Under the pieces are notes generated by a model, which was not told the DNA's origin, searched no databases, and saw only the letters and a program-made list of their open reading frames with translations. From an uncultured Clostridia bacterium (lineage in GTDB: Bacteria > Bacillota > Clostridia > Christensenellales > Borkfalkiaceae): 43,968 bases of DNA. Shown here one piece after another: positions 1 to 43,968 of this stretch. How positions within the stretch are numbered: the stretch's first letter is position 1; every line of letters starts with the position of its first letter. The stretch covers positions 1-43,968 of the forward strand of contig CALVHR010000015.1 of the NCBI GenBank assembly GCA_944328495.1, in the 5' to 3' direction. The translations under genes and the position numbers were made by a program.

Positions 1-25
1 GCACGAGTAGTGCCGCCGGTACCAT

Positions 26-72
26 GCGCTTGAAGCGCCTAATCAAGCCACCGGCTCAGCCGGTGGTACTTG
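26..72. repeat. Two adjacent palindromic hairpins
   Basis: Two inverted repeats lie side by side: GCGCT/AGCGC at 26-38, then CCACCGGCT (48-56) paired with AGCCGGTGG (58-66), flanked by CAAG (44-47) and CTTG (69-72). There is no T-run after either, so they do not look like terminators. They sit directly upstream of the promoter at 86-114. Paired terminal hairpins of this kind are known from IS200/IS605-type ends and REP-like repeats, but no transposase is visible and the window starts here, so the identity is open. Confidence 0.55.
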
Positions 73-85
73 ACTTTGCGCACGC

Positions 86-114
86 TTGCAAAAAAAGAAG
101 TTGTTTGCTATAAT
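86..114 (+). promoter_or_regulatory. Sigma-A promoter of the first membrane protein gene
   Basis: The -35 TTGCAA (86-91) and -10 TATAAT (109-114) are separated by 17 bp. The expected start near 121 would leave only about 12 nt of leader, with the GGGAGG ribosome site (122-127) at the very 5' end of the mRNA. Confidence 0.75.
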
Positions 115-132
115 AAATAGCGGGAGGAAATG

Positions 133-852
133 ATGCGAATCGAATTTTGGAAATTGTTTGCCCAGCAGTGTATCTGCATCGGGATCTTTTTTTCGGTGCT
201 CCTGCTGTCGTGGTATCTGCCGCAGGGAGCGAACATTGCTTTGGCTGTGGTTTTGGGATTGGGCGGTTTTATCGGATATATCGTGTGCAATCAAAAAGAA
301 TTTTTGGACGGATTATGGTTGTTTCCCGCTGTTTTTACGGCGGCGGCGGGATTTACGGCAGGCATTTATTTTTGCGGTTTGGAAAGCGCGTTTTTCGGAA
401 ACTGGAAGTTGTTCGCGGGGGCGGTCGGTCTTGTCGCGCTCGAATGCTTGATATGTCTGCCCGAATTTGCAGGGGCGGGATCGGTTTTGGCGCAGAAAAT
501 CGTCGGGACGGCAGCAGTATGCAGCGCACTTGCCTTTTCGATTCTGTGTTTTTGCCGCTGGAATGCGCCGAACGCCGTCTTTTGGCGGCAGGGAGCGATC
601 TTGTTTTTATTTATGTTTGTCTTTCTGCTGGGGCAGGTCGCATACATATGGCAGGGCGGCGACGTACGCCACAAGATGAATTTATCCTTTTGCGCGGCTT
701 TTTTTGTCGTGCTCTTCGTCGTTTTGTTGATCGTGACGGAGGGAGACGCGGCGGACAGCGTCGGCGACCTGTTTGCAGGGGCGGGGGACGGCGCTTCGGG
801 AGGCAAAAGGAGAAAAAAGGGCAAAGCGGGACGATCGTTCCCGAAACCATGA
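133..852 (+). CDS. Polytopic membrane protein, function unknown
   Basis: A 239-residue protein with about seven hydrophobic segments spread over residues 8-205, followed by a short basic cytoplasmic tail rich in Lys, Arg and Gly. Two in-frame ATGs stand at 130 and 133. GGGAGG at 122-127 lies 5 nt from the second but only 2 nt from the first, so 133 is preferred. I do not recognise a family; Cys and aromatic residues are frequent in the membrane segments. It is monocistronic: its own promoter lies at 86-114 and a strong palindrome follows the stop. Confidence 0.7.
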   Translation: MRIEFWKLFAQQCICIGIFFSVLLLSWYLPQGANIALAVVLGLGGFIGYIVCNQKEFLDGLWLFPAVFTAAAGFTAGIYFCGLESAFFGNWKLFAGAVGLVALECLICLPEFAGAGSVLAQKIVGTAAVCSALAFSILCFCRWNAPNAVFWRQGAILFLFMFVFLLGQVAYIWQGGDVRHKMNLSFCAAFFVVLFVVLLIVTEGDAADSVGDLFAGAGDGASGGKRRKKGKAGRSFPKP

Positions 853-870
853 AACAAATCCAAAGGCATC

Positions 871-897
871 GGGCGGCGCGTTTCAAACGCGCCGCCC
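871..897. repeat. Perfect 27-nt GC-rich palindrome after the first gene
   Basis: GGGCGGCGCGTTT (871-883) is followed by a single C and its exact complement. It begins 19 nt after the stop of the membrane protein gene. The downstream sequence is not a proper T-run, so it may be a weak terminator or an mRNA-stabilising hairpin. Confidence 0.5.
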
Positions 898-1089
898 GAC
901 GGTTTATTGCATTGGGAAGTACAGAAGTTTTTTGCAGGGTTGCCGTTTTTGCCGCAGTTCTTCGTTTCGCCATTGACGCAAAATTCGTAAAATAATTTGT
1001 TTTTTATCAAAAGCTCTCAATTTTAGCATTTTTTTAGCGGAGCGTATTTTATAATTTATTTATCAAGCTGTTTGGAGGAATAAACGATC

Positions 1090-2019
1090 ATGAAAAAGAA
1101 ACTTCTTGTACTTTTGATGGCTCTTGTCTGTGCTTTTGCCTGTGCGTTTGCTTTTGCCTCCTGTGACGACGGGAAAGATGGAACGGGCGGAGACGGACAG
1201 AACAATGAACAGACCGGCGGCAACGAAGGAACGGGCGGCGACGAAGGAACGGACGGCAACGAAGGTACGGGCGGCAATGGCGGCAGCGGCGAACAAAAAG
1301 CAGAGGTCGCCTATACTTTGTCGGAAGACGGGAATTCGTATGTTGTCACGAAAGGCACTTTTACGAGCGGCGAATTGGAAATTCTCGACAAATATGAAGG
1401 AAAATCGGTCACCGCAATTGCGGACAATGCTTTCAAAGACTGTTCCGCGCTGACCAAAGTCACGCTTCCCAGTACGGTTACGCAGATCGGGGAATATGCG
1501 TTTATGGGTACGGCGATCAAGTCTGTCAATCTTAAGTATGTCAGAACCGTAGGGAAAGGTGCTTTTAAAAATTGCACTTCGCTTGAATTCTTTACGTACG
1601 GTCCATATTTGGAAAATATCAGCGACGAAATGTTTTACGGATGCACATCATTGATGAACAGGATCGCTTTCGATAATTTTGGCAGTGCTATGGCAAAACC
1701 GAAGATCGCGTCGATCGGCGTGAGCGCATTTGAAAACTGCACGGCGTTGAGCGGTGGTTTTGCGCCGGAAGGACTTACGGCTATCAAAGAAGCCGCTTTC
1801 CGCGGATCGGGAATCACGAGCATCACGATAAGGCAGACGGTGACGAGCATCGGCGCGCAGGCGTTTAAGAACTGTGCGAAATTGACGTCCGTAGATTTTC
1901 AGCTTACAGGCGGGTGGAAGGCCGGTGAAACGGATGTCGCAGAACAGATAAGTATGGAAAGCATTGCTGCGCAATATCTTACCACGACGTATGCCGACGT
2001 GGCGTGGACAAAGTCGTAA
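1090..2019 (+). CDS. BspA-like leucine-rich-repeat lipoprotein
   Basis: A 309-residue secreted lipoprotein. Residues 1-25 form a lipoprotein signal peptide with a hydrophobic core and lipobox ending FASC, so the Cys should carry the lipid anchor. Residues about 28-75 are a Gly/Glu/Thr/Asn-rich linker. From about residue 95 there are repeats of the LRR_5 (BspA) type, with recurrent patterns such as IADNAFKDCSALTKVTLP and IGAQAFKNCAKLTSVDF. Proteins of this family are displayed on the cell surface and often bind host or bacterial ligands; the ligand here is unknown. GGAGG at 1074-1078 supports the start. A TATAAT lies at 1050-1055 without a clear -35. Confidence 0.85.
   Translation: MKKKLLVLLMALVCAFACAFAFASCDDGKDGTGGDGQNNEQTGGNEGTGGDEGTDGNEGTGGNGGSGEQKAEVAYTLSEDGNSYVVTKGTFTSGELEILDKYEGKSVTAIADNAFKDCSALTKVTLPSTVTQIGEYAFMGTAIKSVNLKYVRTVGKGAFKNCTSLEFFTYGPYLENISDEMFYGCTSLMNRIAFDNFGSAMAKPKIASIGVSAFENCTALSGGFAPEGLTAIKEAAFRGSGITSITIRQTVTSIGAQAFKNCAKLTSVDFQLTGGWKAGETDVAEQISMESIAAQYLTTTYADVAWTKS
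1219..1272 (+). repeat. Three 18-bp tandem coding repeats in the lipoprotein linker
   Basis: Three successive 18-bp units (from 1219, 1237 and 1255) encode near-identical six-residue blocks of the form G-N/D-E-G-T-G/D. A partial fourth unit follows. They make up the flexible linker between the lipid anchor and the repeat domain. In-frame 18-bp units could expand or contract without frameshift. Confidence 0.8.
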
Positions 2020-2054
2020 AAGCACTGAATTTTTATTCAACTTGGTTCAAAGCG

Positions 2055-2090
2055 AAAAACCGCCCCGCGGCACTGTGCCGCGGGGCGGTT
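2055..2090 (-). terminator. Intrinsic terminator of the transketolase operon
   Basis: A near-perfect inverted repeat spans 2058-2090, with AACCGCCCCGCGGCAC pairing to its complement. Read on the minus strand it follows the transketolase stop and is continued by TTTTTCGCTTT. On the plus strand there is no T-run, so its direction is clear, although it may also block read-through from the lipoprotein gene. Confidence 0.8.
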
Positions 2091-2109
2091 AGCGTTATGA
2101 AAAACCGAT

Positions 2110-4086
2110 TTACGCTTTGTTGAGCGAGCGGAATGCTTTTTCGACAACATTATCGGCTGTAAAGCCAAACATTTCGAACAATTTGTTTGCGGGAGCGCTT
2201 GCGCCGAAGGTAGACATGCCGATGATCTCACCGCAATCGCCCGCGTATTTATACCAGGAATACGGGGAACCCGCTTCCACACATACGCGCGCTTTGACTT
2301 CGGGCGGAAGAACTTCGTCTTTGTAAGCCTGCGGCTGTTTTTCAAATTCTTCCATGCAAGGCATGGATACGACGCGCGCGTCGACGCCTTTGGTTTTGAG
2401 AATATCTTTTGCTTTCATGCACTGCTCAACTTCCGAGCCGCTGGCGATGAGAAGCACGTCGGGCACTTTTTTCTCGCTGTCTGCGAGGATGTAGCCGCCT
2501 TTGAGTGCTTCCAGTCCCGAATTTTCGTATTGCGGCAGTGTCTGGCGGGTCAGCACGAGGCAGGTCGGCGCGTTGCCGGAAAGTGCAGAGATCCATGCGG
2601 CGGCCGTTTCTTTGCCGTCGGCGGGGCGGAACACTTTCATGTTCGGGATAGAGCGCAAGCCGATGAGCTGTTCGACGGGTTCGTGCGTGGGGCCGTCTTC
2701 GCCGACGCCGATGGAGTCGTGGGTGAGGATATAAGTCACGGGAAGGTGCATGAGCGCGGAAAGGCGCATTGCATTCTTCATATAATCGGTAAAGATAAAG
2801 AAGGTAGCGCAGTATGCGCGCAAACCGCCGTGCAGTTGCATGCCGTTCGTGATTGCCGCCATGGCGTGTTCGCGGATACCGAAATGGATGTTGGAGCCGC
2901 TCTTGTCCGCAGCAGAGAATGCCGCGTACTTTTTCATATTGGATTTATTGGAAGGAGCGAGGTCAGCAGAACCGCCGATGAGATTGGGAATGCGCTCGGC
3001 AAGTTTGTTGAGAACAGTCGAAGAAGTGCCGCGCGTCGCGTCTGCTTTGGGGAAATCGAACAGGTCGGCATCATTTTTGAGGTCGGGCAGTTCGTTGCTC
3101 ATATACTGTTTATAAAGTGCCGCGAGTTCGGGGTACGCCGCTTCGTACTCTTTGAACAGGCGTTTCCATTTACCCTGGCGAGCAACGCCTTTGCGTCCGA
3201 TCGCGTTGCAGTACTCGGCAACTTCCTGCGGTACTTCGAAAGGTTCGTATTCCCAACCCAAGTTTTCTTTGAGCTTTTTAAGATTTTCAGCGCCGAGCGG
3301 AGCGCCGTGGCAATCTGCGGAGCCCGCGAGCGGGGAGCCGTATCCGATGACGGATTTGCAGATGATCAGGGAAGGTTTTTCCGTTTCTGCTTTGGCTTTG
3401 CGGACGGCGCGTTTGATCGCTTCCATATCGTTTGCGTCGTCAACTTTCAAAACCTGCCAGCCCTGCGCCTTGAAGCGCATGCCGACGTCCTCGGTGAAAG
3501 TGACGTCTGTATTTCCTTCGATGGTAATGTCGTTGTCGTCATAGAAAAGGATGAGTTTACCGAGTTTGTGTGTTCCTGCAAAGGAGCAAGCCTCGTAGGA
3601 AATTCCCTCTTCGAGGCACCCGTCGCCGCAAAGAGCATAGGTATAATGATCGACGATGGGGAAACCTTCGCGGTTGAAGATGGCGGCAAGGTGCGCTTCG
3701 GCGAGCGCCATGCCGACGGCATTGCCGATGCCTTGGCCGAGGGGGCCGGTCGTTGTTTCCACGCCGGGGGTATGACCGTATTCGGGGTGGCCGGGCGTCT
3801 TATAACCGAGCTGGCGGAAATTCTTGATATCTTCCATGGAAATATCGTATCCGAACAGATACAGCAGGGAATAGAGCAGCATTGAGCCATGGCCTGCGGA
3901 CAGAATAAAACGGTCACGGTTGTCCCATTTCGGGTCTTTCGGGTTAAATTTCAGGAAATCGGCGAAGATGGTGTAACCGATAGGCGCGCTGCCGAGGGGC
4001 AGACCGGGGTGACCGGAATTTGCTTTCTGGATGGCATCGGCGGAGAGCACGCGGATTGTGTTGACCGCTTGTTCACGAACGTTCAT
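2110..4086 (-). CDS. tkt: Transketolase
   Basis: A 658-residue full-length transketolase, the thiamine-diphosphate enzyme that moves two-carbon units between ketoses and aldoses in the pentose phosphate pathway. The N-terminal domain begins with the conserved SGHPGLPLGSAPIGY region. The ThDP motif GDGCLEEG lies near residue 155, and the pyrimidine-binding domain includes SADLAPSNK and GIREHAMAA; EDGPTHEPVEQL follows. AAGGAG lies upstream of the ATG at 4086. The gene is the second of a two-gene operon: the phosphohexomutase stop is only 30 nt upstream. A strong terminator follows. Confidence 0.96.
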   Translation of the reverse strand: MNVREQAVNTIRVLSADAIQKANSGHPGLPLGSAPIGYTIFADFLKFNPKDPKWDNRDRFILSAGHGSMLLYSLLYLFGYDISMEDIKNFRQLGYKTPGHPEYGHTPGVETTTGPLGQGIGNAVGMALAEAHLAAIFNREGFPIVDHYTYALCGDGCLEEGISYEACSFAGTHKLGKLILFYDDNDITIEGNTDVTFTEDVGMRFKAQGWQVLKVDDANDMEAIKRAVRKAKAETEKPSLIICKSVIGYGSPLAGSADCHGAPLGAENLKKLKENLGWEYEPFEVPQEVAEYCNAIGRKGVARQGKWKRLFKEYEAAYPELAALYKQYMSNELPDLKNDADLFDFPKADATRGTSSTVLNKLAERIPNLIGGSADLAPSNKSNMKKYAAFSAADKSGSNIHFGIREHAMAAITNGMQLHGGLRAYCATFFIFTDYMKNAMRLSALMHLPVTYILTHDSIGVGEDGPTHEPVEQLIGLRSIPNMKVFRPADGKETAAAWISALSGNAPTCLVLTRQTLPQYENSGLEALKGGYILADSEKKVPDVLLIASGSEVEQCMKAKDILKTKGVDARVVSMPCMEEFEKQPQAYKDEVLPPEVKARVCVEAGSPYSWYKYAGDCGEIIGMSTFGASAPANKLFEMFGFTADNVVEKAFRSLNKA

Positions 4087-4116
4087 ACAAAAATCTCCTT
4101 TTCTATGATCTCAAAT

Positions 4117-5640
4117 TTATTTTGCGATAAAATCGTACAATTTTTGAAGGCCGACGAGCGCGCCGAACGGTTGTAAAAGCGAAGCAAGGTTTTGAGCAAT
4201 GGTTTTGCAGCCGCCGATTGAATCGCTTTCTATGTTCACGGGAAGAATGGGTTCATGCAGGCTCATGCGAACGAGAACCCAGCCGTCGCCGTGGCTTTTG
4301 TCAAAATTGATGCGCACGCCTTCAAAATTATCGGGCGCAAGGGAAAGCCCTTCGATTGCGGGAATGCGGGCAGTAATGTCCTGAATGGCATCGGAGCCGT
4401 ATTTTTTGAAGTCTTTTTTGCCTTCGCCTGTGAAGCCGAGGCGTATTTCCGCAGCTTCCTTAGGCTCGGGCAGATCCTCGATCAGCGAAGAAATATCTTT
4501 TCCCTGTTCGGAAAGTTCGGCAAGTTTTATAAGAAGACGGGTGACGAGATATGCGCCGTCATCCAGAAAATAATTTTCTTTGAGGGCGGCATGTCCGCTC
4601 GTCTCGATAGCGAGGGGGGCGTTTTTCCCCGCTTCGCATAATTCTTTCGCTTTGTCGATGACGTTTTTGTATCCGCGTTTATAGCGGCAATGAATTCCGC
4701 CGTGTGCCGTGATGAATTTTGCCAGTCCGTCGCTGGTCACGGAGTCGGTCACGATGACGGAGCCGGGCTCCTCTTCAAGCAGAATGGCGGAAATAAGCGC
4801 GATCAGGCGGTTGCGGTTGATCTCTTCTCCGTCCGAACCGACAGCCCCCGCGCGATCCACATCGGTATCGAAGATGATGCCGAAATCCGCGCCTGTCGCC
4901 TTGACCCGATCACATACCGAGCGCATGGCATCCTTGTTCTCGGGGTTGGGGATATGGTTGGGGAAGGAACCGTCGGGGTCAAGGAACTGACTGCCCGAGG
5001 TATCTGCTCCGAGCGGGACAAGCACGCGTTCGGCATAAAATCCGCCCGCGCCGTTGCCCGCATCCACAACGATCTTTTTCCCTGAAAGAGGACGTTCTTT
5101 GCCGGTGCGTTCGCGCACGAGACGCACGAGGTTTTCCGAATAACGGCCGAGATAGGAAATATCCTTTTTTACCCCGGAGCCGTGCAGGGATTTGCCCTCG
5201 GCAGCCAGCTGTAAAATCTGCGTGATGTCGCTTCCTTCCAGCCCTCCCGACGGCAGAAAAAATTTTAAGCCGTTTTTATTGTAGGGAAGGTGAGACGCCG
5301 TGATCATGATCGAGGCGTCCGCCCCGAAATCGGGTTCCTGCAAGAGCATGAACATGGACGGGGTCGAGGATAGTCCCGTAAAAATCGCATCGCAGCCGCT
5401 TTCGCAGATCGCGCGGAGCACGCAGTCGGAGATGCGTTTTGCGGACAGGCGCGAGTCATGCCCGACGGCAATGGTCAGTTTGTCTTTATGTATTGCAGTT
5501 GCAAGGCGGAAACAAAACGCTTTGACGATGCCTTCGACAGCTTCGTCGGTAAGGTTGACGTGTTCGCCCGCTATACCTTCGAGCGCCGTGCCGCGCACAT
5601 CCGTTCCGCTTTTGAGTTCCAGCCAGTTTTTCAGTTCCAT
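4117..5640 (-). CDS. Phosphohexomutase (phosphoglucomutase/phosphomannomutase family)
   Basis: A 507-residue member of the alpha-D-phosphohexomutase superfamily, which interconverts hexose 1- and 6-phosphates. All four family signatures are visible. The phosphoserine loop TASHLPYN is near residue 115, in the LP rather than the usual NP variant. The metal-binding DTDVDR is near 260, the sugar-binding ETSGH near 348, and the phosphate-binding RMSLHEP near 458. A GTG-start reading from 5664 would add eight residues, but GGAGG lies 5 nt before the ATG at 5640, which is chosen. Glucose versus mannose specificity cannot be told from sequence. Cotranscribed with tkt. Confidence 0.9.
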   Translation of the reverse strand: MELKNWLELKSGTDVRGTALEGIAGEHVNLTDEAVEGIVKAFCFRLATAIHKDKLTIAVGHDSRLSAKRISDCVLRAICESGCDAIFTGLSSTPSMFMLLQEPDFGADASIMITASHLPYNKNGLKFFLPSGGLEGSDITQILQLAAEGKSLHGSGVKKDISYLGRYSENLVRLVRERTGKERPLSGKKIVVDAGNGAGGFYAERVLVPLGADTSGSQFLDPDGSFPNHIPNPENKDAMRSVCDRVKATGADFGIIFDTDVDRAGAVGSDGEEINRNRLIALISAILLEEEPGSVIVTDSVTSDGLAKFITAHGGIHCRYKRGYKNVIDKAKELCEAGKNAPLAIETSGHAALKENYFLDDGAYLVTRLLIKLAELSEQGKDISSLIEDLPEPKEAAEIRLGFTGEGKKDFKKYGSDAIQDITARIPAIEGLSLAPDNFEGVRINFDKSHGDGWVLVRMSLHEPILPVNIESDSIGGCKTIAQNLASLLQPFGALVGLQKLYDFIAK

Positions 5641-5671
5641 TGCGGCCTCCGAAAATTTGATCACGTCATTT

Positions 5672-5700
5672 ATTATACTTCATCGTCCGTTTTTTTTCAA
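5672..5700 (-). promoter_or_regulatory. Sigma-A promoter of the phosphohexomutase-tkt operon
   Basis: On the minus strand, -35 TTGAAA (5695-5700) and -10 TATAAT (5672-5677) have a 17-bp spacer. The start would lie near 5665, giving a leader of about 25 nt. Confidence 0.75.
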
Positions 5701-5800
5701 GTTATTTTTATAGAAAGGTGTATGTTTGCGTCTGCTTTTTTCGCGAAAAATCGGCAAAATATTACAGGTCGAAAAAAAAGCTGCGAGCGGTGCGAACTGT

Positions 5801-5829
5801 TTTACAAAACGAGCGGGTTATGGTATAAT
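5801..5829 (+). promoter_or_regulatory. Sigma-A promoter of the DegV pair
   Basis: TTTACA (5801-5806) and TATAAT (5824-5829) are 17 bp apart. The first DegV gene starts 44 nt downstream with AGAGG as ribosome site. Confidence 0.7.
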
Positions 5830-5873
5830 AAACAAAAGCGTATGCTTTCACAAATTGACAAAGAGAGGAAAAC

Positions 5874-6764
5874 ATGAAAAAATTCATCGTATCCACCGAT
5901 TCGACAGCCGATTTGTATGCCGATTACATGGATGCAAACGACATCCGCCATGTCAGCCTGACGTACACGATTGAAAAGGACGGGCAGTTCACCGACGGAT
6001 TGGATGCCTTTACGGAATATTCGCAGTATGTCGATTTTTATAATCAGTTGCGAGGCGGAGCGTTTTCCCGCACGTCCATGCTGAACTATGAGAGCCATTA
6101 TCAGCATTTCCTTGCGCTTGCGAAAGAGGGAGCGAAGGATGTATTGCATTTTACCATTTCCACGGGTCTTTCGCCGACGGTGACGGTCGCGCGCAAGGCG
6201 GCGGAAGACGTGAAGAAGGACTATCCCGCTTTTAATCTCGTAGCGGTGGATTCGCTTGCGGCGACGATCGGGCAGGGGACGTTGGTGCGCGAAGCGGTGC
6301 GGCTGCGCGATGAAGGAAAGACGGTGGAGGAAGCCAACGAGTATGTGCTTGCGCTCCGCAGTCACATGCAATATTATATTATTGCGAACGACCTGTATTA
6401 TCTGAAGCGAGGCGGGAGAGTATCGACGCTTGCGGCCGTGGCGGGATCGGTTTTGCAGGTAAAACCCGTGCTTTCCTTTACGAGAGACGGAAAACTTTCG
6501 GTCGTGGAAAAAGTGCGGGGAATGAAGAAGGCATTTTCCAACGCGCTTGCGAAGATGGAAAAGTTTAAGCCGGTGGAAGAAAACCGCGTGATCTGGATCG
6601 TGCATACCGATGCGGAAGCGCAGGCGAACGAACTTGCGGATATGATCGAGACGCGGTGGAAATTTCGTCCGGACGTCACGATCATGGGGCCGGTGATCGG
6701 TTCGCATGTGGGGCCGGGTGCGGTTGCCGTCATGTGGAAGTCGGCGGAAGAGCGCAACGACTGA
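5874..6764 (+). CDS. DegV family fatty-acid-binding protein (copy 1)
   Basis: A 296-residue DegV protein. The family binds a fatty acid between its two domains; several members act as the FakB subunit that presents fatty acids to the FakA kinase. The N-terminus shows the STDSTADL motif, the centre SRTSMLNYESH and HFTISTGLSP, and the C-terminal half VDSLAATIG and YYLKRGGRVS, all typical. No fakA (DAK-domain) gene is in the window. It is followed 132 nt later by a close paralogue of identical length. AGAGG precedes the ATG. Confidence 0.92.
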   Translation: MKKFIVSTDSTADLYADYMDANDIRHVSLTYTIEKDGQFTDGLDAFTEYSQYVDFYNQLRGGAFSRTSMLNYESHYQHFLALAKEGAKDVLHFTISTGLSPTVTVARKAAEDVKKDYPAFNLVAVDSLAATIGQGTLVREAVRLRDEGKTVEEANEYVLALRSHMQYYIIANDLYYLKRGGRVSTLAAVAGSVLQVKPVLSFTRDGKLSVVEKVRGMKKAFSNALAKMEKFKPVEENRVIWIVHTDAEAQANELADMIETRWKFRPDVTIMGPVIGSHVGPGAVAVMWKSAEERND

Positions 6765-6786
6765 TCGCGGAATTGAAAAATAAAGT

Positions 6787-6861
6787 GCGCGCCGGGCATG
6801 TTCCGGCGCGCGTGTCATGTAAAGGCGGAGACAGCGGGGAGCGAGCGGAGCCCTCCGCTGT
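6787..6861. repeat. Two hairpins between the DegV copies
   Basis: GCGCGCCGG (6787-6795) pairs with CCGGCGCGC (6803-6811), and ACAGCGG (6831-6837) pairs with CCGCTGT (6855-6861). Neither is followed by a T-run. They could stabilise or process the dicistronic transcript, or act as weak terminators. Confidence 0.5.
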
Positions 6862-6896
6862 TTGCCTGCTCAAAAGACGATATACGGAGACAATCT

Positions 6897-7787
6897 ATGC
6901 AAAATTTTATTATTTCGAGCGATTCGACCTGTGATCTGTACGCGGATTATCTGCGCGAACAGGATATCCGCATGGTCAGTCTGACATATACAGTGGAAAA
7001 AGACGGAGTGCTGACCGAAAATCTGGATGCTTTTACGGAATACGGGCAGTACGTGGAGTTTTATGAACAATTGCGGCAAGGCGCATTTTCGCGCACGTCG
7101 ATGTTGAACTTTGAGAGCCACAAGCGGCATTTTGAGCAGATCGTGCGCGGCGGCGGAAAAGAAATAATGCATTTCAGTCTGTCGAGCGGGTTGTCGCCGA
7201 CGGCGGGTGTGGCGGCGGAAGCGGCGAAAGCGGTCATGGAAGAAAATCCCGGCTGTACGATCGAGGTGGTGGATTCGTTGGCGGCGACGATCGGGTGCGG
7301 GGCACTGGTCAAAGCGGCGGTGCGGCTGCGCGATGAAGGAAAAGACTTTGCGCAAACGCTTGCATATGTGCGCGGTTTGCCTCTGCACATCCAGTATGCG
7401 ATCATTGCGAACGATCTGTACTATTTGAAACGCGGCGGGAGGGTATCGGCGGTAGCGGCGGCGGCAGGAACGCTTTTAAAGATCAAACCGGTGCTTTCGT
7501 TTACAAGCGAAGGCAAGCTTACCGTTGTGGAAAAGTGCAAGGGGATGAAAAAAGCATTTGCGTACGCGCTTGCAAAGATGGAAAGATTCAATCCCTCGGA
7601 AGAAAATCGAATGATATGGATCGTGCATACCGATGCCAAAGAGCAGGCGGACGAACTTGCGGATATGATCGAGGCGCGTTGGGATTTCCGCCCGGACGTT
7701 ACGATCATGGGCCCGGTGATCGGTTCGCACGTGGGACCGGGTGCGGTTGCGGTGATATGGAAGACGGAGCAGTTGCGAGAGGACTGA
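6897..7787 (+). CDS. DegV family fatty-acid-binding protein (copy 2)
   Basis: A 296-residue DegV paralogue of the preceding gene. The two align end to end without gaps, at roughly two-thirds identity by eye. Shared blocks include GAFSRTSMLN, VDSLAATIG, NDLYYLKRGGRVS and GPVIGSHVGPGAVAV. The reading frame is open back to 6798, but the ATG at 6897 matches the N-terminus of copy 1 (QNFIISSDSTCDLYADY) and is preceded by ACGGAGA. Differences cluster at residues 36-42, 84-112 and 150-163, which could change lipid preference. Probably cotranscribed with copy 1. Confidence 0.92.
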   Translation: MQNFIISSDSTCDLYADYLREQDIRMVSLTYTVEKDGVLTENLDAFTEYGQYVEFYEQLRQGAFSRTSMLNFESHKRHFEQIVRGGGKEIMHFSLSSGLSPTAGVAAEAAKAVMEENPGCTIEVVDSLAATIGCGALVKAAVRLRDEGKDFAQTLAYVRGLPLHIQYAIIANDLYYLKRGGRVSAVAAAAGTLLKIKPVLSFTSEGKLTVVEKCKGMKKAFAYALAKMERFNPSEENRMIWIVHTDAKEQADELADMIEARWDFRPDVTIMGPVIGSHVGPGAVAVIWKTEQLRED

Positions 7788-7855
7788 GCGTTGGGCGAAA
7801 AAGCGCGGCAAATTGTTTTCTGCGATAAAAAAGTGTGCGGCAGGCAAGAAAATCA

Positions 7856-7884
7856 TTGTCTGAATAAAAAAATTGTGGTATACT
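7856..7884 (+). promoter_or_regulatory. Sigma-A promoter of proS
   Basis: TTGTCT (7856-7861) and TATACT (7879-7884) have a 17-bp spacer. The gene starts about 43 nt after the expected transcription start. No T-box-like leader fits in this space. Confidence 0.65.
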
Positions 7885-7933
7885 CAAAAGAGAATATCCG
7901 AAAACATTATAGAATATAGGAAAGAGGTCAAAC

Positions 7934-9364
7934 ATGGCAAAGGATAATCAGTTCGTCAATCAGATCGCCGACATCGAAACGGATTTTCCCCGTTGGTATA
8001 CCGATGTGGTGCTTAAAACCAAGTTGGTGGATTACGGTCCCGTGAAGGGCACAATGGTGATTCGCCCGTACGGGTACGCGATTTGGGAAAACATCCAAAG
8101 AGAGCTTGATGCGCGTTTCAAAGCGACGGGGCATCAGAACGCTTATTTTCCGTTGTTGATCCCGTACAGTTTCATGACGCGGGAAGCGGAGCACGTCGAA
8201 GGTTTTGCGCCCGAAGTGGCAGTTGTGACGGTGGGCGGCGGGGAAGAGCTTGCCGAGCCGCTGGTCATCCGTCCGACGAGTGAGACGATCATCGGGGAGA
8301 TGTATTCCAAGTGGTTGCAATCGTACCGCGACCTGCCCATATTGATCAACCAGTGGGCGAACGCCGTGCGTTGGGAAAAGACGACGCGTCCGTTTCTTCG
8401 CACGAGCGAATTTTTGTGGCAGGAAGGGCATACCGTCCACGCGAGTGAAGAAGAAGCGATGGAAGAGACCATGAAAATGCTGGGTGTGTACAAGGAATTT
8501 GCCGAAACTTGCCTTGCGATCCCTGTTTTCACGGGCAGAAAGACGGAAAAGGAAAAGTTTGCGGGCGCGGTTGCGACGTTCGGCATGGAGGCGATGATGC
8601 ACGACGGCAAGAGTTTGCAAGCGGGCACTTCGCACTATCTCGGGCAAAACTTTGCCAAGGCGTTCGACATTCAGTTCCTCGACAAGGACGGCACGCATAA
8701 ATACGGATATACGACTTCCTGGGGAGTGTCTACCCGCCTGATCGGTGCGCTGATCATGGCGCACGGCGATGCGCGCGGGCTGATCATCCCGCCCGTAGTT
8801 GCGCCTGTGCAGACCGTATTGATACCCATTGCGTCCAAAAAGGAAGGGGTGCTCGAAGCGGTCGCGGACCTGAAAGCCAAACTTTTGGCGGCGGGCATCC
8901 GCGCAGAAACGGATGTTTCGGATAACAGTCCGGGATGGAAGTTCAACGAATGGGAGATGAAGGGCGTACCTCTGCGCATCGAGCTGGGACCGCGCGACAT
9001 CGAGGCGGGCAAATTTGTTCTTGTGCGCAGGGATACGCACGAAAAGACGGAAGCGCCTCTGGAAAACGCCGCGGAGACAGTAAAGAAACTGCTTGCAGAG
9101 ATTCAGGGAAATCTTCTGGAAAGGGCGAAAAAGCGCAAAGAAGAGCGCGTCGTGAGCGCGACGGACATCGACGGGCTTTTGAAAGGCGTCGAAGGCGGCA
9201 ATTTTGTAAAAGCGGGCTGGTGCGGCTGCCGCGAGTGCGAAGACAAGATCAAGGAACAGACGGCGGCAAGTTCGCGCGTCATCGTCGAGGGTGAAACGGC
9301 GGATACATGCGTATGCTGCGGGAAAAAGGCGAAACATGTGGTCTTGTTTGCGCGCGCATATTGA
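7934..9364 (+). CDS. proS: Prolyl-tRNA synthetase, eukaryote/archaeal type
   Basis: A 476-residue class II ProRS of the short type lacking the INS editing domain seen in E. coli-type enzymes. Motif 2 is visible around NAVRWEKTTRPFLRTSEFLWQ, followed by the proline-pocket region AGTSHYLGQNFAKAF and motif 3 near HGDARGLIIP. The C-terminal extension has a Cys cluster (CGCREC near residue 430 and CVCC near 459) that would bind zinc, and it ends in FARAY with a terminal Tyr, as is typical for this class. AAAGAGG supports the start. Confidence 0.95.
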   Translation: MAKDNQFVNQIADIETDFPRWYTDVVLKTKLVDYGPVKGTMVIRPYGYAIWENIQRELDARFKATGHQNAYFPLLIPYSFMTREAEHVEGFAPEVAVVTVGGGEELAEPLVIRPTSETIIGEMYSKWLQSYRDLPILINQWANAVRWEKTTRPFLRTSEFLWQEGHTVHASEEEAMEETMKMLGVYKEFAETCLAIPVFTGRKTEKEKFAGAVATFGMEAMMHDGKSLQAGTSHYLGQNFAKAFDIQFLDKDGTHKYGYTTSWGVSTRLIGALIMAHGDARGLIIPPVVAPVQTVLIPIASKKEGVLEAVADLKAKLLAAGIRAETDVSDNSPGWKFNEWEMKGVPLRIELGPRDIEAGKFVLVRRDTHEKTEAPLENAAETVKKLLAEIQGNLLERAKKRKEERVVSATDIDGLLKGVEGGNFVKAGWCGCRECEDKIKEQTAASSRVIVEGETADTCVCCGKKAKHVVLFARAY

Positions 9365-9425
9365 TGACGGCGTCGGCGTATCGAGCGAATCGGCAGAAGT
9401 TGCGGCAATATGAAGAATAAACGAT

Positions 9426-9465
9426 AAAAGACCGAAAAAGCGCAATTGCGCTTTTTCGGTCTTTT
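9426..9465. terminator. Bidirectional terminator after proS
   Basis: A perfect 40-nt palindrome with AATT at the centre, starting AAAAGACCGAAAAAGCGC and ending in CTTTT. T-runs on both sides allow termination from either direction, but only proS converges on it. Confidence 0.85.
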
Positions 9466-9520
9466 ATTCGGATGAAACGCGGGGTAAAGCGCGGCAAACA
9501 GAGGGGCGTTCGCGCATAAT

Positions 9521-9549
9521 TTGACAAGACGGCGTTTCTGTGTTATAAT
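9521..9549 (+). promoter_or_regulatory. Full-consensus sigma-A promoter of mnmE
   Basis: TTGACA (9521-9526) and TATAAT (9544-9549) match the consensus at all twelve positions with a 17-bp spacer. It is the strongest promoter by sequence in the window. Confidence 0.85.
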
Positions 9550-9574
9550 TTTTGCGAATGAGGTATTTTTAGGC

Positions 9575-10915
9575 ATGAAAAGCGATACGATTGCAGCCAT
9601 CGCGACGCCGCCCGGTAAGGGCGGTGTCGCAATTATACGCCTGAGCGGCGGCGAGCCTTTGAAGATCGCCGCAAAAATGTTTATGCCGTCCGGGAAGTGC
9701 GGCGTTTCGGAATTCCTTCCGCAGAGAATGTATCCCGGAGAGATCGACGGGGGCACCTTCCGCGACTATGGACTGTGCGTCTTTTTTCGTGCCCCGCACA
9801 GTTTTACGGGTGAATACGTTGTGGAGTTTCACTGTCACGGCGGGATCAACATTGCGCGCGGGATCCTGCGCAGGGCGATTTTGCTGGGTGCCAGGCTTGC
9901 GGAGCGCGGTGAATTTACCAAGCGTGCGTTTTTGAACGGCAAGATATCCCTTTCGTCGGCGGAAGGACTGATCGACATGATCAACGGTGAAAGCGATGCG
10001 GAAGTGCGCGCGGGGTATCTTCTGTATGCGGAGCGGCTCAACGGCGAGGTCACGGCATTGCAGGCGCAGCTTACGGAAATTTTGGCGGGCATCGATGCAG
10101 ACATCGATTTTCCGGAAGAGGATATCGAGCATACCGATCTTCGCGACGTCAGACAGAAGATCGAACGCGCCGCAGAGCGGCTGCGTGTGCTCGCCCGCTC
10201 GTACGGTACGGGCAGGAAGATCAAGCAGGGAGTAAGCGTCGTGCTTGCGGGCAAACCGAATACGGGCAAAAGTTCGCTTCTTAATGCGCTTCTCGGTTCG
10301 GACAAGGCGATCGTTTCGTCGGTTGCGGGCACAACCCGCGATGTAGTGGAGGGTTCGCTGGAAATAGGCGGGGTGCTTTTCCGTCTGTATGATACGGCGG
10401 GCATCCGCGAAAGCGAAAACGAAATCGAGAGCATCGGGATTTCGCGTGCGCGCAAACTGATCGAGGGAGCCGATCTGGTGCTGTTTGTGTTGGATGCGTC
10501 CGAACGCCTTTCGGACGAAGACATGTCTGTTTACCGTTCCTTGGCGGACAAGAAAAAGATGGTCGTCTATAATAAGACCGACCTCGGGGAAGGGGTGTGT
10601 GAGCCGCCTGCCGATATCCGCGTGTCGGCAAAGACGGGAGAAAACGTGGATCGGCTGCGAGAAGAAATGTTTTCGCGCTGCATGGAAGGATATGATGCGG
10701 ACGGTGAATTTATCATCGAGCAGCGGCATCAGGCGGCAATCTTGCGCGCGTCAAAAGAATTGGATGCGGCGCTGTCCGAATGCGGGAAGGTGCCGCTCGA
10801 CCTTTTGGGGATCCATCTGAAAGCGGCATGGGAGGCGCTCGGCGAGATCAGCGGCGAAACGGCGAACGAGCGCATTATCGATGAAATATTTGCGAAATTC
10901 TGCGTGGGTAAATAA
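9575..10915 (+). CDS. mnmE: tRNA modification GTPase MnmE
   Basis: A 446-residue MnmE (TrmE), which with MnmG makes the 5-carboxymethylaminomethyl modification at U34 of several tRNAs. The N-terminal folate-binding domain begins MKSDTIAAIATPPGKGGVAI. The embedded G domain shows G1 GKPNTGKSS near residue 226, G3 DTAG near 272 and G4 NKTD near 333. The C-terminal catalytic motif is CVGK at the very end (usually C-I/V-G-K). The reading frame is open further upstream through the promoter, so ATG 9575 is chosen. The ribosome site is weak (GAGG at 9560). mnmG is not in the window. Confidence 0.95.
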   Translation: MKSDTIAAIATPPGKGGVAIIRLSGGEPLKIAAKMFMPSGKCGVSEFLPQRMYPGEIDGGTFRDYGLCVFFRAPHSFTGEYVVEFHCHGGINIARGILRRAILLGARLAERGEFTKRAFLNGKISLSSAEGLIDMINGESDAEVRAGYLLYAERLNGEVTALQAQLTEILAGIDADIDFPEEDIEHTDLRDVRQKIERAAERLRVLARSYGTGRKIKQGVSVVLAGKPNTGKSSLLNALLGSDKAIVSSVAGTTRDVVEGSLEIGGVLFRLYDTAGIRESENEIESIGISRARKLIEGADLVLFVLDASERLSDEDMSVYRSLADKKKMVVYNKTDLGEGVCEPPADIRVSAKTGENVDRLREEMFSRCMEGYDADGEFIIEQRHQAAILRASKELDAALSECGKVPLDLLGIHLKAAWEALGEISGETANERIIDEIFAKFCVGK

Positions 10916-11002
10916 TTGTGCGTGCGGAATTTAGGCGCTTTTTCCCTTTTACGGGACGTGGCATGTCTGTTGCGGAATAAACACATAGGAGAGAGAGAAC
11001 GC

Positions 11003-11887
11003 ATGGTAAACTTGGAATTGTACAGGGTTTTTTATACGGTTGCAAAATGCGGCAGCCTGACGCGTGCGGCGGACGAGCTTTTTATAAGCCAGCCCGCGGT
11101 CTCGCAGGCGATCAAACAGTTGGAGGGGCAGCTCGGTGCAAATTTGTTCAACCGCACGCATCGCGGCATGGAACTGTCGGACAAAGGCGGAAAACAGATT
11201 TTTTATATTGTAGAAAAGGCGCTTGCCGAGCTGGACGAAGCGGAGAACCGCCTCAAAGAGATCAACAGCACGGCGACCGGCACCATACGCATCAGTGCTT
11301 CGGACACTATTTTTTCCTATGTTCTGATCGATAAGATCGCCGAATATCACGAAAAGTATCCGGACGTAAAGCTGAGCCTGATCAACTGTACGACGACCGA
11401 GACGCTGGAACTTTTGAAAAACAACAAATGCGATATTGCATTTTTAAATCTTCCGGTAGACGATAAAGATTTTGTGTTGTCCAGCGTCGTAATGCCGCTG
11501 CACGATACGTTTGTGGCGAACGAAAAATTTGCCACTCTTGCGGAGAGCGTTCAGCCGCTCAAAAGCATGCACGACTATCCTTTGCTGATGCTTGACGCCA
11601 ACACGGTGACCCGTAAGGCGATCATAAATTTTTCGCATTCCATCGGCGTGCACCTGCATCCCGAAATCGAATGCGGGAGTCTGGAACTGATGATCCAGCT
11701 GGCGAAAAACGGTGTCGGGATCGCCTGTGTTCCCAAGGAATATGTGCGCCGCGAGCTGGGGGAAGACAAATCTCTGTTTGAGATCAAGACGGAACCGTCT
11801 CTGCCTGCGCGATCGGTCGGGATCGCATTTCCGAAAAATCAGGCAGTCACGTTTGCCGTCAAGGCATTTTTCAAGATGTTCGATTAA
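11003..11887 (+). CDS. LysR-family transcriptional regulator
   Basis: A 294-residue LysR regulator. Residues 1-60 are the winged helix-turn-helix (LYRVFYTVAKCGSLTRAADE, then ISQPAVSQAIKQLE), and about 90-294 form the effector-binding domain. The open frame extends upstream to 10916, but ATG 11003 gives the standard LysR N-terminus. It follows mnmE by 87 nt on the same strand, and no divergent target gene is adjacent, so the regulon cannot be guessed from position. The effector is unknown. Confidence 0.92.
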   Translation: MVNLELYRVFYTVAKCGSLTRAADELFISQPAVSQAIKQLEGQLGANLFNRTHRGMELSDKGGKQIFYIVEKALAELDEAENRLKEINSTATGTIRISASDTIFSYVLIDKIAEYHEKYPDVKLSLINCTTTETLELLKNNKCDIAFLNLPVDDKDFVLSSVVMPLHDTFVANEKFATLAESVQPLKSMHDYPLLMLDANTVTRKAIINFSHSIGVHLHPEIECGSLELMIQLAKNGVGIACVPKEYVRRELGEDKSLFEIKTEPSLPARSVGIAFPKNQAVTFAVKAFFKMFD

Positions 11888-11892
11888 AAGAC

Positions 11893-11922
11893 AGCCCGCC
11901 GCGCTTTCCTGCGCGGCGGGCT
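11893..11922. repeat. GC-rich hairpin after the LysR gene
   Basis: AGCCCGCCGCGC (11893-11904) pairs exactly with GCGCGGCGGGCT (11911-11922) across a six-nt loop. No T-run follows. The gene's stop codon is 5 nt upstream. Confidence 0.6.
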
Positions 11923-11980
11923 GAACAATCATATGCGGGAGCCGAACTGTTTTTGGTTCGGAACAGGTTTAGGGAGAGAA

Positions 11981-12017
11981 AGCCGGGCGCAAAATATTTT
12001 GCGCCCGGCTTTTGTTT
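11981..12017 (+). terminator. Intrinsic terminator of the mnmE-lysR unit
   Basis: AGCCGGGCGCAAAAT pairs with its complement (11981-12010) and is followed by TTTTGTTTTC. This is the best-formed plus-strand terminator after the LysR gene. Confidence 0.8.
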
Positions 12018-12064
12018 TCGGAGAGAACAGGTGCTTTTCGATGTATCGTTTTGGTTGCGTAAAC

Positions 12065-12089
12065 GCAAAAACGCTCCCTGCGGGAGCGT
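12065..12089 (-). terminator. Intrinsic terminator of the DUF4364-TSCPD unit
   Basis: AACGCTCCC (12069-12077) pairs with GGGAGCGTT (12081-12089). Read on the minus strand it lies 37 nt past the TSCPD stop and is followed by TTTTTGCGTTT. Confidence 0.8.
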
Positions 12090-12125
12090 TGGAACAACTG
12101 TGTATAAAGTCGCGTTTGGCAAGGC

Positions 12126-12386
12126 CTATACGCGGGTGGTTTCTCTCTCTTTATACGCGGCGATCGCGTTTGCGAGCTGATCGGGGCAAGACGTGTTGTT
12201 CCGGCATTTGATGCCTTTGAGGGTAGCACGGACTTCATCGATATTTTTGCCTTCGACCAGTTTGGAAATGCCTTGCAGATTGCCGCCGCATCCCCCGATA
12301 AATTTCACGTTATGGATTTTGTTTTCCGAGTCCACGTCAAAGATGATCTGGCGCGAACAAGTACCTTTTGTGTTGTAAATAAACAT
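12126..12386 (-). CDS. TSCPD domain protein (TIGR03905-like)
   Basis: An 86-residue protein consisting only of a TSCPD domain, named for its conserved Thr-Ser-Cys-Pro-Asp, seen here as TSCPDQLANAI near the C-terminus. Other family marks are TKGTCSRQI, VKFIGGCGGNLQGI and KGIKC. The domain also occurs at the C-terminus of B12-dependent ribonucleotide reductases; as a free protein its role is not established. The four conserved Cys residues suggest metal binding or redox chemistry. The frame opens further upstream, but ATG 12386 gives the family length, with a GAGG ribosome site. It follows the DUF4364 gene by 38 nt. Confidence 0.88.
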   Translation of the reverse strand: MFIYNTKGTCSRQIIFDVDSENKIHNVKFIGGCGGNLQGISKLVEGKNIDEVRATLKGIKCRNNTSCPDQLANAIAAYKERETTRV

Positions 12387-12424
12387 AAAAATCAGACCTC
12401 GAAATAGTAATATGCGCGGAAGAG

Positions 12425-12949
12425 TCAGTCGACGAGATTTTCGTAAATGACTGCATAGACGTCCGCCGCTTTCAGTTCCCATTTTTTATAGATATTTTGT
12501 GCGGTTTTGCGGTCGGGGACCACAAATTTGAGTTCAAGCATGGGTTGAGCGGGGGCGAGTATCCGCAAGAACACGGTATAAGTGCCGTCTTTGTTCTGGT
12601 AATAATCCGACTTGCATTCCTGGCGGTTGCGATAGCGGGCGCTGTTGTTTTTGACGAACACGGAAATTTCTTCGCGGGTGCTCTTGGGAATATTTATGTA
12701 AAAATTCGCCAAGCAGCTTCGGCCGTCGGGAGTAATGGTGTAGAGGGTGTCGTCGTTGGTTTCGACCGTACAGATGAACCCGTCTTCCAAAAGCTGTGCG
12801 ATGATCATGAGGCAGTCCATGTAGTTGATCCAGTCGTTGCTGGTCGAACACATGTCCACGATGGTACGCTCGGACAGCGCGCTCTCCATTTTGTCGAAAA
12901 CGAACAGCAATATTAATTTGTTTACGAACGTTTCGCCCTGGATCTGCAT
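12425..12949 (-). CDS. DUF4364 family protein
   Basis: A 174-residue protein matching the DUF4364 pattern found in Clostridia. The N-terminal 80 residues look like a winged helix (NKLILLFVFDKMESALSERT, then LLEDGFI and YTITPDGR), so DNA binding is plausible but unproven. The rest is beta-rich. AAAGGAA precedes the ATG at 12949. It is the first gene of a probable two-gene unit with the TSCPD protein. No clear sigma-A promoter was found in 12950-13087. Confidence 0.75.
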   Translation of the reverse strand: MQIQGETFVNKLILLFVFDKMESALSERTIVDMCSTSNDWINYMDCLMIIAQLLEDGFICTVETNDDTLYTITPDGRSCLANFYINIPKSTREEISVFVKNNSARYRNRQECKSDYYQNKDGTYTVFLRILAPAQPMLELKFVVPDRKTAQNIYKKWELKAADVYAVIYENLVD

Positions 12950-13087
12950 GTCGGAAGGTTCCTTTGATTTTTTGAGAAAGAGCGCTTACGGGCGGTGTGC
13001 GGCAGAAAGAAAATGAGCGGCCCGAAAGGCGTCGGGATCCGAAAAGCCGAGAGCGAAACGGACCCGTAATAAAAAAGAATGGCGGAC

Positions 13088-13122
13088 AAAAAATCCGCTT
13101 TTTAGGCAAAAGCGGATCGTTT
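13088..13122 (-). terminator. Intrinsic terminator after the HPr-like gene
   Basis: ATCCGCTTTT (13093-13102) pairs with AAAAGCGGAT (13108-13117). On the minus strand it follows the HPr-like stop and is continued by a six-T run. A T-run on the plus side makes it look bidirectional. Confidence 0.85.
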
Positions 13123-13154
13123 TTTGACCGATTCTGACCGATTGCGCTTGCCGA

Positions 13155-13379
13155 TCACGCAAATTTTTTGAGTGCGGCAATCAGATCGTCGCAGTCATCC
13201 GAATGGATCTCAACGACCAGAGGTTTGGAAAGGTCGAGGCTGAAAATCCCGAGAATGGATTTGGCGTCGACGACATATTTGTCGCTCTTCAGGTCGATTT
13301 CGTAGGGATAATCCTGTACGACTTTGACGAAGTCTTTTACGTTCTGAGCCATCTGAAGAGAAATTTTTACGGATTTCAT
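13155..13379 (-). CDS. HPr-like protein lacking the active-site histidine
   Basis: A 74-residue protein with the HPr fold pattern. The segment VVDAKSILGIFSLDL aligns with the HPr/Crh region containing the regulatory Ser46 (AKSIMG). Aligned without gaps back from there, the HARP motif of HPr is replaced by MAQN, so the phosphocarrier histidine is absent. Crh of Bacillus also lacks it (Gln) and acts in catabolite repression through Ser46-P and CcpA; a similar regulatory role is possible here but not shown. GGAGG precedes ATG 13379, and upstream frame extension is ignored. It has its own promoter and terminator. Confidence 0.82.
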   Translation of the reverse strand: MKSVKISLQMAQNVKDFVKVVQDYPYEIDLKSDKYVVDAKSILGIFSLDLSKPLVVEIHSDDCDDLIAALKKFA

Positions 13380-13409
13380 GGAAATGAACCTCCAAATTTG
13401 ATTTACTCT

Positions 13410-13438
13410 ATTATACATAAAAATTTTTCGAAAATCAA
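13410..13438 (-). promoter_or_regulatory. Sigma-A promoter of the HPr-like gene
   Basis: On the minus strand, TTGATT (13433-13438) and TATAAT (13410-13415) have a 17-bp spacer. It is divergent from the promoter at 13458-13486, with only 19 bp between the two -35 boxes. Confidence 0.75.
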
Positions 13439-13457
13439 GATATTTGGGAAAAATAAG

Positions 13458-13486
13458 TTAATAAAATCTGTTTTTTGTGCTATAAT
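13458..13486 (+). promoter_or_regulatory. Sigma-A promoter of the 13541 gene and NUDIX pair
   Basis: TTAATA (13458-13463) and TATAAT (13481-13486) have a 17-bp spacer. The first gene starts about 48 nt after the expected transcription start. Confidence 0.6.
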
Positions 13487-13540
13487 GATACGCAGACAGA
13501 AAAAGTTGTCGATTATGCACAGAAAAAAGGGGAGGCGCGT

Positions 13541-14233
13541 ATGGATACGGGAAGGGGACAGATCGATTTGTTCTTGCGCAAGTGCGATGAAGTGATGCAG
13601 TCCAGATTCATTATTGCCGACACAAAGATCGGCGAATTGCTTAAATCCATCGCGTCGTCCGATCTGTTGTATGCTTTTTTTCGGGAGATCACGAAAGATT
13701 TCGATTACTTTGCGGCGTGCCGCGAATGCATGGGGGATGCGGATGCGTCGGGGAGACGGACTCTGCGGCTTCCCCAAGACCCTGAAAAGAGGCTGGCTTT
13801 TATCTTTTGCCTGTTGGTCGAATTTGACAACAAGACGCTCGATCTCGGAGATTTTCTGCGTGAATTTTTTTATGGGGACGGCAGTGTCTACGAAGGATTT
13901 TACGCCTTTTCGAATCAGGTCATCAAGCCGTTCAAGAATACGGTAAAAGCTCTTTTTTGCGAAAATGTTTGCGAAAATTTTGCGGCGGAAGGGCTTGAAC
14001 AGCTGGTCGGGCAGGAAAGGAAGCGGGTGTATTTTTCCGCGGCGTCGGACGGACGGAAAGTGGATGCGATGCTTTTGCTGAACGCGCTCGATGAGGCATG
14101 CGCAAAAAAAGCGGAGGAGAGGATCGCGGCACTTCTTTGCGGCTATCTTTCTTTTGCGCGCTGCGAAGGCTTTCAAAGCGAAAATATCGAAGGGATGCGC
14201 AGGATCTTTGCGCAGATCAAGGAGACGTTATGA
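13541..14233 (+). CDS. Unrecognised soluble protein coupled to a NUDIX hydrolase
   Basis: A 230-residue protein with no family I recognise. It has no signal peptide or membrane segment and appears mainly alpha-helical, with many charged and aromatic residues (IGELLKSIASSDLLYAFFRE, then FRE/FCLL/FLREFF patterns). Three Cys lie in the N-terminal half (FAACREC) and more at LFCENVCENF. GGGGAGG precedes ATG 13541; the frame is open back to 13475. Its TGA overlaps the ATG of the NUDIX gene (ATGA), implying translational coupling and a shared process. Confidence 0.75.
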   Translation: MDTGRGQIDLFLRKCDEVMQSRFIIADTKIGELLKSIASSDLLYAFFREITKDFDYFAACRECMGDADASGRRTLRLPQDPEKRLAFIFCLLVEFDNKTLDLGDFLREFFYGDGSVYEGFYAFSNQVIKPFKNTVKALFCENVCENFAAEGLEQLVGQERKRVYFSAASDGRKVDAMLLLNALDEACAKKAEERIAALLCGYLSFARCEGFQSENIEGMRRIFAQIKETL

Positions 14234-14811
14234 ACTGTGACGATCGTGGCGGCCGCGAAGCGGCCGGTGCGGACGGACTTGGCCTTGCCGAGAAAACCGT
14301 GCGCGAAAATATCATTTATCGCGGAAAGATTATAACCCTTCGCGTCGACGATGCGCTTCTTCCGGACGGAAAACCTTGCAAGCGCGAAATGGTCATGCAT
14401 CCCGGCGGGGCATGCGTTTTGTTCGTGCGGGACAAAAAGGTGCTGTTGGTGCGGCAGTTCCGTTATGCGTACGGTGAAATTACCTGGGAAGTCCCCGCGG
14501 GAAAACTGAACCCCGGCGAAGACCCCAAAGATACGGCGTCGCGCGAGTTGGAAGAAGAGACGGGCTGGACTCCCGAACGGACGGAACTTTTATATACGAT
14601 TTATCCCACGCCCGGTTATACCAACGAAAAAATCTATATCTATCAGGCACACGGCGTGCGCGAAGGGCATGTCCATCCCGATGAAGACGAGTTTGTCGAC
14701 TGTGCGTTTTTCCCTCTGGAAGAGGCGGAAAAAATGATTGAAAGCGGTGCGATCCGCGACGCAAAGACGATCATAGCAATTCAGCACTATTTATTAAAAG
14801 CGCAAAAATGA
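14230..14811 (+). CDS. NUDIX hydrolase, ADP-ribose pyrophosphatase type
   Basis: A 193-residue NUDIX hydrolase. The Nudix box GX5EX7REUXEEXGU is complete: G at GKLNPGE, then RELEEETGW near residues 97-119. The sequence after it (YPTPGYTNEKIYIY) fits the NudF ADP-sugar pyrophosphatase branch, which hydrolyses ADP-ribose to AMP and ribose 5-phosphate. The first 20 residues are a Gly/Ala-rich extension not needed for the fold. The start overlaps the previous stop as ATGA. A strong GC-rich hairpin follows. Confidence 0.9.
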   Translation: MNCDDRGGREAAGADGLGLAEKTVRENIIYRGKIITLRVDDALLPDGKPCKREMVMHPGGACVLFVRDKKVLLVRQFRYAYGEITWEVPAGKLNPGEDPKDTASRELEEETGWTPERTELLYTIYPTPGYTNEKIYIYQAHGVREGHVHPDEDEFVDCAFFPLEEAEKMIESGAIRDAKTIIAIQHYLLKAQK

Positions 14812-14844
14812 CGCATGCGTTTGATTGATTTTATGTCCAAAAGT

Positions 14845-14882
14845 ATGCCCCGCCCCGCTTTTGAAAAAGCGGGGCGGGGCAT
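14845..14882 (+). terminator. Probable terminator after the NUDIX gene
   Basis: ATGCCCCGCCCCGCTTTT (14845-14862) pairs with its complement ending at 14882, around a single G. The stem is very stable, but only ATTTC follows, so the T-run is poor. Confidence 0.6.
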
Positions 14883-14900
14883 TTCGCAGGGTAAAATGAC

Positions 14901-14928
14901 AGCGCCCGCGGCTTTCGCCGCGGGCGCT
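14901..14928 (-). terminator. Hairpin between convergent genes
   Basis: AGCGCCCGCGGC (14901-14912) pairs exactly with GCCGCGGGCGCT (14917-14928). It lies 29 nt past the stop of the small minus-strand gene. No strong T-run is present on either side. Confidence 0.45.
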
Positions 14929-14957
14929 TTGCAGGGACGGATGGTTCAGACAGCGGT

Positions 14958-15164
14958 TCAGTTGCAGCCGCAGCCGTTGTTTTTGAAAAGATTGCACAAT
15001 CCGCCTTTCTTGCATACGCAGTAAGCGATCGCGAGAATGATGGGCAGATAGCCGCTGTCGAGAATTCCGCTCAGGATCCCGGTCTGCGAGCAGCACAGGA
15101 TGAGCAGGAGAATGAGGATCCACAGGCAGCCGTTATCGCCGCCGAAGTTTCCGAAGCAGTTCAT
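14958..15164 (-). CDS. Small Cys-rich membrane protein
   Basis: A 68-residue protein starting MNCFGNFGGDNGCLWILI. Residues about 14-24 and 34-50 are hydrophobic (LWILILLLILCC and LPIILAIAYCVC). Cys residues stand at positions 3, 13, 24, 25, 49, 51 and 57, and two end the chain in GCGCN. GGGAGG 8 nt before the ATG makes translation very likely. Clostridia carry small proteins of this look, some near spore-coat genes, but no function is established and no sporulation gene is nearby. The mRNA leader contains a hairpin at 15184-15220. Confidence 0.75.
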   Translation of the reverse strand: MNCFGNFGGDNGCLWILILLLILCCSQTGILSGILDSGYLPIILAIAYCVCKKGGLCNLFKNNGCGCN

Positions 15165-15628
15165 TGATTCTTTTCCTCCCGGTCCGCCGCAGAGGATATG
15201 TACTGTTGTTCCTGCGGCGGGAAGTACAACCTTGACGCCTTGCTGCGGCGTTTTCGGTTGCCTATATTCATATTTACGCGCAAAAACGGAAATGTGTTAC
15301 TGTTTTCGAAGGAGAAGACCTTTGCGGAAATTTTTTGCAAAACAGTAATTGCGCAGCCGGGTTTTGCGTACAATAATGGCAAAGAGAGCTTATTTGCGAA
15401 AATCGTTACGGAAAAAGCAGTGCGCAAGGGTGTATGGGACAAGTTTTCACATTCATTTACTTGCCATTTATCATTCCGTTTGCTATAATATTATATGCTT
15501 GCGGCAGGAATTTTGCTGCAGTTTTACACGGATATGCGCGGAGACGGCACCGTAAGGGCCGCACTTCGTAAGCGCATAAATACATTTTTTTCACGGATAT
15601 TCCTTGGTGAAATCCGATGGAGGTCATT
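15165..15628. other. 464-bp intergenic region: divergent leaders
   Basis: On the minus side, CCGCCGCAG (15184-15192) pairs with CTGCGGCGG (15212-15220) in the leader of the small Cys-rich gene. No clear minus promoter was found. The stretch 15225-15455 shows no convincing gene. On the plus side, a promoter at 15461-15489 begins a leader of about 130 nt for the S-component gene. The leader contains GCGGCA/TTGCTGC and a stem TATGCGC (15533-15539) to GCGCATA (15575-15581) enclosing further short pairings. It may be regulatory but matches no riboswitch I know. Confidence 0.5.
15461..15489 (+). promoter_or_regulatory. Sigma-A promoter of the S component-coaX-hom operon
   Basis: TTGCCA (15461-15466) and TATAAT (15484-15489) have a 17-bp spacer. 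Confidence 0.75.
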
Positions 15629-16327
15629 ATGAAGAAGAAGGCTTTTTTCTCTTCGAAAAACATTGCTTTTTTGGCGGTCCTTGTCGCGTTGGTCGTTGTT
15701 TTACAGACGATGAGCACGCTGATCGGCAGGCTGGGCGGAACGCCTCTGAGCCTTGTGCTGATCCCGATCGTGCTCGGCGGTGTCATGTTGGGGCCGCTTG
15801 CGGGCACGTTGCTGGGATTGATTTTCGGCATAGTGGTGGCGGTATGCGGCGTGACCGGTTTTGACGGTTGGACCTTTCTGTTGTTTACGCAGAGTCCGTT
15901 TGCTACGGTATTTCTTTGTTTGTTCAAGGGGATTGCGGCGGGGTTTGTCGCGGGCATGCTCAATAAGCTGATCGCGCGCAAAAACCGGTATGCGGGGGTG
16001 ATCGTCGCTTCGTTGGCGGCGCCCGTCGTCAATACGGGTATTTTTGTTGTCGGTGCGTTTCTGATGAGCGGTGCGATCGAGGGCGTAATGTCCGCTACGG
16101 AAGTGACGGGCGTTTCGCTCACCTATTACGTGATCATCGGGCTTGCGGGCGTGAATTTTCTGATCGAATTTGCCATCAACGCTGTTGCGTCTCCGGCGAT
16201 CTATCGAGTGGCGGAGATCGTAAAGCGTATGCGCGGCGGCGTGCGCGAGGAAGCCGTGCTTTCGGAGGAAGCGGCTTCGAAGCGGGAGGAAGTGCCGGCG
16301 GGCAAAAAAGGCGTTCCCGAAAAATAA
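15629..16327 (+). CDS. panT: ECF transporter S component, probably for pantothenate
   Basis: A 232-residue membrane protein with six hydrophobic segments and the short early helix typical of ECF S components (FLAVLVALVVVLQTMSTLIG, then PLSLVLIPIVLGGVMLGPLAG). S components bind a vitamin and dock on a shared EcfA-A'-T module. There is no EcfT/A next to it; one lies at 38.5 kb. The gene is directly followed by coaX, the usual setting of PanT in Firmicutes, so pantothenate is the likely substrate by context. A start at 15617 would be possible, but GGAGG at 15619-15623 points to ATG 15629. A charged tail of about 35 residues follows the last helix. Confidence 0.82.
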   Translation: MKKKAFFSSKNIAFLAVLVALVVVLQTMSTLIGRLGGTPLSLVLIPIVLGGVMLGPLAGTLLGLIFGIVVAVCGVTGFDGWTFLLFTQSPFATVFLCLFKGIAAGFVAGMLNKLIARKNRYAGVIVASLAAPVVNTGIFVVGAFLMSGAIEGVMSATEVTGVSLTYYVIIGLAGVNFLIEFAINAVASPAIYRVAEIVKRMRGGVREEAVLSEEAASKREEVPAGKKGVPEK

Positions 16328-16345
16328 TTGGTCGGCAGGTCACTT

Positions 16346-17128
16346 ATGGTTTTATGCATTGACATCGGAAATACGAATATCAAATACGGCCTGTTCGACG
16401 GAAAGAGGCTGGTCGTAAGTTTCCGCGGGGCGACCGATCTCAAACGCACGAGCGACGAGTATGGGACGATCTTGACGCAGATGCTTGCGGTCAAGGGGAT
16501 CGCGACGTCGTCGATCGACGGTGCGATCGTATCGTCCGTCGTGCCTGCGCTCAATTATACGATCACACATATGTGCGCGGGGTATCTCGGGATCGAGCCG
16601 CTCGTTGTGGGCGCGGGCTTGAAGACCGGGCACAATTTGCGCGTGGACGATGCGCGCGAAGTGGGCGCGGACCGTATCGTGAATGACGTTGCGGCGATCC
16701 GAAAGTACGGGGCTCCGCTCATTGTGATCGATTTCGGCACAGCGACGACGTTCAATGCGATCAACGAAGCGGGTGAGTTCATCGGGGGTGCGGTAGCGCC
16801 GGGGATACGAGGATCGATGGATTCTCTTGTATCCGGAACGGCAAAACTTCCGCGCGTGGAGATCGAGACGCCGAAAAGTGCGATCGGGAAGAATACGACC
16901 ACCAATATGCAGGCGGGCATTGTGTTCGGATTTGCGGGGTTGGTGGAATACATTGTAAAGAAGATGCGTCGTGAGATGAAATCGCCCGATGTGCAGGTTG
17001 TTGCGACGGGCGGGTTCAGCGAGATCATTGCCAGGGAAACGTCCTGCATCGATCATGTGGACAAGCTTCTTACCTTGCAAGGTTTGAAATATTTATACGA
17101 CATTAACAGTCCGGAGGGTAAAAAATGA
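16346..17128 (+). CDS. coaX: Type III pantothenate kinase
   Basis: A 260-residue CoaX, which phosphorylates pantothenate in the first step of CoA synthesis and is not inhibited by CoA. It has the ASKHA-fold signatures: phosphate-1 motif IDIGNTNIKYG at the N-terminus, the type III motif GADRIVNDVAA near residue 110, and IDFGTATTFNAI near 127. The start ATG 16346 is 18 nt after the S-component stop. Its TGA overlaps the ATG of the homoserine dehydrogenase gene (ATGA), so the three genes form one operon. Confidence 0.95.
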   Translation: MVLCIDIGNTNIKYGLFDGKRLVVSFRGATDLKRTSDEYGTILTQMLAVKGIATSSIDGAIVSSVVPALNYTITHMCAGYLGIEPLVVGAGLKTGHNLRVDDAREVGADRIVNDVAAIRKYGAPLIVIDFGTATTFNAINEAGEFIGGAVAPGIRGSMDSLVSGTAKLPRVEIETPKSAIGKNTTTNMQAGIVFGFAGLVEYIVKKMRREMKSPDVQVVATGGFSEIIARETSCIDHVDKLLTLQGLKYLYDINSPEGKK

Positions 17129-18408
17129 AGAGCGTCGGTGTAGCAATACTCGGTTTGGGCGTCGTAGGCGGCGGAACGTACGAAATTTTGCGCGATCACA
17201 GGGAGTTCTATCGGCAGACGCAGCAGATCGATATCACCGTAGAGAGCGTATTGGAAATCAATCGTCAAAGGGCGCTCGATCTCGGGATTGAAGAGAGCAA
17301 GATTTCCGATAACATCGCAGAGGTGATCAGCAATCCGAACGTCGATATCGTTGTGGAAGTGATCGGGGGCGTAGAGCCTGCAAAATCTTTCGTCCTTGCG
17401 GCACTGCACAGCGGGAAGACGGTGGTTACGTCCAATAAGGAGCTGTTCTGCAAGTACTGGCATGAGCTGGAAAGGGCGGCGAAGCGCACGAATGCGGGGT
17501 TGTACTATGAGGCGAGCTGCGTCGGAGGGGTACCGATCATCCGAACGCTGATCGACGGAATGCAGGCGAACGTGGTCACCGATTTGACAGGCATCATAAA
17601 CGGTACGACCAATTACATCCTTACGCGCATGACGAGGGAAGGCCTGGGTTATAAAGAAGTGCTCAAAGACGCACAGGCGCTCGGATATGCGGAGCGCGAC
17701 CCTTCCGCGGACGTGGAAGGATATGATGCGGCGTACAAGCTGTCCATTCTTGCGAGCCTTGCGTTCCATACGAAAGTACCTTTGGAAAAGGTTTACCGTG
17801 AAGGCATCACGAACATTTCCTCGCTCGATATCGCCTATGGCAGCGAACTCGGGTACGTGCTGAAACTGCTCGCGATCGGCAAGAATGATAACGGAAAGTC
17901 GGTCGAGGTGCGTGTACATCCTGCGTTTATCCGCAAAGATCATCCGCTTGCGGCGGTCAATGACAGTTTCAATGCGGTATATTTGCAGGGAGACAGCGTC
18001 GGAGACATTATGCTGTACGGAAGAGGTGCAGGAGCCCTTCCCACAGGCAGTGCGATCGTTTCGGACGTCATTTATGCGGCAACGCATAATGACGTGAAAT
18101 ATGCGACTTTCAAAAACACGCAATTGGCTGATAAGGATGTTCGGTTTGTTACCGATTTCCGCAGCCGTTATTATATTCGTTTCACGGCGCGGGACAAGGC
18201 GGGCGTGCTTGCGAAAGTGGCGGGCATTTTTGCCAAATACAATATCAGCATCAGCGATCTGATCCAAAAGGGCGAAGGTGTCGATAGCCTGCCCATTCTT
18301 CTGATCACGCACCAGACCAGCGAGTTTTCCGTGCGCAGGGCGCTCGAAAAGATTGCCGCGCTGGAAGACGTGCTCAGCGTGGACAGCGTGATCCGTGTGG
18401 AAGGTTGA
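17125..18408 (+). CDS. hom: Homoserine dehydrogenase
   Basis: A 427-residue NAD(P)-dependent homoserine dehydrogenase of the threonine/methionine pathway. The Rossmann motif GLGVVGGGTYEIL stands at residues 8-20, the catalytic region around GIINGTTNYILTRM near 155, and YAERDPSADVEGYDAAYKL near 192. A C-terminal ACT domain (YYIRFTARDKAGVLAKVAGI onward, about 350-427) suggests feedback control by an amino acid. It overlaps coaX by 4 nt. The link between vitamin B5 use and this pathway may be only organisational. Confidence 0.95.
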   Translation: MKSVGVAILGLGVVGGGTYEILRDHREFYRQTQQIDITVESVLEINRQRALDLGIEESKISDNIAEVISNPNVDIVVEVIGGVEPAKSFVLAALHSGKTVVTSNKELFCKYWHELERAAKRTNAGLYYEASCVGGVPIIRTLIDGMQANVVTDLTGIINGTTNYILTRMTREGLGYKEVLKDAQALGYAERDPSADVEGYDAAYKLSILASLAFHTKVPLEKVYREGITNISSLDIAYGSELGYVLKLLAIGKNDNGKSVEVRVHPAFIRKDHPLAAVNDSFNAVYLQGDSVGDIMLYGRGAGALPTGSAIVSDVIYAATHNDVKYATFKNTQLADKDVRFVTDFRSRYYIRFTARDKAGVLAKVAGIFAKYNISISDLIQKGEGVDSLPILLITHQTSEFSVRRALEKIAALEDVLSVDSVIRVEG

Positions 18409-18422
18409 ACGGGAGATAATCT

Positions 18423-18767
18423 ATGATCAACAGGGGAGAAAATCTTCCCGTATGCTTTGCCGAACATTTTCGGGGAGGCGACGGGGAAACGATCGTCAAG
18501 GACCTTACTGCAGGCAAAAAACCTGCGAATGTGCGCGTTTGCAGTGAAATGATCCTTATGAAAGGCTGTTCGATCGGCCGCCACGTACACGGCGATGACA
18601 GCGAGATCATTTATATACTCGGCGGAGAAGGCGTCTACGATGATAACGGAACGGTTGTTTCCGTGCGGGCGGGAGATACTCTTATCTGTTTTGCGGGAGA
18701 GGAGCACTCTTTGCGCAACGAAAAGGATGAGCCTCTGCGCTATCTTGCGTTGATCGTGGTTGAATAG
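18423..18767 (+). CDS. Small cupin-domain protein
   Basis: A 114-residue single-domain cupin. Motif 1 is GCSIGRHVHGDDSEIIYILG, with the HxH and Glu metal ligands. Motif 2 is GDTLICFAGEEHSLRN, with the third His. Such proteins bind a metal and act as isomerases, dioxygenases or sensors; the substrate cannot be deduced. GGGAG precedes the ATG, 14 nt after the hom stop, so it belongs to the operon. A terminator follows. Confidence 0.88.
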   Translation: MINRGENLPVCFAEHFRGGDGETIVKDLTAGKKPANVRVCSEMILMKGCSIGRHVHGDDSEIIYILGGEGVYDDNGTVVSVRAGDTLICFAGEEHSLRNEKDEPLRYLALIVVE

Positions 18768-18780
18768 AACATGAATTTTT

Positions 18781-18812
18781 GCGCCGCTTCGAAGAAGCGG
18801 CGCTTCATTTTT
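18781..18812 (+). terminator. Intrinsic terminator after the cupin gene
   Basis: GCGCCGCTTC (18781-18790) pairs with GAAGCGGCGC (18794-18803) around GAA, followed by TTCATTTTT. The T-run abuts the GGAG ribosome site (18813-18816) of the next gene, so the next gene is reached only by read-through or from an internal promoter. Confidence 0.75.
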
Positions 18813-18822
18813 GGAGAAAGCA

Positions 18823-19692
18823 GTGAAAGCAATTGTACTGGTAAATGCATATTTGCGTCAGGCGGGAATGATCCGCCAGGCAGAGCGCGTAGCGGAAGAA
18901 TTGATCCGTAAAGGTGTGCGGACGGAAATTATAAAAAACGGCGAATTGGCGTGTGATATACACAAAAACGCTATAACGCTTGCGGCAAAATGTGACTTTG
19001 TTGTGAATTTGGACAAAGACAAGTACCTGCCTCGCATGTTGGAAAAATGCGGACTGCGCGTGTTCAACAGCGCCGAGGGGGTGGAGCTTTGTGACGATAA
19101 GATGCTCACCTGCATTGCGTTGGCGGGAGGAGGGGTGCGGATACCGGACACGATTCCCGCGCCGCTTTGTTATTATGAGGATGCACGAACGGAGCAAAGT
19201 TTTTTGCAAAAAATCGAGGCGCGGCTGGGATATCCTCTTGTCGTCAAGAAAAGCTATGGCAGCTGGGGAGCAGAGGTGCGGCTAGTGAAGGATAAAAACG
19301 AGCTGCAAGCGGCAGCGGAGGAATTTCGCATGTTTCCGCACCTGTATCAAAAGCGAGTCGGAAAACCCGGGGAGGATTATCGGATATTGGTCGTAGGAGG
19401 CAAGGCGATCGCCTGCATGAAGCGCAAAAACGAAGGTGATTTTCGCTCCAACATCGAGGCGGGTGGCAAAGGATATTCCGAGCCGGCGCCTGCGGGGTTT
19501 GCAGACGCAGCGCAGCGCTGCGCCGCGATCTTGAAACTGGATTATTGCGGGGTTGATCTTTTGGATGAAGAAGGTGTTCCTTATGTATGCGAAGTCAATT
19601 CCAATGCGATGTTCAATGAAGCGGAGCGGGTTACGGGAGTAAATGTGGCGGAAGCATACGCCGCGCATATTTTGCGTGAGTTGCGCGGTTGA
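18823..19692 (+). CDS. ATP-grasp ligase, RimK-like
   Basis: A 289-residue ATP-grasp enzyme of the RimK/LysX type, which joins a carboxylate to an amine through an acyl-phosphate. Visible family features are YPLVVKKSYGSWGAEVRLV (ATP-binding lysine and loop), GEDYRILVVGGKAIACMKR, DFRSNIEAGGKG, and the metal-binding YVCEVNSNAMF near the C-terminus. The start is GTG 18823 with GGAG 6 nt upstream; a TTG at 18811 lies in the T-run of the terminator and is unlikely. The acceptor (ribosomal protein, peptide or cofactor) is unknown and nothing nearby specifies it. Confidence 0.85.
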   Translation: MKAIVLVNAYLRQAGMIRQAERVAEELIRKGVRTEIIKNGELACDIHKNAITLAAKCDFVVNLDKDKYLPRMLEKCGLRVFNSAEGVELCDDKMLTCIALAGGGVRIPDTIPAPLCYYEDARTEQSFLQKIEARLGYPLVVKKSYGSWGAEVRLVKDKNELQAAAEEFRMFPHLYQKRVGKPGEDYRILVVGGKAIACMKRKNEGDFRSNIEAGGKGYSEPAPAGFADAAQRCAAILKLDYCGVDLLDEEGVPYVCEVNSNAMFNEAERVTGVNVAEAYAAHILRELRG

Positions 19693-19767
19693 AACTGTTT
19701 TAACGGAACATTTTTGCGTATATTCTTGCATAAAGCGAATAATAATAAATTTTCATGAAAAAAATAA

Positions 19768-19796
19768 TTGCATTTTTTTGTGTGAAATGATATGAT
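19768..19796 (+). promoter_or_regulatory. Sigma-A promoter of the amino acid ABC operon
   Basis: TTGCAT (19768-19773) and TATGAT (19791-19796) have a 17-bp spacer. About 78 nt of leader follow before the binding-protein gene. Confidence 0.7.
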
Positions 19797-19881
19797 GATT
19801 GCACTGTAATAATACGCGCGCGAAGAGGGTTATGCCGACCGCGCGCCTGTTTTGCAAATTCTAATACGAGAGGTAAAGGTT

Positions 19882-20841
19882 ATGAAGAAGTTGTTGGTTG
19901 CCGCAATTTCGGCTTTGCTGGTTGTTGTGCTGACTGTTTCGATGGCGGCATGTTCAAAGGCCCAGCGTGTAAAAGTGATTGACGTTATGTTGACGGGTGA
20001 AGAATATGGTTATTGCGTCGATCAGGACAATACTACATTAATGACTGCGGTGAATGAGCTGATTGTTCAGTTGTGCGGAAACGAGCCTTATAATCCCGAA
20101 GCGCCGAATACAAGTGCTGCAGGTGTTGAATATGACCTGAACGGCGACGGAACGGCTGAAACAGTTACTTTCCATACTTTGTACGAAGCAATGGAGGGCG
20201 AAACGGTTTACAACGTGAAAGATGCATATACGGAGATTCCTTCCGGTAAAACGCGTGAAGAGTGTCTGTTGGTTGCAACAAATGCAGAGTTTGAACCGTT
20301 TGAATTTATGAACGGGGAAAATTTTGCGGGTATTGACATGCACATTGCTAAAATGCTTGCAAACAAACTCGGCAAGACGCTTGTTATCCGCAATATGGAG
20401 TTTGATGTCGTAATCACCGATGTTGAACAGGGAAATTCGGATATTGGAATGGCAGGGCTTACGATCAACCGCGGCAGAGAGGAAATCGTTAGTTTCTCGG
20501 AAGGATATTACACAACGTCGCAGTATCTCGCGGTACTTGAATCGGATACTGCATTTGACAATTGTACGACAGAAGCGGAAGTAGTGGCTGCAATCAACGG
20601 ACTTGGTAAAGTTACGGCTGGTGCGGCTACGGGGCAGACCGGATATTTCTATATTACAGGAAGCACGGATTTTGAATTTGCCGGATTTAAAGACGTAACG
20701 GCGAAAGATTACGATACGATTGCTTTGGCAGTACAAAATCTTTCGGACGGAAAATTGAAATTTGTTGTCGGAGACAGGGATACGCTTGAATCGGCGGTCG
20801 AAGCTATCAATGCAAAAGTCCCCGTTGAGAGCGCAGAATAA
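19882..20841 (+). CDS. Polar amino acid ABC transporter binding lipoprotein, apparently circularly permuted
   Basis: A 319-residue lipoprotein; residues 1-23 are a signal peptide and Cys24 (MAACSK) the lipidated residue. Residues about 129-319 match SBP_bac_3, starting LLVATNAEFEPFEFMNG and running through GMAGLTINRGREEIVSFS to LSDGKLKFVVGD near the end. The segment that normally ends this family (lteEeYgiaVkkgn..Lldavn) is missing from the C-terminus but present at residues 30-64 as VKVIDVMLTGEEYGYCVDQD. A linker with an EF-hand-like DLNGDGTAE loop (85-93) joins the two. It should still form the two-lobed fold. Substrate: a polar amino acid, identity unknown. Confidence 0.9.
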   Translation: MKKLLVAAISALLVVVLTVSMAACSKAQRVKVIDVMLTGEEYGYCVDQDNTTLMTAVNELIVQLCGNEPYNPEAPNTSAAGVEYDLNGDGTAETVTFHTLYEAMEGETVYNVKDAYTEIPSGKTREECLLVATNAEFEPFEFMNGENFAGIDMHIAKMLANKLGKTLVIRNMEFDVVITDVEQGNSDIGMAGLTINRGREEIVSFSEGYYTTSQYLAVLESDTAFDNCTTEAEVVAAINGLGKVTAGAATGQTGYFYITGSTDFEFAGFKDVTAKDYDTIALAVQNLSDGKLKFVVGDRDTLESAVEAINAKVPVESAE

Positions 20842-20868
20842 ACAAGAAAGCAGTAAAGGGATTTTACC

Positions 20869-21564
20869 ATGCGGGTAATGTGGGAAGCATTTTACGATCA
20901 ATTTATCGTGCAGGGCGGCTATAAAAACGTACTGCTCGGACTCCGCAATACTTTGATTATTGCGATAGCCGGTTTGGTTATCGGTATTATTATCGGTACG
21001 ATCGTGGCGAGTGTACAGGTAGCCGGTAAGCGGAATAAAGTTGCAAGAGTTTTTGCTGCCGTTGGGGATGTTTACACCGGTATTTTCCGCGGTACGCCGA
21101 TCATTGTACAACTTTTGATTTTCCATTATATTATTTTTTCAGGAATCAATATCGACGGATTATTGGAGGCGATTATTGTTTTCGGGCTCAATAGCGGTGC
21201 CTATGTGGCCGAAATCATGCGCGGCGGTATCCTTTCCGTGGATATCGGACAAATGGAAGCAGGCAGGACACTCGGTTTATCTTATCCGACGACGATGATC
21301 AAAATTGTATATCCGCAGGCGATTAAGAACGTGATCCCCACGCTCGGGAACGAGCTGATCGCGCTCACAAAAGATACATCGGTAGCGGGGTATGTTGCCA
21401 CGATGGATTTAACGCGTGCATTTCGATTGATTGCGAGTGCAAACTATGAATACATTATCCCGTATTTGATGCTTGCCCTTGTTTATCTTGTTATAATTTT
21501 GATATTTACTTTTATAATCCGTTTTGTGGAAAGGAGGTTGCGCAAGAGTGAAAGAAGAAGTTAA
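20869..21564 (+). CDS. Polar amino acid ABC transporter permease (HisM/GlnP type)
   Basis: A 231-residue permease with five predicted membrane helices. The N-terminal consensus [18 protein letters not shown] and the EAA loop [20 protein letters not shown] near residue 130, which contacts the ATPase, are clear. [10 protein letters not shown] is also typical. It lies 27 nt after the binding-protein gene. Its last 17 nt overlap the ATPase gene, whose AGGAGG site is inside this gene. Codon choice is AT-richer than in most of the window, as in the binding-protein gene. Confidence 0.93.
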
Positions 21565-22438
21565 CGCGCAGGCTTCCGAAGCGATGGCGGAAGAGTTGCA
21601 CACGGCGATGATCGAGGTAGAGCATCTCACAAAGAAGTTTGGCGATCTGTTGGTTTTGGACGATATCAGCGAAAAGATCGAGCAAGGCGAAAAAGTTGCG
21701 ATCATCGGACCTTCCGGAAGCGGAAAGAGTACGTTTTTGCGCTGCTTGAACGTATTGGAAGATCCGACGAGCGGTGCCGTTTATTTTGAAGGCGCGAATC
21801 TGTGCGATCTTCGCGTGGATATCAATTTGCATCGCCGCCGCATGGGCATGGTGTTTCAGCAGTTCAATCTGTTCAACAACATGAACGTGCTCAAAAACAT
21901 TACGTTGGCACCTGTGCATGTGGGGGTGCAGGATCTGCGCCGCATCAAGCGCAGGAATCTGCGTACGAAGATTTGCAATCTGTTCCGCAAAAAGGACAAG
22001 AAAGCAGCGCTGGAACCTGTAGAAACGACGGTCCGTCAGATCAAAGAAGAGGCAAAGGAAAACGCGATGCGGCTTTTAAAGCGCATCGGGCTTGCAGACA
22101 AAGCGGAGGTATATCCTTCCACCTTGTCGGGAGGACAGCGCCAGCGTATTGCGATCGTGCGCGCGCTTGCGATGAATCCGAAGGTTATGCTGTTCGATGA
22201 GCCTACCAGTGCGTTGGATCCTGAAATGGTCGGGGAAGTGTTAGAGCTGATCAAGGAATTGGCGGACGAAGGCATGACGATGGTCATCGTTACGCATGAA
22301 ATGGGATTTGCGCGTGAAGTAGCCACGCGTGTCCTTTTCATGGACGGCGGCAAGATCGTCGAGCAAGGGCCTCCCGCCCAGGTGTTCGGCGCGCCGAAGA
22401 ACGATCGGCTCAAAGATTTTTTATCCAAAGTTTTGTAA
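21548..22438 (+). CDS. Polar amino acid ABC transporter ATPase with a basic insert
   Basis: A 296-residue ATPase (GlnQ/HisP type) if started at GTG 21548, which has AGGAGG (21532-21537) upstream; ATG 21524 lacks such a site and ATG 21584 would also be possible. Walker A is [10 protein letters not shown], the Q-loop [10 protein letters not shown], the signature LSGGQRQR and Walker [13 protein letters not shown]. Between the Q-loop region and the signature there are about 35 extra residues (126-167), very basic at first ([20 protein letters not shown]). This insert falls in the helical subdomain that meets the permease. Overlaps the permease by 17 nt. Confidence 0.93.
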
Positions 22439-22446
22439 ACTTGTAC

Positions 22447-22480
22447 ATCCCGCGGCGCATAAGCGACGCGGGATATTTTT
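22447..22480 (+). terminator. Terminator of the amino acid ABC operon
   Basis: ATCCCGCG (22447-22454) pairs with CGCGGGAT (22467-22474), followed by ATTTTTAT. It starts 9 nt after the ATPase stop. Confidence 0.7.
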
Positions 22481-22534
22481 ATACGCGCGCACGGTTTGTA
22501 AAGAGGGTAACTTTGATCGTTTTCGGGGGTAAGC

Positions 22535-22563
22535 TTGACTTTTTTTTATAAAAATAGTATGAT
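22535..22563 (+). promoter_or_regulatory. Sigma-A promoter of the aminopeptidase pair
   Basis: TTGACT (22535-22540) and TATGAT (22558-22563) have a 17-bp spacer. The first aminopeptidase starts 36 nt downstream of the -10. Confidence 0.75.
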
Positions 22564-22598
22564 GATACCAAGCAAAGAAAAAGGACAGACGATCGTTT

Positions 22599-23834
22599 AT
22601 GAAAAAATCGCTCATTCGCAATTATGCGAAGCTGATCGCCCGCGTGGGCGGGAACGTACAGCATGGACAACGTGTCGTGATTACGGCGCAGACAGATCAA
22701 CAGCCGTTCGTGGCGGTTCTTGCGGAAGAATGTTACCGTGCAGGGGCCGCGGACGTTTCGGTTGAGTGGCAGGATCAGCGCATCGACAAGCTTGCGGCGC
22801 GGTTTGAAACGGTGCGCGAGCTCGGAGCGGTGACGCCGTGGGAAGAAGCGAAATATGCGTATCGCGCGCAGACTCTTCCCGTTACGATCAAATTGCTCTC
22901 GGCGGATCCGGACGGCATGCAGGGAGCGAACCGCGAAAAGATCACGCTGGCAGCGATGGCGCGATCGGCGATCACAAAGCCGTATACCGATGCGATGATC
23001 AATCGTCATCAGTGGTGTGTGGCGGCGTTGCCTTCGGCGGGATGGGCGAAAAAGATTTTTCCCGATGAGCGTGCAAATTCGGCGGTCGAAAGGCTGTGGG
23101 AAGTTATTTTAAGCGTATGCCGCGCAGACGGAAAAGATCCGCTTACGGACTGGATGTGGCACAACCGCGCGTTGCGAGATAAGTGCGACAAGATCAATGC
23201 ACTGAATTTGCGCGCATTGGAATATAAATCATCCAACGGGACAAACTTGCGGGTGGGACTGATACCGCAGGCGAAGTTTATAGCGGGCAAAAAAAATACC
23301 GCAGACGGAATATATTTTAATCCGAACATTCCTACCGAAGAGTGTTTTACCACTCCGATGCGCGGAGAGGCGGAGGGGATCGTGTATGCGGTCAAGCCGC
23401 TTTCCTACGGCGGAGAACTGATCGAAGATTTTTGGATCCGTTTTTCGCAAGGGAAAGTGAGCGATCTGGGAGCAAGGAAAAATGCCGCGCTTTTGGAAAA
23501 GATCGTGGGCATGGACGAAGGTGCGGCATATTTGGGCGAAGCGGCGCTCGTGCCGTACGATTCGCCCATAAACAGCACGGGAATCCTGTTTTACAATACG
23601 CTTTTTGATGAAAATGCCTGTTGTCATCTTGCGCTGGGCAGGGGATATACGAACACGATCGAAGGCTTTGAAAAGATGGAGCATTCGGATTTTGCCGAAC
23701 TGGGGGTCAACGATTCTTCCCAGCATGTGGATTTCATGATCGGCAGTGAAGATCTGAACATAACGGGTGTCACGAAAACGGGGGAACGTATCCCGGTATT
23801 TGTGAACGGAACGTGGAGCGCGGCGCTGCGCTGA
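22599..23834 (+). CDS. M29 family aminopeptidase (copy 1)
   Basis: A 411-residue metallo-aminopeptidase of family M29 (AmpS/PepS/aminopeptidase T), which removes N-terminal residues from peptides with a two-metal centre. Family blocks are EECFTTPMRGEAEGIVYAVK near residue 247, GMDEGAAYLGEAALVP near 304, LFYNTLFDENACCHLALGRG near 330, and DFMIGSEDLNITGV near 377. No signal peptide, so cytoplasmic. It is followed after 10 nt by a paralogue of almost equal length. The ribosome site is modest (AAAGGA). Confidence 0.93.
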   Translation: MKKSLIRNYAKLIARVGGNVQHGQRVVITAQTDQQPFVAVLAEECYRAGAADVSVEWQDQRIDKLAARFETVRELGAVTPWEEAKYAYRAQTLPVTIKLLSADPDGMQGANREKITLAAMARSAITKPYTDAMINRHQWCVAALPSAGWAKKIFPDERANSAVERLWEVILSVCRADGKDPLTDWMWHNRALRDKCDKINALNLRALEYKSSNGTNLRVGLIPQAKFIAGKKNTADGIYFNPNIPTEECFTTPMRGEAEGIVYAVKPLSYGGELIEDFWIRFSQGKVSDLGARKNAALLEKIVGMDEGAAYLGEAALVPYDSPINSTGILFYNTLFDENACCHLALGRGYTNTIEGFEKMEHSDFAELGVNDSSQHVDFMIGSEDLNITGVTKTGERIPVFVNGTWSAALR

Positions 23835-23844
23835 GGGAAAGGCA

Positions 23845-25077
23845 ATGCAAAAAACGGTATTGAAAAATTATGCGAAGCTGCTTGCGCGCGTCGGGCTGAA
23901 CGTGCAGAAAGGGCAGGAAGTAATTATCGTTGCGGAACTGGATCAGACGGAATTTGTTGCATATTGTGCGGAGGAATGCTACCGCGCGGGGGCGTCGAAA
24001 GTGCGCGTCGAATGGACGAGTCAGCCGCTTGCGCGTCTGGGTGCACAATTCCGTTCCGAAAAGGTCATGGGGGAAGTATTGCCGTGGCAGGAAGAAAAGC
24101 TCCGTCAAGAAGTGCATACTCTCCCGGCGCGGCTGTATTTGGACAGCGAAGATCCCGACGGAATGAACGGTATCGATGCGGAAAAATACGCGCGCGCGGT
24201 ACAGGCGCGGCAGCAGATCATCAAGCCGTATCGCGATAAAATGGAAAACCGCTATCAATGGTGTATAGCGGCGGTACCCGGCAGAGCGTGGGCGAAAAAA
24301 GTATTTCCGAAAGATACTTCTTCCATGGCGGAAGAGAAACTTTGGCGTGCGATTCTTTCGTCGTCGCGGGCATTGGAGGGGAATCCCGTTGCCAATTGGC
24401 TGGAACATGACCGCGAGTTGGAGGCGCGCTGTGCTTATCTCAATGCATTGCGGCTCCGTTCGCTGGTGTATCGCGGGGACAACGGTACAGATCTTCGTGT
24501 CGGCCTGATGGACGAGGGCGTTTTCGCAGGCGGAGGCGAAAGTACGCTTGCGGGCATATATTTTAATCCGAACATCCCGTCCGAAGAAGTGTACACGACG
24601 CCGATGCGCGGGGAGGCGGAAGGAATCGTCTATTCGACGAAGCCGCTTTCTTGGCAGGGACAGCTTATCCGCAATTTTTCGGTGCGCTTTTCGGAAGGGA
24701 AGGCGGTGGAAGTGCACGCGGCGCAGGGCGAAAGTGTTTTAAAGAAGATGATCGGCATGGACGAAGGCGCGGCATATCTCGGAGAATGTGCGCTTGTTCC
24801 GCATCGTTCGCCCATCAGTGACAGCCGCATCCTTTTCTATAATACGCTCTTTGACGAAAACGCCGCATGTCACCTTGCATTGGGCAGAGGTTTTTCCAAT
24901 TGTCTGCGCGGGTATGAGGACATGACGGAAGAGCAGATCCGATCGGCGGGAGTGAACGATTCGATGATTCATACGGATTTTATGATCGGAAACGATGCGC
25001 TTGACATTGACGGCGTGACACAAAGCGGAGAGCGCGTTCCCTTGTTCCGTGAAGGGAATTGGGCATTTCGCATATAA
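23845..25077 (+). CDS. M29 family aminopeptidase (copy 2)
   Basis: A 410-residue paralogue of the preceding gene, roughly half identical by eye over its whole length. The same metal-ligand blocks are kept: EEVYTTPMRGEAEGIVYSTK, GMDEGAAYLGECALVP, LFYNTLFDENAACHLALGRG and DFMIGNDALDIDGV. Both copies therefore look active. The intergenic gap of 10 nt implies one mRNA; GAGGGAAAGG at 23832-23841 serves as ribosome site. Differences lie mainly in residues 85-200, so substrate preference may differ. Confidence 0.93.
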   Translation: MQKTVLKNYAKLLARVGLNVQKGQEVIIVAELDQTEFVAYCAEECYRAGASKVRVEWTSQPLARLGAQFRSEKVMGEVLPWQEEKLRQEVHTLPARLYLDSEDPDGMNGIDAEKYARAVQARQQIIKPYRDKMENRYQWCIAAVPGRAWAKKVFPKDTSSMAEEKLWRAILSSSRALEGNPVANWLEHDRELEARCAYLNALRLRSLVYRGDNGTDLRVGLMDEGVFAGGGESTLAGIYFNPNIPSEEVYTTPMRGEAEGIVYSTKPLSWQGQLIRNFSVRFSEGKAVEVHAAQGESVLKKMIGMDEGAAYLGECALVPHRSPISDSRILFYNTLFDENAACHLALGRGFSNCLRGYEDMTEEQIRSAGVNDSMIHTDFMIGNDALDIDGVTQSGERVPLFREGNWAFRI

Positions 25078-25119
25078 AAATCTCCCGGACACTAAACGTG
25101 CGGGAGATGAATAAAAATT

Positions 25120-25155
25120 GCCGCCTTCCGAAAATCGGAAGGCGGCTTTCCTTTT
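25120..25155. terminator. Terminator between aminopeptidases and the 25180 gene
   Basis: GCCGCCTTCCG (25120-25130) pairs with CGGAAGGCGGC (25136-25146) and is followed by TTTCCTTTT on the plus strand and AATTTTTATT on the minus strand, so it serves both convergent genes. A second hairpin, ATCTCCCG with CGGGAGAT, lies at 25080-25108. Confidence 0.85.
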
Positions 25156-25179
25156 ACGGTTGAGTATTCAAAGAAACTT

Positions 25180-25683
25180 TTAGCCGATTTTTTTGGCGAT
25201 GGTGCCCTTAAAGAAGCAGACAACTGCGCCGATGACGGCGAACACGCCGCCGAGGATTGCGCCGATGCCGAGTTTTTCGGTGTAAAGCGCCGTAATGACG
25301 TCTTTTGATTCCGAACTGCCGAGGCTGATCGCGGTAAAGCCCGTCGTGCTGAACAGGAAGACGGCACCGACGACGAAGCAAGCGGTGGTAACGATTTTCG
25401 TGATCAGTCCGTTTTTAAAGACGAGCGCGAGCAGACCGCCGACTAACGGCAGGCAAAAGCCGAGCGTTGTCATGATATTGAATTTGAGGGTATCCACGGA
25501 AAATCCGCCGCCTTCGATTTTACTGCCGAACGCCAGTTCCATGCCCGTAAAGGAGAAGGTGCTGCCGAGCAATTTTCCTTCGTAGGAAACAGCGGTCAAA
25601 AACATCATGCAGAATGCCGCGATGCCGAATAAAAGCGCGATCCCCCCCGCGATGAAATAGCTGTACTTTTTCTTTTTTGCCAT
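25180..25683 (-). CDS. Four-helix membrane protein, function unknown
   Basis: A 167-residue protein with a basic N-terminus (MAKKKKYSYF) and four hydrophobic segments near residues 8-32, 72-92, 95-115 and 137-158. Between helices 1 and 2 is an extracytoplasmic loop of about 40 residues. I do not recognise a family. AGGAGG precedes the ATG at 25683, so translation is well supported. It is monocistronic. Confidence 0.72.
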   Translation of the reverse strand: MAKKKKYSYFIAGGIALLFGIAAFCMMFLTAVSYEGKLLGSTFSFTGMELAFGSKIEGGGFSVDTLKFNIMTTLGFCLPLVGGLLALVFKNGLITKIVTTACFVVGAVFLFSTTGFTAISLGSSESKDVITALYTEKLGIGAILGGVFAVIGAVVCFFKGTIAKKIG

Positions 25684-25788
25684 AATGATCCTCCTAGCAA
25701 ATTTTGTGATTTTATTTTAACACAGAAAGGAGCAAATTGCAATATATCGGCGGGATTTTTGTAAACTTCGACTGAATTGCACAAAATG

Positions 25789-25817
25789 TTGATTTGTTTA
25801 AACAAAGAGAGTATAAT
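25789..25817 (+). promoter_or_regulatory. Sigma-A promoter giving a leaderless mRNA
   Basis: TTGATT (25789-25794) and TATAAT (25812-25817) have a 17-bp spacer. Only 7 nt separate the -10 from the ATG at 25825, so the expected start site falls on or next to the start codon. Confidence 0.75.
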
Positions 25818-25824
25818 GTAAAAT

Positions 25825-26211
25825 ATGGAAAAGGAAGAGGTATTTAAAATCGGGTCGGGGTTTCGGGAGGCATGCGTTGACTACCCTTTTGAGAAAGACG
25901 CGCAAACGGCGGTATTTCGCCGTAAAGACAACCGGAAATGGTTTGGAATCTATCTTTGCGTGCCGAAAAAATATTTTGGGGAAGGAGAAGGGGGCGAATT
26001 TTGCCTGAATCTCAAATGTCCGACAGATCTTATATTTATGCTCTGCGAAAGTCACGATACGATATTCCCGGCGTGGCACATGAATAAACGCCACTGGATC
26101 ACGGTGCGTCTGCGAGGGGCGGATTCGGAAGAACTTGCAAAGTTGTTTGCACTCAGTTATGAGTTGTGCGCAAGTAAACAATCGCGCCAGGGACGGTCGA
26201 AAAAATTGTGA
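25825..26211 (+). CDS. MmcQ/YjbR family protein
   Basis: A 128-residue protein of the MmcQ/YjbR family, which has a double-wing, CyaY-like fold and is often called DNA-binding, without proven function. Diagnostic blocks are DYPFEKD near residue 20, the FCLNLKCPTDL segment, and PAWHMNKRHWITVRL near residue 90, which matches the family's PGYHMNKRHWNTV core. The C-terminal tail is basic. There is no ribosome site before the ATG and no alternative start soon after, and the promoter -10 ends 7 nt upstream, so the gene seems to be translated from a leaderless transcript. Confidence 0.85.
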   Translation: MEKEEVFKIGSGFREACVDYPFEKDAQTAVFRRKDNRKWFGIYLCVPKKYFGEGEGGEFCLNLKCPTDLIFMLCESHDTIFPAWHMNKRHWITVRLRGADSEELAKLFALSYELCASKQSRQGRSKKL

Positions 26212-26241
26212 AGGAAATGTGACGGTAATGTGCTCATTCGA

Positions 26242-26270
26242 TTGCAATTCTTCTGCGATTATAGTAAAAT
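26242..26270 (+). promoter_or_regulatory. Sigma-A promoter of the uracil permease gene
   Basis: TTGCAA (26242-26247) and TAAAAT (26265-26270) have a 17-bp spacer. About 97 nt of leader follow. Confidence 0.65.
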
Positions 26271-26285
26271 AAAAAGGATAAATCG

Positions 26286-26347
26286 TCGGCAAAAGAAACT
26301 GCCGCGTTTTCCGAACGGGAAGTCATCTGCGGAAGTTTCCGCAGATG
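26286..26347 (+). promoter_or_regulatory. Structured leader of the uracil permease gene
   Basis: Two hairpins are visible: CGGCA with TGCCG at 26286-26304, and CATCTGCGGAA (26324-26334) with TTCCGCAGATG (26337-26347). The second ends 11 nt before the ribosome site. There is no T-run, so it is not a terminator. The known PyrR binding consensus and the purine riboswitch core are not seen. Confidence 0.45.
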
Positions 26348-26373
26348 CAAATATTTAAGAGGGGTTATTACCA

Positions 26374-27816
26374 ATGAATCTGATCTACGGAGTCAAGGAC
26401 AGACCTAAGACGGGGCGGCTCATACTGTTTGCTCTGCAACAGTTGCTTGCCATCCTGGCGGCGACGATCACTGTGCCTATGGTGGTCAACGCGAATACGG
26501 GCAGTGACATGTCCATTTCGGCGGCATTGTTCGGCGCAGGTGCCGGAACATTTGTGTATCTGCTGTTTACGCAGTTCAAGAGCCCTGTGTTTTTGGGCAG
26601 TTCGTTTGCGTTTATCGGATCGATGACGGCGGCGATGGCGGGCGCTGCGTCCATGTCGCTGGGATATCTCGGGCTTCTCATCGGCGCCGGGTTTGCCGGT
26701 CTCGTGTACGTCATCATCGCGCTGGTCGTAAAGTTTGTGGGCGTCAAATGGATCGACAAAGTGATGCCTGCGGCGGTTATCGGGCCTACGGTCGCGCTGA
26801 TCGGGCTTTCTCTTTCGGGTAGCGCGATCCAAAACGCGCTGGGCGGCATCAACCTTACGGATGGCAGCTATGTTATGGACCTGCATGCGATCCTCTGCCT
26901 GATCTGTGCGCTGTTCACGCTTGCGATCACCATCGTATGCTCCGTGTACGGCAAGAAAATGCTGAAGATGATCCCGTTCATTATCGGTATCCTTTCGGGA
27001 TACGCGCTTGCCGCGATCTTTACGGGATTCAGCTACATACCCGGGGCGGAAGCGATGCGCATTGTCGATTTTACGATTTTTAAATCCATGGATTGGGTTC
27101 CCGACTTTACGTTTGTCGAAGCGTTTATCAATGCCGATTTTGCGGAGAGCGGAAACATCGGCGCGTATATCGGCACTGTTGCTGTGGCGTATATCCCCGT
27201 TGCGTTCGTCGTCTTTGCGGAGCATCTTGCGGACCATAAAAACATTTCTTCAATCATCGAATCCGACCTTTTGACCGATCCGGGCCTTTCCAGAACGTTG
27301 CTCGGCGACGGTGTCGGATCGATCGTGGGTGCTTTCTTCGGCGGTTGTCCCAACACGACTTACGGCGAATCGGTCGGATGCGTGGCAATTTCCGGCAATG
27401 CTTCCGTTTTGACCATTCTTGTGACGGCGGCATTTGCGGTCGTTTTCTCCTTCATCGCTCCTTTCGTTACTTTCCTTTCGAGCATTCCGGGTTGTGTCAT
27501 GGGCGGCGTGTGTATCGCACTGTACGGATTTATTGCCGTCAGCGGTTTGAAGATGGTGCAAAAAGTCGACCTGAACGACAACGCGAATTTGTTCACCGTT
27601 TCGACCATTCTGGTCTGTGGCGTAGGCAGCATGGCTCTCACTTTCGGGAAGGTCACGATCACGAACATTGCGAGCGCGCTCATTCTCGGCATTCTCGTCA
27701 ACGTGCTTGTCAACCTGAAAAAGAAAAAAGATACCCCTGTGGAAGGCGAGGAAGAGGCTCCCGCACAGGAAATTGCGGTTGAACCTGCAAAAGACGAATC
27801 CGTCAAAGAGGACTGA
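26374..27816 (+). CDS. uraA: Uracil permease, NCS2 family
   Basis: A 480-residue nucleobase:cation symporter-2 with about 12-14 membrane segments. The uracil-type signatures are present: FAEHLADHKNISSIIESDL, with the glutamate that binds the base in UraA, and GGCPNTTYGESVG near residue 320, matching the uracil-branch NTTYGENxG block. QQLLAILAATITVPMVV at the N-terminus is typical. A charged tail (residues 448-480) follows the last helix. GAGGGG at 26358-26363 supports the start. No pyr genes are adjacent. Monocistronic. Confidence 0.9.
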   Translation: MNLIYGVKDRPKTGRLILFALQQLLAILAATITVPMVVNANTGSDMSISAALFGAGAGTFVYLLFTQFKSPVFLGSSFAFIGSMTAAMAGAASMSLGYLGLLIGAGFAGLVYVIIALVVKFVGVKWIDKVMPAAVIGPTVALIGLSLSGSAIQNALGGINLTDGSYVMDLHAILCLICALFTLAITIVCSVYGKKMLKMIPFIIGILSGYALAAIFTGFSYIPGAEAMRIVDFTIFKSMDWVPDFTFVEAFINADFAESGNIGAYIGTVAVAYIPVAFVVFAEHLADHKNISSIIESDLLTDPGLSRTLLGDGVGSIVGAFFGGCPNTTYGESVGCVAISGNASVLTILVTAAFAVVFSFIAPFVTFLSSIPGCVMGGVCIALYGFIAVSGLKMVQKVDLNDNANLFTVSTILVCGVGSMALTFGKVTITNIASALILGILVNVLVNLKKKKDTPVEGEEEAPAQEIAVEPAKDESVKED

Positions 27817-27896
27817 ACGGCTTTGCAGCAGCCGCAAGGCGTGCGACGGTCGGATCGATGCCGTTTGATCGGCATTCTGTGATAAGCATTATAATT

Positions 27897-27928
27897 GAAA
27901 AAAGCAACCCGTTCGGGTTGCTTTTTTT
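27897..27928. terminator. Bidirectional terminator after uraA
   Basis: GCAACCC (27904-27910) pairs with GGGTTGC (27915-27921), flanked by an A-run upstream and a seven-T run downstream. It could also stop the minus-strand gene ending at 28004. Confidence 0.88.
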
Positions 27929-28003
27929 GATGAAATGGTGAATTATACGATCGGGCACGGCGCTTTGTTTGACGGTTTATCCTATCAAAAGGCTCGTTTG
28001 CGG

Positions 28004-29284
28004 TCAGCGTTCGGTTCTTTGTGCACGGGAAACTTTATCTTTGATCAGTCTGTAAACGGCATAAGTCACAAACGCGAGAGCAAACTGGATCGCGCAGAGA
28101 AGAGCAAGATAAAGCGGAGAAAAAGAGATCGGGCCGAGTGAAACGGGCAGGATCTTTTCAAAAGCGACGGGAAGAGGAGAAAAAGACACAAAGGAGAAAT
28201 TCGGATCGTAAGACGGGTTGGAGAGTATTGCCGCCGCATTGAGAGCAAACATCATCGTATAGTAGCAAGGGATGAGACAGGCAAGTGCTTTGAGGTGAGA
28301 AGTATTCGGCCTGGCGCCCAGACGTATGACGAGGTTTGCGGTGATTGCGAAGAGCAGGACGTGTGAGAAGACAAAATACGTCGTGTTATAATGCAGTACG
28401 GAAAAGTGTCCGATCGTGGGGTTGACAAACGCGATGATTGCGCCGGGCGTATTGATGAGGAAAAGAGCGCTTCGGAAAAAGGAGGAACGTGAGAGTACGG
28501 CAAAGGGTAAAAGCATGATCCCGAAGCTGCAAACATACAGGGGAAGCGCGCCGATGATTCCGTGGGCAGTCTGATAATCCCGCAAACGTACGAAAGAAAA
28601 GCGCACCGCAAGCTGAAAAAACAACACGCCGGAGAGAAACAGCATTGCAAAAAAGCGCTGTTGCCTGTTTTTATTTTTGAGATAGAAAGACAATCCCAAG
28701 GTTGCGGCGGCGCAGAGCAAAATAAAGAGGATATGCCATGCGCCGAACAGGCGGAACCGCAGCCAACCAGCCTGCATGAGGTGCGGAAACTGCATAAAGA
28801 AGTTGAGCGGTGCGCAGCCGGCTGCGAGCAGGATAAAAAGAGCGATCGAGCTTTTGATCGGAACGCGTTGCGTTTGCATGGGTGCAGGACGGAAAGCGAG
28901 CCGGTCGTATAAAATGCTGCAGAGGATATAAAGGCAAGCGATAAAAGAAGAAACGTTGTAAGAAATATAAGCCGCAATTTCGGTATGGGTATTGGGATGT
29001 ACGGCAAAGTAAGGTTTGGGCAGGCACAATCCGATCAGGATGGCGGGGAGAACGGCGCATACGGAGAGATTTCGGCATCGCTGTTCGCGGTAAATGAGCG
29101 CGACGGGAATTATAACGAATCCGCACATACCGATCCAGCGTGCAATGCCGCCCAGAACGGACGCAAAGGAGTGCAGCCGCACGAATTGTTCCATTACGTT
29201 CGCGGTAAAAAAATTCCAGACCGCGACGATAAAGAAAATGGCAGCTATGAAGATCTCGGGCAGTCGTCTTTTGGTAATCGGCAT
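28004..29284 (-). CDS. Polytopic membrane protein, YwaF-like in part
   Basis: A 426-residue protein with about 12 hydrophobic segments. The C-terminal half carries NPTIGHFSVLHYNTTYFVFS and a following helix, which resembles the TIGR02206/YwaF family of membrane proteins of unknown role; the match is tentative. GAGGAT precedes the ATG at 29284. The gene follows azlD by 36 nt on the same strand, so it is probably the third gene of the azlCD operon. A link to amino acid export is suggested only by position. The terminator at 27897-27928 lies past its stop. Confidence 0.7.
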   Translation of the reverse strand: MPITKRRLPEIFIAAIFFIVAVWNFFTANVMEQFVRLHSFASVLGGIARWIGMCGFVIIPVALIYREQRCRNLSVCAVLPAILIGLCLPKPYFAVHPNTHTEIAAYISYNVSSFIACLYILCSILYDRLAFRPAPMQTQRVPIKSSIALFILLAAGCAPLNFFMQFPHLMQAGWLRFRLFGAWHILFILLCAAATLGLSFYLKNKNRQQRFFAMLFLSGVLFFQLAVRFSFVRLRDYQTAHGIIGALPLYVCSFGIMLLPFAVLSRSSFFRSALFLINTPGAIIAFVNPTIGHFSVLHYNTTYFVFSHVLLFAITANLVIRLGARPNTSHLKALACLIPCYYTMMFALNAAAILSNPSYDPNFSFVSFSPLPVAFEKILPVSLGPISFSPLYLALLCAIQFALAFVTYAVYRLIKDKVSRAQRTER

Positions 29285-29320
29285 AATTTATCCTCGGTGG
29301 CCCGCACTGCGGACAAAGGT

Positions 29321-29638
29321 TTACAGAAGAGCAATGATTTGCTCAACGAGAAAAACGGTCGCTATGGAAGCGAGAGAAACGACGAGCAGGCCGCGTCGGA
29401 AGTAGGCAAGGATGAGGGCGATCAAAGTTCCGGCGATTCCCGACCAGATGTATGTCGTGGAGAAAAGGATGGCGGGAAACACCATAACGGCCAACACGCT
29501 GTACGGCAGGTAATAGAGGAAGGACTGTACGAAAGTGTTTTTGATTTGTTTTTTGACAAACAAGAGGCCAAGGGCTTTGCAGATATAAGTGACTGCGAAC
29601 ATGACGGCGCAGCCTATGAGCATATCGGAGAGAGTCAT
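29321..29638 (-). CDS. azlD: Branched-chain amino acid exporter, small subunit AzlD
   Basis: A 105-residue, four-helix membrane protein of the AzlD family. It pairs with AzlC to export branched-chain amino acids and analogues such as azaleucine. The core TYICKALGLLFVKKQIKNTF and YLPYSVLAVMVFPAILF is typical. Its ATG overlaps the azlC stop (ATGA), so the two subunits are translationally coupled. Confidence 0.88.
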   Translation of the reverse strand: MTLSDMLIGCAVMFAVTYICKALGLLFVKKQIKNTFVQSFLYYLPYSVLAVMVFPAILFSTTYIWSGIAGTLIALILAYFRRGLLVVSLASIATVFLVEQIIALL

Positions 29639-30438
29639 TGTATCTCTCCTTTGCCGTCATTTTGGGAATGGGCGGCGGGACTGTCGTTTTCAGTCTGTGG
29701 AGTATCGCGGAATTCTTCGGGTACATGCGGAAAAATGAGCGCGACAATGACGGTGCATACGACAGAGCAGATTATGATATCCAGACCGTCGGGGAGATTT
29801 TGCAGCAACGGCACGAAATAAAATACACAGCTGAGCGCGACGGAAGAAACGACGAGCAAAAGGACGTGGAAATCTTCGCGCGAAGGCGGAATGATGATCG
29901 CCACGAACATGGCATACAAAGAGATATTGAATGCGCTCATGATGATCTCATAATACAAGGCGCCCGTTTCGCCGGTGAGAACGGCTGAAAGGAGAGAACT
30001 GCAGGCGGCGCCGAGGGCGGTTCCGCCCAGCCAGCCGCAGAAGGAACAGCTCATTACGCCGATCAGATAGGAGAAAGTCAGTTTTTGGGGCTGGCGCACG
30101 GCAACGGCGAAGTTTTCGTCCGTAACGCCGAAAGAAAGCACGATTCTTTGCCAAAGAGGCGTTTTCCCGCCAAGTTTTTGTGCGAGCGATATAGACATCA
30201 GCAGGTATCGAATATTGATGATGAGCATGGTCGCCAAGAGTACGGCGAGGGAAGCGCCTGCGGCGATGAGATCGGTGCCGAGAAATTGTCCGGTGCCGGT
30301 AAAATTTGTTGCTGAAACGAGGACGGGAAACCACGGAGGGAATCCCTCGTCGATCGCGCGTATGGCATAAGCGAACGCAACGGGTATATAACCGAGCGAG
30401 ATGGGCAGCCCGTCCTTTAAACCGCGTGAAAATCGCAT
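29635..30438 (-). CDS. azlC: Branched-chain amino acid exporter, large subunit AzlC
   Basis: A 267-residue AzlC (LIV-E family) membrane protein. Family blocks are GLKDGLPISLGYIPVAFAYA at the N-terminus, SATNFTGTGQFLG near residue 45 and INIRYLLMSISLAQKL near 80, followed by further helices. A hydrophilic C-terminal tail of about 25 residues is rich in Glu, Ser and Asn. It is the first gene of the operon and diverges from the LysRS gene across 187 nt. The minus-strand promoter is not clear: a TATAAT is present near 30486 without a good -35. Confidence 0.9.
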   Translation of the reverse strand: MRFSRGLKDGLPISLGYIPVAFAYAIRAIDEGFPPWFPVLVSATNFTGTGQFLGTDLIAAGASLAVLLATMLIINIRYLLMSISLAQKLGGKTPLWQRIVLSFGVTDENFAVAVRQPQKLTFSYLIGVMSCSFCGWLGGTALGAACSSLLSAVLTGETGALYYEIIMSAFNISLYAMFVAIIIPPSREDFHVLLLVVSSVALSCVFYFVPLLQNLPDGLDIIICSVVCTVIVALIFPHVPEEFRDTPQTENDSPAAHSQNDGKGEIQ

Positions 30439-30555
30439 GAGAATAACCTGTCAGTAAAATGTGCGCCGAGATGCGGCGGGATATTATTATAACACAAAAC
30501 ATAGGCAAAGGGAACGAAAATGCGGCATAAAATTCAACAATTTGCCTTTTACGGT

Positions 30556-30584
30556 TTGATTTCGGTCGGCCGATATGTTATAAT
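30556..30584 (+). promoter_or_regulatory. Sigma-A promoter of the LysRS gene
   Basis: TTGATT (30556-30561) and TATAAT (30579-30584) have a 17-bp spacer. The leader of about 35 nt leaves no room for a T-box. Confidence 0.75.
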
Positions 30585-30625
30585 AAGAAGAAACAGAAGC
30601 AAGAAGCGAAGGAGAGTTCAGCCAA

Positions 30626-32653
30626 ATGTATTGGGCAGACAAGCTTGCGGAAGAGATTGTCCGCAGGAATCCGAACAAAGAAGAATATGTATGTGCGGCG
30701 GGCATATCGCCGTCGGGATCGGTGCATATCGGGAATTTCAGAGATATTGCGACCAGCTATTTTGTGTACCGCGCACTTTTGAAATTGGGTAAGAAAGCAA
30801 AGTTATTGTTTTCGTGGGACGAATACGATCGTCTGCGCAAAGTGCCGAAAAATGTATCCGAGCATCTGGGGAACAATTCTTTTGAAAAATATATCGGCTA
30901 TCCGTATGCGGATATACCGGACCCGTTCGGATGCTGCAAAAGCTATGCCGAACATTTTGAAAAGGAGTTCATGACATCGCTGAAAAAGTTCGGCATAGAA
31001 ATGGAATTTCATTTTCAGGCGCAGGAATACCGATCGGGAAGATATGCGGAGCATGTCATATTTGCGCTGAAAAATCGTAAAAAGATTTTTGATATATTGG
31101 ACAAGCACCGTACGCAGGACGCAACCGAAGAGGAGCGTGAAAATTATTATCCTGTGTCCGTTTTCTGTCCGCATTGTCATAAGGACAGCACGAAGATCGT
31201 GTCGCTTTCCGAAGATTGCACGAAGGCGCATTATGTTTGCGAATGCGGTCATGAAGGAGATTTCGATTTTACAAAGGATTTTAACTGCAAGTTGCAGTGG
31301 AAGGTAGATTGGCCGATGCGCTGGCTCGCCGAGGGCGTTGATTTTGAACCGGGCGGCAAGGATCATGCGTCTAAAAACGGGAGTTACGATACCGCAAAGG
31401 ATGTCTCGCGCGAAGTATTCCAATATCCTGCGCCGCTGTTTCAGGGGTACGAATTTATCGGAATCAAGGGGAGTGTCGGCAAGATGAGCGGGTCTTCGGG
31501 CTTTAACATGACACCCGATTTTCTCTTAAAGCTGTATCAGCCCGAAGTGATTTTGTGGCTGTATGCTAAGACGGAGCCGCTGAAAGCCTTTGATTTCTGT
31601 CTTTCGGACGAAATTTTGCGGCAATATTTTGAGTTTGACAAAATGCTTACCGCCTATCGCGACGGTACGGCGAACGAAGCGACGGCACGGATCATGGAAA
31701 ACTGTGTCATTGCAGGCCGCACGGTCGTGCCTGTGCCGATGGGTCAGTTGGTCGAGTTGGGCTCGGTCGTTGATTTCAATGCGGAAATGATGGAAAAACT
31801 TTTCGCAAAGATCGGTACTCCGTATACGGTCAGTGAATTTGAAGAGCGTTTCGAAAAGGCAAAATTCTGGCTTCGCACGTGTTCGCCCGAGAGCGAGAAC
31901 GTTCTTTTGAAGAAGCGCAACTGGCAATATTTCAAGGCCATGAACGAAAACGAGCGCGCCTGCGTAAAACAGCTCGAAGAGTATATCCGAAAGGGCGGCT
32001 ACACTTTGGAATCCTTGCAAAGCGAACTGTATGCGATCCCGAAGCGGGTGTACCCGGACAAGGCGGAAGATAAAAATGCGCTCAAAGAGGTGCAGAGCAA
32101 ATTCTTTAAAGACGTGTATAATCTGCTGCTTGCGCGGGATAAGGGGCCTCGCCTGTATCTGTATCTGTTTGCGGTGGAGGCGGACAGGTATTTGAATCTG
32201 CTGGATTTTTCGCTTCCCGAAGCGGACGATCCGGACGCGAAGGAAGAGGTCGCCGCGCCCGTTGAAAATACGGAGGAAGCCGTTCCCGCCGAAGATAAGT
32301 TTGTTTCGGCGCCCGCGCCCGTCAAAGAGCAAATTGAATTGGAAGACTTTGCAAAAAACGATCTGCGCGTCTGTAAGATCGTTGCGGCAAAGCCCATGCG
32401 CAAAACCAATAAACTGATGAAGCTGACTTTGCACGACGGAATGGGTGAGCGAGTGATCGTATCATCCATTGCCGATCAGTATGAACCGGAGCAGCTTGTC
32501 GGGAAAAAGATCGTTGTACTCATCAACCTCAAACCGCATAAATTCGGGAACGAGTACTCAAACGGGATGTTGCTCGCAAGCACGAACGAGGACGGCACTT
32601 GCCGCGTGCTGTTTGCCGCCGACGATGCGGAGATCGGCTCACTGATTCATTGA
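30626..32653 (+). CDS. lysK: Class I lysyl-tRNA synthetase with C-terminal tRNA-binding domain
   Basis: A 675-residue class I LysRS, the archaeal-type enzyme unrelated to class II LysS. The Rossmann signatures are SGSVHIGN near residue 36 and KMSGSSG near 286. A zinc ribbon (CPHC near 181, CEC near 207) sits between. Class I LysRS is usually near 520-550 residues. Here an acidic, Pro-rich linker (about 540-570) is followed by an EMAP/MetRS-beta-type tRNA-binding domain at 573-675 (NDLRVCKIVAAKPMRKTNKL, NLKPHKFGNEYSNGMLLA). AAGGAGA precedes the ATG. No class II LysRS is in the window. Confidence 0.93.
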   Translation: MYWADKLAEEIVRRNPNKEEYVCAAGISPSGSVHIGNFRDIATSYFVYRALLKLGKKAKLLFSWDEYDRLRKVPKNVSEHLGNNSFEKYIGYPYADIPDPFGCCKSYAEHFEKEFMTSLKKFGIEMEFHFQAQEYRSGRYAEHVIFALKNRKKIFDILDKHRTQDATEEERENYYPVSVFCPHCHKDSTKIVSLSEDCTKAHYVCECGHEGDFDFTKDFNCKLQWKVDWPMRWLAEGVDFEPGGKDHASKNGSYDTAKDVSREVFQYPAPLFQGYEFIGIKGSVGKMSGSSGFNMTPDFLLKLYQPEVILWLYAKTEPLKAFDFCLSDEILRQYFEFDKMLTAYRDGTANEATARIMENCVIAGRTVVPVPMGQLVELGSVVDFNAEMMEKLFAKIGTPYTVSEFEERFEKAKFWLRTCSPESENVLLKKRNWQYFKAMNENERACVKQLEEYIRKGGYTLESLQSELYAIPKRVYPDKAEDKNALKEVQSKFFKDVYNLLLARDKGPRLYLYLFAVEADRYLNLLDFSLPEADDPDAKEEVAAPVENTEEAVPAEDKFVSAPAPVKEQIELEDFAKNDLRVCKIVAAKPMRKTNKLMKLTLHDGMGERVIVSSIADQYEPEQLVGKKIVVLINLKPHKFGNEYSNGMLLASTNEDGTCRVLFAADDAEIGSLIH

Positions 32654-32688
32654 TTCGATTTATAAAAACGGTTAAAACTTGAATTTTG

Positions 32689-32740
32689 AAAAGAAACGCG
32701 CCCCCGAAGGCTTTGCCTTCGGGGGCGCGTTTCTTTTCAA
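32689..32740 (+). terminator. Terminator of the LysRS gene
   Basis: A 23-bp stem, AAAAGAAACGCGCCCCCG onward (32689-32711) with its complement (32715-32737), encloses a TTT loop and ends in a T-rich tract. It is perfect and may act in both directions. Confidence 0.88.
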
Positions 32741-32848
32741 ATCTTTCAATATTCGGTCTCTGTCGATCGCGGAAAAACAATCAATAAAATTTTCAGTTTA
32801 ATATTGTATCCGCATTGAGGCAACAAAGAACACGGGGGCAAAGTGATT

Positions 32849-34573
32849 TTATAAATTCGAGACAAACGAATCGAGATAGGCGTCATCGGTGTAAAAATAA
32901 GAACGCTCCAAAACGCGGTCGGGCGTGATCCCGCCTTCGATATCGTGAAAGGCAGTGTTGCCGTTTTGTACGGAGACGGCCTGCATGCAAGTATTGGAGC
33001 TCATTTGCAGGGCAGTGCCGTCCGCAAGGATAACGGGCATGACGGAGCACATTCCTCCGCCGCTCTGTTCGCCGATGATTGTGGCGATCCCGGTGCTTTG
33101 GCAGACGGATGCGAACGTGTTCGCCGCGCTGAACGTATACGGTGACGTCATGACAAACCATTCATATGTGTCAAAGCTGTCTTTGTCGGTGAAATCCTCA
33201 TCGAGATCGGTGTCGACGGCGACGTATTCCACAGAAGCTGCTCCGGAGAGAGTGTCGCCAACGGAAATCGGCAAGGCGGAGTCTGTCAGGTATCCGAGGA
33301 CGCGTTCCATGGCACCGAGGTTGCCGCCGCCATTGAGCGTGATGTCGAGAACAATGTTGTTGATCCCGCCGTGGGAAGCGATATCTTCCATGGCTTTCCG
33401 CATATAAAAGAAGGAGTCATATTGCCAGGCGTCGTCGCGGATCGCATTGCCGTTATAGATCTGTTCCTGCGTGCCCGTAACAAATTGATCGAGAGTGATG
33501 ATCGCCGTATCGTCTGAAAAACGGACGACGGGCGGAGCAGAATTTTCCCAGCGGCTTTCTCTTGCAAGATACAATTCGGTATAAACGGAATAAAAATTCA
33601 GCCAATGATCGCCGATGACGTCCGGAGACAGGACGTTGAGCCAAGCGTCGGGCTCGTTGTAGTAAGAGAGGGTGGTGAGGCTGGTGTGCATTTCATCCAG
33701 TCCCTTATGGAAAATTTGCGCGTATGCCGCTATATTGTCGTCGGGGTCGACGGACATAAGGTCGGCGAGGACGTCGGCGGAAAGCTGTGCTCTGAAAGAA
33801 GAAATATTTTTATATTCTTTCAGCCCGTAGAAATGGTCCATGACAAAACACAGATGATTGACGGCAGCGGTGCGCACGTCGGAGGGGCAATCGGTTCCGT
33901 TGAGGGAAGAAGTTTTGATTGCGGTGTAGGTCTCGGAATCCAGATCGGAAGGGAGAAAATAGATGCCGTAGAATGCGTCTCCGTTGAAGTAAACGTTATA
34001 CATATTGTAGGAACAGAAGAGCGTATTGAGCACACAAAAAGGGATCAGACATTTTCCGTAGTAGTAAAGGATGTCAAATCCGTAATTTTGCAGACGAAAG
34101 GTTACGGAACTGCCGCCGGATGAATAATAATCGGTTGTTTGCAGGGCATAGGCGTAATTTGTTTCGCCATACGGTACGGTATTATAAAAGAAGGTGAGAT
34201 CATTGACATAAATCTCATTGGTTTCCCAATTTACGGAGCAGTACAGTTTGTAAATGCCCTCATAGAGCCAAGACAAAGTAAGCACATTGTATTTTTCATT
34301 CACAGAAGCAGAAAAGTTTTCGGTATCGAGGAATCCGTCGAGCGCAGAGACAAAATCGAGGATGTCCATATAGGGGACATTTCCGTTCGCATAGAAATAA
34401 GCCGACATTTTCGTGGCGGGCAGAGTAAATTCCGAGGAATAATTTTGAAAAGCATATTCTGTTTTTGTAAGTGAAAGCGCGTTGTCATTGACGGAACGCG
34501 AGCATCCGAAGAATGCGCCTGTGCAGAGGAGAAGAAGCCAGAGGATGCCGAAGAACAAGGATTTCTTTTTCAT
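32849..34573 (-). CDS. S41 family peptidase, lipoprotein
   Basis: A 574-residue secreted lipoprotein. The signal peptide FFGILWLLLLCTGAFFGCSR ends at a lipobox Cys near residue 24. The N-terminal 270 residues are Tyr-rich and unassigned. The C-terminal 220 residues match the S41 (tail-specific/tricorn) protease core: VLDITLNGGGNLGAMERV, then TFSAANTFASVCQ near residue 480 with the likely catalytic Ser, then GEQSGGGM. The Lys of the CtpA-type Ser-Lys dyad is not evident at the usual spacing, so it resembles the tricorn-like branch. The frame extends upstream to 34720, but ATG 34573 gives the signal peptide. Confidence 0.82.
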   Translation of the reverse strand: MKKKSLFFGILWLLLLCTGAFFGCSRSVNDNALSLTKTEYAFQNYSSEFTLPATKMSAYFYANGNVPYMDILDFVSALDGFLDTENFSASVNEKYNVLTLSWLYEGIYKLYCSVNWETNEIYVNDLTFFYNTVPYGETNYAYALQTTDYYSSGGSSVTFRLQNYGFDILYYYGKCLIPFCVLNTLFCSYNMYNVYFNGDAFYGIYFLPSDLDSETYTAIKTSSLNGTDCPSDVRTAAVNHLCFVMDHFYGLKEYKNISSFRAQLSADVLADLMSVDPDDNIAAYAQIFHKGLDEMHTSLTTLSYYNEPDAWLNVLSPDVIGDHWLNFYSVYTELYLARESRWENSAPPVVRFSDDTAIITLDQFVTGTQEQIYNGNAIRDDAWQYDSFFYMRKAMEDIASHGGINNIVLDITLNGGGNLGAMERVLGYLTDSALPISVGDTLSGAASVEYVAVDTDLDEDFTDKDSFDTYEWFVMTSPYTFSAANTFASVCQSTGIATIIGEQSGGGMCSVMPVILADGTALQMSSNTCMQAVSVQNGNTAFHDIEGGITPDRVLERSYFYTDDAYLDSFVSNL

Positions 34574-34666
34574 GTCAGTTGACCGTACCTTAAAAAAATA
34601 GATGCTGATATATTTATTATATAAAGATAAAAGAATATTTATAATATAAGTCTGGCCGAAAAGAAA

Positions 34667-34694
34667 GGCTGATATGCCTGAAAGCACATCAGCC
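34667..34694 (-). terminator. Terminator between PFOR and the S41 gene
   Basis: GGCTGATATGC (34667-34677) pairs imperfectly with GCACATCAGCC (34684-34694). On the minus strand it lies 27 nt past the PFOR stop and is followed by TTTCTTTTC. Confidence 0.8.
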
Positions 34695-34721
34695 TTTTTT
34701 CGCACAAAATATTCCGGCAAA

Positions 34722-38378
<3,657 letters not shown>

Positions 38379-38421
38379 TTATTATGAACGGGTGAAATCG
38401 CGGGAAGTGTGTGTAAAATCG

Positions 38422-38450
38422 TTGTTAAATTTTTCCGCTTTTGCTATAAT
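38422..38450 (+). promoter_or_regulatory. Sigma-A promoter giving a leaderless ecf mRNA
   Basis: TTGTTA (38422-38427) and TATAAT (38445-38450) have a 17-bp spacer. Only 8 nt lie between the -10 and the ATG at 38459, so transcription should begin on or within 2 nt of the start codon. Confidence 0.75.
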
Positions 38451-38458
38451 GAAGACCT

Positions 38459-39295
38459 ATGGAAGCAGTGAAATTCGAGAACGTGAAATTTTCATACCGC
38501 GAGGACGGAAAAGACCCGGCTCTGAACGGGGTGACCCTTTGCATCGAAGAGGGACAATTTGTTGCCGTTCTGGGCATGAACGGGAGCGGGAAGTCCACGC
38601 TTGCGAAGCTGATCAATGCTCTGCTTATTCCGTTTTCGGGAAAAGTCGAAGTGTTCGGGATGGACACGTCGGACGAGAAAAAGACTTTTGAGATCCGCAA
38701 GAATGCGGGTATGGTGTTTCAGAACCCCGACAATCAGACCGTTGCGTCGATCGTGGAGGACGACGTGGCGTTCGGGCCCGAAAATATCGGGGTGCCGCGC
38801 GAGGAGATCGGCAAACGGATCGATTTTGCTTTGGATGCGGTGGGGATGCAGGAATTTCGTAAAAGCACGCCCGCGCGCCTGTCGGGCGGGCAAAAGCAGC
38901 GCATTGCGATCGCGGGGGTGCTTGCGATCCTGCCGAAGATCATGATTTTGGATGAATCAACAGCCATGCTCGATCCCCGCGGCCGCCGCGAGGTAATGGA
39001 CGTGGTACGAAGGCTGAACAGAGAAAAGGGGATGACCGTCATTTTGATCACGCATTTTATGGACGAAGCGCTGCAGGCGGATCGTGCGATCGTGATGCAT
39101 CGCGGCGAAGTGGTGATGGACGGTGCGCCCGAAGAGATATTTGCGCGCAGCGACGAACTGGAAACGTACAATCTGACGCTGCCGCGCGCTGCATACGTAT
39201 GTAAAAAATTGCAGGAAGCGGGCATGCCCGTGCGCAACGCATTTACTGCGGAAGAACTTGCGGAGGGAATATGCGAATCGTTGCGGAAGGCTTGA
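38459..39295 (+). CDS. ecfA1: ECF transporter ATPase EcfA1
   Basis: A 278-residue ABC ATPase of the energy-coupling factor module. Walker A is GMNGSGKSTLAK near residue 41, the Q-loop FQNPDNQ near 89, the signature LSGGQKQRIAIAGVL near 142, and Walker B IMILDESTAMLDP. It pairs with EcfA2 and EcfT to power vitamin-binding S components. No ribosome site is visible before the ATG, and the promoter is so close that the message seems leaderless. The 3' end overlaps ecfA2 by 25 nt. Confidence 0.94.
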   Translation: MEAVKFENVKFSYREDGKDPALNGVTLCIEEGQFVAVLGMNGSGKSTLAKLINALLIPFSGKVEVFGMDTSDEKKTFEIRKNAGMVFQNPDNQTVASIVEDDVAFGPENIGVPREEIGKRIDFALDAVGMQEFRKSTPARLSGGQKQRIAIAGVLAILPKIMILDESTAMLDPRGRREVMDVVRRLNREKGMTVILITHFMDEALQADRAIVMHRGEVVMDGAPEEIFARSDELETYNLTLPRAAYVCKKLQEAGMPVRNAFTAEELAEGICESLRKA

Positions 39296-40143
39296 CATAT
39301 ACTTATAACCCGAAATCTCCCTTTGCGAGCAAGGCGCTCGACGGCGTCGACCTCACTATTGAAGAGGGGGAGTTTTTCGGGATCATCGGGCATACGGGAA
39401 GCGGGAAATCGACGTTTGTTCAACATCTGAACGCACTTATCCGCCTTACGGGCGGGAGCCTGCATGTAGGGGAGTACGATCTTGCGGACAAAAAATGCAA
39501 GTTTTTGGAGCTGCGGAGCAAAGTCGGCATGGTATTTCAGTATCCGGAGTACCAGCTCTTTGCGGAGACGGTGGAAAAGGACGTGGCGTTCGGTCTGAAA
39601 AATTTCCGCAAAGGCATGAGCGAAGAGGAAACGGCGGCGGCAGTGAAAGAAGCGCTGGAAACGGTGGGGCTGGACTATGCCAAAGTGCGGAACAAATCGC
39701 CGTTCGAGCTTTCGGGCGGACAGAAGCGGCGCGTGGCGATCGCGGGCGTGATCGTTACCAAGCCCGAAGTACTCATTCTCGATGAGCCTGCGGCGGGATT
39801 GGATCCGCTCGGCAAGCGCGAACTGATGGAGCTTTTGCATTCCATTCACGGAGGGTGGTGCAAGACGGTCGTGATCGTATCGCATGATATGGACGAGATC
39901 GCAGAAAACTGTACGCACGCCGCCGTGTTTTCGGACGGAAAGGTAGTCATGTGCGGGAAACCGTCGGAAATTTTCGCGCGCGCGGATGAGCTCCTTGCGC
40001 TGGGCCTGGATATTCCCGTGACGGCGAAGTGCGCGCAGGTTCTCAAAGCGCGCGGCTATGCGGTGGACACGGATTTTACCTGCGACGATTTTGCGCAAAA
40101 AGTTTTGGCATTGTGGGAAAAGGAAGGTGGCTCGAATGCTTAA
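39271..40143 (+). CDS. ecfA2: ECF transporter ATPase EcfA2
   Basis: A 290-residue partner ATPase. Walker A is GHTGSGKSTF near residue 40, the Q-loop FQYPEYQLF near 90, the signature LSGGQKRRVAIAGV near 147, and Walker B LILDEPAAGLDP. The YPEYQLF form of the Q-loop is typical for EcfA2. Its ATG lies inside ecfA1 (25-nt overlap) and its end overlaps ecfT by 8 nt, indicating tight translational coupling of the three subunits. Confidence 0.94.
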   Translation: MRIVAEGLTYTYNPKSPFASKALDGVDLTIEEGEFFGIIGHTGSGKSTFVQHLNALIRLTGGSLHVGEYDLADKKCKFLELRSKVGMVFQYPEYQLFAETVEKDVAFGLKNFRKGMSEEETAAAVKEALETVGLDYAKVRNKSPFELSGGQKRRVAIAGVIVTKPEVLILDEPAAGLDPLGKRELMELLHSIHGGWCKTVVIVSHDMDEIAENCTHAAVFSDGKVVMCGKPSEIFARADELLALGLDIPVTAKCAQVLKARGYAVDTDFTCDDFAQKVLALWEKEGGSNA

Positions 40144-40984
40144 CGACGTCGCTTTCGGTCAATATTATCCCGCAAAATCTTTTGTGCACAACATGGATCC
40201 CCGCGCGAAGATCGTGTTGGTCATTGCCTTTATCGTGGCGATCTTCCTTGCGAAGAACTTTCTCGGGCTTGCTGCGGTCATACTCTTTTTGATCCTGGTC
40301 GTGATTTTGGCGCGCGTTCCCTTCGGCAGGGTATTGCGTTCGGTAAAAATGGTGCTTTTCCTCATCATATTTACGGCGATCCTGAATCTGTTTTTCTATT
40401 CTTCCAACAGCGAATTGCATATTTTATGGCAATGGAAATTTATTACGATCTCATGGGAAGCGATCATCAACATGCTGTTTCTTGCACTCAGGCTGTTTCT
40501 GCTTGTCATGGGCACGACCATACTTACGCTTACGACAACGCCCGTATCGCTTACGGACGGCATCGAGAGCCTGCTGACTCCGCTGAAATGGATCCGTTTT
40601 CCCGTGCATGAGCTGGCGCTCATCATGAGTATAGCACTGCGTTTTATTCCGATTCTGACGGACGAGACCAACCGTATTATCGCTGCGCAAAAGGCGCGCG
40701 GCGCCGATTTTGAGACGGGCGGACTGATCAAGCGTGCGAAAGCAATGATCCCGGTGCTGGTCCCTCTGCTGGTGTCGGCGTTTCGGCGGGCGGAAGATCT
40801 CGGGGATGCCATGGATGCGCGCTGTTACAGCGGTGCGAAGGGCAGGACAAAATACAAGAAGCTCACCTTTACATGGCGAGACTTGCTCGGTCTGTTGCTG
40901 CTCGCGGGGCTGATCACCGGCGTTGTGTTTTTAAATATTTATTTCGGCGGGAAGTTCGATGTCATCGGCTGGTTTGTCGCCTGA
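40136..40984 (+). CDS. ecfT: ECF transporter transmembrane component EcfT
   Basis: A 282-residue membrane protein with five to six hydrophobic segments. The coupling helices carry the two short ARG-type motifs of EcfT: AQKARGADFETGG near residue 184 and DAMDARCYSGAKGRTKY near 225, which contact the ATPases. AAGGAAGG precedes ATG 40136. No S component is in this operon, so the module serves S components encoded elsewhere, such as the one at 15.6 kb. Confidence 0.94.
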   Translation: MLNDVAFGQYYPAKSFVHNMDPRAKIVLVIAFIVAIFLAKNFLGLAAVILFLILVVILARVPFGRVLRSVKMVLFLIIFTAILNLFFYSSNSELHILWQWKFITISWEAIINMLFLALRLFLLVMGTTILTLTTTPVSLTDGIESLLTPLKWIRFPVHELALIMSIALRFIPILTDETNRIIAAQKARGADFETGGLIKRAKAMIPVLVPLLVSAFRRAEDLGDAMDARCYSGAKGRTKYKKLTFTWRDLLGLLLLAGLITGVVFLNIYFGGKFDVIGWFVA

Positions 40985-41003
40985 ATATGACGTTAATAAA
41001 ATA

Positions 41004-41019
41004 ACGCATACGTATGCGT
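41004..41019. promoter_or_regulatory. 16-bp perfect palindrome before truA
   Basis: ACGCATACGTATGCGT is perfectly self-complementary and has the size of a dimeric-regulator operator. It lies between the ecfT stop and the truA start. No loop is possible without opening the centre, so a DNA site is more likely than an RNA hairpin. No regulator is known. Confidence 0.4.
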
Positions 41020-41037
41020 GAAAATCGGTACAAAACT

Positions 41038-41820
41038 ATGAATATAGTACTTTTGGTCGGATATGACGGCACCGATCTTTGCGGCTGGCAGGTGCAAAAG
41101 AACGGTGTCACGGTACAGGGAGAATTGGAGCGTGCGATCGAAAGCGCGTTCGGAAAATTTTCGCGGGTGACGGGCAGCGGCAGGACGGACGCAGGTGTGC
41201 ATGCCGCCGGGCAGGTCTGCAATTTTGCGCTTGCCGACAATATAAAAATCGAACCGAGCCGCGTTGCAGACGCGCTGAACGTTTTTTTGCCGCCCGCTGT
41301 GCGCGTTCTTAAAAGCGCGGAAGTTCCCGATGATTTCGATGCCTGCCGTTCGGCGAAGCGAAAGACATACCGATACAGCGTATATTTTTCTAAGAGGGAA
41401 GTCCCGCTTTTGGAGCGATATGCGGTGCGCGTCGGGGAAGAGGCGGATGTCGCAAAGATGCGCGAATGCGCGGAGATATTGGAAGGCGAGCATGATTTTG
41501 CGGCGTTTTCTTCGACGGGATCGTCGGTAAAGACGACAGTTCGAACTGTATATTCGGTGGAGTTTATTCCGTGGGTGGACGAGATCGGGGAAAATATTTT
41601 CGGTGTGCACATGGATGTGTGCGGCAACGGATTTCTATATAATATGGTCCGCATTATGGCGGGCGCGATTTTGTCTTGCGGGCAGGGCAAATTGTCTGTG
41701 GCGCAGATAAAAGAGGCTTTGGAAAGAGGCGGGCGCGATTTGCTCGGTAAGACGATGCCGGCAAAGGGGTTGACTCTTCGGAAAGTCGACTACGGATTTG
41801 AGCTGTTCGGCGAAGAATAA
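41038..41820 (+). CDS. truA: tRNA pseudouridine synthase A
   Basis: A 260-residue TruA, which makes pseudouridine at positions 38-40 of tRNA anticodon arms. The N-terminus NIVLLVGYDGTDLCGWQ and the catalytic block GSGRTDAGVHAAGQVCNF, with the catalytic Asp, are clear; FLYNMVRIMAGAIL is the C-terminal signature. An upstream in-frame ATG at 41014 lies inside the palindrome, but ATG 41038 gives the standard N-terminus. There is no good ribosome site. The gene lies 53 nt after ecfT; ecf-truA order is common in Firmicutes. Confidence 0.94.
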   Translation: MNIVLLVGYDGTDLCGWQVQKNGVTVQGELERAIESAFGKFSRVTGSGRTDAGVHAAGQVCNFALADNIKIEPSRVADALNVFLPPAVRVLKSAEVPDDFDACRSAKRKTYRYSVYFSKREVPLLERYAVRVGEEADVAKMRECAEILEGEHDFAAFSSTGSSVKTTVRTVYSVEFIPWVDEIGENIFGVHMDVCGNGFLYNMVRIMAGAILSCGQGKLSVAQIKEALERGGRDLLGKTMPAKGLTLRKVDYGFELFGEE

Positions 41821-41847
41821 TTTTCCGGAAACGGAACGGAGATAATT

Positions 41848-42804
41848 ATGGAATTTTTTATTATACTGAGTTTTTTGTTTATATTGGGCAATCCGCTGTA
41901 CGCGCAGGCATACGGGTATAACCGATTGTCGGGTCTGGCTGTCGTGTTGATTTCGCTGGCGGTATATGCGATCGTGTATGCATTTAAGGCGATCGGGCTG
42001 TACACGATGGCAAAACGGGCGGGCAAGCAAAAACTTCTGTGGTGTGCGTTTGTTCCGTTTGCAAGCACCTTTCTGATCGGCGAACTGGCGGGTGATTTTC
42101 GGCTCGGAACCGCGCGCATGAAGCATATCGGGCTGTATGCGATGATCCTGGAATTTGTGTTGTGCATTTTTTATGCATTGCAATATTTCCCGCAGCTGTA
42201 TATCTTTTCGCAGGGAGAAGGCGTGCTGTATAACATTGTGCGGCAGGCGGGCTCGGACGGCGGCGGTTATATTTCCATTGAATTTACGAGCGCGCTCAAT
42301 CCCGCGATTTATAATATGATGAACATAGCATATATCCTGGAATATGTGTTTTATGTGCTCTATACGATCGCTGCCGTATTCATGTTCATAGCATTTTTCA
42401 AGCGGTACAGTCCGCTCTCCTATATTTGGATGGTTGTGGTATGCGCGATCATACCTCTGTTTGCGGCATTTTTGATTTTTGCGTATCGCAACCGCAAACC
42501 TGTGGATTATGACAAATTTATGGCGGCGCGTGCCGAACAAATTCGCCGTATGCAGGCGGCACAATATGGCGGTTATCCTCCTTACGGGCAGTCTCCTTAC
42601 GGAAATCCCTATAATCAGCCGCCTTACGGACAGCCTCCTTACGGGAATCCGAACGGTCAGGGCGCGCCGAAAAATGCGCCGGAGGATCCGTTCGGAGAAT
42701 TTGGTTCTTCTTCCAAACCTTCGGATGATGATCCGTTCGGAGAATTTTCCGGCGGCGGGAATAAAAAAGACGGTTCTGATCAGGATCCGCCCGATTTTTC
42801 ATGA
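41848..42804 (+). CDS. Membrane protein with Pro/Tyr/Gly-rich tail
   Basis: A 318-residue protein of unknown function. Residues 1-205 hold about six membrane segments (FFIILSFLFILGNPLYAQAYG, then LAVVLISLAVYAIVYAFKAI and others). Residues about 240-275 are a repeat of PPYGQ/SPYGN/PYNQP units, and residues 280-318 are acidic with two DPFGEF copies. Such PY-rich tails occur on bacterial membrane proteins that form clusters or bind partners. CGGAG precedes the ATG. It lies 27 nt after truA and ends at a terminator, so it closes the ecf-truA unit. Confidence 0.75.
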   Translation: MEFFIILSFLFILGNPLYAQAYGYNRLSGLAVVLISLAVYAIVYAFKAIGLYTMAKRAGKQKLLWCAFVPFASTFLIGELAGDFRLGTARMKHIGLYAMILEFVLCIFYALQYFPQLYIFSQGEGVLYNIVRQAGSDGGGYISIEFTSALNPAIYNMMNIAYILEYVFYVLYTIAAVFMFIAFFKRYSPLSYIWMVVVCAIIPLFAAFLIFAYRNRKPVDYDKFMAARAEQIRRMQAAQYGGYPPYGQSPYGNPYNQPPYGQPPYGNPNGQGAPKNAPEDPFGEFGSSSKPSDDDPFGEFSGGGNKKDGSDQDPPDFS

Positions 42805-42819
42805 ATAACATATCCGGTC

Positions 42820-42856
42820 AAAAGATCCGCGGCAGAATTGCAGCGGATCTTTTGTT
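42820..42856 (+). terminator. Terminator of the ecf-truA-41848 unit
   Basis: AAAAGATCCGC (42820-42830) pairs with GCGGATCTTTT (42843-42853), followed by GTTTG. The T-run is built into the stem end. Confidence 0.75.
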
Positions 42857-43151
42857 TGCCCGTCCAAACGTCAAGGATACGCCCATTCAACGCGTACGGT
42901 AATAAATTATTAATATTTTAAGCTTTATCGAAAATTATATAGCAAACGAAATGTCACAAAGGGGTGCGTTGCAGATGATTGCGTCGCCATTTTTTATGTA
43001 TGTGGTTTTTGGTGACGGGAGAGAGAAATACATGGAAAGATTGATGTTCGGATGATGCGCGGGTGTACATCTGTACTCGGAATGTTTCAATGCGCGTAAG
43101 AAATTTTGGATAAAAATTATTAATTAAATACAGCTGGGAGGATATTGAGTC
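42857..43151. other. Non-coding region upstream of the hutH fragment
   Basis: No convincing gene. It is AT-richer than its surroundings, especially 42900-42950 and 43100-43130. GGGAGG (43136-43141) is the ribosome site of the hutH fragment. A weak promoter may lie around 43104-43130 but the boxes are poor. Confidence 0.45.
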
Positions 43152-43574
43152 ATGCAGGCGATTGAGTTGACCGGAAATGAAATATCGTTAGAACAAATCA
43201 TGAATGTTGCAAGACAAGGGGCTCAAGTCATGCTCTCCCGATCCGCAGAAGAAAAGATAGAGAGATCGAGAAAAGTTGTCGAACAATTGGTAGAAGAATC
43301 CAAAGTGGTGTATGGGGTAGCGACGGGGTTCGGAATGTTCAGCGAAACGTTTATCGAGCACGAATACACGAATGCGCTGCAAAAGAATCTCATTGTTTCA
43401 CACGCGGTAGGCGCCGGCGACTATTTTCCGGAAGAAGTTGTACGGGCGGCAATGTTGCTTCGTATCAACAATTTCACATATGGTTATTCGGGCATACGGC
43501 TGCAGACGGTCAAGACATTGATCGAAATGCTGAATCGGGGAGTTACGCCCCTTGTGCCGGAGAAGCGTGAGTAG
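43152..43574 (+). pseudogene. hutH: Histidine ammonia-lyase, 5' fragment only
   Basis: A 140-residue reading frame equals the N-terminal quarter of HutH (normally about 510 residues), the enzyme that removes ammonia from histidine to give urocanate. Recognisable are VYGVATGFGMFSE, LQKNLIVSHAVGAGDYFPEE and the end RGVTPLVPEKRE, where the family continues GSxGASGDLAPL. The chain stops just before the Ala-Ser-Gly triad that forms the MIO cofactor, so the product cannot be active. The remaining frames after 43562 are also closed, so this is not one simple frameshift. The ribosome site is intact, so the break looks recent. A related family member (PAL/TAL) is possible. Confidence 0.8.
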
Positions 43575-43694
43575 GTGAAAGTATACTTTTCCGTATTTAA
43601 ACCGACACTTTACGGATATTTTCCGTCACTTCATTGTCAATATACAAAAAACGCCGCCGATAAACAAATACCGACGGCATACAAAAAGACGTTA

Positions 43695-43790
43695 AAACTC
43701 AAATACTGACGCACGGAGCATAAGGGCGGATCGCCAAGCGGTTTAGCGGCGATCGCCCGTTGCCGTGTGCATTTGAGTTTCGTTTTTTAT
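43695..43790 (+). ncRNA. Long three-part hairpin ending in a T-run
   Basis: AAACTCAAAT (43695-43704) pairs with ATTTGAGTTT (43771-43780). Inside, GCAC pairs with GTGC, and GGGCG-ATCGCC (43724-43735, one bulged G) pairs with GGCGATCGCCC (43748-43758). CGTTTTTTATTT follows. This could be the 3' end of a small RNA or an elaborate terminator; no promoter is evident directly upstream, so an RNA gene is only a possibility. Confidence 0.4.
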
Positions 43791-43801
43791 TTCGTTGTTT
43801 G

Positions 43802-43860
43802 TGGCGGGTGCTTGAACGGCGAGGCGCAGCCGAGCCGCTCGTTTATTCAAGCACCCGCCA
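43802..43860. repeat. Palindrome with 15-bp stem
   Basis: TGGCGGGTGCTTGAA (43802-43816) pairs exactly with TTCAAGCACCCGCCA (43846-43860) around a 29-nt GC-rich loop that can itself form short pairings. No T-run follows. It resembles a REP-like or mobile-element end. Confidence 0.6.
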
Positions 43861-43891
43861 TAGTGCCAAAAATGTTTTGAGGATATTACAC

Positions 43892-43920
43892 TTGAAAAAT
43901 AACTTGATTTATGCTATGAT
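43892..43920 (+). promoter_or_regulatory. Sigma-A promoter of a gene beyond the window
   Basis: TTGAAA (43892-43897) and TATGAT (43915-43920) have a 17-bp spacer. AGGGAG at 43954-43959 is a ribosome site whose start codon should lie just past 43968. Confidence 0.75.
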
Positions 43921-43968
43921 AAATTTGTTAATCAATATGATAAACAGTTATTTAGGGAGAAAAATAAA

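Follow-up and report, generated by a model that had tools for sequence, protein, structure and literature searches.

The window, the whole stretch of 43,968 nucleotides analysed here, encodes a lipoprotein that, judged by its sequence, is a member of the SBP_bac_3 family by descent and a circularly permuted variant by topology. On the same evidence, the moved segment is the last strand of lobe 2 together with the hinge strand and the next helix, and the chain ends within lobe 2. Evolution seems to have re-cut this binding protein several times, with cuts at other points of the fold in related bacteria, and this recurrent permutation with its several cuts and a likely reversal is more surprising than the window case alone. 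A permuted two-lobe receptor, a permutation repeated at five places and a probable reversion are, taken jointly, very probably the best explanation of the observations.

Gene, operon and layout of the chain

The coding sequence is intact in the open reading frame reading, with an ATG at 19882, a ribosome-site-like GAGAGG upstream of it and a stop ending at 20841, which leaves a gap of just 27 bases to the permease ATG at 20869. Since the frame is intact and the permease starts this close to the stop, a C-terminal segment hidden downstream by a frameshift is excluded, and the reservation in the preliminary description that a normal C-terminal segment might be recovered near 20841 can be dropped. 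Many genomes of the sample are split into tens to hundreds of contigs, as would suit an assembly or frameshift artefact; the short distance to the permease in the window, the existence of 80 distinct proteins of this order and the presence of one-contig genomes among their sources (G522 for L068, G550 for L075) leave this explanation a negligible probability. The features of the operon and of the permuted chain are as follows.

19882..20841, + strand: coding sequence of the circularly permuted SBP_bac_3 lipoprotein, 319 amino acids (open reading frame, Pfam, canonical-only profile, rotation test)
19882..19953, + strand: signal peptide with lipobox; lipidation presumed at Cys24 (19951-19953), which does not vary across the 19 rows of alignment A1 (sequence, A1 alignment)
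19969..19989, + strand: residues 30-36, strand that closes lobe 2 in canonical proteins and comes first here (profile alignment; strand in the model)
19990..20022, + strand: residues 37-47, hinge-crossing segment LTGEEYGYCVD (A1 and GlnH alignments)
20032..20076, + strand: residues 51-65, helix of the canonical C-terminal segment, lobe 1 (profile, model)
20134..20160, + strand: residues 85-93, calcium-loop-like insertion DLNGDGTAE, Ca2+ binding putative (A1 alignment)
20170..20196, + strand: residues 97-105, helix that probably corresponds to the canonical terminal helix (A1 alignment, model)
20197..20256, + strand: residues 106-125, linker from the canonical C-terminus to the canonical N-terminus (alignment, rotation test)
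20257..20517, + strand: residues 126-212, the portion of lobe 1 that is N-terminal in canonical proteins, with N134, F137, F174, T194 and R199 at ligand positions (Pfam, profile)
20518..20817, + strand: residues 213-312, hinge 1 followed by lobe 2 lacking its final strand; D298 is aligned to GlnH D157 (profile)
20869..21564, + strand: permease, BPD_transp_1 (open reading frame and Pfam)
21524..22438, + strand: ABC ATPase, start codon uncertain (open reading frame calls)

The cognate permease and ATPase are thus present beside the binding protein. Directly 3' of the transporter operon, two M29 aminopeptidase paralogues adjoin each other (22599-23834 and 23845-25077).

SBP_bac_3 (PF00497) is the best family among the Pfam and NCBIfam matches of the window protein (73.3 bits in Pfam against a gathering cut-off of 26.4), and no sugar-receptor family is found among these matches. 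The Pfam match is confined to residues 129-241, corresponding to profile positions 1-98 of 132; only this part is recognised because the order of the segments is permuted. The canonical start at LLVATNAEFEPFEFM begins at residue 129, as the preliminary description had it, and the C-terminal pattern of the family was likewise located at residues 30-64 (VKVIDVMLTGEEYGYCVDQDNTTLMTAVNELI). The presumably lipidated Cys24 lies six residues ahead of the last strand of lobe 2. L37, E40 and Y42 are invariant across the 19 rows of the A1 alignment, Y42 being aligned to GlnH Y185. Two lengths given earlier had to be amended. The chain ends about 21 rather than 19 residues after LSDGKLKFVVGD, and the linker of 65 residues, according to the A1 alignment and the secondary structure of the model, probably comprises an inserted hairpin that contains the DLNGDGTAE loop (85-93), then the terminal helix of the segment (97-105), so that the true linker would measure about 20 residues (106-125). 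Counterparts of the loop (DLDGDG, DFDGNG, DYDGDG, DYNGDG) occur in the close relatives L001, L007, L008 and L010, and the insertion is absent in the other A1 rows.

Tests of the segment order and predicted structure

The segment order was assessed with a profile of 53 canonical-order rows, from which all permuted rows and also the four canonical rows nesting among permuted ones were left out. Residues 21-66 of the window protein correspond to profile positions 165-210 (23.7 bits) and residues 124-308 to positions 3-170 (133.7 bits), which is the reverse of the canonical order with its C-terminal segment last. As a separate piece the moved segment scored 24.5 bits, a value reached by none of 5000 shuffled sequences (4571 scored, best 16.6). 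For the last 60 residues the match falls on profile positions 130-172 and not on the C-terminus, so the canonical tail is absent from the chain end, as had been noticed before. When every rotation of the mature chain was scored, the best single match rose from 134.1 to 157.9 bits, a gain of 23.8, with the chain opened in the linker. Among the eight proteins tested in this way, gains of 51.2 (L068), 107.1 (L058), 148.8 (L096), 80.2 (L166) and 20.8 bits (L067) were obtained for other permuted proteins and of 0 for the canonical controls L055 and L054. Scanned at a threshold of 10 bits, all single-unit relatives contain one copy of the moved segment, and it is doubled in tandem arrays.

The swapped segment of the window protein is among the weaker ones of the family. 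With phmmer against PDB chains, a second stretch was matched out of order in 4prs (query 21-70 to 169-217, 7.2 bits), 6svf (22-67 to 171-216, 6.5 bits) and 4zv1 (29-65 to 182-218, 7.0 bits), each weak singly and all among the matches listed. The search with the segment alone that had been proposed gave a divided result: against the PDB it was not significant (4zv1 at E=1.5, ranked below an unrelated chain at 0.41), whereas the 53-row canonical profile recognised the segment at the 24.5 bits given above. A profile of eight permuted proteins (A2) matched AncQR (4zv1) in two stretches, 98-277 to 11-176 and 24-81 to 176-233, the second with an E value of 3.5e-9, and runs colinear across the SBD1/SBD2 junction of the GlnPQ tandem (6h30). 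An N-terminal block that is an unrelated or decaying extension of a truncated binding protein would explain why Pfam is blind to it and why the segment alone lacks a significant PDB match. This explanation was rejected by the shuffle control and the rotation gain and is further contradicted by the invariant L37, E40 and Y42, by the retained ligand positions and by five relatives (L001, L007-L010) which keep the segment order of the window at 55-76% identity; it is therefore considered highly improbable.

AlphaFold failed completely without helper rows (pLDDT 37.9). With helper rows, in which canonical C-terminal pieces were aligned to the N-terminus, a confident model was obtained (pLDDT 89.2, pTM 0.78; means of 81-94 in blocks of mature residues 1-40), which is not an independent proof, since the pieces were pre-placed and the other four helper-row models reached 71.5-74.1. 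In Foldseek, superposition of the model on whole receptors was poor (among the 50 matches listed, rmsd 5.6-11.8 Å and TM-score per model length 0.30-0.42). Single lobes superposed better (6gpm, 1.8 Å over 80 residues; 6gpc, 3.5 Å over 94), and an opening of the lobes may account for the poor fit to whole receptors. No permuted order was seen in solved structures (60 of 70 and 60 of 91 matches listed). The longest of the 50 VIA-align matches listed was PfVFT1 of Plasmodium falciparum (5jkq_B; 205 residues, 3.6 Å, range 25..289 of model m5ce07e8cb370), at 6% identity; it possibly has a connectivity in common with the model.

The circular permutation proposed for the window protein is supported by the swapped profile matches with their shuffle control, the rotation test, the single copy of the segment and the confident helper-row model. 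By sequence, packing of the moved segment within its own chain is indistinguishable from packing in a neighbouring one, and the length of the linker may permit either, as in a domain-swapped form in which the N-terminal segment complements a second chain in an obligate dimer. A specific swap would not predict rotations at several cut sites with linkers that span roughly 9 to 31 residues (script boundaries), and the single-chain model has a pTM of 0.78; the swapped form is very unlikely. In the preferred reading, packing within the same molecule, the protein would have the normal two-lobe SBP_bac_3 flytrap fold with new ends, the canonical C- and N-termini joined through the linker and the chain opened in lobe 2 between a helix and the last strand, near GlnH T167.

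Relatives, cut sites and trees

The genomes searched comprised 151 of the window's family, 200 of the order, 291 of the class and 348 of the phylum, plus fetched stretches; most loci are best matches to permuted queries (L001-L201) and the sample is hence not random. Several cut sites are shown by sequence. After removal of duplicates, the canonical profile assigned 80 distinct proteins to cut A (near GlnH T167, as in the window), 14 to B1 (near 103-109), 16 to B2 (near 96, plus the permease-fused L129) and six to D (near 123-129; the match of L178 is weak). Sixty-six proteins were read as canonical by the profile, including the single C protein (L067, genome G263), in which the cut near residue 20 is clear with profile A1 and the first strand is moved to the C-terminus; no further cut C was recognised among the matches in six genomes of its genus. 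Tandems were represented by six permuted open reading frames from four genes and one canonical tandem. The suspicion that the window protein may stand for a family was accordingly an understatement.

Of the 30 loci fetched in the initial search of the family, the window included, 29 were of type A and one, L032, was canonical; the other SBP_bac_3 protein of the window's genome (L004) is canonical as well. Among the matches listed, all A loci examined lie within the window's class, and one B2 (L114), three D (L165-L167) and one tandem array (L196) were found outside it in the same phylum. Viral contigs, scanned for alignment depth, gave two loci (L038 and L232). On plasmids, 455 records match L068; of the best ten, one covers 80% or more of it, at 24% identity and over two annotated genes, and a clear permuted full-length match is absent from these ten.

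For the trees, all rows were put in canonical order beforehand. The 159-row tree (one of 160 rows dropped) requires 15 changes among the five orders, with groups named after the trees had been seen and many branches weak. The window's clade of 69 rows (support 99/95), taken from a tree of 76 of the 160 rows, comprises 51 A, 13 B1, one C and four canonical proteins, and the AU test rejects the grouping of its permuted rows into one clade without the canonical ones (p 1.6e-4). In a 54-row tree, single origins of cut A (p 3.7e-86) and cut B2 (p 7.4e-6) were rejected too. In a third subfamily (52 rows), which takes in L004 through a long branch, type A appears in four or more separate places, some on weak branches. 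Several origins are thus supported by the trees. That each cut arose only once, the trees being misleading and the nested canonical proteins errors of them, might be argued from the short and divergent rows, the often weak branches and the post hoc naming of groups; the AU tests and close pairs of unlike order, such as L089 (A) and L145 (canonical) with 75% identity over 226 columns, make a single origin unlikely.

Two canonical proteins within an A clade, L054 and L056 from two genomes of one genus, carry tails (INSFFDGTADYTYTNPAR and INSFFDGTATFTYTNP) resembling the linkers of A relatives, e.g. INSFFD-GTATFEYTN in L042. Such tails are probably best explained by reversion from the permuted order; a canonical tail that later turned into a linker is a possible explanation. 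The other two nested canonical proteins, L055 and L032, lack a linker-like tail.

Origin, function and known systems

Engineered permuted receptors are known, and natural circular permutation is usually described for pairs of distant relatives. In the present case, a single receptor family contains permuted and canonical relatives of up to 75% identity and several cuts of one fold, as well as candidate intermediates, the phase-shifted tandem arrays, and a probable reversal. Since close relatives, cuts and intermediates occur together, old questions become testable: how permutations originate, whether moved ends are compatible with fold and function, and whether the position of a membrane tether makes a difference to an ABC receptor. 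Among the open-licence PMC papers listed, judged by titles and abstract openings, none reported a natural permutation in SBP_bac_3.

Four loci (L194-L197) encode large single-chain transporters in which an array of two to four tandem SBP_bac_3 units is fused to a permease, in L194 also to an ATPase. The arrays are phase-shifted: they begin in lobe 2 and stop, ahead of the permease, once half of lobe 1, its first, has been passed. Such an out-of-phase array is what the model of permutation by duplication and trimming predicts, as outlined in extracts of PMC3320104, in which natural permuted members of other families (DNA methyltransferases, saposin/swaposin) are explained in this way. The most likely route to the permuted receptors would be a tandem duplication with fusion, after which both ends were trimmed, and permutation would have happened repeatedly, at five sites of the fold (one seen once) in a large, mainly clostridial set, with probably at least one return to canonical order. 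A protein with the moved segment at both ends was not found among the single-unit open reading frames scanned at 10 bits. L183, considered as a partial intermediate on the basis of profile A1, was rejected: its N-terminal stretch is of low complexity, and with the canonical profile it comes out as canonical. More broadly, it is rather likely that the SBP_bac_3 receptors of Clostridia and relatives form an evolutionary ring in which tandem fusion and trimming have re-cut the fold over and over, at five places and both forwards and backwards, with the ligand site and the permease partner constant; if so, the lipid anchor has travelled round the protein.

A naturally permuted lipoprotein ABC receptor was described in Treponema pallidum (Tp0684, MglB-2) and proposed as ‘Cluster Bc’, an adaptation to tethering being raised as a possibility (PMC4990184). 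Like the window protein, it is a circularly permuted lipoprotein receptor, with relatives in Gram-positive bacteria, many of them from the gut, but it is a sugar receptor with the type I / cluster B fold, for which a single permutation is described. The window protein is not of this descent, and its SBP_bac_3 family shows tandem arrays, five cut sites and more than one origin. GlnPQ (6h30; PMC8025302) resembles the arrays in its tandem SBP_bac_3 domains linked to a permease; these domains are in canonical phase, whereas the window protein is a single domain encoded apart from its permease, and at least two receptor domains fused to a permease were found in L194-L197. With GlnH of E. coli and other SBP_bac_3 receptors the window protein has the fold family, the ligand positions and the operon in common and differs in segment order.

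Ligand positions and operon are kept, as shown by sequence. Of the positions presumed to contact the ligand in GlnH, F137, F174, A191, G192, T194, R199 and D298 of the window protein agree in the alignment, and four differ (D10 to N134, K115 to A249, G119 to T253, H156 to G297). A permease is located downstream or fused among L001-L096 in 69 of 71 A, all ten B1, the one B2, the one C and six of seven canonical loci, the exceptions being L084, L091 and L055, the last with 65 bases left. Because ligand positions and permease operon are retained, the window protein is best read as an ordinary amino-acid receptor and should work as such with its tether moved to lobe 2. It would serve as the lipid-anchored receptor of a type I ABC importer whose binding protein, permease and ATPase are encoded in one operon, would bind an alpha-amino acid between its two lobes and engage the permease in the usual way, and its membrane tether would have left lobe 1 for a place on lobe 2 close to the hinge. 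As the preliminary description suggested, this shift may alter the way in which the protein is presented to the permease. Two A-type receptors (L031 and L034) are fused in frame to a permease, the C-terminus in lobe 2 leading into the membrane domain.
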